A DNA stretch of 64,000 nucleotides from Propioniciclava flava (lineage in GTDB: Bacteria; Actinomycetota; Actinomycetes; Propionibacteriales; Propionibacteriaceae). Under the pieces are notes generated by a model. That model was not told the DNA's origin. It saw nothing but the letters and a program-made list of their open reading frames with translations, and ran no database searches. The stretch spans positions 62,001-126,000 of the forward strand of contig NZ_PPCV01000007.1 of NCBI RefSeq assembly GCF_004126535.1, in the 5' to 3' direction. How positions within the stretch are numbered: position 1 is the stretch's first letter; the number at the start of each line of letters is the position of its first letter. A program made the position numbers and the translations under genes. Positions 1-64,000 of the stretch are shown here, one piece after another.

Positions 1-2391
<2,391 letters not shown>

Positions 2392-2595
2392 GCGTTCCTC
2401 CCGGATCGGGGCCGTGGGATTCCAATCTAGCCGTCAGGGCCGACGCATCGACCGCAGATCAGCAAGCACCGACGCTCGTCCGTGGACCCGCCGGAAGGCG
2501 GCGCGGGTACCCGTCGACGTGCCCGCGCAGCACCGAGTAGGCGTCACCTCATGATGCGTGCTAGTCTGATTGGGCTGTTCCCGCGAGGGGACTAA

Positions 2596-2678
2596 GCGCG
2601 AGTGGCGGAATGGCAGACGCGCACGGTTCAGGTCCGTGTGTCCGAAAGGACGTGGAGGTTCAACTCCTCTCTCGCGCA
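2596..2678 (+). tRNA. tRNA-Leu (anticodon CAG)
   Basis: The acceptor arms GCGCGAG (2596-2602) and CTCGCGC (2671-2677) pair perfectly. The anticodon stem CACGG/CCGTG (2622-2626 and 2634-2638) encloses the loop TTCAGGT, giving anticodon CAG at 2629-2631. The T-arm carries GGTTCAA. A long variable arm (about 2639-2655) is as expected for a class II tRNA. The CCA is not fully encoded (ACA follows the acceptor). A TAGTCT hexamer at 2562-2567 could be its -10 element. The arsenic-type gene cluster begins about 270 bases downstream. Confidence 0.95.
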
Positions 2679-2703
2679 CAAAAAGTGCCTCTGACAAGGG
2701 CAA

Positions 2704-2747
2704 ATAGGACGAAGAGGCGGGAGGCGAAAACCTCTCGCCTTTCCTAT
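2704..2747 (+). terminator. Hairpin downstream of tRNA-Leu, probable terminator
   Basis: AGGCGGGAGG (2715-2724) pairs with CCTCTCGCCT (2731-2740) through one G-T wobble around a CGAAAA loop. The stem is extended at its base by ATAGGA/TCCTAT. There is only a short T run, so termination is inferred from position behind the tRNA. The remaining 2748-2945 shows no gene or motif that I can support. Confidence 0.5.
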
Positions 2748-2945
2748 GTCCGGGGCGTGTGGCGTGCTGCTGGCAAGGGCGAATGCGTCGCTGAGGTCGC
2801 CGGCGCTTCCTCTGGCTGGCCGGCATGTTCCCCACGTGTGGGGGTGTTCCCACGCATTCCCCACGAGTTCCCCACGCCGTGAGGGATGGGCTTGCGACCG
2901 CGTCCAGGGACGCCTTCCCGGACCGGTCTCGCTGGGTTAGGCCTC

Positions 2946-3464
2946 TCAGCAGCAGCCTGCCTTGGTTGCCAGCGGCAGTGAACGGTTCGGGAGGTCGGTG
3001 GGTTCGGCGGTGGGTCCGCAGCAGGTCTCAGTTGTGCCGGTGGTTTCCTGGGTGGGGTCGTCGTGTGACGCGCTGGGCTGGGCGAGCAGTTCGGCCGCGG
3101 CGAGGAGGCCGGCGCGGGTGATGAGGCCGGCGGGCACGGTTTCGTAGGTGGTGTCGTCGACGGTGATGGTGCGGCAGTCGTTGGGGCCGCAGACGTCGCA
3201 GCAGGGGCTCTGGCTGGTCGCGCCGCCGAGCCAGTCCTCGAGGGGTCGGCCCGCGATCAGGATGCGGTTGGACTCCAGTGGCGCCTGCTCGAACTGGGCC
3301 AGGTTGATGGTGGCCTCGGCCAGGCGCACGGTGATGCCCAGGGGGGCGAGGGCCGCGGTGAGGGTCGCGGCTGCCGTGCGTACCTCGCTGCCGGTGTCGC
3401 CGCAGCGGGGGCAGGTTTGGCCGGCGTCCACGAGGCGTTGCCAGGCGATGGTGAGGTCGGTCAT
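2946..3464 (-). CDS. DUF2703-type cysteine-rich protein of an arsenic operon
   Basis: This 172-residue protein resembles the DUF2703 (PF10865) family: CPRC at 18-21 with the following CGDTG, an N-R-I-L-I-x-G-R-P-L-E-D segment at 66-77, and CCDVCGPNDC at 88-97. An unusual tail adds two more Cys pairs, CC at 148-149 and the C-terminal CC at 171-172. Family function is unknown. Vicinal Cys pairs beside an ArsA gene that has no ArsD partner suggest, as inference, a metalloid-binding or chaperone role. The ATG at 3464 overlaps the arsA stop by 4 bp, so translation is coupled. It is the last gene of the operon. Confidence 0.75.
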   Translation of the reverse strand: MTDLTIAWQRLVDAGQTCPRCGDTGSEVRTAAATLTAALAPLGITVRLAEATINLAQFEQAPLESNRILIAGRPLEDWLGGATSQSPCCDVCGPNDCRTITVDDTTYETVPAGLITRAGLLAAAELLAQPSASHDDPTQETTGTTETCCGPTAEPTDLPNRSLPLATKAGCC

Positions 3465-5230
3465 GGGGTACTCCCGGTCATGGTGTGGGTGTCGGTGAGG
3501 GCGAGGAGTCGGGCGGCGCCCACGGGTTCGTCGAGCAGGACGGGCACGACGGCGACCCGGGCGGCCGTCTTCGTGACGGTGTCGATGGGGTCGGTCTCCA
3601 GGCGGGCGCGGCGAAGCAGCAGTGGGGCGGTCGGCCTGGCGGCGGTGAGCGATTGGTTGATGACCCACGCCCAGGGTGTGATGCCGGCGCGGGCGAGGTC
3701 GTCGCGGAACGCCATCGCCTCCAGCACCGGGGTCGGTTCGGGCAGGGTCACCATGACCAGGCGGGTGTAGTCGGGGTCCTGCAGGCGCATCAGCGGAGTG
3801 GTGAACCGGACGCCGGCCGCCATGGTCTTGACGGTGTCACGGTGGTAGGCGCCGGTGGTGTCCATCAGTAGCAGGGTGTGCCCGGTGGGTGCGGTGTCCA
3901 TGACCACGAACTGGCGACGGGCCTGCCCGACCATTGAGGAGAACTGCTGGAAGACGGCGATCTCCTGGTGGCATGGGCTCTGCAGGTCCTCGGCGAGGGC
4001 GGCCAGCGCGTCGGCGTCCAGGCCCTGGCCCTGGGTGGCCATCACGTGGGCCCGGTAGTCGGCGATCGCCTGGGCGGGGTCGACCCGCGACAGCGTCAAC
4101 GACGGCAGGTCGGGGGTCTCGGTGACGGTGGCGTCCAGGTGCGCCGCGGGGTCGGTGGTGGTCAAGTGGACTCGGTGACCGCGTGCGGCCAGCCCGACCG
4201 CGAGCGCCGCCGCGATGGTGGTCTTGCCGACCCCACCTTTACCCACACACATCACCAGCCCGTGACCGATGGCGGCGAGTTCGTCGACGAGGGCGTCCAG
4301 GCCCGGCAGTCCTCCGGCGGGCAGTGGGGCGGCGTCCGTCGGAGCCTCGGCGGTGTCTTCGGGTGACAGCAGTGCGCGCAGGGCGAGCACGCCGACCATG
4401 TTCACGGTCTTCAGCGGGATCCGGTCCTGTGGCAGGTCGGCGAGCGGGCCCGCGACGGCGGCGAGCACGGCCGTCTCGCGGGCGCGGGTCGCGGCGGTGA
4501 GAGGGTCGGGGTGGCCGTCGGCGGGCAGGACGGCGTTCACCACGAGGTGGGTGGCGTGGATCCCGATCCCGGCCAGTTCGGACGCCGTGCGCTCGGCCTC
4601 GGCGAGCGAGGTGGCCTGCGCCCGGGCCACCAGCACCAGCCGGGTGGTGGTGGGGTCGGTGAGGGCCGCCAGCGCGCGGGCGTACTGGTCGCGGTGTTTG
4701 TCCAGCCCCGACATCGGCCCCAGGCAGGACGCGTCGCCGCCCGAATCGATGAAGCCGGTCCAGTCGCCGGGCAGCTGAAGCAACCGGATGGTGTGTCCGG
4801 TCGGCGCGGTGTCGAACACCACATGGTCGTAGTGGGAGTCCTCCTCGGCCAGGAAGCCGGTGAACTCGTTGAACGATGCGATCTCGGTGGTGCACGACCC
4901 CGACAACTGTTCGGTGAGCGACGCGATCTCGCTGGCCGGCAGCGCGGCCCGGACGGGGCCGAGGATCCGTTCCCGGTACTGCTCGGCGGCCGATTCGGGG
5001 TCGATCTCCAGCGCGTCCAGGCCCTCGACGCCGACCACCGGGGTGACCCGGTTCCCGATCGGCTGGTCGAACACCTGGCCCACGTTGGAGGCGGGGTCGG
5101 TCGAGACCAGCAGCACCCGACGCCCCGCCCCGGCCAGGTGGACCGCCGTCGCGCACGCCAGCGACGTCTTGCCCACCCCGCCCTTGCCGGTGAAGAACAC
5201 GAACCGTGGCATGTCCTCCAGGAACTTCAT
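3461..5230 (-). CDS. arsA: Arsenical pump-driving ATPase ArsA (two-domain)
   Basis: ArsA is a soluble ATPase that binds As(III)/Sb(III) and energises a membrane carrier. The 589-residue protein has two P-loops, GKGGVGKT at 15-22 and again at 330-337, each followed by the DTAPTGHT signature. Cys113 (GSCTTEIASF), Cys169 (ASCLGPMSGL) and Cys420 (SPCHQEIAVF) match the three metalloid-binding cysteines of E. coli ArsA, so allosteric metal binding looks intact. It lies between the small thioredoxin gene and the DUF2703 gene. No arsB, acr3 or arsD is present; the only membrane partners here are the two CSC-motif permeases. ATG at 5230 follows a GGAGGG-type site. Confidence 0.93.
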   Translation of the reverse strand: MKFLEDMPRFVFFTGKGGVGKTSLACATAVHLAGAGRRVLLVSTDPASNVGQVFDQPIGNRVTPVVGVEGLDALEIDPESAAEQYRERILGPVRAALPASEIASLTEQLSGSCTTEIASFNEFTGFLAEEDSHYDHVVFDTAPTGHTIRLLQLPGDWTGFIDSGGDASCLGPMSGLDKHRDQYARALAALTDPTTTRLVLVARAQATSLAEAERTASELAGIGIHATHLVVNAVLPADGHPDPLTAATRARETAVLAAVAGPLADLPQDRIPLKTVNMVGVLALRALLSPEDTAEAPTDAAPLPAGGLPGLDALVDELAAIGHGLVMCVGKGGVGKTTIAAALAVGLAARGHRVHLTTTDPAAHLDATVTETPDLPSLTLSRVDPAQAIADYRAHVMATQGQGLDADALAALAEDLQSPCHQEIAVFQQFSSMVGQARRQFVVMDTAPTGHTLLLMDTTGAYHRDTVKTMAAGVRFTTPLMRLQDPDYTRLVMVTLPEPTPVLEAMAFRDDLARAGITPWAWVINQSLTAARPTAPLLLRRARLETDPIDTVTKTAARVAVVPVLLDEPVGAARLLALTDTHTMTGSTP

Positions 5231-5266
5231 GGCAAACTCCCTCCAGCCGATCGCGGGGTCAGCCGG

Positions 5267-5503
5267 TCAGCGGCCGGCCAGCAGTTGGGCGATCTCGGCG
5301 GGCTTGGCGACCCGACCTGACAGCACTACCTGCTCGTCGACCACCAGGCCGGGGGTGCGCATGATGCCGTAGCCGGCGATGTCGGCGTAGTCGGTGACCT
5401 TCTCGACGCTGGCCTCCATTCCCAGAGACGCCAAGGCTGCGCGGGTGTTCTTCTCCAGGTTGACGCAGTTGGCGCAGCCGGGACCGAGGACTTTGATGTG
5501 CAT
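5267..5503 (-). CDS. Small thioredoxin-like redox protein
   Basis: This 78-residue protein has the compact thioredoxin-fold pattern of 'redox-active disulfide protein 2': an opening beta strand (IKVLGPGC), the active-site motif CANC at 10-13, the cis-Pro segment RTPGLVVD around 54-61 and a final helix. Such proteins often sit next to DUF318 permeases, as here. A plausible job is thiol delivery or metalloid hand-off to the permease, but this is inference. It lies 45 bases downstream of the permease gene and 36 bases upstream of arsA. Confidence 0.85.
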   Translation of the reverse strand: MHIKVLGPGCANCVNLEKNTRAALASLGMEASVEKVTDYADIAGYGIMRTPGLVVDEQVVLSGRVAKPAEIAQLLAGR

Positions 5504-5548
5504 GGTGTGTGACTCCTTCTTCGGGTGATGGTGGTGCTTCGGGTGGTT

Positions 5549-6601
5549 TCAGACGGGGAGGACGGCGTTGAACAGGTAGCCCACCGCGATGATCCCGGCG
5601 GCGACCACGGCAACGAAGGTGGCGATCAGTTTCGGTTTGAGCACGCGGCGCAGCAGGATCATCTCGGGCAGGCTGAGGGCGACCGTGGCCATCATGAACG
5701 CGAGCAGGGTTCCCATCGGGAGGCCCTTGTCGTGCAGGGCGTCGACCAGAGGCAGGACGCCGGCGGCGTTGGAGTACAGCGGGACACCGACGACGACCGC
5801 GATCAGGACGGCGAAGGGGTTGTCGCGGCCGGCGTAGGTGGCGAAGAAGTTCTCCGGCGCCCAGCCGTGGATGACCGCGCCGAGGCCGATGCCGACCAGC
5901 AGGTAGGGCCATATCTTGCGCAGGATTGTCCCGACCTCGTCGATGCCGAGTTGGACGCGGTCGGGCCACGTCAGGTGGGCGGTCGAGTCGATGACCTGGC
6001 CGCGGAGCCGGGTCTCGAACACGAACGGTTCCACCCAGCGTTCCAGGCGGAGGCGTCCGATCACCCAGCCGGCGACGATCGCGATGCTGACGCCCGCGGA
6101 GACGTACAGCAGGGTGGGGCCGGGGCCGAACAGGCCCAGCAGCAGCGCGATCGCCACCTCGTTGATCAGCGGGCTCGCGATCAGGAAGCTCATCGTCACC
6201 CCCAGGGGAACGCCGGCGGCGACGAACCCGATGAACGCCGGCACGGCGCTGCATGAGCAGAACGGGGTCACGATGCCCAGCAGCGCCGCCAACACGTTCC
6301 CGACACCCTCGCGCTTGCCACCGAGCAGCGCCCGGGTGCGCTCCACGCTCATGAACGACCGCAGGACCGTGACCACGAAGATGATCCCGGTCAGCAGCAA
6401 CGCGATCTTGATCATGTCGTAGAAGAAGAACCACACCCCGGACCCCAGCCGGGACTCCAGATCCAACCCAGCGGCCTCGCCGATCAGCCACGTCCAGAAC
6501 GGCTCGTTGACCCAGTACAAGGCCACCCATGCCACGGACGCCCCCGCGACCCCGAGGCTCAGCCGGAGCCCGGGGCGTCCCAACCTGGTCGTCACCGACA
6601 T
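5549..6601 (-). CDS. ArsP/DUF318-type permease (first copy)
   Basis: This 350-residue membrane protein has about eight hydrophobic segments and the family hallmark TPFCSCSAVP (Cys115 and Cys117). A second half repeats the pattern (VGVPLYSNAAGVLPLVDAL). ArsP members export trivalent organoarsenicals, while other DUF318 members are uncharacterised metal or metalloid permeases. I placed the start at the ATG at 6601; a longer upstream frame only shadows the arsR gene. It overlaps the arsR 3' end by 10 bp, so translation is probably coupled. With ArsA in the operon, this is one candidate for the membrane subunit driven by the ATPase. Confidence 0.85.
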   Translation of the reverse strand: MSVTTRLGRPGLRLSLGVAGASVAWVALYWVNEPFWTWLIGEAAGLDLESRLGSGVWFFFYDMIKIALLLTGIIFVVTVLRSFMSVERTRALLGGKREGVGNVLAALLGIVTPFCSCSAVPAFIGFVAAGVPLGVTMSFLIASPLINEVAIALLLGLFGPGPTLLYVSAGVSIAIVAGWVIGRLRLERWVEPFVFETRLRGQVIDSTAHLTWPDRVQLGIDEVGTILRKIWPYLLVGIGLGAVIHGWAPENFFATYAGRDNPFAVLIAVVVGVPLYSNAAGVLPLVDALHDKGLPMGTLLAFMMATVALSLPEMILLRRVLKPKLIATFVAVVAAGIIAVGYLFNAVLPV

Positions 6602-6963
6602 GACCCACACTCCGCCCGCGTAGCCGCGGCCACCGGCAGGGCGGCGTGCAGCCGCTCCAGGGCGTCCTCGGCCAGGGTGTAGTCCACCCATCGGCCCCGC
6701 CGGGCTGTGGTCACCAGGCCGGCCTCCCGCAGCATGCGCAGGTGGTAGCTCAGCAGGTTCGCCGGGATCGGCGGATCGAGTTGCAGGTCGCACACGCACC
6801 GCGTGCCGGATGCCGCCAGGCGGTTGAGCAGGGTCAGCCGCACCGGGTCGGCTGCGACCGCCAGCAGCGTCGCGGCATCCCGCGTCAGTTCAGCCTCAAT
6901 TGATTCAACCACGCCTGAACTATGCTCCCGTGCGGCCGCCTGTGCAAGCAAGGCGACCCTCAT
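6592..6963 (-). CDS. arsR: ArsR/SmtB-family repressor (first copy)
   Basis: This 123-residue winged-helix repressor has the metal-site motif TRCVCDL (Cys56 and Cys58) in the alpha-3 position used by classic ArsR, then the recognition helix NLLSYHLRMLREAGLV. Extra cysteines lie in the tail (ECGSCR, 119 and 122). It starts 13 bases after the stop of the second permease gene and overlaps the first permease gene, so it sits inside the operon it probably controls. ATG 6963 is preceded by a weak AGGA; a GTG at 6912 is an alternative start. An imperfect AGTTCA...TGAACT repeat overlies the 5' end. Confidence 0.88.
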   Translation of the reverse strand: MRVALLAQAAAREHSSGVVESIEAELTRDAATLLAVAADPVRLTLLNRLAASGTRCVCDLQLDPPIPANLLSYHLRMLREAGLVTTARRGRWVDYTLAEDALERLHAALPVAAATRAECGSCR

Positions 6964-6976
6964 CCGTCCTGCCGCG

Positions 6977-7987
6977 TCAGAGCCACAGCCCCGCGAGCCA
7001 TCCGGCGGCCGTGGCAGTCACCAGCAGCGTGCCGATGACCAGCGCGACGATCCGCCAGCGGGCGATGACGAGCATGCCGCTGATGGCCCCGACGCTGGTG
7101 CCCGCGCCGGTGATGAGGAACGCGATGCCCGCTCCGGGGGCCATGCCGCCGTCCAGGAGGGTGGCCACCAGGGGCAGCGAGGCGTCGGTGTTGAGGTAGA
7201 CCGGGACGCCGAGCAGGGCGGCCAGCGGGACCGACCAGACGGGGTTGCCCGCGCCGAGCCACGTGGTGAGGAGGCCCGTCGGCAGGATCCTGATGACCAG
7301 GTACCCCAGGGCGGCGAAACCCAGGAAGTACACGGCGAGCCGGCGGCCATTCGTGGCCAGGGCCACGCCGAACCGCCGCCAGGTGGCGGGTTCGGCGTCG
7401 ACCACGGTGGCCGGCCGGGCGTCGATGACGGCCAGTTGTCGGGTCCCGCCGACGCGCGTCGTGCCCGGCGCCCCGGCGACGGCGTCCGTCTGGCAGCCGG
7501 TGTCGCAGCCACCGTCGGGCGTCGGGGTCGCCAGGCGGGCCTGTCCGGCGAGCAGCCCGTGGCGCTCCAGCCACCAGGCGGCACCGCCGCCGATCAGGCC
7601 GACGGCGATCGCCGCACCGAAGAACGTGGTCGCGAAGGCGGGCCCGAACAGCCCGACCGACCACACGTACTCCTGCGGACTGGTCAGCGGCGACGACACC
7701 ATGAACGCCACCACCGGCGCCCACGGGACCGAGGAGGCCATGGCGCCCAGCACGACGGCGGTGGTACCACAGGAACAGAACGGCGTCAGCGCGCCCAGTG
7801 CGACGGCGCCCAGCACCGCCGCCCAGGTACGTCGCCGAAGCCAGCTGCCCAACCGGTCCGGTTTGACGTACACCTGCACGACGGAGGCCACCACGACACT
7901 CGCCAGCAGGAACGGCCAGTTGTGGGCCAGCGCGGTCGCCACATCGGTCGTGACCGCGACACCCAAATCTGTCAGGTGGTCGAGCAT
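6977..7987 (-). CDS. DUF318-type permease (second copy), first gene of the arsenic operon
   Basis: This 336-residue membrane protein has the TPFCSCGTTAV hallmark (Cys71 and Cys73) and the second-half motif LGVPVYLNTDASLPLV. A hydrophilic cytoplasmic loop of roughly 50 residues in the middle carries GGCDTGC, an extra Cys pair absent from the first copy. It is the promoter-proximal gene of a six-gene minus-strand operon and diverges from the arsR at 8048. Two different DUF318 permeases in one operon suggest separate substrates or a heteromeric carrier; the sequence does not decide which. Confidence 0.83.
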   Translation of the reverse strand: MLDHLTDLGVAVTTDVATALAHNWPFLLASVVVASVVQVYVKPDRLGSWLRRRTWAAVLGAVALGALTPFCSCGTTAVVLGAMASSVPWAPVVAFMVSSPLTSPQEYVWSVGLFGPAFATTFFGAAIAVGLIGGGAAWWLERHGLLAGQARLATPTPDGGCDTGCQTDAVAGAPGTTRVGGTRQLAVIDARPATVVDAEPATWRRFGVALATNGRRLAVYFLGFAALGYLVIRILPTGLLTTWLGAGNPVWSVPLAALLGVPVYLNTDASLPLVATLLDGGMAPGAGIAFLITGAGTSVGAISGMLVIARWRIVALVIGTLLVTATAAGWLAGLWL

Positions 7988-8002
7988 CTACCTCTCCAAT
8001 CC

Positions 8003-8055
8003 ATAGACACGCATCGATCGATCAATGCTGATGGATATGATAGACACATGTCTAT
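8003..8055. promoter_or_regulatory. Divergent ArsR-type operator region
   Basis: ATAGACA-CA-TGTCTAT at 8040-8055 is a perfect 7-2-7 inverted repeat that covers the ATG at 8048. The half-site ATAGACAC occurs again at 8003-8010. TATGAT at 8035-8040 could serve as the -10 element. The 60-base gap must hold promoters for both the operon starting at 7987 and the arsR at 8048, so one repressor could silence both. The binding protein is inferred. Confidence 0.65.
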
Positions 8056-8431
8056 GAGTGTTCAAGGGGTGGCGCCGCGGGTCACGTCGGTCGGTGACCT
8101 GTGCTGTTCACCGATCCTGCAGGCCCCCCTGCAGTCCGGCGATGCGCTGGCCCTGGCCGGGGCGCTGAAGGTGCTGGCCGACCCCGCGCGGTTGCGGCTG
8201 CTGAGCCTGATCCGAGCCGCGGACGACGGACGGGCGACCACCCGCGTCCTGGCCGATCAGGTGGGACTCACCCAGCCGACCGTCACCCATCACCTGGGTG
8301 CCCTGTTCGACGCCGGCTTCCTCGACCGGGAGCGGGCAGGCCGACAGACCTGGTACTCGGTGAACACCGACGGGCTGCGGGCGATCCAACAGCTCCTCGA
8401 CCCGACACCTGTGGGAACTGTCGAGTCGTGA
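8048..8431 (+). CDS. arsR: ArsR-family repressor (second copy, N-terminal Cys pair)
   Basis: This 127-residue repressor carries a vicinal Cys pair at 19-20 (DLCCSP), the arrangement of actinobacterial As(III)-sensing ArsR proteins whose ligands sit near the N terminus. The winged helix follows: ALKVLADPARLRLLSLI, then TQPTVTHHLGALFDAG. It reads away from the six-gene operon and its start codon lies inside a palindrome, so it probably represses itself and the divergent operon. It is followed 100 bases later by the converging arsC remnant. Confidence 0.88.
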   Translation: MSMSVQGVAPRVTSVGDLCCSPILQAPLQSGDALALAGALKVLADPARLRLLSLIRAADDGRATTRVLADQVGLTQPTVTHHLGALFDAGFLDRERAGRQTWYSVNTDGLRAIQQLLDPTPVGTVES

Positions 8432-8531
8432 GGTAGGTGAGCGACAGCGTGCAGCCGCGATCGGACCGCGGCGAAGGAAGCTGCGGACACCTCTCCTTCA
8501 ATCGGACCGATCGGGCTGACGCGGAGTGCGT

Positions 8532-9956
<1,425 letters not shown>

Positions 9957-10061
9957 ATGCTCGCCCCCGAAGGGACTGAGGCCTTCGTAGGGGCAGGTGG
10001 CGGCGGCGTCAACGGTGTTCGCGATTGTCCTTGCAGCGGAGAGCAGCCTCGAACGCGCCAA

Positions 10062-10079
10062 AGTTAACGTAGATTAACT
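10062..10079 (+). promoter_or_regulatory. MntR-like operator upstream of mntH
   Basis: AGTTAA (10062-10067) and TTAACT (10074-10079) form a perfect 6-6-6 inverted repeat ending three bases before the mntH ATG. The DtxR/MntR-family regulator is encoded immediately after mntH, so this is the expected site of manganese-dependent repression. Its closeness to the start suggests a very short leader or a leaderless transcript. Confidence 0.72.
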
Positions 10080-10082
10080 CTC

Positions 10083-11348
10083 ATGACGGCCGATCCCTCG
10101 TTCACCCGCAGCGACCCTGCTCCTGAGGTCGCCGCACGGCCGACGCATCGCGTCCGCACGTGGTTATGGGGGCCCGCGTTCGTTGCGGCGATCGCCTACG
10201 TCGACCCGGGCAACGTGGCCGCCAACCTGACGGCAGGCGCCCGCTACGGATACATGCTCGTGTGGGTCCTGGTCGCGGCCAACATCATGGCCTTGCTGGT
10301 GCAGTACCTGTCGGCCAAGACGGGGCTGGTGACAGGGCAGAGCCTTCCCGAACTGCTGGGGCGTCGGATGCGACGCGGCCCGCGTATCGCGTTTTGGCTC
10401 CAAGCCGAACTGGTCGCCGCCGCCACCGACCTCGCTGAGGTCATCGGCGGGGCGATCGCGCTCAACATCTTGTTCGGCGTCCCCCTGCTGTGGGGCGGCG
10501 TCATCGTCGGGGTCGTCTCGATGGCCCTGTTGTCGGTGCAATCCCGGCACGGCCAGCGCCCCTTCGAGTTCGTCGTGATGGGGTTGCTCCTCATCATCAC
10601 CATCGGCTTCATGGCGGGGTTGTTCGTCAGCGATGTGTCGTGGGGGGACGCCGCCGCGGGCCTGCTGCCCCGCTTCCGCGGCTCCGAATCGGTGCTGTTG
10701 GCCGCCAGCATGCTCGGTGCGACCGTCATGCCTCACGCCATCTATGTGCACTCGGCGCTGGCGCGCGACCGGCACGGCCACCAGCCCAACGAACTGCCCC
10801 GCCTGCTGAGCGCCACCCGCTGGGACGTCACCGCGTCCATGATCGTGGCGGGCGCAGTCAACATCGCGATGCTGTTGCTTGCCGCCGCGAGCCTGCAAGA
10901 GGCGACCGGCACCGACTCCATCGAAGGCGCCCACGCGGCCATCAGTTCCACGCTGGGACCGCTCGTCGGGACGCTGTTCGCGATCGGGCTGCTGGCCTCA
11001 GGGCTGGCGTCCACCTCGGTCGGCTGCTACGCGGGCGCCACCATCATGTCCGGCCTGCTGAAGGTGCGCGTCCCGATGCTGGCCCGCCGCGCCATCACCT
11101 TGATCCCCGCCCTGGTGATCCTCGCCACGGACGTCAACCCGACATGGGCGCTCGTCCTCAGCCAGGTCGTTTTGAGCCTCGGGATCCCCTTCGCGCTGGC
11201 CCCGCTCGTGCGGCTCAGCGGCGACCGCACCCTGATGGGCCGTTACGCCAACCAGCCTGCGCTACAAATCATCTCGTGGGTCGTCGTGGCCCTGATCGTC
11301 GCCCTCAATGTGGCGCTCATCGTCTTGACGCTAGGCGGGCTGGCCTAA
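10083..11348 (+). CDS. mntH: Nramp-family Mn(II)/Fe(II) transporter MntH
   Basis: This 421-residue protein imports Mn(II), possibly Fe(II), with protons across the cytoplasmic membrane. The Nramp metal-site motif DPGN lies at 39-42 (YVDPGNVAANLTAG). TM6 carries the second metal-site motif ATVMPHAIYVHS at about residues 216-227, including the conserved Met. About eleven hydrophobic segments are present. The next gene, an MntR-like repressor, overlaps by one base (TAATG), and an MntR-like box sits at the promoter, which favours manganese as substrate. Confidence 0.95.
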   Translation: MTADPSFTRSDPAPEVAARPTHRVRTWLWGPAFVAAIAYVDPGNVAANLTAGARYGYMLVWVLVAANIMALLVQYLSAKTGLVTGQSLPELLGRRMRRGPRIAFWLQAELVAAATDLAEVIGGAIALNILFGVPLLWGGVIVGVVSMALLSVQSRHGQRPFEFVVMGLLLIITIGFMAGLFVSDVSWGDAAAGLLPRFRGSESVLLAASMLGATVMPHAIYVHSALARDRHGHQPNELPRLLSATRWDVTASMIVAGAVNIAMLLLAAASLQEATGTDSIEGAHAAISSTLGPLVGTLFAIGLLASGLASTSVGCYAGATIMSGLLKVRVPMLARRAITLIPALVILATDVNPTWALVLSQVVLSLGIPFALAPLVRLSGDRTLMGRYANQPALQIISWVVVALIVALNVALIVLTLGGLA

Positions 11349-12004
11349 TGGATGCCGACGCGCTCTCCCCGGTCGCCCAGGACTACCTCAAAGTCATCTG
11401 GTCGGCCGTCGAATGGGGCGACGCACCGATCACCACCACCGGGCTCGCCGAACGCTTCGGGACCAGCCGCGCCAACGTGTCCGACGTCATGCGCCGCCTC
11501 CAAGCCCAAGGCCTCGTGGAGTATCAGCCCTACCATCCGGTCACCCTCACCCCCACAGGGGAGCGGCTCGCCGTCGCGATGGTGCGCCGCCACCGGCTGA
11601 TCGAGCAGTTCCTCGCCGAAGTGCTGCACTACGGCTGGGATGAAGTCCACGATGACGCCGAGCGTCTCGAACACGCCGTGTCGCCCCGGTTCCTGGCGAG
11701 CATCGACGCCCTCCTGGGTCATCCCACCACCGATCCGCACGGCGATCCCATCCCCACGCGTGAAGGCCGCTGGCATGTGCCCGATGAAACGCTGATACTC
11801 AGCGAGGCCGAACCTGGCACGTATAGGGTGGTTCGAGTCTCGGACGCCGACCCGGACGCACTCGCTCGGCTGCGGGTTGCTGGTTTGCGACCTGGAGCCA
11901 CGGTCGTCGTTGGATCCTCGACCGTGGACGTCATCGATGCTACGGGACGGCCTGCCGGCGTCGTTCCCGGTGATGGGGCCATGGTGCGGGTTCGTTCTAC
12001 TTGA
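11348..12004 (+). CDS. mntR: DtxR/MntR-family metal-dependent repressor
   Basis: This 218-residue protein has a DtxR winged helix (LSPVAQDYLKVIWSAVEWGD, then TTGLAERFGTSRANVSDVMRRL), the metal and dimerisation domain with RRHRLIEQFLAEVLHYGWDEVHDDAERLEHAVS, and an SH3-like FeoA domain at the C terminus. The position after Leu in the GYxWxEVHxEA-type motif is not Cys or Met as in iron-sensing DtxR, which together with mntH linkage points to manganese sensing. The start ATG overlaps the mntH stop. The 135 bases after it, up to the converging lacI gene, show nothing I recognise. Confidence 0.88.
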   Translation: MDADALSPVAQDYLKVIWSAVEWGDAPITTTGLAERFGTSRANVSDVMRRLQAQGLVEYQPYHPVTLTPTGERLAVAMVRRHRLIEQFLAEVLHYGWDEVHDDAERLEHAVSPRFLASIDALLGHPTTDPHGDPIPTREGRWHVPDETLILSEAEPGTYRVVRVSDADPDALARLRVAGLRPGATVVVGSSTVDVIDATGRPAGVVPGDGAMVRVRST

Positions 12005-12139
12005 GTGGGGATGCGGGGCAACTTGGAATGTGGCACGTCTCCACGAATGCGAAATCGGAAGATGTCGATCGTCGATTCCAGCCAAGCACTCCCCAGCGAC
12101 GATTCCGTCGCTCGGGGTGTAACCACGAAGGCGGCGCGA

Positions 12140-13105
12140 TCAAGTGGTCTCTCGAAGCATGAGCGTCCCGGGGAGAAGGATGCGGGTCTCACGAACCCCT
12201 TCATCTGTAGCCGAAGCGAGGAGTGACACTGCCTCGATCATGGCCTCAGTCCCGCGCAACCGGATAGTCGATAGGCGCGGATTTGTCTGGATCGGCAAGG
12301 CATCGTCGCAGCCTAAAAGATATCCGTCCCTTGGGATCGCGATGCCACGATCCGCGAGGCCGTCGAGGATGCCACAGGCAATGACGTCGTCGAACGCGAT
12401 GATGGCGCTGGCGCCGAACGGTCCTGAAGCGGCCATGGTGCGAGCTTCGTGATAGCTGCCCGATTCGTCGCGCCGAAACTGCGTCGGCAGGCCTAGTTTT
12501 CCTGCGACGTTCTCCAGGGTGGAGCGGCGTTCGAACTCCGACCAGGAGCGATGCGGGCCACCCACATAGCAGAGCTTGCGGGCGCCTCGCTCGGCGAGGT
12601 GATGGACGCCCTGGGCCAAGGCGTCAGCCGATGAGACCAGCACCCGCGCGATTCCCTCGGTGTCGTTGTTCACGAGCACCAACGGAGTGGCCTGGGCTAC
12701 ATGACGCAGTTCCTCCGGGGTGAGCCGGGAGGACGCGATGATCAGGCCTTCGCAGTGGGGCGCCAGGGAGGCGATGTGGGCTCGCTCGCGCCCGGGCAGC
12801 GAGTTGCTTTCGGCGACCATCACGTTCAGGCCGCGCTCCTCGGCGGCCCGCTGCGACGCCCGGACCAGCGGCGGGAAGAACGGGTTGGTGATGTCGGGAA
12901 CGATCAGCCCGAGCATCCCTGTCTTGCCGGTCACGAGTGCGCGGGCGTGCTGATTGGGCACGTACCCCATCTGCTCGGCGACCGCGGTGACGCGCGCGAC
13001 CGTCGCCTCCCTGAGCAGGTGGGGCGCGTTGAACGCCCGCGACACCGTGGACGCCGACACCCCGACGGCGCGGGCCACCTCCTGGATGGTCGACCGTCCG
13101 GGCAT
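12140..13105 (-). CDS. LacI-family regulator of the amino-sugar operon
   Basis: This 321-residue protein has an N-terminal helix-turn-helix (STIQEVARAVGVSASTVSRAF), hinge helix and a type I periplasmic-binding-like sensor domain (GLIVPDITNPFFPPLVRA). The ATG at 13105 is chosen because MPGRSTIQEVA begins the standard domain; longer frames run into the preceding gene. It is the last gene of a seven-gene operon, four bases after the ceramidase-like gene. The perfect palindrome at 19781-19794, in front of the first gene of the operon, is its most likely operator. The effector is presumably an amino sugar or its phosphate (inference). Confidence 0.88.
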   Translation of the reverse strand: MPGRSTIQEVARAVGVSASTVSRAFNAPHLLREATVARVTAVAEQMGYVPNQHARALVTGKTGMLGLIVPDITNPFFPPLVRASQRAAEERGLNVMVAESNSLPGRERAHIASLAPHCEGLIIASSRLTPEELRHVAQATPLVLVNNDTEGIARVLVSSADALAQGVHHLAERGARKLCYVGGPHRSWSEFERRSTLENVAGKLGLPTQFRRDESGSYHEARTMAASGPFGASAIIAFDDVIACGILDGLADRGIAIPRDGYLLGCDDALPIQTNPRLSTIRLRGTEAMIEAVSLLASATDEGVRETRILLPGTLMLRETT

Positions 13106-13109
13106 CGGA

Positions 13110-14345
13110 TCACACCCCCAGCAGGCGCAGGGCCGCCGCGGTGAGGCTTTCGGCGGACCCGCGCGCGAAAGGGCCCGGCATGGCGTAGTACATGCAGGCA
13201 TCCTCCACCTCGTACCCGCCCTCGGGGTAGGCCTCCCGGGTCGGGAGGTAACCCGGGACGCCGTCGCTGTAGGCGGCGACCATCACGCGCGGGCGCGCCG
13301 CGGCGATGCTCTCGGCGACGGCGAGGAACGGTTCCCCCGGCACGGTCACCAGCGCGGCCCCGCCCACATCGAGCAGCCCGACCCGGCCCGCCCACGGGCT
13401 CGCCTGGTCGGCGGGGCGTCGGTGCCGCGCCCAGTCGATCCAGATGTCGAGCACCGCGCGGTAGCCGTCGTCGGCGGAGGTCTGCGCCGCCAGCCACTCC
13501 TCGGCGCGGGCACCCAGGCTCGCGGCATCCACCGGGGCGTAGTCCAGCGTGACCTCCACGGCGGCGAAGCGGGCGGTGGCCGTCTCCAGGTCCTCCCAGA
13601 AGGCCGACGCCAGCGCGGAGGCCAGGCGTCCGCCCAGTTCGGCGGCCCGCGCGAACGTCCGTCCCGCGGCTGCGGCGGAACTGAAGGACGCCGCGGCCGC
13701 GTGGCCGGTGTTGACGTCCCCCGCCGCACCGGTCAGGAACAGGCACGGCGCCCCGGTCGTCTTCTCGACCCCCACCCGCAGCGGATGCACGTAGTCGGCG
13801 CTGACCAGGGTGTTCGACGCGTCCAGGACGACCGGGTGGCACGGATAGCTCGCCAGGGTCGCGATCACCTCCCCCTCGGCGCCGGTGAACCGCAGCGCCG
13901 TCAGTGGCGGGTCGATGGCCCGCTCGGGGTGACGACGGTCCTTCGCGACGCCGGTACCGCGCACCGACGTCCACGCGACCTCGGCCTCCCGGGCGCCCGC
14001 CGACGCCGACGCCAGCGCCCGGGAGGCTGCCGCGATGACGGCTGCGTGAACCGCCTCGTCGTGCCCTCCGGCCCGCCCGTGCCCTATCGCCGGGCCGCTG
14101 TGGGTGTGCACCGCGGACACCACGACGTCCGCCAGCCCGGACGCCTCCCGGATCGCCGCGCAGGTGTCCTCGTGCAGGACGCAGACGTCCACCGACACGA
14201 CGCCGACGCCGTCGATCACCAGGGCGCGGACCGTGGTGGGATCGTGCACCCCGGTGCTGGCCGACAGCCGTCCGGCGAAGCCGCCCAGCGGCGTCCCGGC
14301 CGGGACCGGCACCTGAGCCACGGCCGCGCCGACGCGGACGCTCAC
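13110..14345 (-). CDS. Neutral-ceramidase-like metal-dependent amidohydrolase
   Basis: This 411-residue protein resembles the N-terminal domain of neutral/alkaline ceramidases: a histidine motif SAVHTHSGPAIGHG near residues 84-97, LASYPCHPVVL near 163-173, GAAGDVNTG near 205-213, and a distal YSDGVPGYLPTREAYPEGGYE. These are the expected zinc-site and active-site regions. There is no signal peptide, so it should act in the cytoplasm, unlike secreted ceramidases. Its place between nagA and lacI, overlapping nagA by 4 bp, ties it to amino-sugar catabolism; it may cleave an N-acyl or other amide of a sugar. The substrate is unknown. Confidence 0.75.
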   Translation of the reverse strand: MSVRVGAAVAQVPVPAGTPLGGFAGRLSASTGVHDPTTVRALVIDGVGVVSVDVCVLHEDTCAAIREASGLADVVVSAVHTHSGPAIGHGRAGGHDEAVHAAVIAAASRALASASAGAREAEVAWTSVRGTGVAKDRRHPERAIDPPLTALRFTGAEGEVIATLASYPCHPVVLDASNTLVSADYVHPLRVGVEKTTGAPCLFLTGAAGDVNTGHAAAASFSSAAAAGRTFARAAELGGRLASALASAFWEDLETATARFAAVEVTLDYAPVDAASLGARAEEWLAAQTSADDGYRAVLDIWIDWARHRRPADQASPWAGRVGLLDVGGAALVTVPGEPFLAVAESIAAARPRVMVAAYSDGVPGYLPTREAYPEGGYEVEDACMYYAMPGPFARGSAESLTAAALRLLGV

Positions 14346-15466
14346 GGCCGCACCCCCTGCCGCAGGACGTCGACGACGCGGCCCTGCTCATCCAGCAGCA
14401 CCAGGTCGGCCCGGGCCCCCGCCTGGACGCGTCCGATGCGGGCGTCCCCGATGATGCGGGCGGGCGTGGCGCACGCCATCTCCACCACCGTCGGCAGCCC
14501 GAGCGGGGTGTGGGTGAGCACGAACGCGACGACTTCGGCGAGGTTGACCCCCGACCCGGCCAGCAGCGGGCTGTCCGCCATCGTGAGGCGGCCGTCCGGG
14601 TGGAGTTCGACGTCGCCGCCGACCGGCTGGTGGTAGCGGCCCGGGGCGGACCCGGCCAGGGCGACCGAGTCCGAGGCCAGGAACGAGCGGCCCGGGCCCT
14701 TCGCTCGCGCCATCGCCGTCAGCGTGTCGGCGGGCAGGTGGTGACCGTCGCCGATCAGCCCGGCGGTGAGCCGGTCGTCGGCCAGTTGCGTCCAGATCGG
14801 GTTCGGGTGCCGGGGCAGCGTCGCGAAGATGCCGTTGCCCAGGTGCGTGGACAGGGTCGCGCCCGCGTCGGCGGCCGCCTGGAGTTGCGCCGGGCTGGCG
14901 TGGGTGTGGCCGAGCGCGACCCGCACCCCGGACGCCACGATGGCCGCGATCTGCGCGGGTGCCCCCTCGGTGTGCGGGGAGACGGTCACGTAGCCCAGCG
15001 GGCCGTGGCCGGCCCAGCGGGCCACCTCGGCGGCGTCCACCGGGCGGATCTGCGCCAGGTCGTGCGCCCCGCGCGGCCCGTCCTCCCCCGACAGGAAGGG
15101 CCCCTCCACGTGCGCGAACGGGATCGCCGCGGCGACGACCGGGTCGGCACGCCGGGCGTCCTCGACGGCCCGCAGCGACGCGGTGATCGCCTCTTCGGTG
15201 CCGGTGATGATCGTCGGCACCCAGGTGGTGACCCCACGCCCGGCGAGGAGGTGCGTGATGCTCGCCACCGCGTCCGGGGAGGCATCGGCGCCGTTGACGT
15301 CGAAGCCGCCGTAACCGTTGACCTGCAGGTCGATCAACCCCGGGATCAGCCACGGCAGGCCCGGATCGCGGGCGGCGAGCCGGTGGACGGCGACGATGCC
15401 CTCGCCGTCGATCTCGGCGCGCAGCACCTGCCCGGTGGCAGGATCCCTCCCCTCGATCACAGACAC
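14342..15466 (-). CDS. nagA: N-acetylglucosamine-6-phosphate deacetylase
   Basis: This 374-residue amidohydrolase removes acetate from GlcNAc-6-phosphate. Motifs in order: PGLIDLQVNGYGGFDVNGAD, HVEGPFLS with the metal-binding Glu, GHTHASPAQLQAA, STHLGNGIF, LIGDGHHL, and the catalytic Asp in FLASDSVALAG. The start GTG at 15466 is preferred because AAGGGG lies eight bases upstream; GTG 15460 gives a classic 4-bp overlap with the SIS gene and is also possible. The neighbours nagB and the SIS protein complete the deacetylation-deamination route. Confidence 0.9.
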   Translation of the reverse strand: MSVIEGRDPATGQVLRAEIDGEGIVAVHRLAARDPGLPWLIPGLIDLQVNGYGGFDVNGADASPDAVASITHLLAGRGVTTWVPTIITGTEEAITASLRAVEDARRADPVVAAAIPFAHVEGPFLSGEDGPRGAHDLAQIRPVDAAEVARWAGHGPLGYVTVSPHTEGAPAQIAAIVASGVRVALGHTHASPAQLQAAADAGATLSTHLGNGIFATLPRHPNPIWTQLADDRLTAGLIGDGHHLPADTLTAMARAKGPGRSFLASDSVALAGSAPGRYHQPVGGDVELHPDGRLTMADSPLLAGSGVNLAEVVAFVLTHTPLGLPTVVEMACATPARIIGDARIGRVQAGARADLVLLDEQGRVVDVLRQGVRP

Positions 15467-16212
15467 CGGACCCGCCCCTTGAACCGCGCGATGAAGCGCT
15501 GATTGGCCTCGTCGCCGCCCGGCGCGTTGCCGCTGCGCCACATCGGCACCTCGACGCCGCGGTCCGCCAGCCGCTGCAGGGTCTCCAGCATGATCCAGTT
15601 CAGGGTGAACGAGTTGGCGAACGTCGAACTGGCGCCCGACTTCTCCAGCGCACCCTCCACCTGGATCAGGGCGTCCCCGATGGGCACGTGGGTGTTCACG
15701 TGCAGGTCGACCACCTCGTGCAGGTTCTTGCCCGAGGGGTGCCGCGCGGGATGATCGGGCGCGGTGGCATCGGCGTGCTCCCGGGACGACACCCCGATGG
15801 TCGTCACGCCCAGCTCGCGAGCCCGCAGCGCGGCGTCGATCAGGGCGGCGTTGATCCCGTAGGCATTGACCAGGATCAACACGTCGTCGGCACCCAGGGA
15901 GGCGTCGTCGATCACGATGCGGCCGTACCCGGGGGTGCGTTCGATCGCCATGGACCGCAGCGCCCCCGAGGAGAGCAGGGTGCCCTCGTCGAGGATCGCC
16001 GAGACGTGCATCAGGCCCCCGGCCCGGAAGAACACCTCCTGGCTGGCCAGGTTGGAGTGCCCGCCGGGGCCGTACACGTGCACGAGCCGGTCGGCCTCGA
16101 TCTGGTCGGCCAGGGTGTCGGCGACGGCCGCGACGGCGTCCGGCTCGGTGTCGAGGATCTGCTGCATCAGGCCGGTGGTGGCCGCGAAGTACTCCCGTCC
16201 GAGATCGCTCAT
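15457..16212 (-). CDS. SIS-domain phosphosugar-binding protein (UPF0309-like)
   Basis: This 251-residue protein has one sugar-isomerase (SIS) fold: VHVYGPGGHSNLASQEVFFRAGG (in pieces), a DDVLILVNAYGINAALID loop and the C-terminal SGKNLHEVVDLHVNTH segment shared with UPF0309 proteins. SIS proteins bind phosphosugars and act as isomerases, deaminases or etherases. It overlaps nagB by 4 bp and nagA by 10 bp, so it is a fixed part of the pathway. Since nagB is already present, a second deaminase is less likely than an isomerase or phosphosugar lyase, but this is inference. Confidence 0.8.
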   Translation of the reverse strand: MSDLGREYFAATTGLMQQILDTEPDAVAAVADTLADQIEADRLVHVYGPGGHSNLASQEVFFRAGGLMHVSAILDEGTLLSSGALRSMAIERTPGYGRIVIDDASLGADDVLILVNAYGINAALIDAALRARELGVTTIGVSSREHADATAPDHPARHPSGKNLHEVVDLHVNTHVPIGDALIQVEGALEKSGASSTFANSFTLNWIMLETLQRLADRGVEVPMWRSGNAPGGDEANQRFIARFKGRVRCL

Positions 16213-16949
16213 GCGCCAGCCGCCTCACGGTCGACGTGCAGTTCGGCGGCCGGGTGCAGCTTCAGCGCCGTCCCCGGGATGTCCGGGGTGGGATCGGAGG
16301 CGATCGTGGCCGCGACGGCGTCCTTCTTGGCCGCCCCCAGCACCGAGCAGATCACCACCGACGCGTTCAGCAGCCGCGGGATCGTGACGGTCAGCGCATG
16401 CTCGGGCACCGCATCCAGGCTGGGGAAATGCCCCTCGTCGACCTGCTGCTGCCGGGAGGCGACCGTGAGGTCGACCACCCGGACGGCTCGCGGTTCGGCG
16501 AAGTCCGCGGGCGGATCGTTGAACGCCAGGTGCGCGTTGACGCCCAGGCCGCACAAGGTGACGTCGAAGGGCTCCTCGCCCATCAGGGCCGCGTAGTCCG
16601 ATGCCGCCTGCTCACCCGGTGCGCCGGGGTCGAGCCGGTGGAAGGTGGGCGTCCCGGGGGCCAGGTCGAAGAAGTGCGACACCAGCCAGTTCCCGAACCC
16701 CTGCGGGGCGTCGGGGGCCAAGCCCAGGTAGTCGTCCATGTGGAAGAACGTCACGCGGTCGAAGTCGACGTCTGCTCGCGCCAAGGCGGTCAGCGTCGGC
16801 GTCTGGCTGGGCGCGGCCGCCAGCATGACGCGGGCGGAGCCGTGGTCGGCGATCGCGGCGTTGATGGCCGCGGCAGCTCTCGCGGCGGTCACCTCGCCGA
16901 GATCCTCCAGCGACGGGTGGACGGTGACGTCCAGGGGATGCGTGCTCAT
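16209..16949 (-). CDS. nagB: Glucosamine-6-phosphate deaminase (NagB family)
   Basis: This 246-residue protein fits the NagB/6-phosphogluconolactonase fold and should convert glucosamine-6-phosphate to fructose-6-phosphate and ammonia. Key motifs are FFHMDDYLGL (ring-opening Asp pair), LCGLGVNAHLAFNDPP (the catalytic NxH loop with the following Asn-Asp-Pro), and the tail segment TALKLHP. The usual FNEP reads FNDP here, a change also common in divergent members. It overlaps the SIS gene by ATGA and follows the epimerase gene after 25 bases. Confidence 0.87.
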   Translation of the reverse strand: MSTHPLDVTVHPSLEDLGEVTAARAAAAINAAIADHGSARVMLAAAPSQTPTLTALARADVDFDRVTFFHMDDYLGLAPDAPQGFGNWLVSHFFDLAPGTPTFHRLDPGAPGEQAASDYAALMGEEPFDVTLCGLGVNAHLAFNDPPADFAEPRAVRVVDLTVASRQQQVDEGHFPSLDAVPEHALTVTIPRLLNASVVICSVLGAAKKDAVAATIASDPTPDIPGTALKLHPAAELHVDREAAGA

Positions 16950-16974
16950 GGGTTTTCCTTTCGTGGGTGCAGGC

Positions 16975-18198
16975 TCAGGCCGTGAGCCGGTTCATGAAGA
17001 TGAGGGCGCGGGCGATGTGGAACGGATCTTTCACCGGCAGCGCCACGACACGGTTGAGCGGGTCGCCCGCCCGGTCGCGGATCTGCAGCCACTCGCCGCC
17101 CGGTTCGGGGAAGACGCGCATCGTCCACTCCTGGACGCGGGCCGCCGCGTCCGCGAGCGCCGGGCTGTGGGGGGCGTAGCGGGTGAGTGCGTACAGCGCC
17201 TCGGCGTGGACCCACCACAGTTTGGTGTCCCACGTGTCGCGCACCAGTGCCTCATACGGCGAGCCCGCGACGGTTCGGCCGTGCGGGGCGCCGCCGTCGC
17301 GGTCGACGTAGCGCAGCACCCCGCCCAGGTCGGCGTCCCAGCCGAGGCTGGCCGCCCGCTCGGCATAGGCGAGGCGGGCCTGCGCGGTGAGGACGCCGAA
17401 GCCCGGATCCTGTTCGCCCGCGTGCTCGATCATCCACAACAGCTCCAGGAGGTGACCGGGAGTGATGTGCCGGGCCAGGAGCGTGTCGTCGAGCCCGTCG
17501 CGCAGCGGGGCGAACTCCCGCCACAACCCGTCGACCAGATGCAGCCGCTCCACCTGGGCCCCCGCCCCGTCGCGGACCTCCCGGGCCATCGGCGGGTGCT
17601 CGGGGATGCGTAGCAGTTCGGCGGAGACGTGCAGCAGCGTCATCGGCCCGGCCAGGTCGGTGAACCCCTCGGGTACCGGGTAGGGCTCGCTGACGGCCGT
17701 GCGGGCGACGAGCGCGTCGCGGGCCGTCATCAGGATGCGGGTCGCCGCCTCCAACCAGGCACCGCGGCGAGGATCGCCCGCCGGAAGCTGCCGCAGGCCC
17801 GCGGACAGCCCCAGCACGACGAACAGGTCGGCGAACACGCTGGTGGCGCTTTCCCCGGCGGCGTCGGTCACGGGCTCGCCCGCCTCGGTGACCCGGAAGT
17901 GGGTGCGCCCGTCGGGACGCACCGCCTCGGCGATCATCCGGGCGCTCGTGTCGAGGCAGCGGCGCCGCCAGGTGGCGGCGTCCACGGGGAGGCGGCCGGC
18001 GTCCGCCTCGTCTGCCAGTTCCCCGGCCAGCCACGCCCAGCGTCCCTGCGACCAGGTGAATCGATCGGAGGAGACGAGGACGCCGTCGTTGTCGAAGCCG
18101 GTCCGGACGCCGCCGCGCGCGTCGTCGGCCCCGTGGGCCTCCCACCAGGGGAGGACGTCCTCCACCAGGTGAGAGGCCCAACGATGCTGCTGCGTCAT
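16975..18198 (-). CDS. N-acylglucosamine 2-epimerase (AGE) family protein
   Basis: This 407-residue protein has the (alpha/alpha)6-barrel pattern of the AGE family: RFTWSQGRWAWLAGEL, SVFADLFVVLGLSAG, ITPGHLLELLWMIEHAG with the catalytic His, and KLWWVHAEALYALTRY. AGE enzymes interconvert GlcNAc and ManNAc or related sugars such as mannose, fructose and cellobiose. The start ATG at 18198 overlaps the symporter stop by 4 bp. With nagA and nagB downstream, a role in feeding an N-acyl-hexosamine into the NagA step is likely. No sialic acid lyase or kinase gene is present, so the phosphorylating enzyme lies elsewhere or the substrate differs. Confidence 0.82.
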   Translation of the reverse strand: MTQQHRWASHLVEDVLPWWEAHGADDARGGVRTGFDNDGVLVSSDRFTWSQGRWAWLAGELADEADAGRLPVDAATWRRRCLDTSARMIAEAVRPDGRTHFRVTEAGEPVTDAAGESATSVFADLFVVLGLSAGLRQLPAGDPRRGAWLEAATRILMTARDALVARTAVSEPYPVPEGFTDLAGPMTLLHVSAELLRIPEHPPMAREVRDGAGAQVERLHLVDGLWREFAPLRDGLDDTLLARHITPGHLLELLWMIEHAGEQDPGFGVLTAQARLAYAERAASLGWDADLGGVLRYVDRDGGAPHGRTVAGSPYEALVRDTWDTKLWWVHAEALYALTRYAPHSPALADAAARVQEWTMRVFPEPGGEWLQIRDRAGDPLNRVVALPVKDPFHIARALIFMNRLTA

Positions 18199-19718
18199 GC
18201 CGCCGCACCCTCGGCGTCGGCGGCCTCGGGCAGATCGGTGGACAGCGAGTCGATCAGCGCGTCCGTCTCCGGGGTGTTCTCCGGCTTGAGGAAGCCGATC
18301 CCGACGAACAAGACGATGGAGACCAGCACCGGTGTCGCGACGGTCCACGCCTGGGAGTTGTCGCCGAGCGTCTTGACCCAGTCGGCGATCGCCCAGCGGT
18401 TGAGCGCGAACATGAGCAGGCCGCCCGCGGTGGAGATGAGCGCCGCGGAGGAGCCGGAGCGACGGAATGCGGGCAGCATGCCGAACAGCATCGGCACCGC
18501 GACCGGGCCCACCAGGGCGCCGAACCACAAGATGAGCAGTCCCAGGACGCCGCCGAAGCTGTCCGAGGTCAGCGCGATGATCATCGAGAAGGTGATGAAC
18601 AAGAACGTGATCAGGCGGCTGAAGAACAGTTCGCTCTTCTCCGGCAGGAACGACTTGCCCTTGCGGAATTGCGGGATGATGTCGCGGACCACGACCGACG
18701 CGATGGCGTTGGAGTCCGACGAGGTCATGGCCATGGTGTGGGCGAACATGCCGGCCAGCACCAGGCCGATGAGGCCCTGGGGCAGCAACTGAGTCGCCAG
18801 CAGCGCGTAGGACTGATCGGGCTGGGCGAGATCCGGCAGGATCAGCGGCGCGGCCCACATCGGGAAGAACAGCACCAGGGGCCAGATCAGGTACAGGGCC
18901 CCGGACAGGATCAGGGAGCGCTGTGCGGCGCGGCCGTTCTCGGTGGCGATCATCCGCATGGCCAAGTTCCAGGTTCCGCCGTTGTAGGACAGCGTCGCGA
19001 TGACGATGTAGGCGGTGAAGAAGCCCAGCGTCAGCGTCCCGTTGAACGGCAGCGCATGGTCGGGCGGCAACTGCTGCCACATGGTGATCGGGGTGGTGAT
19101 GCCGTCGAGCCGCATCATGACGGCGATGGCCAGGGCGATCGCCGCGACGAACTGGATGACGAACTGCCCGAAGTCGGTCAGGACGTCGGCCCAGATGCCG
19201 CCGATGGTGGAGTAGAACATGGTGACGCCGCCGACCAGCAGGATGCCCCACACCATCGGGACGCCCGCGAACACGTTGAGCAGGATCGCCGAGGCGGTCC
19301 ACTTGGCGGCCACGTCGAAGATCTTCAGCAGCGCGCCGGACCAGGCGAGCAACTGCTCGGTGGCCACGTTGAAGCGGGTCGCCAGGTACTCCAGCGGCGA
19401 GATGATGCCCAGCCGCTGCCGCAGGCGCGGCCAGCGGGGGGCGAAGAAGATGGTGCCGATGACGCAGGCCGCCGTGATCGACAGCGCCCACCACACGTAG
19501 ACGGCGAAGCCGGTGGTGTAGGCCAGCGCGGCGTAGCCGACGAAGACGGCCGCCGAGTAGCCGGACATGTGGTGGGAGATGCCCACCAGCCACCAGGGCA
19601 CCTTGCCGCCCGCCACGAAGAAGTCGGAGGCGTTCTTGATACGCCGCTTCGACCACCAGCCGATCCAGACCATCACCAGGAAGTATCCGGCGATGACCAC
19701 CCAATCCAGTGTGCCCAT
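18195..19718 (-). CDS. Sodium:solute symporter (SSS family), first gene of the amino-sugar operon
   Basis: This 507-residue membrane protein has about 13 hydrophobic segments and the SSS core: NASDFFVAGGKVPWW, ISHHMSGYSAAVFVGY, SPLEYLATRFN and MFAHTMAMTSSDSNAIASVV. It probably imports a sugar or amino sugar with sodium. ATG 19718 is chosen because GAGGGGGAC lies just upstream; an ATG at 19781 is in frame but lies inside the operator palindrome. It heads an operon of seven coupled genes reading to 12140. The absence of a PTS component implies the sugar enters unphosphorylated. Confidence 0.88.
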   Translation of the reverse strand: MGTLDWVVIAGYFLVMVWIGWWSKRRIKNASDFFVAGGKVPWWLVGISHHMSGYSAAVFVGYAALAYTTGFAVYVWWALSITAACVIGTIFFAPRWPRLRQRLGIISPLEYLATRFNVATEQLLAWSGALLKIFDVAAKWTASAILLNVFAGVPMVWGILLVGGVTMFYSTIGGIWADVLTDFGQFVIQFVAAIALAIAVMMRLDGITTPITMWQQLPPDHALPFNGTLTLGFFTAYIVIATLSYNGGTWNLAMRMIATENGRAAQRSLILSGALYLIWPLVLFFPMWAAPLILPDLAQPDQSYALLATQLLPQGLIGLVLAGMFAHTMAMTSSDSNAIASVVVRDIIPQFRKGKSFLPEKSELFFSRLITFLFITFSMIIALTSDSFGGVLGLLILWFGALVGPVAVPMLFGMLPAFRRSGSSAALISTAGGLLMFALNRWAIADWVKTLGDNSQAWTVATPVLVSIVLFVGIGFLKPENTPETDALIDSLSTDLPEAADAEGAAA

Positions 19719-19740
19719 GGTGTCCCCCTCTGCCAGGTTC

Positions 19741-19833
19741 GACCCGCTTCGCTGCGGGTCACTTTCGGCGGACTCTGACATGCAAACGTTTGCACGCCAA
19801 CCCCCTCGCGAGAAGCTGTTACATGCTCGTCAA
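19741..19833 (-). promoter_or_regulatory. LacI-type operator, leader hairpin and promoter of the amino-sugar operon
   Basis: TGCAAACGTTTGCA at 19781-19794 is a perfect 14-bp palindrome with the central CG typical of LacI-family operators. TTGACG at 19828-19833 (minus strand) may be the -35 element. Between operator and start codon, GACCCGC/GCGGGTC (19741-19760) forms a perfect 7-bp stem with a 6-base loop and no T run, so a role in mRNA stability or translation is more likely than termination. From 19834 to 19957 I see no feature. Confidence 0.75.
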
Positions 19834-19957
19834 ATACGGTCTTTTCGCGCGGCGATGCGGCCCCGCGAGGGGGCTGGTGTGGCGTCGGGGCCCCGTCGAC
19901 GGACGGGCGACTGATGGGCCCGCCACCGGGATCGGCCCCTTGGAGTGGAACGAATCC

Positions 19958-21457
19958 TTAGCGAGAGTGGCCGTAGCGGCGAGGTCGTAGGGCGATGCGC
20001 TCGTGCGGGGCCACGGCGGACGCCGGCGCCGCCTGGTCGGCCAACGCCGCCGCGAGGGTGGCGGCGAACCGGTCGTGATCGGGGTCATCGGGGATGATCG
20101 CGTCCACGATCCCGGCATCGCGCAGGTCCCACGCGGTGATGCCCTGGGCGTTCGCCGAGGTGGCCGCGAACGAGGTGTCGCCGTGGTGGGTGATCGCGCT
20201 CGCGCCTTCGGGTGGCAGCGGAGCGAGCCAGGCGTGCTCGGTGGCCAGGACGCGGTCGGCGGGCAGCAGCGCCAGCGCCCCACCGCCGGTGCCCTCGCCC
20301 AGCAACAGCGACACCAGCGGGGCGGGGGAGGCCAGCAGGTCGGCCAGGCAGCGGGCAATCTCGGCGCCCAGCCCACCCTCCTCGGCCTCGGCGGACAGGA
20401 TCGCGCCCGGGGTGTCGATGACCGTGATCAGCGGCAGCGACAACTCACCCGCCAGCCGGAAGCCGCGCCGGGCGGCGCGCAGTTCGTCAGGCCCCAGCGG
20501 GGTGTGCTCGCGCTGGGAGTCACGTTCCTGCCCGACGATGACGCACGACATGCCGCCGAGGCGGGCCAGCGCCACCACCAGGCCGGAATGCCGGGCGTCC
20601 ACGACGGTGCCCAGCAAGGGGACGAACCCGGTGGCGGCCTTGGCGATCAGCGACTCCAGGCCGAAGCGTCCCGGCTCGCGGGTGCGCTGTACCGAGTCCC
20701 AGGCGTCCCCGACGGGGCGCATGGGCGCGGCATCGGGCAGCAGACGCCCGTGGGGCTCCGACGCCGAGCTTGCACAGGCGGGGGTCGCCAGGATGTCGAG
20801 GATGCCCGCCAGGTGCGCGGCCAACGCGTCGGGGGCGACGACGTCGTCGATCAGCCCGTGGCGCAGCAGGTTCTCGGCGCGCTGGATGCCGGGTGGGAAC
20901 GCGACCCCGTGCAACGCCTGGTAGACCCCGGGCCCCAGGAACCCCAGCAGCGCGCCGGGCTCTCCGATGGTCACGTGCCCCAGGGACGCCCAGGAGGCGA
21001 ACACCCCGCCCGTCGTCGGATGCCGGGCGTAGACGAGGTAGGGGACTCCCCACTCCTTGTGATCGACGATCGCCGCCGTGATCCGGACCATCTGCACGAA
21101 CGCGAGGGTGCCTTCCTGCATGCGCGTGCCCCCGGACGCCGGGGCGGCCAGCAAGGGCAGCCGCTCGTGCGTGGCCCGCCGGATCGCCGCCTCGACCCGA
21201 TCAGCGGCGTCCACCCCGATCGAGCCGCCCAGGAAGCCGAACTCGCTGACGATCAGCGCCACCGGGTGCCCGCCGATCCGGCCCTGCCCGGTGATCACCG
21301 CCTCGTCCTCGCCCGTCTCGGAGCGGGCCCGCGCGAGGGCCTCGCGATACTCCCGCGCAGCCTCCGCGCGGAACCGGATGGGGGCGTCCCAGCTCACCCA
21401 ACTGCCGGGATCCAGGACGGCGTCGAGGAAGGCGCGTGCCGTGAGTCGTCCGGCCAT
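19958..21457 (-). CDS. Acetyl-CoA carboxylase carboxyltransferase, fused beta-alpha subunits
   Basis: This 499-residue protein joins an AccD-like half (GQGRIGGHPVALIVSEFGFLGGSIG, then PLLAAPASGGTRMQEG and a GHVTIGEPGALLGFLGP loop) to an AccA-like half (RAARRGFRLAGELSLPLITVIDTPGA in pieces, and LLLGEGTGGGALALLPADRV). It would transfer CO2 from carboxybiotin to acetyl-CoA for malonyl-CoA synthesis. The AccD zinc finger is missing at the N terminus. Single-chain carboxyltransferases are common in actinomycetes, where most use acyl-CoA carboxylase beta chains; the separate alpha motifs favour the AccDA type. It diverges from the tetR pseudogene. Confidence 0.85.
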   Translation of the reverse strand: MAGRLTARAFLDAVLDPGSWVSWDAPIRFRAEAAREYREALARARSETGEDEAVITGQGRIGGHPVALIVSEFGFLGGSIGVDAADRVEAAIRRATHERLPLLAAPASGGTRMQEGTLAFVQMVRITAAIVDHKEWGVPYLVYARHPTTGGVFASWASLGHVTIGEPGALLGFLGPGVYQALHGVAFPPGIQRAENLLRHGLIDDVVAPDALAAHLAGILDILATPACASSASEPHGRLLPDAAPMRPVGDAWDSVQRTREPGRFGLESLIAKAATGFVPLLGTVVDARHSGLVVALARLGGMSCVIVGQERDSQREHTPLGPDELRAARRGFRLAGELSLPLITVIDTPGAILSAEAEEGGLGAEIARCLADLLASPAPLVSLLLGEGTGGGALALLPADRVLATEHAWLAPLPPEGASAITHHGDTSFAATSANAQGITAWDLRDAGIVDAIIPDDPDHDRFAATLAAALADQAAPASAVAPHERIALRPRRYGHSR

Positions 21458-21584
21458 GGTGGTCTCCCGACGTCGAGAGCCCCGGCGCCGCTGCCGGTGC
21501 TCGTGGGCAGCCTAGCGGCCTGAGGGCCTTCGGCCGTGGTGTGGGAGGCGTCCGTGAGGGCCGTGAGCGTGCGAGAGTGGAGGG

Positions 21585-22306
21585 ATGGCGCGCATCGGCT
21601 CAGGGCACAAGGGGCTCACGCCCGAGCGCGTTATCGACGCGGCGACCGAACTCACCCGCGAGGTGGGCTTGGATGGCTGGTCCATTCGTGACCTGTCCGC
21701 GCGGCTGGGGGTCGCGCCGTCGTCGATCTACCACCACGTGGGGGACCCCGTGCCGCGGTCGTGCGGCGGGTCATCGGCGGGCTGACGGTGCAGTTTCCCC
21801 TCGTGGATCCCGATCTGGACTGGCGGGTGTGGTTCGAGGAGACCCTGCTGGGCGTCCGGGACACCTTGCGTGGCTATCCCGGCGTGGCGCGCTGGTTCAT
21901 GATGCGCGGGCCCGCCCTGCCCGAGACCGCCCCCATCGCGGACGCGGGCATGGCGGCCCTGGCCAGGGCCGGATTCGGGGACCGGGCCGGGTTCGCCTAC
22001 GCGGTGATGTTCAACCAGGTCGTCGGGTCGGTCGCGTTCGGCGACGACCGCGACAGCGGCGGTTCCGACGCCGACCCGCACGATCGTGCCGCCCTGCTGG
22101 CCGGACTGGACGCCCAAGCACAGTCCAGCCCCGGGGTGGCGACGCTCGTGCGGACGCTGGTCCACCCGTTCGCCACGGACCCCGTCGCCGAGGGGCGCTT
22201 CACCCGGGACGCCCTGCGCGTCACCATGCGGGGGCTGGCCGCCGAACTCGCCGAGGCCACGCAGGCGACGAGCAGCGGTGAGGCCGAGGGCGAGCGGCGG
22301 ACCTAG
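21585..22306 (+). pseudogene. TetR-family regulator broken by a frameshift
   Basis: From ATG 21585 the first 50 or so residues form a TetR helix-turn-helix (LTPERVIDAATELTREVG, then SIRDLSARLGVAPSSIYHHV). Around 21746-21756 the meaningful frame moves: the original frame stops at 21785, while the ligand domain continues in another frame as AVVRRVIGGLTVQFPL to the stop at 22306. A net one-base loss or two-base gain explains it. The gene lies divergent to accDA, suggesting it once regulated it. Its stop overlaps the stop of the converging ABC ATPase gene. Confidence 0.8.
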
Positions 22307-23751
22307 GCCGCCTCGCCTGACGCGCCCTCCCGGAGGAGCGGGCCAGCGGATACCACCCGGCCGCCTTCGAGGCGCACCAGGTAGTCCGCGCACGCCTCCA
22401 CGAGTTCGTCGTCGTGGGTGACGACGATGACGAGCCGTCCGGCCGCGACGAGTTCCTCCAGGCGGGCCGCCACCTCCGCCATGTGCGCCAGGTCCAGGCC
22501 GCTGGTCGGCTCGTCGAAGATCACCACGTCGGCGTCGCTGGCCACCGCAGCGGCGATCGCGACCCGTTGCTTCTGCCCACCCGAGAGGCTCATCGGGTGA
22601 CGTTCCGCCACAGCGGTCAGGTCGAGTCCGGCCAGGATCGTCGCGAGGTGGGCGTCGTCGGCGTCGGGGGCGCTCAGCCGGATCTCCTCGGTCACCGATT
22701 CGGTGAACAGCTGGTGGTTGACGTCCTGCATGACAAGAAACGACGTTGCCAGCCGGGCTTTGCGGTCGCGCCGGGCGCCGTCGATGGCGAGGATGCCGGG
22801 CGCCTTCTTGTCCAGGCCCACCAGCGCGCGGGTGAGCGTCGATTTTCCTGCCCCATTGGGGCCGGTGATGGCGACGGTGCCGTGGCGGGGGAGCGTGAGG
22901 GACGCGATGTCGAGCGCCGGTGCCTTCGCGCCGGGGTAGGTCTTGACGAACCCGGTGAGTTCCACGACGTCCTCGCCCGCGGGTGCGGCGAGAGGCTGCG
23001 GCGGGGGAAGCGGGTGAGGGGAGCGCAGCCCGAAGGACGCGGCGGTGGCGGCGTCCATGGCGGACATGTCGGCGGCGCTGAACTCGCGGGTGACCTGTCC
23101 GTTCTCCATGAGCAGCCAGCGGTCGGCGAGGCCTTGGAGGTAGTGCAGGCGGTGCTCGGCCACGACGACCGTGCAGCCGGCGCCCTTCCATCCGGCGATC
23201 AGACCACGCAGGTCGGCGATGGTGGCGGCGTCCAGGTTGGAGGACGGTTCGTCCAGCACGAGGACGCGGGGGCGCGAGACCCACACCGACCCGCAGGCCA
23301 CCTTCTGCTTCTGGCCGCCCGAGAGCTGGAAGATGGAGCGATCCATGAAGGCGTCCAGGCCGAGCTGCTGCGCCGATTCGGTCACCCGGGCGAGGATCTC
23401 GTCGCGGTCCTGGCCCAGGTTCTCGGCGGCGAAGGCAAGCTCGCTGCCCACGTCGACGGTGAAGAACTGGCTGCGCGGATTCTGAAAGACGGACCCGACC
23501 ACGTCGGCGGCCTCGGCGGGCGGCGTGTCGGCCACGACTCGGCCGGCGACGCTCGCCTCCCCGGAGAGATCACCTTCGAAGAAGTGGGGGATCAGGCCGT
23601 TGACCAGGCGGGTCAGCGTGGTCTTGCCACACCCCGAGGAGCCGGTCACGACGATGACCTCACCGGCGGCGGCGTGCAGATCGACCCCGGACAGCCCGGC
23701 CCCCTCCTCGCCGTGCTGGTAGCGGAAGTGGACGTTGCGGACCTCGATCAT
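22303..23751 (-). CDS. ECF transporter energy-coupling ATPase, two domains in one chain
   Basis: This 482-residue protein contains two complete ABC domains: Walker A GSSGCGKTT, signature LSGGQKQK and Walker B VLVLDEPSSNLD in the first; GPNGAGKST, LSGGQKQR and VVIFDEPTSGLD in the second. The fused arrangement is that of ECF 'A-A' subunits. It energises vitamin or metal uptake with the T and S subunits encoded just upstream. ATG 23751 overlaps the T-subunit stop by 4 bp; GTG 23760 would add three residues. Confidence 0.9.
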   Translation of the reverse strand: MIEVRNVHFRYQHGEEGAGLSGVDLHAAAGEVIVVTGSSGCGKTTLTRLVNGLIPHFFEGDLSGEASVAGRVVADTPPAEAADVVGSVFQNPRSQFFTVDVGSELAFAAENLGQDRDEILARVTESAQQLGLDAFMDRSIFQLSGGQKQKVACGSVWVSRPRVLVLDEPSSNLDAATIADLRGLIAGWKGAGCTVVVAEHRLHYLQGLADRWLLMENGQVTREFSAADMSAMDAATAASFGLRSPHPLPPPQPLAAPAGEDVVELTGFVKTYPGAKAPALDIASLTLPRHGTVAITGPNGAGKSTLTRALVGLDKKAPGILAIDGARRDRKARLATSFLVMQDVNHQLFTESVTEEIRLSAPDADDAHLATILAGLDLTAVAERHPMSLSGGQKQRVAIAAAVASDADVVIFDEPTSGLDLAHMAEVAARLEELVAAGRLVIVVTHDDELVEACADYLVRLEGGRVVSAGPLLREGASGEAA

Positions 23752-24521
23752 GCGCGCCACCCCCCGCCCAGCAGGGCGACGACCGGGATCAGGACGGCCA
23801 CAGCCAGCAGCGCGTCGCGCCAGCCGAAGCCGGTGCGGCTCACGTGCGTGCGGGTGCGGGAGCCGCCCAGACCACGGGTGAGCGCGGACACGGTGAGCTC
23901 ATCGCCGATGCGGACCAGCGACACCAGCAAGGGCACCACCCGGTACTCCAGCATCGCCAGCGGGCTCCGGACGCGCCCGCCGAAGCCGATGCCCCGCATC
24001 CGCATGGCGTCGGAGATGGAGCGGTGCTCCTGGGCGATGGTGGGCAGGAACCGCAGCACTACGGTGAACGGGATCACGACGGCGCGGGGGAGCCGCATCC
24101 GTTCCATGGCGGCGACGGCCTCGCTCACCTGGGTGCTGTACACCAGGTAGCTGGCCATCGCCACCAACGGGATGAACTGGACGACGAGGGTGCCGATTCC
24201 CCCGATCAGGGCGAGTTGCCCCGGGAGCAGGCGGGCGTACTGCACCAACACGAGCCCCACGGCGAAGGCGAGGCTGGTTGTCAACGCGGTGCGCACCCGT
24301 CCCACGCTGAGCCACAAGACCGCCACGATCCCCATTGCAAAACTGCGGGCGGTCCAGGCAGTGGCCGAGCCGTTGGTGCTGAGCGTGACCACGTTGATGG
24401 CGATCAGGGCGAAGGCTTTGGTGCGAGGGTCGAGCCAGGCCCGACCGCTGCGGCCGTTCAGCCAGGGCGCTGGAGTGGAGACCGCGGTGGTGGACAGCGC
24501 GGAGACGGATGCGAGGGACAT
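23748..24521 (-). CDS. ECF transporter transmembrane (T) component
   Basis: This 257-residue membrane protein has five to six hydrophobic segments and an ECF-T coupling region (YSTQVSEAVAAMERMRLPRAV, then SISDAMRMRGIGFGG with the Ala-Arg-Gly-type coupling motif). It transmits ATPase movement to the substrate-binding S subunit. The ATG at 24521 overlaps the S-gene stop by one base and its stop overlaps the ATPase start, so S-T-A is a tightly coupled operon. Confidence 0.87.
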   Translation of the reverse strand: MSLASVSALSTTAVSTPAPWLNGRSGRAWLDPRTKAFALIAINVVTLSTNGSATAWTARSFAMGIVAVLWLSVGRVRTALTTSLAFAVGLVLVQYARLLPGQLALIGGIGTLVVQFIPLVAMASYLVYSTQVSEAVAAMERMRLPRAVVIPFTVVLRFLPTIAQEHRSISDAMRMRGIGFGGRVRSPLAMLEYRVVPLLVSLVRIGDELTVSALTRGLGGSRTRTHVSRTGFGWRDALLAVAVLIPVVALLGGGWRA

Positions 24522-25138
24522 CAGGCGATGCCGGCGCGCTCGAAGTGCTTGCGCAGGACGCCGCGGCCGAGGTAAGCGCCGATCAGGGTGCCGACGGCCA
24601 CCTGGACCGGGATGGTGAACCAGAACCAGGACTGCATCAGCGACTTCACGGTGGTGACGTACTCCGTGCCGTAGGCAGGTTCGATGGCGGCCAGGTAGGC
24701 GTCCAGGTTGAGCATCATCGGCAGGTAGGGGCCGAAGATCCACAGGGAGAACACGAAGTAGCCCGCCAGGGTGTGCTTCCAACTGGAGTAGTTGCCAGCG
24801 CGGAAGATCAGGTCGGCGAGGAAGGCGACCAGCGGCGCGATGATGAGGGATTGCCAGCTGTGGCCGCCCCCGGTCATCACCAGGCCGACGAGCAGGCCGG
24901 TGATGGTGACCATGCCGAACTTCTTGACCCGGGTCAGGTAGAGCATGAACGGGATGCCGCCGACGATCGGGCACATCAGGGCGAGCAGGACCATGAAGAT
25001 CGGGATGATGCCGAGCATCCCCGCGACGTAGAAGGCGACGATGTAGAACGCCGAGAAGACTCCGACGGTGATGAGGTCCTTGACGGTGAGCCGGCCTCCG
25101 GTGGTGGCGGTTGCGGGTGGTTGGTGCGTGGCGGACAC
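24521..25138 (-). CDS. ECF transporter substrate-binding (S) component, MptD-like
   Basis: This 205-residue membrane protein begins LTVKDLITVGVFSAFYIVAF, typical of the MptD-like group of S components (substrate not established), and has about six hydrophobic segments. GTG 25138 is chosen: AAGGAG lies seven bases upstream. The operon diverges from a siderophore-type ABC/MFS operon and shares an intergenic region with an IdeR/DtxR box, so the transported compound may be a metal chelate or a cofactor needed under iron limitation (inference). Confidence 0.83.
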   Translation of the reverse strand: MSATHQPPATATTGGRLTVKDLITVGVFSAFYIVAFYVAGMLGIIPIFMVLLALMCPIVGGIPFMLYLTRVKKFGMVTITGLLVGLVMTGGGHSWQSLIIAPLVAFLADLIFRAGNYSSWKHTLAGYFVFSLWIFGPYLPMMLNLDAYLAAIEPAYGTEYVTTVKSLMQSWFWFTIPVQVAVGTLIGAYLGRGVLRKHFERAGIA

Positions 25139-25177
25139 GGGTTCTCCTTGGATGCGGTGGTGCGACAATCTCAGATG

Positions 25178-25196
25178 TTAGGTAAGGCTTACCTGA
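25178..25196. promoter_or_regulatory. IdeR/DtxR iron box
   Basis: TTAGGTAAGGCTTACCTGA is a 19-bp site close to the DtxR/IdeR consensus (TTAGGTTAGSCTAACCTAA), with only a few changes and full dyad character. It lies 40 bases upstream of the ECF S-component start on one side and about 90 bases upstream of the ABC pair on the other. Iron-loaded IdeR would repress one or both promoters. Confidence 0.88.
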
Positions 25197-25247
25197 CTAA
25201 GTACCACTCTGGCACACTGTCTCACGTCTGTGACAATGTACTACATA

Positions 25248-25264
25248 ATGAGAACTGTTCTCAT
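25248..25264. promoter_or_regulatory. Fur-like 8-1-8 palindrome at the ABC pair promoter
   Basis: ATGAGAACTGTTCTCAT is a perfect inverted repeat with one central base, 20 bases upstream of the GTG at 25285. TGAGAA-N3-TTCTCA resembles Fur-family sites more than DtxR-family sites. It is separate from the IdeR box 51 bases away. A second metal sensor (Fur or Zur type) or a dedicated regulator may bind here; none is encoded in the window. Confidence 0.6.
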
Positions 25265-25284
25265 CAAAGAGTAGGGAGAGTGGT

Positions 25285-27108
25285 GTGTCCACCGCGACAC
25301 TCGAAGTAGCCCCTGAGCAGTCCGCCGTCGCGCACACGACGCCGGCTGCGGATCGCGTCCGTGTCGGCGCGCTGTTGTCCGAAGTGAAGGGCCCGCTGAC
25401 GCTCGCGGTCCTCCTCTACGTCGTGTCCTCGCTGGCCTCGATCGTCCCCCTGATCGGCGTCGTCGAACTCACCCGCACCCTGCTGCCCATGGCCTGGGGG
25501 CAACCTGTTGACGCCGACCACGCCTGGCTCATCGCCTGGATCGTCGCCGGTGCGCTGCTGGTCCGGGCCGTCGCCCAGTTCAGCGCGCTCATGATCACCC
25601 ATCTCGCCGACGCCGACCTGGGCGCCTCGTTGCGCACCCGCATCGTCGATCACCTGCGCGTCGTCCCGCTCGGCTGGTTCGGCACCCGGTCCTCGGGCCG
25701 GGTCAAGAAGGCCGCCCAGGACGACGTCGGCACCATGCACCACCTCGTGGCTCACTCCATCACCGACATGACCGCCGCGATCGTCGTCCCCGTCGCCACC
25801 ATGGCCTACCTGCTCGTCATCGAATGGCGGATGGCGCTCGTCGCCCTGCTGCCCATGGTCGCCGCCGTGATCCTGTACGCCATCTCCCTGGGCGGATCCA
25901 TGGAGCTCTACCAGCGCTACGACGACTCGCTGGCCGAGATCAACGCCGCCACCGTCGAGTACGCGCGCGGCATCGCCGTGGTCAAGGCCTTCGGACAGGC
26001 CGGACGCGCCCACGCCCGCTTCGCGGACACCTGTCAGCGGTTCATCACCTTCTTCGGGCAGTGGATGCGCAAGGCCGGGCTGTCCGGAGTCCTCATGGAG
26101 ATCGTCTCCTCCCCGCCCGTCGCTCTGGCCGCCTTGACGCTCACCGGGGTCGCCCTGGTCGGCAGCGGCGTCCCCTTCATCGACGTCCTGCCCGGCCTGG
26201 TCCTCGGCCTCGGAATCTCCGCGCCCGTGCTGGCCCTCGGCTTCGGCTTCCAGGAGCTCCGCGAAGCCCAAGAAGCCGCCAACCACGTCGGGGAACTCCT
26301 CGGCGCCGCACCCATGCCCGAGCCTGCCCACCCGCGTGAGCCCCAGGGCAACGACGTCGACGTCGAGAACGTCACCTTCAGCTACAACGAAGGCTCCCTC
26401 GCCCTCGACGGGGTCTCCCTGCACCTGCGACCCGGCACCGTCACCGCTCTCGTCGGGGCGTCCGGGTCCGGCAAGTCGTCCCTGGCCCGCCTGGTGCCAC
26501 GCTTCTACGATCCCCAAGCGGGTGCCGTGACGCTCGGCGGCGTCCCCGTGGATCACGTCGCCGGCGACGACCTCTACCAGCGCGTCGGGTTCGTGTTCTC
26601 CGACGACTACCTGCTCAACGCGTCCCTGCGCGACAACATCGCGCTCGGACGTCCCGAGGCCACCCTCGATGAGGTGCGGTCGGCCGCCGCCGCCGCGCAG
26701 ATCGACGAGCGGATCGGCCAACTCCCCCGCGGCTACGACTCGGTGCTCGGCACCGACGCGGAATTGTCGGGCGGAGAACGGCAACGCGTCGCCATCGCGC
26801 GGGCGCTGCTCGCCGACACCCCCATCCTGATCCTCGACGAAGCGACCGCGTTCGCCGACCCCGACTCCGAGGTCGCCATCCAGCGGGCGCTCAGCGAACT
26901 CGTCCGAGGGCGGACGCTGCTCGTGATCGCCCACCGGCTCTACACCATCCGGCAGGCCGACCAGATAGCGGTGCTCTCGGGCGGCCGCATCGTCGAATCC
27001 GGTCGCCACGACGACCTGCTCGCCAGCGACGGGGAATACGCCCGGCTGTGGTGCGCCACCGGCAGCGACGAGGTCGCGCCGACGCACATCGAAGGGAACC
27101 AGGCATGA
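25285..27108 (+). CDS. ABC transporter, fused TM-ATPase, YbtP/IrtA-like
   Basis: This 607-residue protein has an exporter-fold membrane domain (about six TM segments in residues 30-310) followed by an ATPase domain: GASGSGKSS, LSGGERQRVAIARALL and PILILDEATAFADP. Such half-transporters with exporter fold import ferric siderophores in the YbtPQ and IrtAB systems. The iron box upstream, the second half-transporter overlapping its stop (ATGA) and the following MFS gene all match a ybtPQX-like set. Direction (import) is inferred from context. GTG 25285 follows AGGGAGA. Confidence 0.85.
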   Translation: MSTATLEVAPEQSAVAHTTPAADRVRVGALLSEVKGPLTLAVLLYVVSSLASIVPLIGVVELTRTLLPMAWGQPVDADHAWLIAWIVAGALLVRAVAQFSALMITHLADADLGASLRTRIVDHLRVVPLGWFGTRSSGRVKKAAQDDVGTMHHLVAHSITDMTAAIVVPVATMAYLLVIEWRMALVALLPMVAAVILYAISLGGSMELYQRYDDSLAEINAATVEYARGIAVVKAFGQAGRAHARFADTCQRFITFFGQWMRKAGLSGVLMEIVSSPPVALAALTLTGVALVGSGVPFIDVLPGLVLGLGISAPVLALGFGFQELREAQEAANHVGELLGAAPMPEPAHPREPQGNDVDVENVTFSYNEGSLALDGVSLHLRPGTVTALVGASGSGKSSLARLVPRFYDPQAGAVTLGGVPVDHVAGDDLYQRVGFVFSDDYLLNASLRDNIALGRPEATLDEVRSAAAAAQIDERIGQLPRGYDSVLGTDAELSGGERQRVAIARALLADTPILILDEATAFADPDSEVAIQRALSELVRGRTLLVIAHRLYTIRQADQIAVLSGGRIVESGRHDDLLASDGEYARLWCATGSDEVAPTHIEGNQA

Positions 27109-28829
27109 TCCGCGACTTGCGCTGGGTGCTGGGCAAGGGCCGCACCCTGGACGGGATGATCGCGCTCGCGGTCGTCGCCGCCATCCTCCAAGGCATCACG
27201 TTCGTGCTGCTCGTGCCGCTGCTGCGCGCCCTGATCCTGGGCGACATCGCCGGAGCGTGGCTGTGGGCTGGCGCCCTGACCGCGGCCGCGCTCGGCTTCG
27301 CCATCACCTTGTGGTTCAGCTCGGTGCTCGGCCAGAAGGCGGCCCTCGACCTGTCGGTGGGCCTGTATGACCGTCTCGGAGACAAGATCTCCCGCCTGCC
27401 GCTGGGCACGGTCGACCTGGCGCTCACCGGACGCCTCGCGCGCCTGACCAGCAAGGGCGTCATGCAGGTCGCCACGGTGCCCGCACACCTGGTCCGGCCC
27501 ATCATCACCGCCGTCGGGACGCCGCTGACCGTTGTCATCGGCATGACCGTGATCGACTGGCGGATCGGGCTGACCGCGCTCATCTCCCTGCCGCTGCTGG
27601 CGGGCGGCTACCTGCTGACCGGCACCATCGTCCGCAACCGCGACAGCAAGTACGCCGCCGCGTCGGCTGAAGCGGCCGGGCGGATCGTCGAATTCGCGCG
27701 AGTGCAGCCCGCGCTCCGGGCATTCCGCGGCAGCGCGTCGAGCAACGACGAGTTGACGCGTGCGCTTGGCGCCCAACACAAGACCTACCGCTCGCTGCTG
27801 CTGGGCGGCGCCGCAGGCATGTCGATCTTCGCCGTGGCCGTCCAGGCCGTGATCACGGTGCTGGTGCTGCTCGGCACGGCCCTGACGCTTGGCGGCAGCC
27901 TCGACGTCCCCGCATTGGTCGCCCTGCTCGTGCTGTCGCTGCGGTTCGTCGAACCCCTGATGCAGGTCGCCGACCTGGGCTCGGCGCTGCGCGTGTCGTC
28001 CAACTCGCTGGCCGAGATGCGCGAGATCCTCGACGCCCCCGAACTGCCCGAGCCGACCACCGCGGCCGTCCCGGCGGACGCCAGCGTCGAACTGCGTGAC
28101 GTCGGCTTCTCCTACCGCCCCGACACCCCCGTGCTCACCGGCATCAGCTTCAGCGTCGCGCCGGGGACCACCACCGCGCTGGTGGGCCCCTCCGGTTCGG
28201 GGAAGAGCACGCTCATCAAACTGCTCGCCCGCTTCCACGACGTCACCAGCGGGCAGGTGATGATCGGCGGCCAGGACGTTCGCGAACTGGGCACCGCCAC
28301 CACCATGGAGAACGTGTCGCTGGTGTTCCAGGACGTCTACCTGTTCTCGGGGACGCTCCTGGACAACATCCGGATGGGGCGCCCCGAGGCGAGCGACGAA
28401 GAGGTGTTCGCGGCCGCACACGCCGCTGAGGTCGACGAGATCGCCGCCCGGCTGGGGGACGGCTGGGACTCGCAGGTCGGAGAAGGCGGCGGGTTGCTGT
28501 CCGGCGGAGAACGACAGCGCGTCTCCATTGCGCGCGCCATCTTGAAGGACGCCCCCATCCTGCTGCTGGACGAGGCCACCAGCGCGCTGGATCCCGTCAA
28601 CGAACAGGCGGTCTCCCGCGCCCTGCACCACCTGGAGGGTCGCTCCCGGCTGGTCATCGCGCACCGGCTCGAGACGGTGGTGAACGCCGACCAGATCGTC
28701 GTCCTCACCGATGACGGCCGGATCGCCGAGGTCGGCGTCCACGCGACCTTGATGGCCAACGACGGTCCCTACGCCGCGTTCTGGCGCGCTCGAACCGAGG
28801 CCGCCGGCTGGAGCCTGGCCACCTCGTGA
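27105..28829 (+). CDS. ABC transporter, fused TM-ATPase, YbtQ/IrtB-like
   Basis: This 574-residue half-transporter is the partner of the preceding one, with a TM domain in residues 15-300 and an ATPase domain carrying GPSGSGKSTLIKLLARF, LSGGERQRVSIARAIL and ILLLDEATSALDP. The ATG at 27105 overlaps the previous stop and its own stop overlaps the GTG of the MFS gene by 4 bp. The two halves differ enough to form a heterodimer, as in IrtAB. No siderophore synthase genes are nearby, so it may take up a foreign chelator. Confidence 0.87.
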   Translation: MIRDLRWVLGKGRTLDGMIALAVVAAILQGITFVLLVPLLRALILGDIAGAWLWAGALTAAALGFAITLWFSSVLGQKAALDLSVGLYDRLGDKISRLPLGTVDLALTGRLARLTSKGVMQVATVPAHLVRPIITAVGTPLTVVIGMTVIDWRIGLTALISLPLLAGGYLLTGTIVRNRDSKYAAASAEAAGRIVEFARVQPALRAFRGSASSNDELTRALGAQHKTYRSLLLGGAAGMSIFAVAVQAVITVLVLLGTALTLGGSLDVPALVALLVLSLRFVEPLMQVADLGSALRVSSNSLAEMREILDAPELPEPTTAAVPADASVELRDVGFSYRPDTPVLTGISFSVAPGTTTALVGPSGSGKSTLIKLLARFHDVTSGQVMIGGQDVRELGTATTMENVSLVFQDVYLFSGTLLDNIRMGRPEASDEEVFAAAHAAEVDEIAARLGDGWDSQVGEGGGLLSGGERQRVSIARAILKDAPILLLDEATSALDPVNEQAVSRALHHLEGRSRLVIAHRLETVVNADQIVVLTDDGRIAEVGVHATLMANDGPYAAFWRARTEAAGWSLATS

Positions 28830-30064
28830 GCGTCCAGGCTTCGACACCGAAGAAGGCCGACGCCTCAGTCAACGGGCAGGTCGGCGTCCTCCTGGCGGCG
28901 GTGGCGATCGCGTTCACCGGCCAGATGACGCTCAACCCGATCATCGCGCCGCTGTCGCGTGAGATCGGGCTGGCCGAATGGCAGGTGGGGCTCACCATCA
29001 GCGTCGCCGCCCTCATGGTCGTGCTGTTCAGCCCGATCTGGGGACGCCGCGCGCAAGCCTGGGGGAGCCGCACCGTCCTGATCGCGGCGCTCGGCTTCGC
29101 GACTGTCGTCATGGTCGCGTTCGCCGGCGTCGTCGGGCTGGGACTGGCCGGGTTGCTCGGCCCCGTGCCGCTGTTCGTGGCATTCCTGGTGCTGCGCGGT
29201 CTGTGTTACGGGGCGGCCGTGGCTGCCGTCATGCCGACCGCTCAGGCACACATCGCCGCCGTCACCACCGACGAGGCGACCCGCGTGAAGGGCATGGCGG
29301 GGGTGGGGGCCGCGCAGGGGGCGGCGTCCATCCTCGGCGCGATCGTCGGTGGGGTGCTGGTGGTGTTCGGCCTGATGGTGCCCATGATCGCCGTCCCCGT
29401 CATGCTCGCGCTCGCGCTGACCCTGGCGTGGGCCAAGCTGCAGCGTCCGGACGCGGCGACCCTGGTGGCGAGGCCCGCCGGGCTGCGGGCAACCGACCCG
29501 CGGGTGCTCCCGTACCTCATCGCCGGGTTCGGCATGTTCCTGGCCTTCGGCTTCGTCCAGGTGATCACCGGCTTCCTCGTCCAGGACCGGCTCCACCTGG
29601 AGGCCACCGCAGCCGGTGCCTTCGCGGGGATCGCCTTCCTGATGGCCGGCATCGGCATGCTGGTCTCCCAGGTGGTGCTCATCCCGAGGCTGGGCTGGGG
29701 GCCGCATCGGCTGATGCGGGTGGGCGTCGCGTTCGCCCTGACGGGGTTCGTCGTCCTGCTGCCGGACGCCGGCCTGTGGCTGCTCCTGGTCGCCATGCTG
29801 CTGATCGGGCTGGGCCTAGGATTCGCGATCCCGGGCTACACCGCGGGCCCGACGTTGCTGGTCCGCGATGAGGAGCAGGGTGCGCTCGCGGGCCTCATCG
29901 GCGCCACCAACGGGCTCACCTTCATCATCGCCCCCACCGCGGCCACGCTGCTGTACGGGCTGGGAGGTTGGATTCCGGTCGCCGTCTCGGTGGTCCTGCT
30001 GGCCTGCGTGATGCTGTTCTTGGTGCTCGATCCGCGGTTCTCAGCGGGTCAAGCCTCCGCTTGA
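28826..30064 (+). CDS. MFS transporter, YbtX-like
   Basis: This 412-residue protein has twelve predicted TM segments and the MFS loop motif GRRAQAWGSRTVLI (residues 72-85). In siderophore loci such as ybtPQX, an MFS gene follows the ABC pair and aids chelate trafficking; here the GTG start overlaps the ABC stop (GTGA), which ties it to the same unit. The early NPIIAPLSREIGL segment is typical of siderophore/multidrug MFS proteins. Confidence 0.83.
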   Translation: MSVQASTPKKADASVNGQVGVLLAAVAIAFTGQMTLNPIIAPLSREIGLAEWQVGLTISVAALMVVLFSPIWGRRAQAWGSRTVLIAALGFATVVMVAFAGVVGLGLAGLLGPVPLFVAFLVLRGLCYGAAVAAVMPTAQAHIAAVTTDEATRVKGMAGVGAAQGAASILGAIVGGVLVVFGLMVPMIAVPVMLALALTLAWAKLQRPDAATLVARPAGLRATDPRVLPYLIAGFGMFLAFGFVQVITGFLVQDRLHLEATAAGAFAGIAFLMAGIGMLVSQVVLIPRLGWGPHRLMRVGVAFALTGFVVLLPDAGLWLLLVAMLLIGLGLGFAIPGYTAGPTLLVRDEEQGALAGLIGATNGLTFIIAPTAATLLYGLGGWIPVAVSVVLLACVMLFLVLDPRFSAGQASA

Positions 30065-30065
30065 G

Positions 30066-30629
30066 TCAGTCACCATCGGATGCGCCTGCAGAACTGGTCT
30101 CGGGCGCATCCGACGGGCCGGCCTGCAGTTGTCGAAGATTCGCGGACTTCGAGGATCCCAGGGGGATTGGCCGTTCAACCGGGTCAGGCAACTCTTCCGG
30201 GCCCGGCTCTCGCACCTCATCGGCCATCAGTTTCGGACGCTGGCCTTCGGGTGCGCACGTCTCGGACGTGATGGGTGATCGGCGGACCCACTTCAACTCG
30301 CGGAGTTCCTGACGCCCGTTGGCAAGTAGGTTCTTCACACGCGGCCAGGCGGAAAGCTCCCACCACTGCTTGACATGCGGTGACGCGACCACGAGCGCGG
30401 CGGCGATAACAAGACCTGCCTCCAAGGCCATGCGATGGTCCTCGTCGCTCAGCCCTGACTTATCGACGCTGCGCTCGTATGACTCCGGTTCATCGTCGTC
30501 AGGGATGAAGTCCGCATGGGTCTCCATGTGCCCACCGGCGTCGTAGAGGTTCTGACTCCAGCCTCCACTCGTCTTCCTGCCGGGCGTCAGGTTGTCATCG
30601 AACACGAACCTCCCGCGGACCTCAGCCAT
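30066..30629 (-). CDS. Hypothetical membrane-anchored protein
   Basis: I do not recognise this 187-residue protein. It begins MAEVRGRFVFDDNLTPGRK and has a single hydrophobic segment (MALEAGLVIAAALVVAS) at about residues 67-83, then a charged, Pro-rich tail. The ATG at 30629 is taken because the upstream frame has no clear ribosome site. It converges on the MFS gene, leaving one base between the two stops. Its codon pattern looks genuine but weakly biased. Confidence 0.55.
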   Translation of the reverse strand: MAEVRGRFVFDDNLTPGRKTSGGWSQNLYDAGGHMETHADFIPDDDEPESYERSVDKSGLSDEDHRMALEAGLVIAAALVVASPHVKQWWELSAWPRVKNLLANGRQELRELKWVRRSPITSETCAPEGQRPKLMADEVREPGPEELPDPVERPIPLGSSKSANLRQLQAGPSDAPETSSAGASDGD

Positions 30630-30717
30630 GCTGACTAGTTTAGCGATCGCCTCGTGGCGGTGGCACTGTGCAGTCAAGTCTTCGATAGTGGGGCCTCATT
30701 GGTCCACGGCATGAAAC

Positions 30718-30782
30718 TTGTGGTAAATCGGGCCCCGCTGTGTATAGAGTTCCCCCAGCCCCATCCGGGGGCCTGAAACTCT
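30718..30782 (+). promoter_or_regulatory. Promoter and 5' hairpin of the cysteine-attenuated operon
   Basis: TTGTGG (30718-30723) and TATAGA (30743-30748) could be -35 and -10 elements with a long 19-base spacer. AGAGTTCCCCC (30746-30756) pairs with GGGGG (30767-30771) and AACTCT (30777-30782), with small bulges, just upstream of the leader peptide. The promoter call is tentative; the stem is evident in the sequence. Confidence 0.45.
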
Positions 30783-30802
30783 GTCTGTGTACAGGAGTCG
30801 GC

Positions 30803-30880
30803 ATGACCGTCATCGCCCATCGCTTGGCCGCTGTTCTCGCGCCCACGATGCTGTCGATGCCCTGCTGTCGCTGTTGTTGA
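30803..30880 (+). CDS. Polycysteine leader peptide (25 aa)
   Basis: ATG 30803 has AGGAG seven bases upstream and opens a 26-codon frame that ends Met-Pro-Cys-Cys-Arg-Cys-Cys-stop. Clustered Cys codons at the very end of a short upstream ORF, followed by a hairpin with a T-rich tail, are the hallmark of cysteine-responsive attenuators described in mycobacteria and other actinomycetes. Slow decoding at low charged tRNA-Cys would change folding of the downstream hairpin and raise operon expression. The peptide itself probably has no further function. Confidence 0.85.
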   Translation: MTVIAHRLAAVLAPTMLSMPCCRCC

Positions 30881-30902
30881 GGTCACTCGCACCGCGGTGA
30901 TC

Positions 30903-30934
30903 CGGGCCTGAGGCCCGTTGACGTTTTCTTTTTC
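30903..30934 (+). terminator. Attenuator hairpin after the Cys leader
   Basis: CGGGC (30903-30907) and GCCCG (30913-30917) close a CTGAG loop, and the outer bases make CGGGCCTGAGGCCCG fully symmetric. A T-rich stretch (TTTTCTTTTTCT, about 30923-30934) follows. The position, 22 bases after the leader stop, fits ribosome-controlled attenuation. From 30935 to 31072 I see only the ribosome site AAGGAG of the next gene. Confidence 0.72.
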
Positions 30935-31072
30935 TGACGCCTGAGCGCGAGGATTCTTCGCGCCGTGGTGCTGATTCCCGTGCGCTGTTCTTGGCGTGCC
31001 GTGAGTCCCTATTTCTGCGCCGGTGCGCAGCATTCCTCGCCTCGCCTTTCCTCCGCTCGAAGGAGCACGCCC

Positions 31073-32335
31073 ATGAGCAGCGACACCACCACCTACAAGC
31101 CTTCCTTCCATGAACTCGCCGACTCCGCCGCACTGACTGAACCCGGTGCAGCCACCGCGGACGAGAGCCGCCCCGCACTGTCGCGCCGGGGCGCCGATCA
31201 GACCATCGGCGGGGCGTTCGCACGGTCGTCGGTGCCCCTGGCTCCGGGTGGAATCGCCCTCACCGGTGGCTTCCCCGGCCCCGACGTGCTGCCCATCGCC
31301 CGGCTCGCCGAGTCCTACGCCCGCGTCCTGGCCGATCCCGGCGCGGGGCTGACCGCCCTGCAGTATCACGGCCCGTTTGGCACCGACGAGTTGCGCGCAT
31401 GGATCGCCGAAGATCAGGGCGTCCCCTTCGAGCAGGTGCTCATCACCAACGGCGCGCTGCACAGCATCTCCTACGCGCTGGAGGCGCTCATCGAGCCGGG
31501 CGACCTGGTGCTCGTGGAGAACCCCACCTACCCCTTCGCGTTGCGCGCGCTGCAGTACTACGGCGCCCGCGTCGAGGCGATCGGCACCGACGCACACGGC
31601 CTCGACGCCGACGCCCTGCAGACCGCGCTGGAGGCGGGCGCCCGCCCCAAGGCGCTCTATGTCATTCCCGACTTCCAGAACCCGACCGGCGTCACCCTCA
31701 CCGCGCAGCGCTGGACGCAGATCACCGAGTTGGCCGAGCAGTACGGGTTCGTGATCTTGTCGGACAACCCCTACTAGCGGCTGCGGTTTGCGGGGGAATC
31801 CGTCGCCGACTTCGAGGTGGCCAGCGACCGGGTGGTGCACGCCAACACGTTCTCCAAGGTGCTCGGCCCGGGCCTGAGGCTCGGCTGGGCGGTGCTGCCG
31901 ACCTGGCTGGTGGGCCCCGCCGTCCGGACCCGGCTCAACACCGACCAGCACGCCGGGCTGCTCACCCAGCGTGTCGTCACCGACCTGCTCACCCAGCCGG
32001 GAGCCCTGGACGCGGTCGTCACGGACGCCACCACGGCCTACGCCGAACGATCGCGGGTGCTCTACGACGCCCTGGCCGCCCGGCTGGGGGACCGCTTCGT
32101 GGCCGCCCGGCCCGAGGGCGGACTGTTCCTGTGGGCGCAGATCCCCGGTCTCGACGCCGCGCGCGCGCTCGACGCGGGCCGCGCCGCAGGCGTCGACTTC
32201 ACCCTCGGCGTCGGCTTCGACCCCGTCGCCAGCGGACGCTACGACGAGTTCGTCCGCTTCGCCTACTCCAGCGCCACCCCCGATCAGCTCCTCCTCGCGG
32301 CCGACCGCTTCGCCGACGCCGTCGCCTCCCTGTGA
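31073..32335 (+). pseudogene. PLP-dependent class I/II aminotransferase split by an in-frame TAG
   Basis: The 421-codon frame is a full-length fold-type I aminotransferase of the MocR/2-aminoadipate group: LQYHGPFGTDELRAWIA, VIPDFQNPTGVTLT, and the PLP lysine in HANTFSKVLGPGLRLGW. Codon 235 (31775-31777) is TAG, within the conserved segment DNPY-stop-RLRF, where the family has one residue. Everything before and after stays in one frame, so this is a single nonsense codon. The 234-residue product lacks the catalytic lysine. AAGGAG precedes ATG 31073. Either a recent loss, a sequencing error or readthrough. Confidence 0.85.
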
Positions 32336-32366
32336 TCCCACACCGCAACCACACCAAGGAACCACG

Positions 32367-33962
32367 ATGACCAGACCTGCACGACTCCTCGCCGTCGCGC
32401 TCGCCCCGCTGCTCGCGCTGACCGCCTGCAGTGCCGCCCAACCGGCCACGCCGACCAGTTCGGCCGCCACCACCCCCGTCGCCGGAGGGAACTACGTCCA
32501 CGCGCTGGAGGCCGAGCCGGGCGGCTGCCTCGACGGCGCCCAGCAGCGCTTCCACGTCGCCCTCAACATCGTTCGCCAAGCCACCGACTCGCTGGTCGAC
32601 CTGGATCCGGAGACCGGGAAAATCGTCCCGTGGCTGGCGACCGCCTGGGAGATCAGCCCCGACGCCAAGACCTTCACCTTCACCCTGCGCGACGACGTCA
32701 CCTTCTCCAACGGGGAGAAGTTCGACGCCACCGCGGTGAAGGCCAACTTCGATCGGATCTCCGCGCTGGGCGCCAAGGCCGTCGGCGCCGGACCGGTGCT
32801 CGCCGGGTACACCGGAACCACGGTGGTCGATCCGACCACGGTGAAGGTCGACTTCGCCCAGCCCAACATCCAGTTCCTGCAGGGGCTGACGGCCGCCTGG
32901 CTGGGGTTCATCTCCCCGACCGACACGCAGAAGACCGCCGACCAGATCTGCTCGGGGGACTACTCGGGCACCGGGCCGTTCGTCATCGACAGCTACACCA
33001 AGAACGATTCCGCGAAGCTGTCCAAGCGCACCGGCTACGCCTGGCCCTCAGCGACCGCCCAGCACACCGGTGAGGCCTACCTCGACTCGGTGACGTTCAC
33101 CTTCCTCAGCGAGTCCGGCGTCCGCGTCGGCGCTCTGCAGTCCGGCCAGGTCAACTCCGTCTCGCTGGTCCAGCCCCAGGACGAGGCCGTGCTCACCGGC
33201 TCCGGCTTCTCGACGCTGGTGGCCAGCCCGCCCGGACTCGTGCAGACCTGGATCGCGAACCAGAGCTCGGCACTCGGTGGGGACGAGGCCGTCCGCAAGG
33301 CGATCTCGCTGGCTCTTGACCGGGAGGCGCTCACCACGCTGTACGGCTCCGGCTTCGCCCCGGCGACCGGCCTGCTGAGCCCCAACACGCCCTACTTCAC
33401 CGATCTGAGCGCCTACATCACGCACGATCCGACCGCGGCGGCCGCCACGCTGGAGGAGGCCGGCTGGACGCTGGGATCCGACGGCATCCGCGTCAAGGAC
33501 GGCGTCCGGCTCAGCCTCAACGTCATCAACGTGTTCCCCGAGCAGGCCGAACTGCTGCAACAGCAGCTCAAGACGGTCGGCATCGACTACCAGATCCGCA
33601 AGCTCGACAACGCGGCGTCCTCCCAGGCCATCGCGCAAGGCGACTACGACTTCTACGTGTGGAACATGACGCGGGCCGATCCCGACGTGCTGCGCGGCAT
33701 CTTCTCCTCCGTCGGGGGAGCACAGGCCTACTCGCGGGCCCAGCCGTCGGCCGCCGACGCCCCGCTGGCCGCCCAGGCCGGGGAAACCGACTCGGCCAAG
33801 CGGCAGGCGCTGGTGGATGAGGCGTCGATCGAGCTCGCCAAGAGCTACGTCGCCATCCCCCAGCTCACCCGCGCCTGGGTGTACGGCCTCGGCAAGGACG
33901 TCCACGGGTTCGCCGTCGACGGAGAGGCCAAGATCCTGCTGTACGACACCTGGATCGGCTGA
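32367..33962 (+). CDS. ABC substrate-binding lipoprotein, Dpp/Opp (SBP_bac_5) family
   Basis: This 531-residue protein has a lipoprotein signal (MTRPARLLAVALAPLLALTAC, cleaved before Cys21) and the peptide/nickel-binding fold: LATAWEISPDAKTFTFTLRDDVTFSNGEKFDA in pieces, YSGTGPFVIDSY, and RKAISLALDREAL. It would capture a peptide or small sulfur or amino compound outside the membrane. The cysteine attenuator upstream points to a sulfur-containing ligand (inference). AAGGA lies upstream of ATG 32367; its stop overlaps the permease start by one base. Confidence 0.9.
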   Translation: MTRPARLLAVALAPLLALTACSAAQPATPTSSAATTPVAGGNYVHALEAEPGGCLDGAQQRFHVALNIVRQATDSLVDLDPETGKIVPWLATAWEISPDAKTFTFTLRDDVTFSNGEKFDATAVKANFDRISALGAKAVGAGPVLAGYTGTTVVDPTTVKVDFAQPNIQFLQGLTAAWLGFISPTDTQKTADQICSGDYSGTGPFVIDSYTKNDSAKLSKRTGYAWPSATAQHTGEAYLDSVTFTFLSESGVRVGALQSGQVNSVSLVQPQDEAVLTGSGFSTLVASPPGLVQTWIANQSSALGGDEAVRKAISLALDREALTTLYGSGFAPATGLLSPNTPYFTDLSAYITHDPTAAAATLEEAGWTLGSDGIRVKDGVRLSLNVINVFPEQAELLQQQLKTVGIDYQIRKLDNAASSQAIAQGDYDFYVWNMTRADPDVLRGIFSSVGGAQAYSRAQPSAADAPLAAQAGETDSAKRQALVDEASIELAKSYVAIPQLTRAWVYGLGKDVHGFAVDGEAKILLYDTWIG

Positions 33963-34906
33963 TGATCCGGTTCTTGTTCCGGCGGGCGGCTCAGGGGGCT
34001 TTCGTCCTCTGGGCCGCCTTCACGGCGTCCTTCGTGCTGCTCTTCCTGCTGCCTTCGGACCCCGTCTTGACCATGCTGGGCGCCGACGGCCAGGGCGCGA
34101 ACGTCGACCCGGTCGAGGTGGCGGCGCTGCGCACCGAGTACGGCTTCGACCAGCCGGTGTGGCTGCAATACCTCAGCCGTCTGGGGGCGGCGCTGCGGGG
34201 CGACTTCGGCCATTCCATGAGCACGGGCGCACCCGTCACCACCGAGATCGCCGCGGCCCTGCCCGCGACGGGACTGCTGGCCCTGATCGCGGTCTGCTTG
34301 GCCGTGGTCATCGCCGCCGGCATCGCGATCGCCGCCACCAGCACCTCCCACGGCTGGCTGCGCCGCTTCCTGCTGGCCCTGCCCCCGCTGGGGGTGGCGA
34401 TCCCCACCTTCTGGCTGGCGCTGGTGCTCCTGCAGATCTTCTCCTTCCGGCTCGGGTTGCTGCCCGCGTTCGGCGCTGAGGGCTGGACGTCGCTGGTGCT
34501 GCCCGCCATCACCCTCGCCCTGCCGGTGTCCGCGTCGATGGCGCAGGTGTTCGCCTCCTCGCTGGACGCCACCTGGGGATCGCCGTTCGTGCAGACCGCC
34601 CGCGCCAAGGGCGCCCGCCGTCCGCGCCTGCTCACCCGGCACGTGCTGCGCAACGCCATCTCTCCGGCGCTCACCGTGGCCGGTGTCACCCTGGGTGCCG
34701 TGCTGGCCGGGTCGGTCGTCACCGAGAGCGTCTACGGACGCCCCGGCCTGGGCCGGCTCGCCGAGCAGGCCGTCGCCGCCCAGGACATCCCCGTCGTGCA
34801 GGGGATCGTCGTGCTCGCCGCCGCCATCTTCGTGATCGCGAACCTGGGCGTCGACGTGCTGCAAGCCCGCATCGATCCCCGTCTGCTTTCTGGAGGTGCC
34901 CGATGA
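33962..34906 (+). CDS. ABC permease, DppB/OppB-like
   Basis: This 314-residue membrane protein has six TM segments and the binding-protein-dependent transport signature with the EAA-type loop (QTARAKGARRPRLLTRHVLRNA in pieces). The extracytoplasmic region LRTEYGFDQPVWLQYLSRLG is typical of DppB/NikB proteins. It pairs with the next permease to form the channel. Its stop overlaps a spurious ATG at 34903. Confidence 0.9.
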   Translation: MIRFLFRRAAQGAFVLWAAFTASFVLLFLLPSDPVLTMLGADGQGANVDPVEVAALRTEYGFDQPVWLQYLSRLGAALRGDFGHSMSTGAPVTTEIAAALPATGLLALIAVCLAVVIAAGIAIAATSTSHGWLRRFLLALPPLGVAIPTFWLALVLLQIFSFRLGLLPAFGAEGWTSLVLPAITLALPVSASMAQVFASSLDATWGSPFVQTARAKGARRPRLLTRHVLRNAISPALTVAGVTLGAVLAGSVVTESVYGRPGLGRLAEQAVAAQDIPVVQGIVVLAAAIFVIANLGVDVLQARIDPRLLSGGAR

Positions 34907-34944
34907 GCACACCCGTGTCCCGCCCCGCCTGGGAGGTCCGATGA
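34903..34944 (+). other. Thirteen-codon micro-ORF bridging the two permease genes
   Basis: ATG 34903 overlaps the permease stop (ATGA), runs 13 codons and ends in a TGA that overlaps the next permease ATG at 34941. Both starts share ATGAGCAC and a GAGGT site just upstream, so the start region appears duplicated in tandem. It may act only as a translational relay; no independent function is implied. Confidence 0.4.
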
Positions 34945-35846
34945 GCACGCTCACCGCGACCGTCCGCGCCGCCGGTCCCGCCCCGACGGAGGCCCCCACC
35001 GCATCCCCGCTCCTCGGAGCCCGGCTGCGCCGCACCCTGACCCGGCCGGGCGGCATCAGCCTCATCCTGGCCGTGGCCGTTCTCGTGGTCGTCGCCGCGT
35101 TCGCCCTGGCCCCCGGTCTGTTCTCGACGTTCGACCCCACCGCGACCGCTCCCGCTCAGCGGTTGCAGCCGCCGTCGGGGCTCCACCTGTTCGGCACCGA
35201 CCAACTGGGCCGTGACCTGTTCAGCCGCGTCGTGCACGGGGCGGGCCGGACGATGTTCGCGGTCGGACTCGCGGTCGCCATCGGAGTCGTCTTCGGGTCG
35301 CTGGTCGGGCTCGTGTCGGGCTTCGTCGGCGGACGCCTCGACGCCGTCCTCATGCGGCTGGTCGACGTGATGCTCGCGATCCCCGGCCTGCTCCTGGCGA
35401 TGGCCGTCATCGCTGCCCTCGGATTCGGCATCACCAACGTGGCCATCGCCGTCGGGATCGCCTCGGTGGCGTCGTTTGCGCGGCTGCTGCGCGCCGACGT
35501 GATGCGTGTGCGCCGCACCCCCTATGTGGAGGCCGCCTTCGCCGGGGGCGAGCGCACCGGTTGGGTGATTCTGCGGCACGTGCTGCCCAACGCGTGGGGG
35601 CCCGTTGCCTCATTGATCACCCTCGAACTGGGGCAGGCCGTCCTGGCCGTCGCCGCGCTGAGCTTCCTCGGCTACGGCGTCGTGCCGCCCGACCCCGAAT
35701 GGGGATCGCTGATTTCTGAAGGACGCGCCTACCTGGCGACGAGCTGGTGGCTCACCATGCTTCCTGGATTCGTCGTCGTCGCGGTCGTGCTGTCGGCGAA
35801 CCGGATCAGCCAGGCCATCCAACGCCGGGACGGAGTGATCCGATGA
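34941..35846 (+). CDS. ABC permease, DppC/OppC-like
   Basis: This 301-residue membrane protein has the DppC hallmark LFGTDQLGRDLFSRVVHGAG after its first TM segment, then the EAA loop (YVEAAFAGGERTGWVILRHVLPN in pieces) and ALSFLGYGVVPPDPEWGSLI. ATG 34941 with GGGAGGT upstream is preferred over the extended frame. Its stop overlaps the ATPase start by ATGA. Confidence 0.92.
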   Translation: MSTLTATVRAAGPAPTEAPTASPLLGARLRRTLTRPGGISLILAVAVLVVVAAFALAPGLFSTFDPTATAPAQRLQPPSGLHLFGTDQLGRDLFSRVVHGAGRTMFAVGLAVAIGVVFGSLVGLVSGFVGGRLDAVLMRLVDVMLAIPGLLLAMAVIAALGFGITNVAIAVGIASVASFARLLRADVMRVRRTPYVEAAFAGGERTGWVILRHVLPNAWGPVASLITLELGQAVLAVAALSFLGYGVVPPDPEWGSLISEGRAYLATSWWLTMLPGFVVVAVVLSANRISQAIQRRDGVIR

Positions 35847-37522
35847 GCCAGGCCGCCACCACCGAGCAGCCCGTCGGGACGCCTGAGCCGGTGCTCAGCG
35901 TCGGCGACCTCGCCATCAGCTACACCTCCCGAGGCCGTCGCACGGCGGCGGTGCAGGGCGTGGCGTTCAGCGTCGGACCCGGCGAGACCGTCGCGCTGGT
36001 GGGGGAGTCCGGATCCGGCAAGACGACCACCGCCCACGCCATCGTCGGGCTGTTGCCCGGCAGCGCCCACCGCGATGCGGGCGCGATCGTGCTCGGTGAG
36101 ACCGACATCGCGGGCTGGTCGCAGCGGCGGCTGGCCACGATCCGCGGCCGTCACGTCGGCTTCGTTCCGCAAGACCCGGGCGTCGCCCTCAACCCGGTGC
36201 AGCGCATCGGCGTCCAGGTGGCCGAGCCGCTGCGCATCCACGGCCTGGCCGGGCGCGCCGAGGCGGACGCCCGCGCCCTGGAGATCCTCGCCCAGGCCGG
36301 GCTGGACGACCCCGAGGCCGTCGCGCTGCGCTACCCGCACGAATTGTCCGGCGGCCAGCGGCAGCGCGTCCTCATCGGGATCGCGCTCGCCTGCGACCCG
36401 CAACTCATCATCGCCGACGAGCCGACCTCCGCCCTCGACGTCACCGTGCAGAAGGTCGTCCTCGATCACCTGCAGGAGCGCACCCGGGAGGCCGGGGCGT
36501 CCGTGCTGCTCATCACGCACGATCTGGGGGTCGCGGCGGACCGCGCCGACCGGATCATCGTCATGCAGGGCGGGCGGATCGTGGAGGAGGGGCCGGCGGC
36601 GCGGGTGCTGGAGGCCCCCGAACACGAGTACACCCGACGCCTCGTCGCGGCCGCACCCTCGCTGCAGTCGCGTCGGTTGTCGGCGACGCCGGGGACGCGC
36701 CTTCCGGAGGCGCTCAGCGACGCTGTGGTGCTGGAGTTGGCCGGGATCGCCCGGCGCTACGTCAGCCGCGCGGGCGGCCGGACGCGGGAGGTGGTGGCCG
36801 CCCATGACGTCAACCTCAGCGTCCGGGCGGGACGGACCACCGCCCTGGTGGGCGCGTCCGGTTCGGGCAAGACCACCGTCGCCCGGATCGCGAGCCGGCT
36901 GGTGGAGCCGGACGCGGGCCGCGTCCTGCTGGGGGGACGGGACATCACGACGGCGACAGGAGCCGACCTGCGCGAACTGCGCCGGGGACTGCAACTCGTC
37001 TACCAGGACCCCTTCGGCTCCCTGGACCCGCGGATGCGCATCCTCGACACGGTCGCCGCTCCGCTGCGGGCCTACCGGGTCGGGGATCGGGCCTCCCGTG
37101 CGCGCACAGCGGCGGGCCTGCTCGAACGCGTCCAGCTTCCCGCGGACCTGCATCGCAGGCTTCCCGCGGAGCTGTCGGGCGGCCAGCGGCAGCGCGTCGC
37201 GATCGCGCGGGCGCTGGCCCTCAACCCGAAGGTTCTGATCCTGGACGAGCCCGTCTCGGCCCTGGACGTCTCCGTGCAGGAGCAGTTGCTGCAGCTCCTC
37301 ACCGACCTGCAGGCCGAGCTGGGACTCGGCTACCTGTTCATCACCCACGACCTGGCCGTCGTCCGGCAGATCGCCGACGAGGTCGCGGTGATGAACAGAG
37401 GAGAGGTCGTGGAGGCCGGAACGGTCGCCGACCTGTTCGAGCATCCGCACGACCCGTACACGGTGGAGTTGCTGGCCGCGATCCCGGGACGGGGGATCGC
37501 CTCATCCGCGGCGACCGGGTAG
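35843..37522 (+). CDS. ABC ATPase, fused DppD-DppF-like
   Basis: This 559-residue protein holds two oligopeptide-type ABC domains: GESGSGKTTTAHAIVGLLPG with LSGGQRQRVLIGIAL and IADEPTSALDVT, then GASGSGKTTVARI with LSGGQRQRVAIARAL and LDEPVSALDVS. Fusing DppD and DppF in one chain is common in this family. It closes the four-gene importer unit (SBP, two permeases, ATPase). No terminator is evident before the next gene 22 bases later. Confidence 0.92.
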   Translation: MSQAATTEQPVGTPEPVLSVGDLAISYTSRGRRTAAVQGVAFSVGPGETVALVGESGSGKTTTAHAIVGLLPGSAHRDAGAIVLGETDIAGWSQRRLATIRGRHVGFVPQDPGVALNPVQRIGVQVAEPLRIHGLAGRAEADARALEILAQAGLDDPEAVALRYPHELSGGQRQRVLIGIALACDPQLIIADEPTSALDVTVQKVVLDHLQERTREAGASVLLITHDLGVAADRADRIIVMQGGRIVEEGPAARVLEAPEHEYTRRLVAAAPSLQSRRLSATPGTRLPEALSDAVVLELAGIARRYVSRAGGRTREVVAAHDVNLSVRAGRTTALVGASGSGKTTVARIASRLVEPDAGRVLLGGRDITTATGADLRELRRGLQLVYQDPFGSLDPRMRILDTVAAPLRAYRVGDRASRARTAAGLLERVQLPADLHRRLPAELSGGQRQRVAIARALALNPKVLILDEPVSALDVSVQEQLLQLLTDLQAELGLGYLFITHDLAVVRQIADEVAVMNRGEVVEAGTVADLFEHPHDPYTVELLAAIPGRGIASSAATG

Positions 37523-37544
37523 CCCTGCGCCGTAGGGTGAGGCG

Positions 37545-38093
37545 ATGACGACGTTTCACGCGTTCCTGGGGTGCAGTCTCGACGGGTTCATCGCCGGCCC
37601 GGCGGGGGAGTTGAGCTGGCTCACCGACTTCGACGAGGTGCTGGGCGACACCGGCTTCGACGCTTTCTTCGCCTCGATCGAGGCGCTGGTGATGGGACGC
37701 GTGACCTACGAGGCCATGCTGCAGTTCGACCCCGCCTTCTATCGCGGCGTGCCGATCCACGTCCTGTCGCGCACGCTCGACGAGGGGGCTCACCCGAACC
37801 TGGGCCGTTCGACGGTGACGGTGCACACGGACCTGCCCGCACTGGTGGACGCCTTGGCTGCCGCCCACGTCACGCGCGCCTACGCCGACGGCGGGCGCAC
37901 GGTGCAGGCGCTGCTCGCCGCCGGCCTGCTCGCGGACCTCGTCCTCACCCGAGTCCCGGTGCTCCTGGGGGAGGGCGTCCCGCTGTTCGGGCGTCTTCCT
38001 GCGCCGATGCCCGCACAGTTGGAGTCCGTCCGACAACTTCCCGCAGGCGCCGTCCAGTCGACCTACCGGTTCGGGACCGCCTCCCCTGAGTAG
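37545..38093 (+). CDS. Dihydrofolate-reductase-like (RibD C-terminal) protein
   Basis: This 182-residue protein starts FHAFLGCSLDGFIAGPAGELSWL and contains VMGRVTYEAM and YADGGRTVQALLAAGLL, all typical of the RibD_C/YyaP group of the DHFR superfamily. Members bind NADPH; substrates are mostly unknown. It follows the ABC ATPase by 22 bases and may be co-transcribed. It converges on the MetE-like gene. Confidence 0.85.
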   Translation: MTTFHAFLGCSLDGFIAGPAGELSWLTDFDEVLGDTGFDAFFASIEALVMGRVTYEAMLQFDPAFYRGVPIHVLSRTLDEGAHPNLGRSTVTVHTDLPALVDALAAAHVTRAYADGGRTVQALLAAGLLADLVLTRVPVLLGEGVPLFGRLPAPMPAQLESVRQLPAGAVQSTYRFGTASPE

Positions 38094-38174
38094 CCCGTGC
38101 TGTTTTGGCCCAGACCGACGCGCTTCCTCGGCGTGGAGTTCACCCGCACCTGTTCCCGACGGCGACTGGCGTCA

Positions 38175-39374
38175 TCACCGTGCGGCGCGCCGCGCGCCCT
38201 CGCCCAATGCCTCCAGTTTCGCCCACGCGATATCGGGGTGGACGCGTCCGCCCAGGCCGCAGTCGGTCGAGGCGATGACCCGCTCGGAGCCGACCACGTC
38301 GGTGAACCGCCGGATTCGCTGGGCCACGAGGTCCGGATGCTCCACCACGGGGGTGGCGTGGCTGACGACGCCCGGCACGAGCACCAGGTCGTCGGGCAGT
38401 GCCACGTCCCGCCACACCGACCACTCGTGTTCGTGCCGCACGTTCGCCGCCTCGAAGGACACCTGCCCGACGTTCGCCTCGAGAACGACCGGCAGGATGT
38501 CGGCCAACGGGATGTCCGTCGTGTGCGGGCCGTGCCATGAGCCCCAGCACAGGTGCAGGCGAACGAGATGGCGGGGGAGCCCGGCGATCGCATGATTCAG
38601 GGCCTCCACGCGTATGCGGGTGAATGCCTGATAGTCGGCAACGGTGGGCTCTGGCGTGATCTGGTCCCAGTTTTCGGCCAACGAGGGGTCGTCGATCTGG
38701 ACAACCAGACCGGCTGCCGTGATGGCGGCGTATTCCTCGCGAAGTGCCTCGGCCCACGCCCAGATGTGTTCCTCGTCGGTGGCGTAGAAGGTGTTCGCGA
38801 CCCGCGCGGCGCTGCCTGGCGAGATGGCCGTCAGGAACCCCTGCTCCCCGGGGCGCAGCGCTGCGGTGAGGTGGGCGATGTCAGACGTCACGGCCTGGTG
38901 GCCCGTGTAGTGCAGCGGGCCCGTCGTCGTGGGAAAGCCGGTGGCGATCCGACCCGTGTCCACCCCACCACGATCCACCGGATCCGCGTAGACCCGGCTG
39001 AACGCCTGACGGTCGCGGCGATCGGCGAAAGACGTCAGCACCAGGTGGCCTGGGGTCGACTTCCGTGAGGCCTGATCCTGAGGCGTGGCCTCGGTCAGTT
39101 CCAGGCCGCTTGCCCGCTGGAACGAGTAGGACCACCACGCGCCGTAGTCCACGGCATGCGCCATGGCCTTGCCGAACTCCCCGTCGCCCACCAGGGTGAC
39201 CCCCGCCGCACGCTGACGCGCGACCACGTCTGCCACGGCAGCTGCCACGAGCGCCTCATGCTCCTCTCCACCTTCCAGGGTCAGACCGTCCGGGCCGAAG
39301 CTGCGGGCGGCGTTCGCCTGCAGGAGGGCATCGGTGCGGGGCAGACTCCCCGCCGTCGTCGTTTGCGCGGTCAT
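38175..39374 (-). CDS. MetE-like zinc methyltransferase (cobalamin-independent methionine synthase C-terminal type)
   Basis: This 399-residue protein equals the catalytic half of MetE. The zinc ligands are all present: His274 and Cys276 (RLHLCWGSWH), Glu308 (QVSFEAANV) and Cys372 (STDCGLGGRV). The N-terminal half that binds methyl-tetrahydrofolate polyglutamate in full MetE is missing, so the methyl donor is open. The ATG lies one base after the nrdF stop, which places it in the nrdHIEF transcript and under its cobalamin riboswitch. A B12-independent route to methionine is the natural reading (inference). Confidence 0.85.
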   Translation of the reverse strand: MTAQTTTAGSLPRTDALLQANAARSFGPDGLTLEGGEEHEALVAAAVADVVARQRAAGVTLVGDGEFGKAMAHAVDYGAWWSYSFQRASGLELTEATPQDQASRKSTPGHLVLTSFADRRDRQAFSRVYADPVDRGGVDTGRIATGFPTTTGPLHYTGHQAVTSDIAHLTAALRPGEQGFLTAISPGSAARVANTFYATDEEHIWAWAEALREEYAAITAAGLVVQIDDPSLAENWDQITPEPTVADYQAFTRIRVEALNHAIAGLPRHLVRLHLCWGSWHGPHTTDIPLADILPVVLEANVGQVSFEAANVRHEHEWSVWRDVALPDDLVLVPGVVSHATPVVEHPDLVAQRIRRFTDVVGSERVIASTDCGLGGRVHPDIAWAKLEALGEGARRAAR

Positions 39375-39375
39375 C

Positions 39376-40359
<984 letters not shown>

Positions 40360-40386
40360 TCAATCAAGAAGTGGTGGGAGGGGCGG

Positions 40387-42543
40387 TCAGAGCATGCAGC
40401 TCACGCAGCCGTCGACTTCGGTTCCCGCCAGCGCCAACTGCCGCAGCCGGATGTAGTACAGCGACTTGATGCCCCGACGCCACGCGTAGATCTGGGCGCG
40501 GTTCACGTCGCGGGTCGTGGCCGAATCGGGGAAGAACAGCGTCAGCGACAACCCCTGGTCGACGTGCTGGGTGGCCGCCGCGTAGGTGTCGATGATCTTC
40601 TCCGGGCCGATCTCGTAGGCGTCGGCGTAGTACTCCAGGTTGTCGTTGGTCATGTAAGGCGCCGGGTAGTAGACCCGGCCGATCTTGCCCTCCTTGCGGA
40701 TCTCGACCTTCGCCACGATGGGGTGGATCGAGCTCGTGGAGTGATTGATGTAGCTGATCGACCCGGTCGGCGGGATCGCCTGGAGGTTCTGGTTGTACAG
40801 CCCGAACTCGGCGACGTCGGACGCCAGGGCCCGCCAATCCTCGGGGGTGGGCAGGGTGAGGCCCGCCTGCTCGAACAACTCCGCCACCTGAGGCGTCGCC
40901 GGGGACCACTCGCCCTCGATGTAGCGGGTGAAGTAGGCCCCCGAGGCGTAGTCGGAACGTTCGAACCCGTCGAAGCGGACGCCGCGCTCGGCCGCGATCC
41001 GACAGGATGCCCGCAACGCGTGGAAGGTCACCGTGTAGAAGTACAGGTTCGTGAAGTCGATGCCCTCAGCCGACCCGTAGTGGATGGACTCGCGGGCCAG
41101 ATAGCCGTGCAGGTTCATCTGCCCCAGCCCGATGGCGTGGCTGAGCGCGTTGCCGCGCTCGATGCTGGGCACGCACGAGATGTCGGACTGGTCGGAGACG
41201 GCCGTCAGCGCCCGCACCGCCACCTCGACGGTGCCGCCCAGGTCGCCGCCGTCCATGGCCTTGGCGATGTTGAGCGACCCCAGGTTGCAGGAGATGTCCT
41301 TGCCGATCTGGTCATAACCCAAATCGGGGCGGTAGGTGGACGCCGAGGACACCTGCAGGATTTCCGAGCACAGGTTCGACATGGTGACCCGCCCGTCGAT
41401 CGGGTTGGCGCGGTTCACCGTGTCCTCGAAGACGAGGTAGGGGTAGCCGGACTCGAACTGGATCTCGGCCAGGGTCTGGAAGAACCGGCGCGCGTTGATC
41501 TTGGTCTTGTGGATCCGGCCGTCATCGACCATGTCGCGATAGTGCTCCGAGATCGACACCTCGGTGAACGGCATCCCGTAGACGCGTTCGACGTCGTAGG
41601 GGCTGAACAGGTACATGTCCTCGTCGTCGCGGGCCAACTGGAAGGTGATGTCGGGGATCACCACGCCCAGCGACAGCGTCTTGATCCGGATCTTCTCATC
41701 GGCGTTCTCCCGCTTGGTGTCGAGGAACGCCAGGATGTCGGGGTGGTGGGCGTGCAGGTACACCGCCCCGGCGCCCTGACGAGCGCCGAGTTGATTGGCG
41801 TAGGAGAAGGAGTCCTCCAGCAGCTTCATCACCGGGATCACGCCCGAGGACTGGTTCTGGATCCGCTTGATCGGCGCGCCCGCCTCGCGCAGGTTCGTCA
41901 GCGACAACGCGACGCCGCCGCCGCGCTTGGAGAGCTGCAGCGAGGAGTTGATCGCCCGCGCGATGGACTCCATGTTGTCCTCGACCCGCAGCAGGAAGCA
42001 GGAGACGAGTTCGCCGCGCTGGGCCTTGCCCGCGTTGAGGAAGGTGGGGGTGGCGGGCTGGAAGCGTCCGGCCATGATCTCGTCGGTGATCCGCTCCGCC
42101 AGGCCCGGATCGCCCGCGGCCAGGGTGAGAGCCACCATGCAGACCCGGTCCTCGAACCGCTCCAGGTAGCGGGTCCCGTCGAACGTCTTCAGCGTGTAGG
42201 ACGTGTAGTACTTGAACGCCCCCATGAACGTCGGGAACCGGAACTTCACCGCGTAGGCGCGCTTGAACAACGCCTTGATGAACGCGAAGTCGTAGCGCTC
42301 CAGGACGGCCGCCTCGTAGTAGCCCTCCTCCAGCAGGTAGTCGAGCTTCTCCTTCAGCGAATGGAAGAAGACGGTGTTCTGGTTGACGTGCTGCAGGAAG
42401 TACTCCCGCGCGGCGCGTCGGTCGGCGTCGAACTGGATGTGTCCCTGCGCGTCGTAGAGATTTAGCAGTGCGTTGAGCGCGTGATAGTCGAGGCGCGGGC
42501 CAGGCTGTTCGAGGCCGGTGTCGGTGAGCAGAGTCGTTGCCAT
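40387..42543 (-). CDS. nrdE: Class Ib ribonucleotide reductase alpha subunit NrdE
   Basis: This 718-residue catalytic subunit reduces ribonucleoside diphosphates. It shows [16 protein letters not shown] (active-site Cys), NLCSEILQ with the thiyl-radical Cys, [31 protein letters not shown] and the C-terminal redox pair CVSC that NrdH re-reduces. An N-terminal activity (ATP-cone) domain is absent, as in class Ib. ATG 42543 gives the usual length; the gene overlaps nrdI by 82 bp. Confidence 0.96.
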
Positions 42544-42965
42544 GAGGAGGTCAGCCCTTCGCGGACGCGCCCAACGTCGTCGGGAGTGCCCATCAGTTCG
42601 AATCGGTAGAGGAGGGGGACGCCGCACTTGGCGGCGACGATGTCGCCCGCCAGGCCATACGCGGGCGCAAAGTTGGTGTTGCCGCCGGTGATGACGCCGC
42701 GCAGAAGCGCACGGTTGCCCGGATCGTTGAGGAACGCGATGACCTGCTTGGGGACGGCTCCGCGATCGTTGCCGCCCCCATAGGTCGGGACGACCAAGAC
42801 GTAGGGATGGTCGAGGTGCAGGGCCGGTTCGGCGGCGCGCAACGGAATCCGCGACGCGGGCAGCCCGAGCTTGGCGACGAACCGGTGCGTGTTGCCGGAC
42901 GCGGAGGAGAAGTAGACCAGCCGCACGCCGTCCTCGGGTTCGCTCCCGGGCCGTGGCGAGGTCAC
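42462..42965 (-). CDS. nrdI: NrdI flavodoxin
   Basis: This 167-residue flavodoxin-like protein supplies oxidant for assembling the Mn(III)2-Tyr cofactor of NrdF. The FMN loop reads [13 protein letters not shown], followed by [20 protein letters not shown] and [18 protein letters not shown]. The C-terminal 25-30 residues (after SWQRL) come from reading through the start of nrdE in another frame and look unlike other NrdI proteins. The start is a GTG seven bases after the nrdH stop. Confidence 0.9.
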
Positions 42966-42972
42966 GGGAGTC

Positions 42973-43209
42973 TCAGGCTGCCGCGCGCCGGGCGGTCGCC
43001 TTGATCAGGTCGGGCCGAAAACCCGACCAGTGCTCCTCGTCGACCATCACGACGGGGGCCTGCTGGTAGCCGAGGGCCTTCACATGGTCGAGCGCGTCCG
43101 CGTCGGTGCTCAGGTCGACGACGTCGTAGTCGAGCCCGAGCTTGTCCAGCGCCTTGTAGGTGGCGGTGCACTGCACGCAGGAAGGCTGGGAGTAAATGGT
43201 GATGGTCAT
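42973..43209 (-). CDS. nrdH: Glutaredoxin-like NrdH
   Basis: This 78-residue redox protein reduces NrdE. The active site is CVQC at 11-14, followed by the family-typical [25 protein letters not shown] and SGFRPDLI segments. It is the first gene of nrdHIEF, 140 bases downstream of the riboswitch. AAGGA lies nine bases before ATG 43209. Confidence 0.95.
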
Positions 43210-43290
43210 GTGGTTCGTCCTTATCCGTCGAAGAAGATCAGCGACGTGGACAAACGCGTGGACGCGGGCGCAGGGCCTGCGTGGCACACA

Positions 43291-43545
43291 GCCCTCCCAC
43301 GAGGCTGAGCAAACCAGCACCGGAGGGCCGCGAGGGGCGAACCGGTGGCAGAGGCAGGTCTTCGGACTCGTGGGCGGGGTCGGCACGTTGGTGCCGGCCG
43401 TGACCTACTGGCCGTCGCTTCCCGGGAGGTGTCCCAGTGCTGAATGACGACGTTCGTTCCCACATACCGCTGCGGGGCAGTTCCGGATTCTCACCGGATT
43501 CCCTCTTGCGACGACCCGTCTGGCTGACGGGCCGAACCACTACGT
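43291..43545 (-). promoter_or_regulatory. Cobalamin (AdoCbl-type) riboswitch with expression platform
   Basis: On the minus strand the core elements follow in order: GAATCCGGTGAGAATCCGGA, CTGCCCCGCAGCGGTATG, CACTGGG, GGGAAGCGACGGCCAGTAGG, and the B12 box AGTCCGAAGACCTGCC ending near 43353. Downstream GGCCCTCC (43322-43329) can pair with GGAGGGC (43291-43297), a plausible switching stem. The aptamer begins right after the TATATA promoter. Bound cobalamin should reduce expression of nrdHIEF and the MetE-like gene. Confidence 0.93.
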
Positions 43546-43547
43546 CG

Positions 43548-43594
43548 ACCACTATATACAGAAGTTGAGCGGCCGTGAAACCACTACATGTGGT
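43548..43594 (-). promoter_or_regulatory. Pair of NrdR-like boxes over the nrdH promoter
   Basis: ACCACTATATACAGA (43548-43562) and ACCACTACATGTGGT (43580-43594) start exactly 32 bp apart, the three-turn spacing seen for NrdR box pairs. The first overlaps the minus-strand -10 TATATA (43553-43558); a weak -35, TTTCAC, lies 16 bases further upstream, within the second box. NrdR would repress when deoxynucleotide pools are adequate. The nrdR gene is not in the window. Confidence 0.75.
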
Positions 43595-43653
43595 GTCGGG
43601 AAGGTGGTGTTGAGAGGGAGGGGTGACGTTCGCTCCCCTCGTGCGGCACTCGT

Positions 43654-43691
43654 GGCAACTCGTTGCCCGCTCATGGCAACCTCACTATCGT
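43654..43691 (+). promoter_or_regulatory. GGCAAC/GTTGCC operator-like repeat upstream of the oxidoreductase gene
   Basis: GGCAAC (43654-43659) and GTTGCC (43662-43667) make a perfect 6-2-6 palindrome, and another GGCAAC sits at 43675-43680, 21 bases on. TATCGT at 43686-43691 could be the -10. A sugar-responsive regulator is plausible given the neighbouring genes. The rest of 43597-43864 shows no gene I can support. Confidence 0.4.
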
Positions 43692-43864
43692 CCGTAGCGG
43701 AGGGCGACGATCCCGCCGGCGGTCGGCGACGACGTCGCACCGCCCGGGGCCCTCCCCGAGGCATCGACGCGGCAGCCGCTTCGTCGGGGTCCGACACACT
43801 CGAAGCGATCGCGGCGGAGGCACTGCACGGCATGACCAGTTCCCAGGAACACGGAAAGATCTCG

Positions 43865-44938
43865 ATGGCCACGGACGGGATGAACTACGCGCCCGCCCCG
43901 ATGCCCAAGCCCGTCGTCGAACCCGGCGACTTCACCTTCTCGGTGGCTGCCCTCGACCACGGTCACATCTTCGGCATGACCGAGGGCCTCATCGGCGCCG
44001 GCGGGACGCTGAAGTCGGTGTGGGATCCCGATCCGGCCAAGCTGGAGATGGCCAAGAAGATCTTCCCGAACGTCCAGATCGCCCACAGCGAGGAGGAGAT
44101 CCTCGCCGACGACGACGTTCAGCTCGTCGCCGCCGCTGCGATCACCTCTGAGCGGGCCCCGTTGGGCCTGCGCGTGATGGAAGCAGGCAAGGACTACTTC
44201 ACCGACAAGGCGCCGCTCACCACGATGGAGCAGCTGGCTGCCGTGCGCGAGGCCACCGCCCGCACCGGCCAGAAGTACGCCGTGTACTACAGCGAGCGGA
44301 TCCACGTCGAAGCGGCGGTCATGGCCGGTCAGCTCGTCGAGCAGGGCGCCATCGGGCGCGTCATCCAGGTGCTGGGCATGGGGCCGCACCGCCTCAACGC
44401 CCCCTCGCGTCCGGACTGGTTCTTCAACAAGGAGCAGTACGGCGGCATTCTGTGTGACATCGGCTCGCACAACTTCGAGCAGATGTTGTACTTCACCGGG
44501 GCGAAGGATGCCACCGTCACCGACGCCAACATCGCCAACTACGCCCACCCGGAGTACCCCGAACTCGACGACTTCGGCGACGCCCACATCGTCATGGACA
44601 ACGGCGCGTCGGGCTACGTGCGCGTGGACTGGTTCACCCCCGACGGCCTCAGCACCTGGGGCGACGGGCGCACCGTCCTGCTGGGCACCGAGGGCTACAT
44701 CGAGTTGCGCAAGTACGCCAACATCGCCACCCAGGAGGGCCCCGGCCACGTGTTCCTCGTGGACAGCAAGGGCGAGCACCACTTCAACGCGACCGGCAAG
44801 GTCGGATACCCGTTCTTCGGTGAGCTGATCCTCGACTGCCTCAACCGCACCGAGAACGCCATGACCCAAGAGCACGCGCTGAAGGCGGCCGAGTTGGCCG
44901 TCACGGCGCAGGCGAAGGCACGCGTCCTGGCGCCGTAA
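43865..44938 (+). CDS. Gfo/Idh/MocA-family oxidoreductase
   Basis: This 357-residue protein has an NAD-binding Rossmann N terminus (FTFSVAALDHGHIFGMTEGL) and the catalytic EAGKDYFTDKAPLTTMEQL loop, with the His motif DIGSHNFEQMLYF. Members oxidise or reduce sugars and cyclitols. I take ATG 43865 because the family usually begins shortly before this Rossmann strand and GGAAAG lies upstream; ATG 43832 is an alternative. A neighbouring alpha-galactosidase suggests a carbohydrate role (inference). Confidence 0.85.
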   Translation: MATDGMNYAPAPMPKPVVEPGDFTFSVAALDHGHIFGMTEGLIGAGGTLKSVWDPDPAKLEMAKKIFPNVQIAHSEEEILADDDVQLVAAAAITSERAPLGLRVMEAGKDYFTDKAPLTTMEQLAAVREATARTGQKYAVYYSERIHVEAAVMAGQLVEQGAIGRVIQVLGMGPHRLNAPSRPDWFFNKEQYGGILCDIGSHNFEQMLYFTGAKDATVTDANIANYAHPEYPELDDFGDAHIVMDNGASGYVRVDWFTPDGLSTWGDGRTVLLGTEGYIELRKYANIATQEGPGHVFLVDSKGEHHFNATGKVGYPFFGELILDCLNRTENAMTQEHALKAAELAVTAQAKARVLAP

Positions 44939-44960
44939 CGATCGCACAAGAGGGGCGTGA

Positions 44961-45467
44961 CTAGGCGTGCTGGTCGGGCAGGAACGCGGCGAGCGTGGTC
45001 GCCCACGCGCGGGCTCGGCTGAGGTCAACGTGGTCTTGTTCGGGTTTGCGGAGCACCCGCAGGAACAGGCGTGACACCCAGCCCACCTGCTCACGCACGT
45101 ACCGCCCCGGGAAGGACTCCTCAGCGACGGCCGTGACGGTCGCCGTCGCGGCACGGTTGTAACCCAAGGCTTCGTCGCGCTTGTCCGGCTCGGCAGCGTT
45201 CAAGCAGGTGTTGAACACTGCCACCGGGCACTGCGCCAGCGAGGACGCCCGCGCGCTCAGCCATGCCAGCGCCTCCGGATACCACGTCGTGGCCCGAATG
45301 CCGCTGCCGACGACGACCAGATCCACCCCGGTGACCGCCGGATCCTCGGTGCCGAGATCAGAGAGCCGGACGCGATGCCCGGCACGAGAGAAGCAGTCAG
45401 CCAGGGCCGCGGCGACGTCTCGCGCTGCCTGCGTGCGGGTGGCGTACGTGACCAGGACCGAACCCAT
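44961..45467 (-). CDS. Flavodoxin-domain protein (HemG-like fold)
   Basis: This 168-residue protein resembles Flavodoxin_5 proteins: the FMN loop VTYATRTQAARDVAAALAD, then VDLVVVGSGIRATTWYPEAL, and VFNTCLNAAEPDK. Related proteins include menaquinone-dependent protoporphyrinogen oxidase, but no haem gene is nearby. The partner is unknown. It lies between the oxidoreductase gene (converging) and the alpha-galactosidase gene in the same direction. Confidence 0.78.
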   Translation of the reverse strand: MGSVLVTYATRTQAARDVAAALADCFSRAGHRVRLSDLGTEDPAVTGVDLVVVGSGIRATTWYPEALAWLSARASSLAQCPVAVFNTCLNAAEPDKRDEALGYNRAATATVTAVAEESFPGRYVREQVGWVSRLFLRVLRKPEQDHVDLSRARAWATTLAAFLPDQHA

Positions 45468-45521
45468 GGGCTCTACCGTAACCGTGCGACCGGGCAGGGC
45501 TGTGCGGGAACGCGAAGGTGG

Positions 45522-47684
45522 TCACTCCACCGCCTCGACGAGAAGGATGGCCGCGTGTTCGGGCGGCATCACCGGCGCCTCGACGCCGATAGCGGCCAGC
45601 ATGGCGCCCGAGCCCACGACGCCCTCGCCCCACCACGGCGGGGCAGCGAAGCTCCACAGTGAACTCCCCGCACCGAACGGGACGACCCGATAGCGACGCT
45701 CGGCGTCCAGGCCAGGCATCCGGATACGGCTGCCCAACGTGACGGTGGGGGTGGCCACCACCGCGTAGGAGAACAGCGCGCGGGAACGATCGGCAGCCAC
45801 TATCCCGCCGAGGATCACGCTCGGATCGGGGACGTCCACGCGGACCAGGTCCCCGCGCAGCAGCCACGAGCGCTGGGCCCGGTAGAACGCGATCCACTCG
45901 GCCAGTTCGGCGCGTTCCTCGGCGGAGGCAGCCCGCAGATCCCACTCGATGCCCAGGTGGCCAAACAGCGCAGTGGCCGCCCGGAAACTCAGATCATGCG
46001 AGCGCCCTGTGACGTGGGAGCGCCCGCTGGCGATGTGGGAGCCGAGCAGTTCTGGGGGCAGGAGTTGGGTGGTCCAGCGCAGCATCTGCTGCCGATCCAG
46101 GGGGTCGATGTTGTCCGACACCCAGACCCGGTCGGTGTACTCGGCAACGCCCAGATCGACCCGGCTCCCGCCGGAGGAGCACGACTCGATCTCCAGCCCA
46201 GGATGGCGCTGCTTGAGTTCGGCCATGAGCCGGTAGGCGGCCAACGTCTGAGCGTGGACGCCGGGGCGCCCTTCGGGGGACGTGCCCGCATCGCTCAGGT
46301 CGCGGTTGTGGTCCCACTTGATGTAGCTGATCGGGTAGGCGGTCAGGAGCGCATCCATCGCGTCGCGGACGTAGGCGTAGCACTCCGGGATGCCCAGGTT
46401 CAGCACCTGCTGATGGCGGGAGGCGACCGGGAGGCGTCCGCCGGTCGCCATCACCCACTCGGGATGAGCACGGGCCACGTCGGAGTCCAGATTCACCATC
46501 TCCGGTTCGAACCACAGCCCGAACTGCAGCCCCAGCCCGGTGACGTGCTCCACCAGCGGGCCGAGCCCGGCAGGCCACACCTGTGTCGAGACGAACCAAT
46601 CGCCCAGCCCCGAGGTGTCGTCGCGCCGCGAGGAGAACCAGCCGTCGTCGAGGACGAACCGTTCCACGCCCGCCGCGGCGGCGAGGTCAGCCAGTTCACA
46701 CAGCGGCTCCAGCGCGTGGGCGAAGTAGACCGCCTCCCACACGTTCAGCGTCACCGGGCGCTGGGCGTCCGGATGCTGTGGGCGTGCCCGGAGGAACCGG
46801 TGGAACCGGTGCGCCACCGCGTCCAGGCCAACACCGTAGGAGCCGTACAGCCACGGCGAGGTGTACTCCTCACCCGGCGCCAGGATGACCTCCCCGGGCA
46901 GGAGAAGCTCGCCGCCGCCCAGCACGCGCTCGCCGGTGAGGATCTGTTCCGCGTAGTGAACGTGGTTGCCCGACCAGCCGACGTGGACGCCCCACACGTC
47001 CCCCTGGGCGAAGCCGAAGCCCGGGACGCCCGCGTGCAGGATCGTGGCGGCGTCCGCCCCGGTGCGGCCGTGGCGTCCCTCGCGCAGGTGCGTCCCCACC
47101 GTGAAGTCGCGCCGTTGCGGAACGCGCTCATAACCCCAGCGTCCGGCGAAGTCGAGCAGCGTCGCGGCCCGGTCGGGCACCGGGTAGGCGAGGGTGAGGG
47201 CGTCGAGTTGGTAGGGCTGTGCGCCCGTGTTGGTGAGGGTGGCGCGGCTGCGCAGGAGCCCCCCTGCGGTGAGCGCGATCTCCAGGCTCAGCGCCAGCCC
47301 GGCCTGCGGGTCTGTGGCGTGCACGATCAGCGCGTGTCCCTCCGCGATCCCGCCTTCGGGGGGCAGCGGGTCGCCGTCGAGGGTCAGCGCGGAGACGGCG
47401 AAGGAGGGCGACCAATCCCGGCCTGCGCGCGACCCCTGCAATCCGGGACGCCCCGTCCAGCCGGTGTGCGCCTCAGGGAGGATCGCCAGGCGCGGAGGGA
47501 CGTCTGGCATGTTGGGCGCCACCGGCGCTCGGGTCGCGGACGCGATGGCTGCCGCGTCGTCGAAGCTCAGCGAGCCCAGGTCGGCGCCCCAGTGCAGCAG
47601 GGCGGGGAGGCGTCCAGCGCTCACGTCCATCAGGACGCTCACGGCATCACGCCGCAGGGACACGAACATGGGTGCAGTGGCCAT
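45522..47684 (-). CDS. Alpha-galactosidase (GH36)
   Basis: This 720-residue enzyme hydrolyses terminal alpha-galactosides such as melibiose and raffinose. GH36 motifs: FVLDDGWFSSRRDD, GLWFEPEMV, the nucleophile Asp in ISYIKWDHNRDLS, ESCSSGGSRVDLG, and the acid/base Asp in VWVSDNIDPLDRQQML. There is no signal peptide, so it acts in the cytoplasm. ATG 47684 is preferred to the longer frame, which would read through the divergent marR promoter. Confidence 0.92.
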   Translation of the reverse strand: MATAPMFVSLRRDAVSVLMDVSAGRLPALLHWGADLGSLSFDDAAAIASATRAPVAPNMPDVPPRLAILPEAHTGWTGRPGLQGSRAGRDWSPSFAVSALTLDGDPLPPEGGIAEGHALIVHATDPQAGLALSLEIALTAGGLLRSRATLTNTGAQPYQLDALTLAYPVPDRAATLLDFAGRWGYERVPQRRDFTVGTHLREGRHGRTGADAATILHAGVPGFGFAQGDVWGVHVGWSGNHVHYAEQILTGERVLGGGELLLPGEVILAPGEEYTSPWLYGSYGVGLDAVAHRFHRFLRARPQHPDAQRPVTLNVWEAVYFAHALEPLCELADLAAAAGVERFVLDDGWFSSRRDDTSGLGDWFVSTQVWPAGLGPLVEHVTGLGLQFGLWFEPEMVNLDSDVARAHPEWVMATGGRLPVASRHQQVLNLGIPECYAYVRDAMDALLTAYPISYIKWDHNRDLSDAGTSPEGRPGVHAQTLAAYRLMAELKQRHPGLEIESCSSGGSRVDLGVAEYTDRVWVSDNIDPLDRQQMLRWTTQLLPPELLGSHIASGRSHVTGRSHDLSFRAATALFGHLGIEWDLRAASAEERAELAEWIAFYRAQRSWLLRGDLVRVDVPDPSVILGGIVAADRSRALFSYAVVATPTVTLGSRIRMPGLDAERRYRVVPFGAGSSLWSFAAPPWWGEGVVGSGAMLAAIGVEAPVMPPEHAAILLVEAVE

Positions 47685-47793
47685 GGATCCATCCTGCTCG
47701 GCCCGAACCACTGATGCGAGCGCCGGGCGCTGTTGCCGAGGTGAGGGATCCATCGGGATTGACGATGGAGGGGGCTGGTCGCAGGCTGAGGTC

Positions 47794-48246
47794 ATGACCG
47801 AACGGGGATGCGGGGAACGCTTCGAGGACGCCTTCCGGGCTCTCTACCTGGCCTATCACCGGCGCGACGGACCCCGCAGCGAGGTGCCCGCGGCGTCACG
47901 GGCGGTCTTGACGCATCTCGCGCTGACAGGGCCAGTGAGTGTGGGCGAACTCGCCCTGCATCTCCAGCGAGCCCAATCGGTCGTCAGCGAGATCGTCGCC
48001 CACCTCGTCCACGACGGCTACCTGGAACGGGACGTCGATCCGGCCGACCGGCGCCGCTCCCTGATCTGGCTCACCCCGCAGGGGCGCGCGCTGCTGGATC
48101 GCCTCAACCGCGTCCTCGACGTGCCCCGGCTGGAGGAAGCGCTCGCCTGTGATCCGAGCGCGGACGCGCTCATTGACGCCCTGAAGGCGCTTGCGGCGCG
48201 CGCCCGGCCTCCGCAGCCTGCTCCTCCCGTTTCCTCCCATGATTGA
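47794..48246 (+). CDS. MarR-family regulator
   Basis: This 150-residue protein has the MarR winged helix: GPVSVGELALHLQRAQSVVS for the recognition region, then the wing DVDPADRRRSLIWLTPQGRALL. It diverges from the alpha-galactosidase gene and is followed 19 bases later by a small zinc-ribbon gene in the same operon. The target is unknown; the latter gene is the most likely. Confidence 0.88.
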   Translation: MTERGCGERFEDAFRALYLAYHRRDGPRSEVPAASRAVLTHLALTGPVSVGELALHLQRAQSVVSEIVAHLVHDGYLERDVDPADRRRSLIWLTPQGRALLDRLNRVLDVPRLEEALACDPSADALIDALKALAARARPPQPAPPVSSHD

Positions 48247-48265
48247 TCGACCAAGGAGAATCACG

Positions 48266-48505
48266 ATGACCACACTGACCTGCGAGAGTTGCAGCATGCC
48301 GATCGGGACCGGCCGGTATTGCGTCCATTGCACCGATGCCGAGGGCAACCTCCAAGGCTTCGAGGAGCGCTTCGCCGCGATGACGACCTGGCGCCTCGAG
48401 CGCGAACCGGGCCTTGACCGCGAGGCTGCCGAGGCCGAGACGCTGGCCTGGATGGCCACCATGCCCGCCTGGGCGGATCATCCGGCAGTGACCAGGCGCT
48501 CCTGA
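48266..48505 (+). CDS. Small putative zinc-ribbon protein
   Basis: This 79-residue protein begins with CESCSMPIGTGRYCVHC, a CxxC-x10-CxxC ribbon (residues 6-22) typical of the zinc_ribbon_2 group. The rest is helical. AAGGAG lies seven bases upstream of ATG 48266. Homologs commonly accompany MarR or GyrI-like regulators; function is unknown. Confidence 0.8.
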   Translation: MTTLTCESCSMPIGTGRYCVHCTDAEGNLQGFEERFAAMTTWRLEREPGLDREAAEAETLAWMATMPAWADHPAVTRRS

Positions 48506-48604
48506 CGCTGAGCCACCCGGCCCGCCCATGCTGGGCAACAAGCTGGGGCTGGCCGGCTCCCTGGGCTAGCGTGACGGTGTCCCGACCCGAAGGAGCCTGC
48601 ACCG

Positions 48605-49648
48605 ATGCCGATCCTCGACCCCTACCGCGCCGATCCCGACCGCTATGACGGGCGGATGCCTTACCGCCGCACCGGCGACAGCGGCCTCATGCTGCCCGCG
48701 ATCTCGCTGGGGCTATGGCACAACTTCGGTGACGACGTTCCCTTCGCCCGCCAGCGCGACATCCTGCGTCGCGCGTTCGACCTGGGCATCACGCACTTCG
48801 ACCTGGCCAACAACTACGGTCCGCCTTATGGTGCCGCCGAGGAGAACTTCGGACGCCACCTGCGCACCGACTTCGCCCCCTACCGGGAGCAGCTGGTGAT
48901 CTCCACCAAAGCCGGCTGGGATTTCTGGCCCGGCCCCTACGGCAACCGCGGGTCGCGCAAGTACCTGCTGGACTCCCTGGACGCCTCGCTGGGCCGGATG
49001 GGCCTCGACCACGTCGACATCTTCTACCACCACCGCGCCGACCCGGACACGCCCCTGGAAGAGACGATGGGCGCGCTGGACTACGCCGTGCGCTCAGGCA
49101 GGGCCCGTTACGTCGGCATCTCGTCCTATTCGGCCACGCGCACGCGGCGCGCCGTCGAGATCCTGCGCGCCATGGGCACACCGCTGCTGATCCATCAGCC
49201 GTCCTACTCGATGCTGAACCGCTGGGTGGAGGACGGGCTCCTCGACACGCTCACCGAAGAGGGTGTGGGTGGCATCGCCTTCTCCCCACTCGCCCAGGGC
49301 ATGCTCACCAACAAATACCTGGGCGGGATCCCCGACGGATCGCGGGCGTCCCAAGGCAAGTCATTGAGCCCCAACCTGCTCACGCCCGAGAACCTGGAAC
49401 ATATCCGCAGCCTCAATGACATCGCCGCAGGCCGTGGGCAGACGCTGGCCCAACTGGCGATCGCGTGGGTGCTGCGCCAGCCGGGGATCACCTCGGCGCT
49501 GGTGGGTGCCTCCTCGGTGAAGCAACTGGAGGACTCGGCGGCGGCCGTGACGAACCTCGACTTCACCGACGAGGAACTTCAACGCATCGACGCGGTGGCA
49601 GTGGAGGGCGGCCTCAACCTCTGGGCAGGTCCCAGCGCGGTCGAGTAG
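48605..49648 (+). CDS. Aldo-keto reductase, L-glyceraldehyde-3-phosphate reductase (YghZ) type
   Basis: This 347-residue NADPH-dependent reductase has the AKR tetrad regions: FDLANNYGPPYGAAEE (Asp, Tyr), VISTKAGWDFW (Lys) and DIFYHHRADPDTPLEETM (His). The insertion AEENFGRHLR and the segment GPYGNRGSRKYLLDSLDASL are typical of YghZ (AKR14). It detoxifies aldehydes such as methylglyoxal or reduces glyceraldehyde-3-phosphate. GAAGGAG lies ahead of ATG 48605, and TAGCGT upstream may be its -10. Confidence 0.9.
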   Translation: MPILDPYRADPDRYDGRMPYRRTGDSGLMLPAISLGLWHNFGDDVPFARQRDILRRAFDLGITHFDLANNYGPPYGAAEENFGRHLRTDFAPYREQLVISTKAGWDFWPGPYGNRGSRKYLLDSLDASLGRMGLDHVDIFYHHRADPDTPLEETMGALDYAVRSGRARYVGISSYSATRTRRAVEILRAMGTPLLIHQPSYSMLNRWVEDGLLDTLTEEGVGGIAFSPLAQGMLTNKYLGGIPDGSRASQGKSLSPNLLTPENLEHIRSLNDIAAGRGQTLAQLAIAWVLRQPGITSALVGASSVKQLEDSAAAVTNLDFTDEELQRIDAVAVEGGLNLWAGPSAVE

Positions 49649-49754
49649 CGGCAGAACCACGCTCGGCGGCCCGGGCAGCCGGTGGCGGGACGTGCGTCCA
49701 CCACGGTTGCCGGGGCTGCTTGTGGCGCCCCAGCCATGCTGGTTGGATTCTCCC

Positions 49755-50975
49755 ATGGACACGCCGGACAGCAGGCTGCGGGCACCAGAGAGCACGATCC
49801 GCCTCACCCGCAGGGCAATGCTCACCGCGGCGGGTGCCGTCGCCGTGTCGTCCAGCCTCGCACTCCCGGCGATGGCCGGGGGCGATACGGGCGCGGCGTC
49901 GGACATGTTCGTCCCGCGGCCCGCGCAGCCCTGGATGAAGATCGGGCCGCAATCGATCAGGAACGCGGCCGACCTCTACTACCTTCCCTTCGACGCCCGG
50001 CTGGTGCGCTGGCCCTGGGCGCGCAGCCAAAACAAGACCCTGCAGGACGCCGCGGCGGCGATGGGGCCCAACGACATCCTGGTGTTGCCAGAAGATGAGC
50101 GTCCCTACGAGATCGACTCCTCGCGGGGCTTCACCACGCCGGGAGCGTGGCGGGCGATGGTGCGGGTGACCCGCGGGATCGCGGGCCTGGGGCCCGGGGC
50201 GGTCATCCAGCCGTCGGCGTCCTCGTTTCGTGCGGGTCGGCAGACGTATGCCGACGGGTTGCAGGAGAAGCTCATCGAGTCCGTCACGGACGGGGCGTTC
50301 TTCGGGAACTTCACCTTGCAGGGTCGTGATTTCGGTGAGGTCGCCTATCACGGCATCCAGGTCACCGGCAGCGACGCGACTTTCCAGGCGATCCGGTTCC
50401 AGGGAGCGCATCGCGGATGGATCGCTCAGCCTCCCGGGGAAGCGGGCGCCATCACGGCCTACTCGGGTTCGCGCATCTCCGTGCGCAACGTTGAGATCGA
50501 CGGCCGGGATCCGATCACGGGAATCGCGGTGGGCACATCCCCGCTCATGTTCAACCGCAACCACCTCACGATTGTCACCGACACGTGGATGCATCACACG
50601 TCGATGGGCATGCCCACCTGGTGGGAGTGCACCGACATCTGGTCGGAGCGGATCTATCACAGCGACGTCGCGCAGGCACCGCGCGGCTGGTCGCCAGGGA
50701 TCAACCTGGAGAACTGTTCGGGCAACCTCAACTTCATCGACCCCACGCTGCTGCTGGGCTACAGCCCCACCGGCAACACCGGACGTCACCTCAATGTGGG
50801 GGGTACGCGGGGCACCGTCGGGACGGTGGTCGTCCGTAACCCGACGTTCGACCCGTCCCTCGAACCCGGAAAGATGAGCATCCAGGAGTACGGCGCTCAG
50901 GCGTCGGGCGCGGTCCGCTACGAAATCCACGATGGTGGCGGCGTGCTGGCGCCTTACTCGCTGAGCCGCAGCTAG
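49755..50975 (+). CDS. Exported beta-helix-like protein, paralog 1
   Basis: This 406-residue protein has a Tat-type signal (RLTRRAMLTAAGAVAVSSSL, cleavage near AMA-GG). The mature part, rich in short beta strands, Gly and Asn (for example AVGTSPLMFNRN, TDTWMHHTSMGMPTWWE), looks like a right-handed beta-helix of the pectate-lyase superfamily, with a DILVLPEDERPYEIDSSRGF entry strand. No catalytic residues are certain. A likely role is outer-surface polysaccharide binding or cleavage. It is followed in tandem by a paralog. Confidence 0.65.
   Translation: MDTPDSRLRAPESTIRLTRRAMLTAAGAVAVSSSLALPAMAGGDTGAASDMFVPRPAQPWMKIGPQSIRNAADLYYLPFDARLVRWPWARSQNKTLQDAAAAMGPNDILVLPEDERPYEIDSSRGFTTPGAWRAMVRVTRGIAGLGPGAVIQPSASSFRAGRQTYADGLQEKLIESVTDGAFFGNFTLQGRDFGEVAYHGIQVTGSDATFQAIRFQGAHRGWIAQPPGEAGAITAYSGSRISVRNVEIDGRDPITGIAVGTSPLMFNRNHLTIVTDTWMHHTSMGMPTWWECTDIWSERIYHSDVAQAPRGWSPGINLENCSGNLNFIDPTLLLGYSPTGNTGRHLNVGGTRGTVGTVVVRNPTFDPSLEPGKMSIQEYGAQASGAVRYEIHDGGGVLAPYSLSRS
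50211..50371 (+). repeat. Near-identical block, copy 1 (gene conversion tract)
   Basis: These 161 bp match 51516-51676 at all but one position (CAG/CGG within the phrase TTGCAGGGT), while DNA on both sides diverges clearly between the two paralogs. The abrupt edges suggest recent gene conversion rather than selection, since synonymous sites are also identical. Confidence 0.88.
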
Positions 50976-51041
50976 CGCCTCGGCGACGCTCGCCCCACGC
51001 TCACGTTTGTGATGCGCGTTGGGGGCTGGTTGTATCTACCC

Positions 51042-52277
51042 ATGGTTACCCCGGAGCGCGGGACGCGGCAGCCGAGGTCAGCTCAGGTGGCCCGTCGAAC
51101 GGTGTTAGGTGGGATCGCGGCGGCAGGTGTTGCCATCGGCGTGCCCGTCCTTGCACTGATGCCTCGTGAGGAGAAGCCGCCCACTCAGCCGTCGCCGTCG
51201 GCGCCCACCCCACGTGCCTTGACGCCTACCGAGCCACGCGCCACGACGGGACCACGTTCGGTGACGCGCCCCGAAGACGTGGAGCACCTGCCCTCTGGCG
51301 CTCGCCTGGTGCGATGGCGGTGGGCACGCAGCAGAAACAAGACGGTGCAGGACGCCGTGGCGACGCTCGGCGCGCGCGACATCCTGGTCCTTCTCGAGGA
51401 CGAGCGCCCCTACGAGATCGATTCGTCGCGGGGCTTTCGGGGTGCCGGGGCATGGCGGGCGATGGTCCGGGTACCGCGGGGGATCGTGGGGTTGGGGCCG
51501 GGGGCCGTGGTCGAGCCGTCGGCGTCCTCGTTTCGTGCGGGTCGGCAGACGTATGCCGACGGGTTGCAGGAGAAGCTCATCGAGTCCGTCACGGACGGGG
51601 CGTTCTTCGGGAACTTCACCTTGCGGGGTCGTGATTTCGGTGAGGTCGCCTATCACGGCATCCAGGTCACCGGCAGTGGAGCCTCCTTCCAGGCGATGCG
51701 GTTCCAGGGAGCGCATCGAGGCTGGACTGCCCACGCGCCGGGGGAGGCTGCCGCCATCACCGCCTACTCCGGTTCCGATATCGCGGTGCGCAACGTCGAG
51801 ATCGACGGACGCGATCCGCGCACCGGGGTGGCGGTGGGGACGTCCCCCCTCATGTTCAACCGAAACCGGCGCACGGTGGTCACGGACACCTGGATGCACC
51901 ACATCGCCTTCGGGATGCCGAGTTGGTGGGAGTGCGCAGACATTTGGTCGGAACGGATGTACCTCAACGATGTCGCCCAGGCTCCTCAAGGCTGGTCGCC
52001 CGGCATCAACGTGGAGAACTCCACGGGCGACATGACCTTCGTCGATCCGACGCTTTTGCTCGGGTTCCGCGTCACCGGCAATACGGGCAAGCCCCTCAAC
52101 GTCGGGGGCGACCGCGGGACGACGGGGACGATCACCATCCGCAACCCCACCCTCGATGGCGGGGCGGAGGCGGGAAGGTTTGGCATCCGGGAGTACGGGA
52201 TCCAGGCGCCCGGCGAGGTTCGCTACACGATCGTGACCGCCGCCGGGGACGCGGTGCCCTACGACGTGTCCCGGTAA
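51042..52277 (+). CDS. Exported beta-helix-like protein, paralog 2
   Basis: This 411-residue protein is a tandem paralog of the preceding gene. It has its own twin-arginine-like signal (ARRTVLGGIAAAGVAIGVPV) followed by a Pro/Thr-rich linker of about 35 residues that paralog 1 lacks. The core repeats the same strands (DILVLLEDERPYEIDSSRGF, AVGTSPLMFNRN, GNTGKPLNVGG). ATG 51042 or ATG 51012 may start it. Substrate unknown; carbohydrate is a guess from fold. Confidence 0.65.
   Translation: MVTPERGTRQPRSAQVARRTVLGGIAAAGVAIGVPVLALMPREEKPPTQPSPSAPTPRALTPTEPRATTGPRSVTRPEDVEHLPSGARLVRWRWARSRNKTVQDAVATLGARDILVLLEDERPYEIDSSRGFRGAGAWRAMVRVPRGIVGLGPGAVVEPSASSFRAGRQTYADGLQEKLIESVTDGAFFGNFTLRGRDFGEVAYHGIQVTGSGASFQAMRFQGAHRGWTAHAPGEAAAITAYSGSDIAVRNVEIDGRDPRTGVAVGTSPLMFNRNRRTVVTDTWMHHIAFGMPSWWECADIWSERMYLNDVAQAPQGWSPGINVENSTGDMTFVDPTLLLGFRVTGNTGKPLNVGGDRGTTGTITIRNPTLDGGAEAGRFGIREYGIQAPGEVRYTIVTAAGDAVPYDVSR
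51516..51676 (+). repeat. Near-identical block, copy 2 (gene conversion tract)
   Basis: Partner of 50211-50371, differing at one base. It encodes the same 53 or so residues (from PSASSFRAGRQTYADG to HGIQVTG) apart from one Gln/Arg change. Spacing between the copies is 1305 bp. Confidence 0.88.
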
Positions 52278-52329
52278 AGAGGACGCGGGGCGTCGCCGCA
52301 GGGTTCTCAGGCGGTGGCGCGCTGCTTGA

Positions 52330-53907
52330 TCACAGCATCAGGTTCTGCGCGACGCGCGCCCAGGGCACCCCGCCGCGCAGGAGCATCACGGCCAGGGCAC
52401 GGTCGATCGTGTGCTCGTAGGGGTAGTACGTCGTGGCTGGCGTGGGGGTGGCGCTCACGTGGGTACCGCTGTGCAACGTGACCTCCAACGACCTGACGCG
52501 TTCCGCGTCCGCCAGATCCCTGCCGGGGAACCACTGGGCTCCGGGGCGGGCCCACAGGTCACCTCGGGGTGTCCGTGCGGCGTACCGGGCCCGCGAAAGG
52601 GGGCCGTGTGCCGGGTCGACGGGCAGGACGAGCAGGCCGTCTGCGAAGACGTGAACGTCGATGATGGTCGCCTCAGCGGGTGCACCGGTCGCCTCCAGGT
52701 GGCAGAGGGCGCCCAGGTAGGCGTCACCCAGGTTCGGTGTGAGCACGGCATCGAGGTCGCCGCCCGCGTCGAGGAGGAAGGCCGTCAAGGGGGCGGCGGA
52801 ACCCTGGGCCTGTGCTGCCGCGATGGCGGCATCCAGCCCTTCAGGCTCGTCCCAGATCACGAAGAAGTCTCCTCGGGCGGCCCAGTCGATCCCCGTGACC
52901 GACGCACCGAGTGCGGCGTAGGCGGCGACCCGAAGATCCCGCGCCGCGGGCAGTTCCTCACGATCGAGGAGAGAGCGTGGTGTTGGCGTCTCGCCCTCCA
53001 CGAGGGACTCGGTGAGGTTGTTCCACCTCTGTGAAGGCGCCGCCAGCGCCGCGACGTCAGACCAGTCGGTGAGGGGAAAGGCGGGGGCGAAGAATCCCTC
53101 CTCGAGGCCGAGAAGTGACTGTTCCGCGCGTGCGAGCAGCGAGGACGCGGGGGCCGCCGGTAAGGGCAGCTGGGTCCGCGCGGTGGCGAGGTGTCGTACT
53201 GCCTCGGAGAGCGGCGCTCGCGCGCGAGCCTCATCGAACAAGGTGAGGTACGGAGGCAGATCGATGCCCCGGGCCGCCTCGGCCATGATCGCCAGGCCAC
53301 GGTCCAGGTCCTCGGGGGAGGCCACTCGTGCGGACGCGGCGCGGCCGCGGGCGTCGGGGGAACCCTCACCCCGTGAGGCGACGGCCGCGTAGAGCTGTGC
53401 CTGCCACCGGGCCAGCGCTCCACCGGTCGTGGCACGGTGGTCCAGCCCCGTCTGGACGCGGTCCTTCGCGGACCTGGACATCTCGAAGGCGAGGAGCGCT
53501 ACGAACTGATCGACGCTGAGGAGCGTCAGCAGGGGGTGCCCCGCCACGAGGGCGTGTGGGTCGGCGTGCGACCGGTGGAGAGTGAACCCTTGATCCACCC
53601 ACAGTGTTGTGGGGGCTGGCTGGCGAGCGGCCAGCGCGGCCCGGTGCAGTGCGTCCCTCACCCGGGGATGTTCGGCCAGGTCAAGCTCGACGGCGTCGAT
53701 GTGGCTGGGAGAGACAGAAGATGCCAAGCGTGGGCGGGTCGCCAGCGCCGCCGCTATCCCTGTCGCCACCAGCACGACGCCCAGCACGGGGTTTCGTGCC
53801 CCGAACGCGGCGAGCCCGCAGGCGACCGGAATCAGGAAGGCGAGGGCTGGCAGGCACCAGAGCGCGACGATACCGAGCCGGTTTCCGCCAAGGGCCGTGG
53901 GGCGCAT
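52330..53907 (-). CDS. Membrane-anchored protein with a degenerate M48-like domain
   Basis: This 525-residue protein starts with two hydrophobic segments (IVALWCLPALAFLIPVACGL, then NPVLGVVLVATGIAAALAT). Residues 99-145 (TTLWVDQGFTLHRSHA through LLTLLSVDQFVALLAFEMS) resemble the M48/HtpX protease region in which LL-S-x-D/E-x-L-x-A-V-L-A-H-E-L-G-H is usual, but HELGH is replaced by FEMSR, so zinc hydrolysis is not expected. A long unassigned C-terminal region follows. It may be a scaffold or inactive homolog. Function unknown. Confidence 0.6.
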   Translation of the reverse strand: MRPTALGGNRLGIVALWCLPALAFLIPVACGLAAFGARNPVLGVVLVATGIAAALATRPRLASSVSPSHIDAVELDLAEHPRVRDALHRAALAARQPAPTTLWVDQGFTLHRSHADPHALVAGHPLLTLLSVDQFVALLAFEMSRSAKDRVQTGLDHRATTGGALARWQAQLYAAVASRGEGSPDARGRAASARVASPEDLDRGLAIMAEAARGIDLPPYLTLFDEARARAPLSEAVRHLATARTQLPLPAAPASSLLARAEQSLLGLEEGFFAPAFPLTDWSDVAALAAPSQRWNNLTESLVEGETPTPRSLLDREELPAARDLRVAAYAALGASVTGIDWAARGDFFVIWDEPEGLDAAIAAAQAQGSAAPLTAFLLDAGGDLDAVLTPNLGDAYLGALCHLEATGAPAEATIIDVHVFADGLLVLPVDPAHGPLSRARYAARTPRGDLWARPGAQWFPGRDLADAERVRSLEVTLHSGTHVSATPTPATTYYPYEHTIDRALAVMLLRGGVPWARVAQNLML

Positions 53908-53951
53908 CGATCTCCTGAAGCTGGGGAGCCCTCACTGTAGCGGGGCCCGCG

Positions 53952-55208
53952 TCACTCGGGATGGCGCGGAAGTTCGCGCTGGGCCCCATACCGGCTGACC
54001 AGGAAGGGGACTGCGGAAAGCCCCTGAATCAACGCCCCGATGATGATCGTTACGGGCGCGCCGAGCAGGCCCCCGCACCAGCCCGCCAGGAGGGCTGCGA
54101 TAGGCATGACGCCCCACACCACGAACCGGATGGACGCATTCATCCGCCCCAACAGCGGGGGCGGGCACAACCGTTGACGTGCCGTGACCTGCACCATGTT
54201 GAACACCACGAACGCCAGGCTCGTCGTGCATTCGGCCGCCATCAGCGTGGGGAGAACGCCAGCGGAGGGGAGGTAGGCAGCCACGGCGAATCCAGCGACT
54301 CCCACGGTGCCCAGCAGCGTCGAGGCGCGCAACGACGGCCCTTCCCCGAGCCGTTCGGAGATCCGCGAGGCGAACAGGGCCCCGGCGATACCGCCGACCG
54401 CGCCCGCGGAGAAGACGACACCCAGCAGTTCGGGGGCCAGACCGAGGTCGCGCAGCACCACCAAGGTCAGCAGCGTGAAGATGATGGTGGAGCCGAGATT
54501 GCTCAGCATCGTCGAGGTGACCAGGACGCGGAGCAACGGTTGGCCGACGACGAAGGTGATCCCCTCGCGGATCTCCACCAGGAGGCGTTGCCGTTCGCCG
54601 ACCGGACGGGGGCGCTCATCGTCGCGGATAGCCCCCAAGAGCAGCGCCGAGCAGGCGAAACCGACGGCGTTGATGAGCATGAGCCACGGGGCGGCGACGA
54701 TGGTCAGCAGGGCGCCCGCGACGCTCGGACCACCCAGGCGGGCGATCTGGGCGGTCCCCTCCAAGACGCCGTTGGCGCGCCCCACCTGCTCGCTGGGCAC
54801 CAAGATGGGCAGGTAACTTTGGTAGCCGACGTCGAAGAAGACCGTCGCGACCCCGATGAGCCCCGCGATCACGTAAAGGTGCCACACCGCCAAGATCCCC
54901 ATGCTCCACAGCACGGGGATGGCGCAGATGGCGACCGCGCGGACGGCGTCCGCCACGATCATGACCTGCCGTTTGCGCATCCGATCAACCCATCCCCCTG
55001 CCAAGAGACCCACGAGGAGGAAAGCGGCAGTGTTGGCGGCGTTGAGGAAGCCCATGTCGGCTTCGGTGGCGTGCAGCAGCGTGACCGCGATCACGGGCAT
55101 GGCGAGCGTCTGGAACTGGAAGCCGACCTGGCTGAGTGCCTGCCCGCCCCACAACAAGCGAAACCCCGGGTTCACCAGCGGCGAACCTGGGGAGACGGGA
55201 ACACTCAC
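53952..55208 (-). CDS. MFS transporter (MFS_3-like)
   Basis: This 418-residue protein has twelve TM segments and the loop GGWVDRMRKRQVMIVADAVRA (in pieces: GGWVDRMRKRQ, VMIVADAVRA) typical of MFS_3 efflux proteins related to enterobactin exporter EntS and macrolide pumps. The start is a GTG (55208). Substrate unknown. It follows the crcB pair after seven bases and may share its transcript. Confidence 0.83.
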   Translation of the reverse strand: MSVPVSPGSPLVNPGFRLLWGGQALSQVGFQFQTLAMPVIAVTLLHATEADMGFLNAANTAAFLLVGLLAGGWVDRMRKRQVMIVADAVRAVAICAIPVLWSMGILAVWHLYVIAGLIGVATVFFDVGYQSYLPILVPSEQVGRANGVLEGTAQIARLGGPSVAGALLTIVAAPWLMLINAVGFACSALLLGAIRDDERPRPVGERQRLLVEIREGITFVVGQPLLRVLVTSTMLSNLGSTIIFTLLTLVVLRDLGLAPELLGVVFSAGAVGGIAGALFASRISERLGEGPSLRASTLLGTVGVAGFAVAAYLPSAGVLPTLMAAECTTSLAFVVFNMVQVTARQRLCPPPLLGRMNASIRFVVWGVMPIAALLAGWCGGLLGAPVTIIIGALIQGLSAVPFLVSRYGAQRELPRHPE

Positions 55209-55215
55209 GCGGAAA

Positions 55216-55620
55216 TCATCCCATGGGCGGGATGCTTCGGACGGCCATCACTCCCAGCCAGAAGCCCAGTAGGCAGGCGATCATCATCGCCAGGGGGACC
55301 GCGACGACGCGGGCCCAGCGGCGGGCGCGCACATCCCGGGCCGTCTCCAGGGATGCGGCCGAGAAGGTCGTGAACCCGCCCAGCAGGCCGGTGGTCACGA
55401 CAGGTTGCGCCTCCATCGACCCGGTCGCGGCCACGACCGCGCCCATGACGACAGCGCCGACGACGTTGACGACAAAGGTGCCACTCACCGTGGGGATGAT
55501 CTCCTCATCGGAAGGGACAGATCGCCGCCGCGCCCGCAAGAAGGCTTCGTGACCCAGCACGAGAAGGTAGCGCAGGACCGATCCGACGCCACCGGCGAGC
55601 ATCACCCACAGCCAGGTCAC
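55216..55620 (-). CDS. crcB: Fluoride channel CrcB/Fluc, second subunit
   Basis: This 134-residue, four-TM protein has AGGVGSVLRYLL, the conserved Asn in TFVVNVVGAVVMG, and the TTGLLGGFTTFSAASLE motif. It forms a dual-topology fluoride channel with the neighbouring subunit. GTG 55620 overlaps the upstream crcB stop by 4 bp. Confidence 0.92.
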   Translation of the reverse strand: MTWLWVMLAGGVGSVLRYLLVLGHEAFLRARRRSVPSDEEIIPTVSGTFVVNVVGAVVMGAVVAATGSMEAQPVVTTGLLGGFTTFSAASLETARDVRARRWARVVAVPLAMMIACLLGFWLGVMAVRSIPPMG

Positions 55621-56033
55621 TGCTGCTCCTGGGCGGGCCACAGGCGGACACCGAGAGCGATGCCGGCGCACGCCAAAAGGATCCCGGCAACCACCTGCCC
55701 GAGGACGAACCACACCAACCAGGAGGTCACAGGATCGGCGATGGCCGAGGCTGCACCGGCGATGTCGACGGTGAAAGCGCTGTAGGTGGTGAATCCGCCC
55801 AGGACGCCGGTGCCCAGCAGGAGACGCCAGTGCTCGACGTCAAGGCCGCGGCTGTCGCGGCGGCCCCACGGAACCGTCATCACGAGTCCCATGAGGAACG
55901 CGCCGATGAGGTTAGCCAGGAAGACCGACCAGTTCGGCGGGACGCCCGGGATGTGGGGGATCGCCACGCCCAGGAGATACCGGGCGAGCGTTCCCACGGC
56001 CCCGCCGACGAAGACCAGCAGGAGCTTGATCAT
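55617..56033 (-). CDS. crcB: Fluoride channel CrcB/Fluc, first subunit
   Basis: This 138-residue, four-TM protein has GGAVGTLARYLLG, the Asn in SVFLANLIGAFLMG and the GTGVLGGFTTYSAFTVD motif. Two different crcB genes in tandem usually make a heterodimeric channel with opposite orientations. ATG 56033 is preferred; GTG 56042 gives an overlap with the preceding stop. Confidence 0.92.
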   Translation of the reverse strand: MIKLLLVFVGGAVGTLARYLLGVAIPHIPGVPPNWSVFLANLIGAFLMGLVMTVPWGRRDSRGLDVEHWRLLLGTGVLGGFTTYSAFTVDIAGAASAIADPVTSWLVWFVLGQVVAGILLACAGIALGVRLWPAQEQQ

Positions 56034-56038
56034 GGTGG

Positions 56039-57745
56039 TCACTCGAGGTTGTCGAACAGGGTCAGGGGTGCATCGATGACCTTGCCGGGGTTGAGGTGTG
56101 CGCCCGGATCGGCCGCATCGAACAGGGAACGCATGAGGGCGACGCCTTCGGTGGAAACCACCTGCTCCATCCAGGGGGCGTGCTCCATCCCGACGCCGTG
56201 ATGATGCGACAACGTCCCCCCGGCGTCCACGAACGCCTGCTGGATGGCGGTCTTCACCAGGGCGTACTCGGCGTCGGGCTTCTCCCCGGCCTTGAACGCG
56301 AACGTGAAGTACAGGCAGGCGCCCGCATGGTAGGAGTGCGACAGGTGGCTCATGATCCAGCCCTTGCGGCCGAGTTGAGCGAAGGCCTTCTCGGCGGCCG
56401 CGTACACGGCACGATGGACGCCGTTGAGCTTCGACCAGGGGGCTGCGGTCTCGGAAACGTCCCCCATCACGTCCTGTTCCAAGAGGAAGTCGCGCAGGTA
56501 GGGAGTGTCGAACTTCTTCTGGTCGTACAACGCGCCGGGCCCGGTGCCCAGGGAGAGGGCGCCGTGACGGCGGGCGATCGCGTCGACGGCCTTGCGGCGG
56601 GCGGCCACATCAGCGGCGAGGCCCTCGAAGCACACGTAGCTGATGCACATCTGGTCGGTGTTCCAGCCACGACGCCGCATCACCGCCCACAACCCCGCCT
56701 GCGCTTTGCCTTCTAGCTTCTTCTTCAGCGTGGTGGCCGCCTTCTGTGTCGCCAGGGAGAAACCCGTCTCGTTGCCGTCGGAGATGCGCACGAACGTGGT
56801 GGGAACCTCGTCGGCGGCGATCTGCCGGATCGCGGCGACCGCCGACTTCCATTCGGGGTACATGTAGGCGACGACCACGCGCTCGGCGGGGAGGCGGTGT
56901 ACCTGAACCCACAACTCGGTGATGACGCCGAGGCGCCCCTCCGAGCCGATGAACATCTCACGCAGCGAGGGCCCCGTCGACTCGCTGGGCACCGGACGCA
57001 GCGTCACTGTGCCCGCCGGACGCACCACCGTCATGCCGCGCACGATGCCTGCGATGTCGCCGTACTTGTCCGACTGCATGCCCGACGAGCGGGTGGCAGC
57101 CCAGCCGCCGACCGTGGAGTGGGTGAACGAGTCGGGCATGTGGCCCAGCGTCCAGCCGCGGTCGTTGAGGGCCTCCTCCAGCGCCGGACCTTGCATGCCA
57201 CCCCCGACGCGGGCCAGGCCGGAGTCCTCGTCGAGTTCACGCAGCCCCGACAGCAGGCCGGTGTCCAGCGAGATGATCGGGCGCTTCTCGGCCGGGTCGA
57301 GTTGCAGCGAGCGAGCGATGTTCGTGCCGCCGCCATAAGGCACGACGACGGCGTCGTGCTCCACCGCCGCCGCCAGCACCCCGGCGACTTCGGTATCCGT
57401 GGCCGGGTAGACGACGACCTCGGGGAGACGGCCGTAGTCGCCGCGGCTGACGTGCAGCAGTTCGGTGACCGAACTGCCATGCCCGTGGACGACCCGCTCG
57501 TGGGGATCGACGCTGACCTGATCGGGTGAGGTCACGGCCACCAGGGCGGCGGCGAGGTCGTCGGGCAGCGTCGAGTCCGGCACGGTGTCCGGGTCGAAGG
57601 CGATGGTGTCGATCTTGCGCGGACGCAGGTCGATGTCGAGCGCCTTCTTCACAAACGGCGCGAACTGGGGCTTGTTCAGGTAGTTGAAGAACACGCCCTC
57701 CTCGCCCCAGCCCCACCACTTCATGTGCTTGACGTCGGGTGTCAT
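56039..57745 (-). CDS. Alkyldihydroxyacetonephosphate-synthase-like FAD flavoprotein
   Basis: This 568-residue VAO-type flavoprotein begins MKWWGWG like the AGPS group, has FAD-binding motifs VVVPYGGGTNIARSL and HSTVGGWAATRSSGMQSDKY, the conserved active-site Tyr in LSHSYHAGACLYFTFAF, and the AGPS histidine triad HHHGVGMEH (residues 524-532). AGPS exchanges the acyl chain of acyl-DHAP for a fatty alcohol to form the ether bond. With an SDR overlapped by 4 bp and a fatty-acyl reductase gene opposite, ether-lipid synthesis is likely. Alternative: another D-lactate- or glycolate-type oxidase. Confidence 0.8.
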   Translation of the reverse strand: MTPDVKHMKWWGWGEEGVFFNYLNKPQFAPFVKKALDIDLRPRKIDTIAFDPDTVPDSTLPDDLAAALVAVTSPDQVSVDPHERVVHGHGSSVTELLHVSRGDYGRLPEVVVYPATDTEVAGVLAAAVEHDAVVVPYGGGTNIARSLQLDPAEKRPIISLDTGLLSGLRELDEDSGLARVGGGMQGPALEEALNDRGWTLGHMPDSFTHSTVGGWAATRSSGMQSDKYGDIAGIVRGMTVVRPAGTVTLRPVPSESTGPSLREMFIGSEGRLGVITELWVQVHRLPAERVVVAYMYPEWKSAVAAIRQIAADEVPTTFVRISDGNETGFSLATQKAATTLKKKLEGKAQAGLWAVMRRRGWNTDQMCISYVCFEGLAADVAARRKAVDAIARRHGALSLGTGPGALYDQKKFDTPYLRDFLLEQDVMGDVSETAAPWSKLNGVHRAVYAAAEKAFAQLGRKGWIMSHLSHSYHAGACLYFTFAFKAGEKPDAEYALVKTAIQQAFVDAGGTLSHHHGVGMEHAPWMEQVVSTEGVALMRSLFDAADPGAHLNPGKVIDAPLTLFDNLE

Positions 57746-58533
57746 GCCCGGTCTCCTTCCGATGCGGGACGCCCCGTGGCGCGCCCAGAGATTTTCGACG
57801 AGATGAAACGCATCAGCCCACCTGGCAACAGGCGCAAGGCGGTGGCGAGGATCTTGTAGCGCAGCGACGGTACCGAGATGACGACGCCCCGTGCCGCGTC
57901 CCGCAGCGCCTCGGTGGCGATCTGGTCGGCGCTGAGCCACAACACCGCGGGAACCTTGGATCGTTTCGCGCCTCCCTGAGCGTGAAACGAGGTGCGGACC
58001 CAGCCGGGCAGGACGGCCGTCACCGTGACCCCAGTGCCAGCTAGTTCGTTGGCCAGGACTTCGGAGGTGGCCAGCGTGTACGCCTTCAGCGCCGAGTAGG
58101 AATCCTGACGGGTCAGGGCCGAGACGGAAGCGACTGTGATGATCGTGCCATGCCCGCGGGCGACCAGGGACGGCGCGATCGCCGCAGCCAGGACGCGGGG
58201 GGTTCGGGCCATGGCCTCATAGGCGCGATCAGCGAGCGCTTCGTCGCCGCCGACCAGCGGCGTCTTCAGCGAGAACCCCGCATTGTTGATGAGGATGTCG
58301 ACATCGCCGGTGCGCAGACGCGCCGCGACCCGGTCCACGTCGGCGCGGTCGCTCAGGTCGGCGGCGAGCGTCTCCACGCTCACCCCGAAGGCCGAGGCAA
58401 GGTCAGCCGACACCGTGGCGAGTCGGTCGTGATCACGAGCCACCACGATGAGGGGATGGCCTTGTCTGGCCAGCGCTCGGGCGAAGGCGAGCCCGATGCC
58501 GGAGGTGCCACCGGTGATGAGCGCTGCCCGCAT
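57742..58533 (-). CDS. Short-chain dehydrogenase/reductase
   Basis: This 263-residue SDR has TGGTSGIGLAFARAL (cofactor loop), NNAGFSL and the catalytic YSALK within SRQDSYSALKAYTL-type context (Tyr149, Lys153). Its ATG is 68 bases from the divergent FAR-HAD gene, and its stop overlaps the AGPS-like ATG. In an ether-lipid route it could reduce alkyl- or acyl-DHAP to the glycerol-3-phosphate form; this is inferred from location. Confidence 0.83.
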   Translation of the reverse strand: MRAALITGGTSGIGLAFARALARQGHPLIVVARDHDRLATVSADLASAFGVSVETLAADLSDRADVDRVAARLRTGDVDILINNAGFSLKTPLVGGDEALADRAYEAMARTPRVLAAAIAPSLVARGHGTIITVASVSALTRQDSYSALKAYTLATSEVLANELAGTGVTVTAVLPGWVRTSFHAQGGAKRSKVPAVLWLSADQIATEALRDAARGVVISVPSLRYKILATALRLLPGGLMRFISSKISGRATGRPASEGDRA

Positions 58534-58601
58534 GGGAGGTCACGCTACATTACGCTCCTCGTGCCGAGGCACCCCCAAGGTGTCGCTGGAAGGAGCCCCC
58601 C

Positions 58602-60827
58602 ATGCCCAACCAACCTGTCAATGTCCTGCTCACCGGTGTGACCGGCTTTCTGGGCCAGGCCGTCTTGGAGCGGCTGCTGTCCTCCACGGACGCGACGATC
58701 ACGACCGTGATCCGCCCCAAAGGCAGCCAAACCGGGCGCGCACGGCTCGATCGCCTGCTGCGCAAGCCCGTATTCGCGTCCTGGCGGCGTGCCGTCGGTG
58801 ACGCGGAGGCCCAACGGATCTTCGCTGAGCGCACGGCCGTCATCGAGGGTGATCTCTCGACGCTGGAGCGGATCGATGTCCCCGTGGACGTGGTGGTGCA
58901 CTCGGCCTCCACGGTGTCCTTCGACGCACCGATCGACGAGGCGTTCGCCAACAACGTCGGTGGCCCGCAGGCCCTGTACGGCGCGCTGTCCGCGTCCGGT
59001 CTCGACCCGCACGTCATCCACGTCTCCACCTGCTACGTGGGCGGAATCGCGAAGGGGCTGCGTCCCGAAGCGTCGGTTGACCACGATGTGGACTGGCGTG
59101 CTGAACTCCAAGCTGCGCGGGTGGCTCGCGCGGAGGCCGAGGCCGCGTCCCGGACCCCCGAAATGTTGCAGACGTTCATCGACCAGGCCACCGCCGGGCA
59201 CGGCAAGGAGGGCCCCAAGACGGTCGCCCGCGCCTCAGAGCAGGCCCGCGTCGACTGGATCACGGCCCGCATGGTCGAGTTGGGCCGCACTCGCGCCCGG
59301 TCCTTGGGGTGGACCGACGTCTACACCTTCAGCAAGGCGATGGGGGAGCGGGTCGCGGAACAGGAATGGGCGGGAAAGGGGCATCGCCTCTCCATCGTGC
59401 GTCCCTCCATCATCGAGTCGGCACTGCGGCACCCGGTTCCGGGATGGATCGACGGTTTCAAGGTCGCCGACCCGCTGATCATGGCCTACGCGAAGGGGCA
59501 CCTGCCGGAGTTCCCCGGCCTGCCCGACTCCGTACTGGACGTCATCCCCGTCGACTACGTCGTGAACGTGGTGCTCGCGTTGGCGAGGCTGGGGCACCAA
59601 GGGCCCGAGGCGTCGGACGCCGGGTATTACCAGGTCTGCTCGGGGGCCTCGAACCCGCTGCCGTTCCACCGGATGTACGGCGAGGTGCGCACCTTCTTCT
59701 TGCAGCATCCTCTGCAGGACGACAAGGGGCATCCCATCGTCGTTCCCACCTGGCGCTTCCCCGCGAACAATGCCGCAGAGCGCTCGCTGCGCTTCAAGGA
59801 GCGCCTCTCTGCGCTCGGGTCCCGGATCGGCGCGGCGCTGCCGTCCAGCCCGCTCACCCAGCGGTGGACGAGCACCTTGAACCGCATGGAACGCGGCCTG
59901 GGTTCGTTACGGAACTACGTGGATCTCTACCAGAGCTACACCCGTACCGAGATGCTGTTCGACGACCAGCAGACGCGCGCACTGGGGGCGAAACTGCCCG
60001 CAGGCACCCCCGAGGATGAGACCTTCGACATCCGCGACATCGACTGGACCCACTACTGGCAAGACGTCCACCTGCCTGCGATGACGTCGCTGGCGAAGGT
60101 TCACGCCCGGGCGTCCAGCGCGCGCAAGGCGTCCCGCTCGAAGGCGCGGCCCCTGGAGTCGGGCACCGACGTGCTTGCGGTGTTCGATCTAGAGGGCACC
60201 GTGTTGCCCAGTTCCTTGCTCACCCAATACCTGTCGATCATGCGGTTCATCCGGCCGCTGGGGCAGTTCCCGAGCGAACTGGTCGACCTGATCGGCAAGA
60301 CGAACGTGTACCTCAAGGCAGAGCGGCGCGATCGCGGCGAGTTCGTCCGCGCGTTCAGCCGCCGCTATGCGGGCACGCGCGTCACCGACATCGAGCGCGC
60401 CGTCGACGGGGCCTGGGGCGAGGCGCTGATGCGCTCGCTGCGTCCGGGGGCGCTCGCGCGGATTGAGCAGCATCGTGCGGCCGGGCATCGCACCGTCTTG
60501 GTGACCGGATCCCTCGATCTCCTGGCAGCCCCGCTGGCACCGCTGTTCGAGGACGTGATCGCGTCGAGCATGGACGTGGAGGACGGCCGCCTCACCGGCT
60601 ATCTGGCCACCCCGCCCATGGTGGACGAGGCCCGTGCCCAATGGTTGAAGGACTACGCCGACAAGCATGGCATCGACCTCACTCGGTCTCACGGCTACGG
60701 CGACTCCGTCGCGGATGTGAGCTGGCTGCGGCTCGTGGGGCGTCCGGTTGCGGTCAACCCGGACCTGCCGCTGTACCGGGTGGCGAGCCGCCAATACTGG
60801 CCCATCGAGGATTGGAAGCGCAGCTAG
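58602..60827 (+). CDS. Fatty-acyl-CoA-reductase-like domain fused to a HAD-IB hydrolase domain
   Basis: This 741-residue fusion starts with a male-sterility/NAD-binding-4 domain: LLTGVTGFLGQAVLERLL (NADPH loop), VVVHSASTVSFDAP, HVSTCYVGG and the YTFSK catalytic pair (YxxxK). Such domains reduce acyl-CoA or acyl-ACP to aldehyde or alcohol. From about residue 524 a HAD-IB domain follows (AVFDLEGTVLPSSLL, LVTGSLDLLAAPLAPLF, HGYGDSVADVSWL). Its motif I is D-x-E instead of D-x-D (Asp529, Glu531). The 190 bases after the stop hold nothing I recognise. GGAAGGAG precedes ATG 58602. Confidence 0.83.
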   Translation: MPNQPVNVLLTGVTGFLGQAVLERLLSSTDATITTVIRPKGSQTGRARLDRLLRKPVFASWRRAVGDAEAQRIFAERTAVIEGDLSTLERIDVPVDVVVHSASTVSFDAPIDEAFANNVGGPQALYGALSASGLDPHVIHVSTCYVGGIAKGLRPEASVDHDVDWRAELQAARVARAEAEAASRTPEMLQTFIDQATAGHGKEGPKTVARASEQARVDWITARMVELGRTRARSLGWTDVYTFSKAMGERVAEQEWAGKGHRLSIVRPSIIESALRHPVPGWIDGFKVADPLIMAYAKGHLPEFPGLPDSVLDVIPVDYVVNVVLALARLGHQGPEASDAGYYQVCSGASNPLPFHRMYGEVRTFFLQHPLQDDKGHPIVVPTWRFPANNAAERSLRFKERLSALGSRIGAALPSSPLTQRWTSTLNRMERGLGSLRNYVDLYQSYTRTEMLFDDQQTRALGAKLPAGTPEDETFDIRDIDWTHYWQDVHLPAMTSLAKVHARASSARKASRSKARPLESGTDVLAVFDLEGTVLPSSLLTQYLSIMRFIRPLGQFPSELVDLIGKTNVYLKAERRDRGEFVRAFSRRYAGTRVTDIERAVDGAWGEALMRSLRPGALARIEQHRAAGHRTVLVTGSLDLLAAPLAPLFEDVIASSMDVEDGRLTGYLATPPMVDEARAQWLKDYADKHGIDLTRSHGYGDSVADVSWLRLVGRPVAVNPDLPLYRVASRQYWPIEDWKRS

Positions 60828-61015
60828 GCAGGTCCTTGCTGACACCGGGGGAAGGGTGCCTCGTGCGCGCGGTGACGCGAGTGCGAGGTGCCGCCCGGGG
60901 CTCGGCGGTCACCGTGTCGCGGAGGGGTGCCCGTGAAGGGGGGGCGACTAGAGCGATCGTTCCAGTGGGTGGGCACGGGCTGCGATTCCAGCTGCGGACA
61001 TGTTTACCTTGAGGC

Positions 61016-61900
61016 ATGGCCCGCTTACGTCAGATCACCGATGCGACGCTGCTGGCTCACGTCAACAAGCTGGGCGAGGAGCATCCCCCGATCCGGATGG
61101 ATTCGGTCGACTTCACTGTGAACAACCCCGATGTCTTGCGGACGCGCTTCGCGGGCGTCCTCGACTACCTGGCGCGGGTCGAACTCGAGGTCGAGCGCAA
61201 TGTGCTCGAACTGCTGACGATCATGCCCAACCCGTCCGAGGCGGACAAAGTGTTCTACTCCGACGTCTGGTACGACCAGGAGATCGCCCACGGCCAGATC
61301 CTCGACGAGCTGAAACGGCGCATCGACCTGCCCGAGGCCGAACCCCTCCTGCAGGTCGGGTTCGCGGTGCAAGCCCTGGGCGCGCTCGCGAAGTGGGAGC
61401 CCATCCAAGACGTCGCGCGCACCATCTACTACTTCACGGGCGCCTCCACCGAACGCCAGGCCGTCTTGGCGTACAACGCCTTGTCGAGCCAGCTCGATGA
61501 GTGGGGCGAACTCGCCGTCCGCGACACGATCATCAATCAGATCAAACGCCAAGAGCCCGGCCACTTCGCCTTCTACCGCATGAGTGCCGAAAAGATCACC
61601 ACCGACGGGACGCTCAGGCCCTGGCAGCTGTACTTGGCCCGCGTCCTGCGCGAACACTCCTACGAACTCGTGGGGACCCACCACGATCCGCAGCACCAGG
61701 CGACGATGGGCGAGGTGATCGACGTGCTCGGCTTCAGCGGCCAACTGGAGGTGTTCGCCAAGGAGATCGGCCGCCTGGAAGCGAAGCTCCTGTGGGCGAA
61801 CCGTCAGGGGATGGAGTTCCCGCCCTACGTCTTGCGCGCCCTGCGGGAAAGCGTCGAGATGTACCGCGAGCAGGGATCCTTTGCCGCCCGGCTGTCCTGA
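61016..61900 (+). CDS. Ferritin-like diiron carboxylate protein
   Basis: This 294-residue all-helical protein has two ExxH motifs, Glu89-His92 (DQEIAHGQIL) and Glu180-His183 (RQEPGHFAFY), plus Glu residues at 56-60 and Glu146 (STERQAV), the spacing of a ferritin-like diiron centre as in acyl-ACP desaturases. No TM segment is present. Homologs are sometimes misnamed 'GTP-binding protein LepA'; no GTPase motif is present here. Its location beyond the FAR gene suggests lipid desaturation or oxygenation (inference). GAGG precedes ATG 61016. Confidence 0.75.
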   Translation: MARLRQITDATLLAHVNKLGEEHPPIRMDSVDFTVNNPDVLRTRFAGVLDYLARVELEVERNVLELLTIMPNPSEADKVFYSDVWYDQEIAHGQILDELKRRIDLPEAEPLLQVGFAVQALGALAKWEPIQDVARTIYYFTGASTERQAVLAYNALSSQLDEWGELAVRDTIINQIKRQEPGHFAFYRMSAEKITTDGTLRPWQLYLARVLREHSYELVGTHHDPQHQATMGEVIDVLGFSGQLEVFAKEIGRLEAKLLWANRQGMEFPPYVLRALRESVEMYREQGSFAARLS

Positions 61901-61943
61901 GGCAGGGGCTGCGCTGGGCAGTGCGGGCGTGCATGATGGAGGC

Positions 61944-62309
61944 ATGATCGAGCACGATTCCCGCTGGCTGTACCGGCAGATGATCGACGCCATGGTGGTG
62001 GCCTGCTTGCAGGGCCCCGGTCAGGTTTCCGCGGAGCGGATCCGGATCGGGGTGTGGAACCCTAACGCGGACGTCGACACCGACCCCGACCAGGTGGCGA
62101 TGAACGGGCTGTTGAGTTCCTTGGAGGAGTCCCACCGGCAAGCGCTGTCGGCGCTGTTCGCTGAGGAGTTCGCCTCGGGGATTTTCAATGCGCTCACCGT
62201 GTTGACCGCCGCCCACCTGGAGCCGTTCCACGAGGGCTACGAGGGTGATCCGTCCGACGACTTCCTGGGGCGCATCGACGGCTCGCCGTGGCCCGGGGAC
62301 GCACGTTAA
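61944..62309 (+). CDS. Hypothetical protein
   Basis: I do not recognise this 121-residue acidic protein. It begins IEHDSRWLYRQMIDAMVVAC and has a long helix region (LLSSLEESHRQALSALFAEE). ATGGAGG lies upstream of ATG 61944. It has no TM segment or cysteine motif. It follows the diiron gene by 43 bases and may be co-transcribed. Confidence 0.7.
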   Translation: MIEHDSRWLYRQMIDAMVVACLQGPGQVSAERIRIGVWNPNADVDTDPDQVAMNGLLSSLEESHRQALSALFAEEFASGIFNALTVLTAAHLEPFHEGYEGDPSDDFLGRIDGSPWPGDAR

Positions 62310-62312
62310 GGC

Positions 62313-63275
62313 TCAGTGAGGAGCCGTCGCGTCTGAGGGGCGTGCCGCCCGTGCGCGACGCGTCCGGGAGAACACCGTCGCCAGGTAGACCACCGATCCG
62401 CACCACACGAGGATCAGACCCGCCCAATACGACGGGGTGACGACCTGCTTGAACACGGTCAAGCCCAAGAGGAACTGGATGGTGGGGGCGACGTATTGCA
62501 GCACCCCGACCACGCCCAACGGCAGCCGCGGGGCCGCGATCGCGAACAGCCACAGCGGTAGCGCCGTCAAGATGCCCGCGAGGATCAACAGCGCCGAGTG
62601 TCCGAGCCCAGCACCGAACGTGCTCGCCCCGGTCGCGGCGAGGTAGACCCAATAGGCGACCGCGAGCGGTGTGAGGAGGCCCGACTCCAAGAAGAGCCCC
62701 TCCAAGGCGGGCAGAGTGGCACGCTTCTTGACCAGGCCGTACAGACCGAAGCTGGCCGCCAACGTCAAGGAGACCCACAGGCCCGCCCAGTTCTGCCAGG
62801 CGATGACCGTGACACCCGCAGCCGCCAGCAGGGTGCCGATGAGGCCGCCGCGGCTCATCTTCTCCCCGAAGACGAGGACGCCGAGCAGGATGTTGACCAG
62901 CGGGTTGATGAAGTAGCCCAGGCTCGACTCGACCACATGGTTGTTGTTGATCGCCCAGATGAAGGTGAGCCAGTTCGCGCCGATCAGCAGGGACCCCAGC
63001 AGCATCCACGGCAGTTGGCGTGGGGCGAGGGCGTCACGGAGCCACCCCCACGGGTGGCGGAGGGCGACCAGGACGAGCCCGACGGCCAGCATCGACCACA
63101 GCACGCGGTGCGCGAGGATCTCCAGCGGCCCAGCGGGCAGAAGGAGCGGGAACAGGAGGGGAAAGAAGCCCCAGATGCCGTAAGCGGCGATCCCTGTGAC
63201 CAGCCCGAGGCGCTCACCCGCCGGGCGAGGGGGCGCGGAGATCCCGGGGGCCGCGTCGGCGGCGTGGTCGTTCAC
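62313..63275 (-). CDS. RarD-like EamA-family permease
   Basis: This 320-residue protein has ten TM segments and the RarD hallmark ITGIAAYGIWGFFPL-type opening (LVTGIAAYGIWGFFPLLFPL in pieces), then LIGANWLTFIWAINNNHVVESSLGYFINPLVN in pieces and YVAPTIQFLLGL. RarD proteins have been linked to amino-acid or chloramphenicol efflux; the substrate here is open. GTG 63275 is chosen since TACAGT lies six bases upstream, the pattern of a leaderless transcript; ATG 63293 is alternative. Confidence 0.85.
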   Translation of the reverse strand: MNDHAADAAPGISAPPRPAGERLGLVTGIAAYGIWGFFPLLFPLLLPAGPLEILAHRVLWSMLAVGLVLVALRHPWGWLRDALAPRQLPWMLLGSLLIGANWLTFIWAINNNHVVESSLGYFINPLVNILLGVLVFGEKMSRGGLIGTLLAAAGVTVIAWQNWAGLWVSLTLAASFGLYGLVKKRATLPALEGLFLESGLLTPLAVAYWVYLAATGASTFGAGLGHSALLILAGILTALPLWLFAIAAPRLPLGVVGVLQYVAPTIQFLLGLTVFKQVVTPSYWAGLILVWCGSVVYLATVFSRTRRARAARPSDATAPH

Positions 63276-63355
63276 CCGAGCACTGTAGGGCATGGGGAAT
63301 CGCCCGCAGGTGGGCATCCATGGTGTGGTGAGGGTGGTCCCGCTAGGGTCGACGT

Positions 63356-63931
63356 GTGCTGTTGTCAGATCGCGAGATCACCGCCCACCTCGACGCCGGC
63401 AGGATCAGGCTCGACCCCTACGACCCGGGGCTCGTGCAACCGGCCAGCGTCGACGTGCGCATGGATCGGTACTTCCGCCTGTTCGACAACCACAAGTATC
63501 CGTTCATCGACCCCGCGCAAGAGCAGCCAGAACTGACGCGGCTGGTGGAGGTGGACGCGCAGGAGCCCTTCATCCTGCACCCAGGAGAGTTCGTCTTGGC
63601 ATCGACCTTGGAACAGGTCACGCTCCCCGACGACATCGCGGCCCGTGTCGAGGGCAAGAGTTCGTTGGGGCGGCTGGGGTTACTCACGCACGCGACCGCG
63701 GGTTTCATCGATCCGGGCTTCACCGGGCACGTGACGTTGGAGTTGAGTAACGTCGCCACGCTGCCCATCACGTTGTGGCCGGGGATGCGCATCGGGCAGC
63801 TGTGCTTTTTCCAGTTGAGCTCACCGTCGGAACATCCCTACGGTTCCGCTCAGCGGGGTTCGCATTACCAGGGGCAACGGGGCCCCACGGCGTCACGGAG
63901 CTTCGAGAACTTCCGGCGAAGCCAAACCTAG
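63356..63931 (+). CDS. dcd: dCTP deaminase (Dcd), likely dUMP-forming
   Basis: This 191-residue enzyme deaminates dCTP on the route to dUMP/dTTP. Motifs: [52 protein letters not shown] (in pieces) with the catalytic Glu after FTGHVTLE, and [13 protein letters not shown]. The actinobacterial type often also cleaves the triphosphate. GTG 63356 lies six bases after TAGGGT, indicating a leaderless message. Confidence 0.95.
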
Positions 63932-64000
63932 GCGTCGGTGCCAGGGCTGAGCCCGCGCGATGCCCGGGCCAACCAGGTGGGGTTCAGGCCAGAGACGCGA
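63928..64000 (-). CDS. 3' tip of a gene entering from the right edge
   Basis: Minus-strand frame open from the window edge for 23 codons (ending Pro-Gly-Thr-Asp-Ala) to TAG at 63928-63930, which overlaps the dcd stop region. The composition looks coding ([10 protein letters not shown]), but this is too short to identify. Confidence 0.35.

Follow-up and report, generated by a model that had tools for sequence, protein, structure and literature searches.

Ether-linked lipids are produced by several described systems, the closest of which were drawn from the available text of PMC9131029. The mammalian peroxisomal/ER pathway uses FAR1, GNPAT, AGPS, PexRAP, and PEDS1. In the aerobic Myxococcus xanthus, MXAN_1676-1674 encode AGPS, a FAR-GNPAT fusion, and an NAD-dependent epimerase/dehydratase, with the vinyl ether formed via CarF. 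In the myxobacterial elbA-E operon, domains resembling FAR and acyltransferases occur with reductases and the HAD protein ElbB. The clostridial PlsA/PlsR and Ger enzymes carry out an anaerobic acyl-to-ether reduction, as outlined in the source text available for them.

Dimethyl acetals (DMAs) are a signature of plasmalogens. Among aerobic actinobacteria, they have been documented in Subtercola and Kineococcus, for example, and reported at ≤4% in Agreia; Frondihabitans was reported without DMAs, and the 14:0 2-OH reported for this genus might be a misnamed DMA. DMAs are likewise taken to indicate plasmalogens in the available text of PMC7472656, and the accessible part of a 2020 paper remarked that their presence in such bacteria seemed surprising at first sight. 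Among the open-access literature matches listed, no genes named for actinobacterial DMAs were found, nor was any report of an ether lipid in Propioniciclava flava or its genus.

Here we describe a candidate ether-lipid cluster from P. flava, located in a window of 64,000 nucleotides (the whole stretch of DNA that was analysed). Similar to the M. xanthus genes, actinobacterial clusters of this type place AGPS beside a FAR, a GNPAT-like acyltransferase, and a reductase in aerobic organisms. However, the fusion partner of the FAR is a HAD domain rather than the acyltransferase, which is encoded separately, and soluble diiron proteins are present in place of CarF, with no match to PF10520 in a search that had no positive control. 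The same four early activities as in mammals were identified by homology or family, whereas the clustering of the genes, the FAR-HAD fusion, and the absence of a PEDS1 (PF10520) match set the cluster apart. The elbA-E operon differs in being without AGPS and in ElbD, a single multidomain protein that includes ACS and ACP (each of these comparisons being limited to the available text of PMC9131029). The clostridial enzymes share the end-product class but, as far as the source text covers them, are unrelated, PlsA/PlsR using already completed lipids as substrates and acting at their sn-1 acyl chain.

Results

The earlier note had placed four genes in this region, encoding an AGPS-like flavoprotein, an SDR, a FAR-HAD fusion, and a diiron-like protein, and all four were found there as intact ORFs (Table 1). 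The SDR gene overlaps the start of the AGPS-like gene by 4 bases. The longest AGPS-like frame extends to 57940, but alignments with relatives begin within residues 1-5 of the protein read from the ATG at 57745.

Table 1. Coordinates, strands, and proposed roles of the cluster features, in window positions.
Feature	Position	Strand	Basis and proposed role
AGPS-like FAD enzyme, 568 aa	56039..57745	-	intact ORF; FAD_binding_4 + FAD-oxidase_C; proposed acyl-DHAP + fatty alcohol -> alkyl-DHAP
SDR oxidoreductase, 263 aa	57742..58533	-	intact ORF; adh_short; proposed alkyl-DHAP reductase
Divergent intergenic region, 68 bases	58534..58601	.	separates two transcription units; read from sequence
Fatty acyl reductase fused to HAD-IB domain (FAR-HAD), 741 aa	58602..60827	+	NAD_binding_4 + HAD; proposed fatty alcohol source
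HAD-IB domain inside FAR-HAD, residues 526-710	60177..60731	+	PF12710 1.3e-31; TIGR01490
Divergent soluble diiron-type protein, 294 aa	61016..61900	+	conserved ligand pattern + profile homology; proposed O2-dependent lipid desaturase or oxygenase

We assessed the flavoprotein using Pfam (FAD_binding_4, 4e-30; FAD-oxidase_C, 6.1e-42) and phmmer against the PDB, where the leading matches were 2uuu (1.4e-94) and 4bby (3.8e-78). The comparison with D-lactate dehydrogenase that had been proposed for this protein favored AGPS, with AGPS chains scoring 321 and 267 bits over ~500 residues and D-LDH 75 bits over ~260. Residues Tyr578, Arg419, Arg515, His300, Asp303, and the HHH loop are functionally important in AGPS. 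The HHHG motif and active-site Tyr previously noted were both present, and the mapping to Cavia AGPS (4bby numbering) gave H202=H300, D205=D303, R320=R419, R418=R515, Y479=Y578, and H514-516=H615-617, all invariant in 62/62 aligned sequences. In the tree, the protein grouped with eukaryotic AGPS (support 98/93) and six GlcD/LDH-like rows fell outside, with the program warning of long branches that included the eukaryotic rows. A placement with glycolate/lactate oxidases, named beforehand as an outcome that would count against the AGPS assignment, was not seen in the tree or suggested by phmmer.

The SDR matched adh_short (8.9e-35), and its catalytic Y146 and K150 were kept in 47/47 aligned sequences. 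Because there are matches to 219 NCBIfam families, with none of those listed attaining its cut-off, the substrate cannot be read from them; we propose the protein as a candidate acyl/alkyl-DHAP reductase (Ayr1/PexRAP function). The fusion of reductase and HAD domain was confirmed in a single ORF by Pfam matches to NAD_binding_4 (3.7e-46) and HAD (PF12710), and the HAD-IB domain scored 104.8 bits against TIGR01490 (cut-off 98.3). The fatty acyl-CoA reductase structure 7eoz matched residues 7-498 (7.7e-44), a span to be read alongside a C-terminal Sterile domain score of 27.1 bits, under the cut-off of 35.4. The GxxGxxG and YxxxK motif residues were found in 52/52 sequences and the HAD motif I DxE in 48/52.

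The neighbourhood survey proposed in the earlier note recovered the same gene set at loci from many actinobacterial families, including the full set in Agreia pratensis (L077); this recurrence indicates that the clustering is more than chance. An SDR homologue was present in 78/80 loci (77/78 on the AGPS strand), FAR-HAD lay on the strand opposite to AGPS in 69/73, and a PlsC-type acyltransferase gene adjoined AGPS in 75/80 other loci, on the same strand in 75/75, the counting profiles having been seeded from the same loci. The acyltransferase, absent from the gene set first put forward, would be the putative supplier of acyl-DHAP (GNPAT function). The P. flava genome carries it unlinked (G000:C26:25826-26467; PF01553, 1e-18; HX4D and EGTR motifs). 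Genes for the SDR and FAR-HAD accompany this AGPS clade, and FAR-HAD occurred, linked or unlinked, in 30/32 genomes with the clade, in co-occurrence tests that ignore the phylogeny of the genomes. We rejected the idea that the set surrounds actinobacterial AGPS-like genes in general, since it was found in 0/14 control loci, one of which (L210) had only 1 kb on one side. No description of the cluster was found among the open-access literature matches listed, a scope that leaves most subscription journals outside.

A diiron protein had been suggested downstream of the reductase, and for the 61016-61900 product this call is supported by ligand pattern and profile homology rather than a family match. 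The residues E56/E58, E89xxH92, E146, and E180xxH183 (E..ExxH..E..ExxH) were conserved in 20/20 sequences, and hhalign aligned its family with the diiron family of other loci (c2A) over 192 columns (probability 94.8, E 5.4e-8). It had no Pfam match at E<=1, none in NCBIfam, and no solved-structure family, with stray matches at E 0.005 to 0.9; an AlphaFold2 model based on 3 sequences had a pLDDT of 38, too low for a fold search. In Micrococcales and Streptomycetaceae, many loci carry two diiron paralogues (c2A/c2B), while the divergent 61016-61900 type is found in the P. flava family. The c2A proteins of relatives, chosen partly by an EE-x-WHGE motif, possess the acyl-ACP desaturase fold and diiron ligands. 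Compared to the stearoyl-ACP desaturase family (plant SAD, mycobacterial DesA2), identity was 12-19% among the desaturase matches listed, and the two c2A proteins scanned against PF03405 scored 18.5 and 15.0 bits, under the cut-off of 22.7. Strong c2A was missing from 12/32 AGPS genomes, 9 of those 12 also being without the 61016-61900-type protein, while 10 genomes from other families have a protein of this type but not the AGPS clade.

We also searched for other enzymes of vinyl-ether formation. PF10520 (CarF/PEDS1) did not match the 61016-61900 protein and matched 0/24 and 0/394 genomes; the controls also had no match, so the absence of CarF weighs little. The P. flava genome contains a PlsA/Ger-type gene (BcrAD_BadFG + DUF2229; G000:C19, 1444 aa) outside the cluster, and any alkenyl ether could therefore come from a PlsA/Ger-type enzyme.

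Discussion

We consider it probable (about 0.83) that the cluster directs DHAP-route synthesis of lipids with an sn-1 ether bond, including a diiron chain modification, judging from homology, residue conservation, linkage, and co-occurrence. The ether-lipid reading put forward in the earlier note is thus supported at the level of sequence by the AGPS tree, the phmmer scores, and the association of the SDR and FAR-HAD with this AGPS clade. In the proposed pathway, the PlsC-type acyltransferase would acylate DHAP, FAR-HAD would form a fatty alcohol by reducing an acyl thioester, and the AGPS-like flavoenzyme would exchange the acyl chain of acyl-DHAP for this alcohol. The SDR would then reduce alkyl-DHAP to 1-alkyl-glycerol-3-phosphate, which would enter ordinary phospholipid synthesis, and the soluble acyl-ACP-desaturase-like diiron protein would act on the chain, perhaps introducing a Δ1' double bond to give a vinyl ether. 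This last step is the weakest, and we hold it tentatively, at somewhat below even odds. Counting against the reading are the lack of any reported ether lipid for P. flava or its genus among the literature matches listed, the PlsA/Ger-type gene, the c2 genes and 61016-61900-type proteins that occur apart from this AGPS clade, the AGPS genomes without strong c2A, and A. pratensis, which has the full set although Agreia is reported at ≤4% DMA. A complete plasmalogen pathway of their own in aerobic actinobacteria, with a soluble diiron Δ1' desaturase replacing CarF/PEDS1 on the AGPS/DHAP route, is a possibility to which we give slightly lower odds still; the desaturase would be either an active c2A with a degenerate c2B partner or the 61016-61900 protein.

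The strongest competing explanation, a serious possibility at somewhat below an even chance, is that the pathway ends at saturated alkyl ethers and that the diiron proteins act elsewhere, for instance as mid-chain acyl desaturases or as oxygenases before or after FAR reduction. Of 26 strong carriers of the c2 diiron genes, 6 are without this AGPS, the c2A/c2B pair being found without both this AGPS and FAR-HAD (E<1e-130) in G128, G146, G375, and G437, and c2A with FAR-HAD but without this AGPS in G125 and G187. The closest folds to the c2 protein are acyl-ACP desaturases (VIA-align), and the available text of PMC11237483 reports alkyl ethers in Cutibacterium and Propionibacterium propionicum with plasmalogens unmentioned. 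However, Subtercola has DMAs and neither a CarF nor a PlsA-type match, so another Δ1' desaturase is needed there. It is unlikely that FAR-HAD and the SDR are mainly devoted to a different product (a fatty alcohol, a wax ester, or a secondary lipid) with AGPS as a side branch: this AGPS clade is absent from 30/60 FAR-HAD genomes, and FAR-HAD paralogues sit elsewhere with Lar_N, alcohol dehydrogenase-like, and acyltransferase proteins or close to his-like genes, several of these neighbours having been identified by eye, but FAR-HAD accompanies nearly every occurrence of this AGPS and the acyltransferase, where present, always shares the AGPS strand. A 2-hydroxyacid (lactate/glycolate) dehydrogenase in an incidental neighbourhood is highly improbable, since GlcD, although the best NCBIfam model, scored 116.9 bits where its cut-off is 567.9, while the AGPS scores, far above that of D-LDH, the invariant residues, and the tree led us to reject that identity.

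Under the ether-lipid reading, aerobic actinobacteria probably use the cluster to make membrane lipids with ether linkages along a route like that of animals, and an unrelated iron enzyme may carry out the last, O2-using step. It would account for a DMA lipid marker long seen in some aerobic actinobacteria and offers a concrete candidate gene set for these DMAs, one open to experiment. If the diiron step is true, its enzyme would be unrelated to both CarF/PEDS1 and PlsA/PlsR and would represent a third way to the vinyl ether bond, and the lipid biomarkers and genomes of these actinobacteria could be interpreted jointly.

Identity of the flavoprotein and layout of the locus

We judged the locus to be a well-supported cluster for ether-lipid synthesis by the DHAP route (probability roughly 0.83). 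The AGPS-like, SDR, FAR-HAD and diiron-like genes were found together where the earlier note had placed them, and all four reading frames were intact.

Features of the window and of the window genome (G000; 3.0 Mb, 26 contigs)
Feature	Position	Strand	Remark
AGPS-like gene	56039-57745	minus	4-base overlap with SDR gene
SDR gene	57742-58533	minus
FAR-HAD gene	58602-60827	plus	past a 68-base divergent gap
Diiron-like gene	61016-61900	plus	follows FAR-HAD gene
CrcB-family pair	55216-56042		overlapping, downstream of AGPS gene; probably a paired fluoride channel
525-aa ORF	52330-53907	minus	unmatched in Pfam and NCBIfam at E<=0.001
PlsA/Ger-type gene	G000:C19 397000-402500 (L193:177-4511)		outside the cluster; 1444 aa, BcrAD_BadFG + DUF2229
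Acyltransferase and second SDR genes	G000:C26 18000-34000 (L195)		second SDR 49% identical to window SDR

The comparison with D-lactate dehydrogenase that the earlier note had proposed placed AGPS far ahead: the window flavoprotein matched the AGPS structures 2uuu (Dictyostelium) at 1.4e-94 and 4bby (guinea pig) at 3.8e-78 over about 500 residues, whereas the D-lactate dehydrogenase structure matched at 3e-20 over only about 260 residues. A GlcD identity was rejected at 116.9 bits against a model cut-off of 567.9. Guinea-pig AGPS residues H300, D303, R419, R515, Y578 and H615-617, which are important in that enzyme, had one-to-one counterparts that were invariant in 62/62 aligned relatives.

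In a 55-row tree, the window protein and the other actinobacterial AGPS rows (35 in all) formed one clade (support 100/99) that joined two eukaryotic AGPS (98/93, with a program warning of long branches). A grouping with glycolate/lactate oxidases, which would have spoken against AGPS, did not appear, as the six GlcD/LDH-like rows fell outside the AGPS clade. A second clade of AGPS-like proteins from actinobacteria (12 rows, with 33-40% identity to the window protein) stood apart. The four Kocuria rows were nested among those from the genus of the window (11-row set, support 100/100); this branching suggests that the gene passed horizontally between Micrococcaceae and the family of the window.

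Conservation of the neighbourhood

We surveyed the best 80 loci of 371 relatives from a scan of named genomes, a choice that leans the counts to close relatives, with some loci clipped by contig ends. Whether window proteins were used as queries or profiles seeded in part from these same 80 loci, the SDR was found in 78/80, FAR-HAD in 73/80 and the window-type diiron protein in 3/80. The profiles also detected a PlsC-type acyltransferase (75/80), the diiron paralogues c2A (54/80) and c2B (55/80), and TetR (29/80). Acyltransferase (75/75) and SDR (77/78) genes shared the AGPS strand, FAR-HAD was antiparallel to it in 69/73 loci, and diiron genes followed the FAR-HAD strand in 55/55.

Hosts of the AGPS-clade loci included Kocuria, many Microbacteriaceae, Streptomycetaceae, Ruaniaceae, Jiangellaceae and Intrasporangiaceae. 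FAR-HAD was absent near the AGPS gene of one Micromonosporaceae locus (L101), and a Thermoleophilaceae locus (L113) carried the acyltransferase alone. FAR-HAD, acyltransferase and diiron genes were found in 0/14 loci of the second AGPS-like clade, six of which had weak SDR-profile matches (25-82 bits) and seven weak TetR-profile matches.

HAD motif I usually reads D-x-D. At residues 529-533 of the FAR-HAD protein it was D-x-E in 48/52 relatives, so the fused domain may not be an ordinary phosphatase. A second FAR-HAD context (L143, L145, L163, L078) contained a Lar_N (lactate-racemase-like) protein and an acyltransferase, with an alcohol-dehydrogenase-like protein or c2A in some loci. The degenerate paralogue c2B lay across FAR-HAD from c2A (L043, L060, L078 and other loci), possibly as an inactive partner to an active c2A.

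Distribution among genomes

The census took in 394 genomes of the class. This AGPS clade turned up in 32 of them, set off by a clear score gap. FAR-HAD (E<1e-130) occurred in 60 genomes, 30 of them among those 32, and c2A (E<1e-100) in 26, with 20 among the 32; at E<1e-20 c2A rose to 37 genomes with the overlap unchanged at 20/32. Fisher values for co-occurrence ran from 1e-15 to 6e-26, ignoring phylogeny, and 17 of the 32 AGPS genomes belonged to one family. Some genomes argue against a tight link. Six with strong c2A lacked this AGPS: G128, G146, G375 and G437 had a c2B-c2A pair with neither this AGPS nor FAR-HAD, while G125 and G187 had FAR-HAD. Of the 12 AGPS genomes without strong c2A, three, all from the window's family, had the window-type protein and nine had neither.

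Within that family the window-type protein was present in 15/17 AGPS genomes versus 1/6 others (p 0.003; p 0.09 when redone by genus). Outside the family it also occurred in genomes without this AGPS clade: 6 of a set of 16, where one further match was weak (2.7e-4), and four from family f3.

The 13 searched genomes of the window's genus included 11 with AGPS and 10 with the window-type diiron protein, its gene directly following FAR-HAD in 7/10, adjoining AGPS in G011 and lying elsewhere in G003 and G004. No acyltransferase gene was found at the window locus; at least one homologue occurred elsewhere in all eight congeners searched, the window genome included (E 1e-56 to 7e-61). It carries HX4D and EGTR motifs and adjoined a second SDR in 5/6 stretches read, near genes that, judged by eye, resembled those for acetate kinase and phosphotransacetylase. 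This enzyme would supply the DHAP acyltransferase of the pathway, and a lyso-PA acyltransferase is also conceivable. On an SDR profile excluding window-genus loci, the second SDR in the window genome outscored the window SDR (345 vs 304 bits).

Ether lipids, alternative routes and known systems

Dimethyl acetals (DMA), a plasmalogen marker, were 17.0, 3.2 and 1.9% plus traces (sum 22) in Subtercola vilae DB165, the very strain of our locus L093, and summed to 27 in S. frigoramans, 29 in S. boreus and 21 in S. lobariae, in PMC5945732; the S. boreus measured there was a different strain from those whose genomes we used. The same source gives at most 4% for Agreia, and the full gene set was present in one Agreia species (L077). 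A role for the diiron protein in forming the vinyl ether is a good hypothesis, to which we give somewhat less than even odds. The membrane desaturase family PF10520 (CarF/PEDS1) was found in 0/24 carrier genomes, a weak sign of absence as control genomes likewise gave no match, and PF09989 in two of the 24 (the window genome and Nigerium massiliense). According to PMC9131029, true CarF homologues outside myxobacteria had been reported in Leptospira only.

Alkyl ethers have been noted in propionic acid bacteria (PMC11237483), and plsA/plsR in some Propionibacteriales and other Actinobacteria (PMC9702350), so the anaerobic route is open to the phylum too. No match to the PlsA/Ger-type protein was found in the Propioniciclava sinopodophylli genome searched. 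From its gene content the window organism may hold both anaerobic and aerobic routes, and since it has a PlsA/Ger-type gene elsewhere, ether lipids, if found, could be ascribed to either only through gene deletions.

The closest known system to the DHAP-route cluster is the MXAN_1676 operon. What sets the actinobacterial cluster apart from it is that FAR is fused to HAD, that the acyltransferase is a gene of its own and that diiron proteins are partners. PMC11868695 had already noted Agps homologues in MAGs of Actinobacteria, with this gene set not mentioned alongside in the part available. No cluster description appeared among the open-access matches listed.

Anteiso-15:0 DMA was encountered in aerobic Kineococcus rubinsiae, at first sight surprising to its authors, and a common fatty-acid typing system took this branched DMA for C14:0 2OH (PMC7472656). 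Because of such misreading, aerobic actinobacteria may contain plasmalogens more often than the records show.
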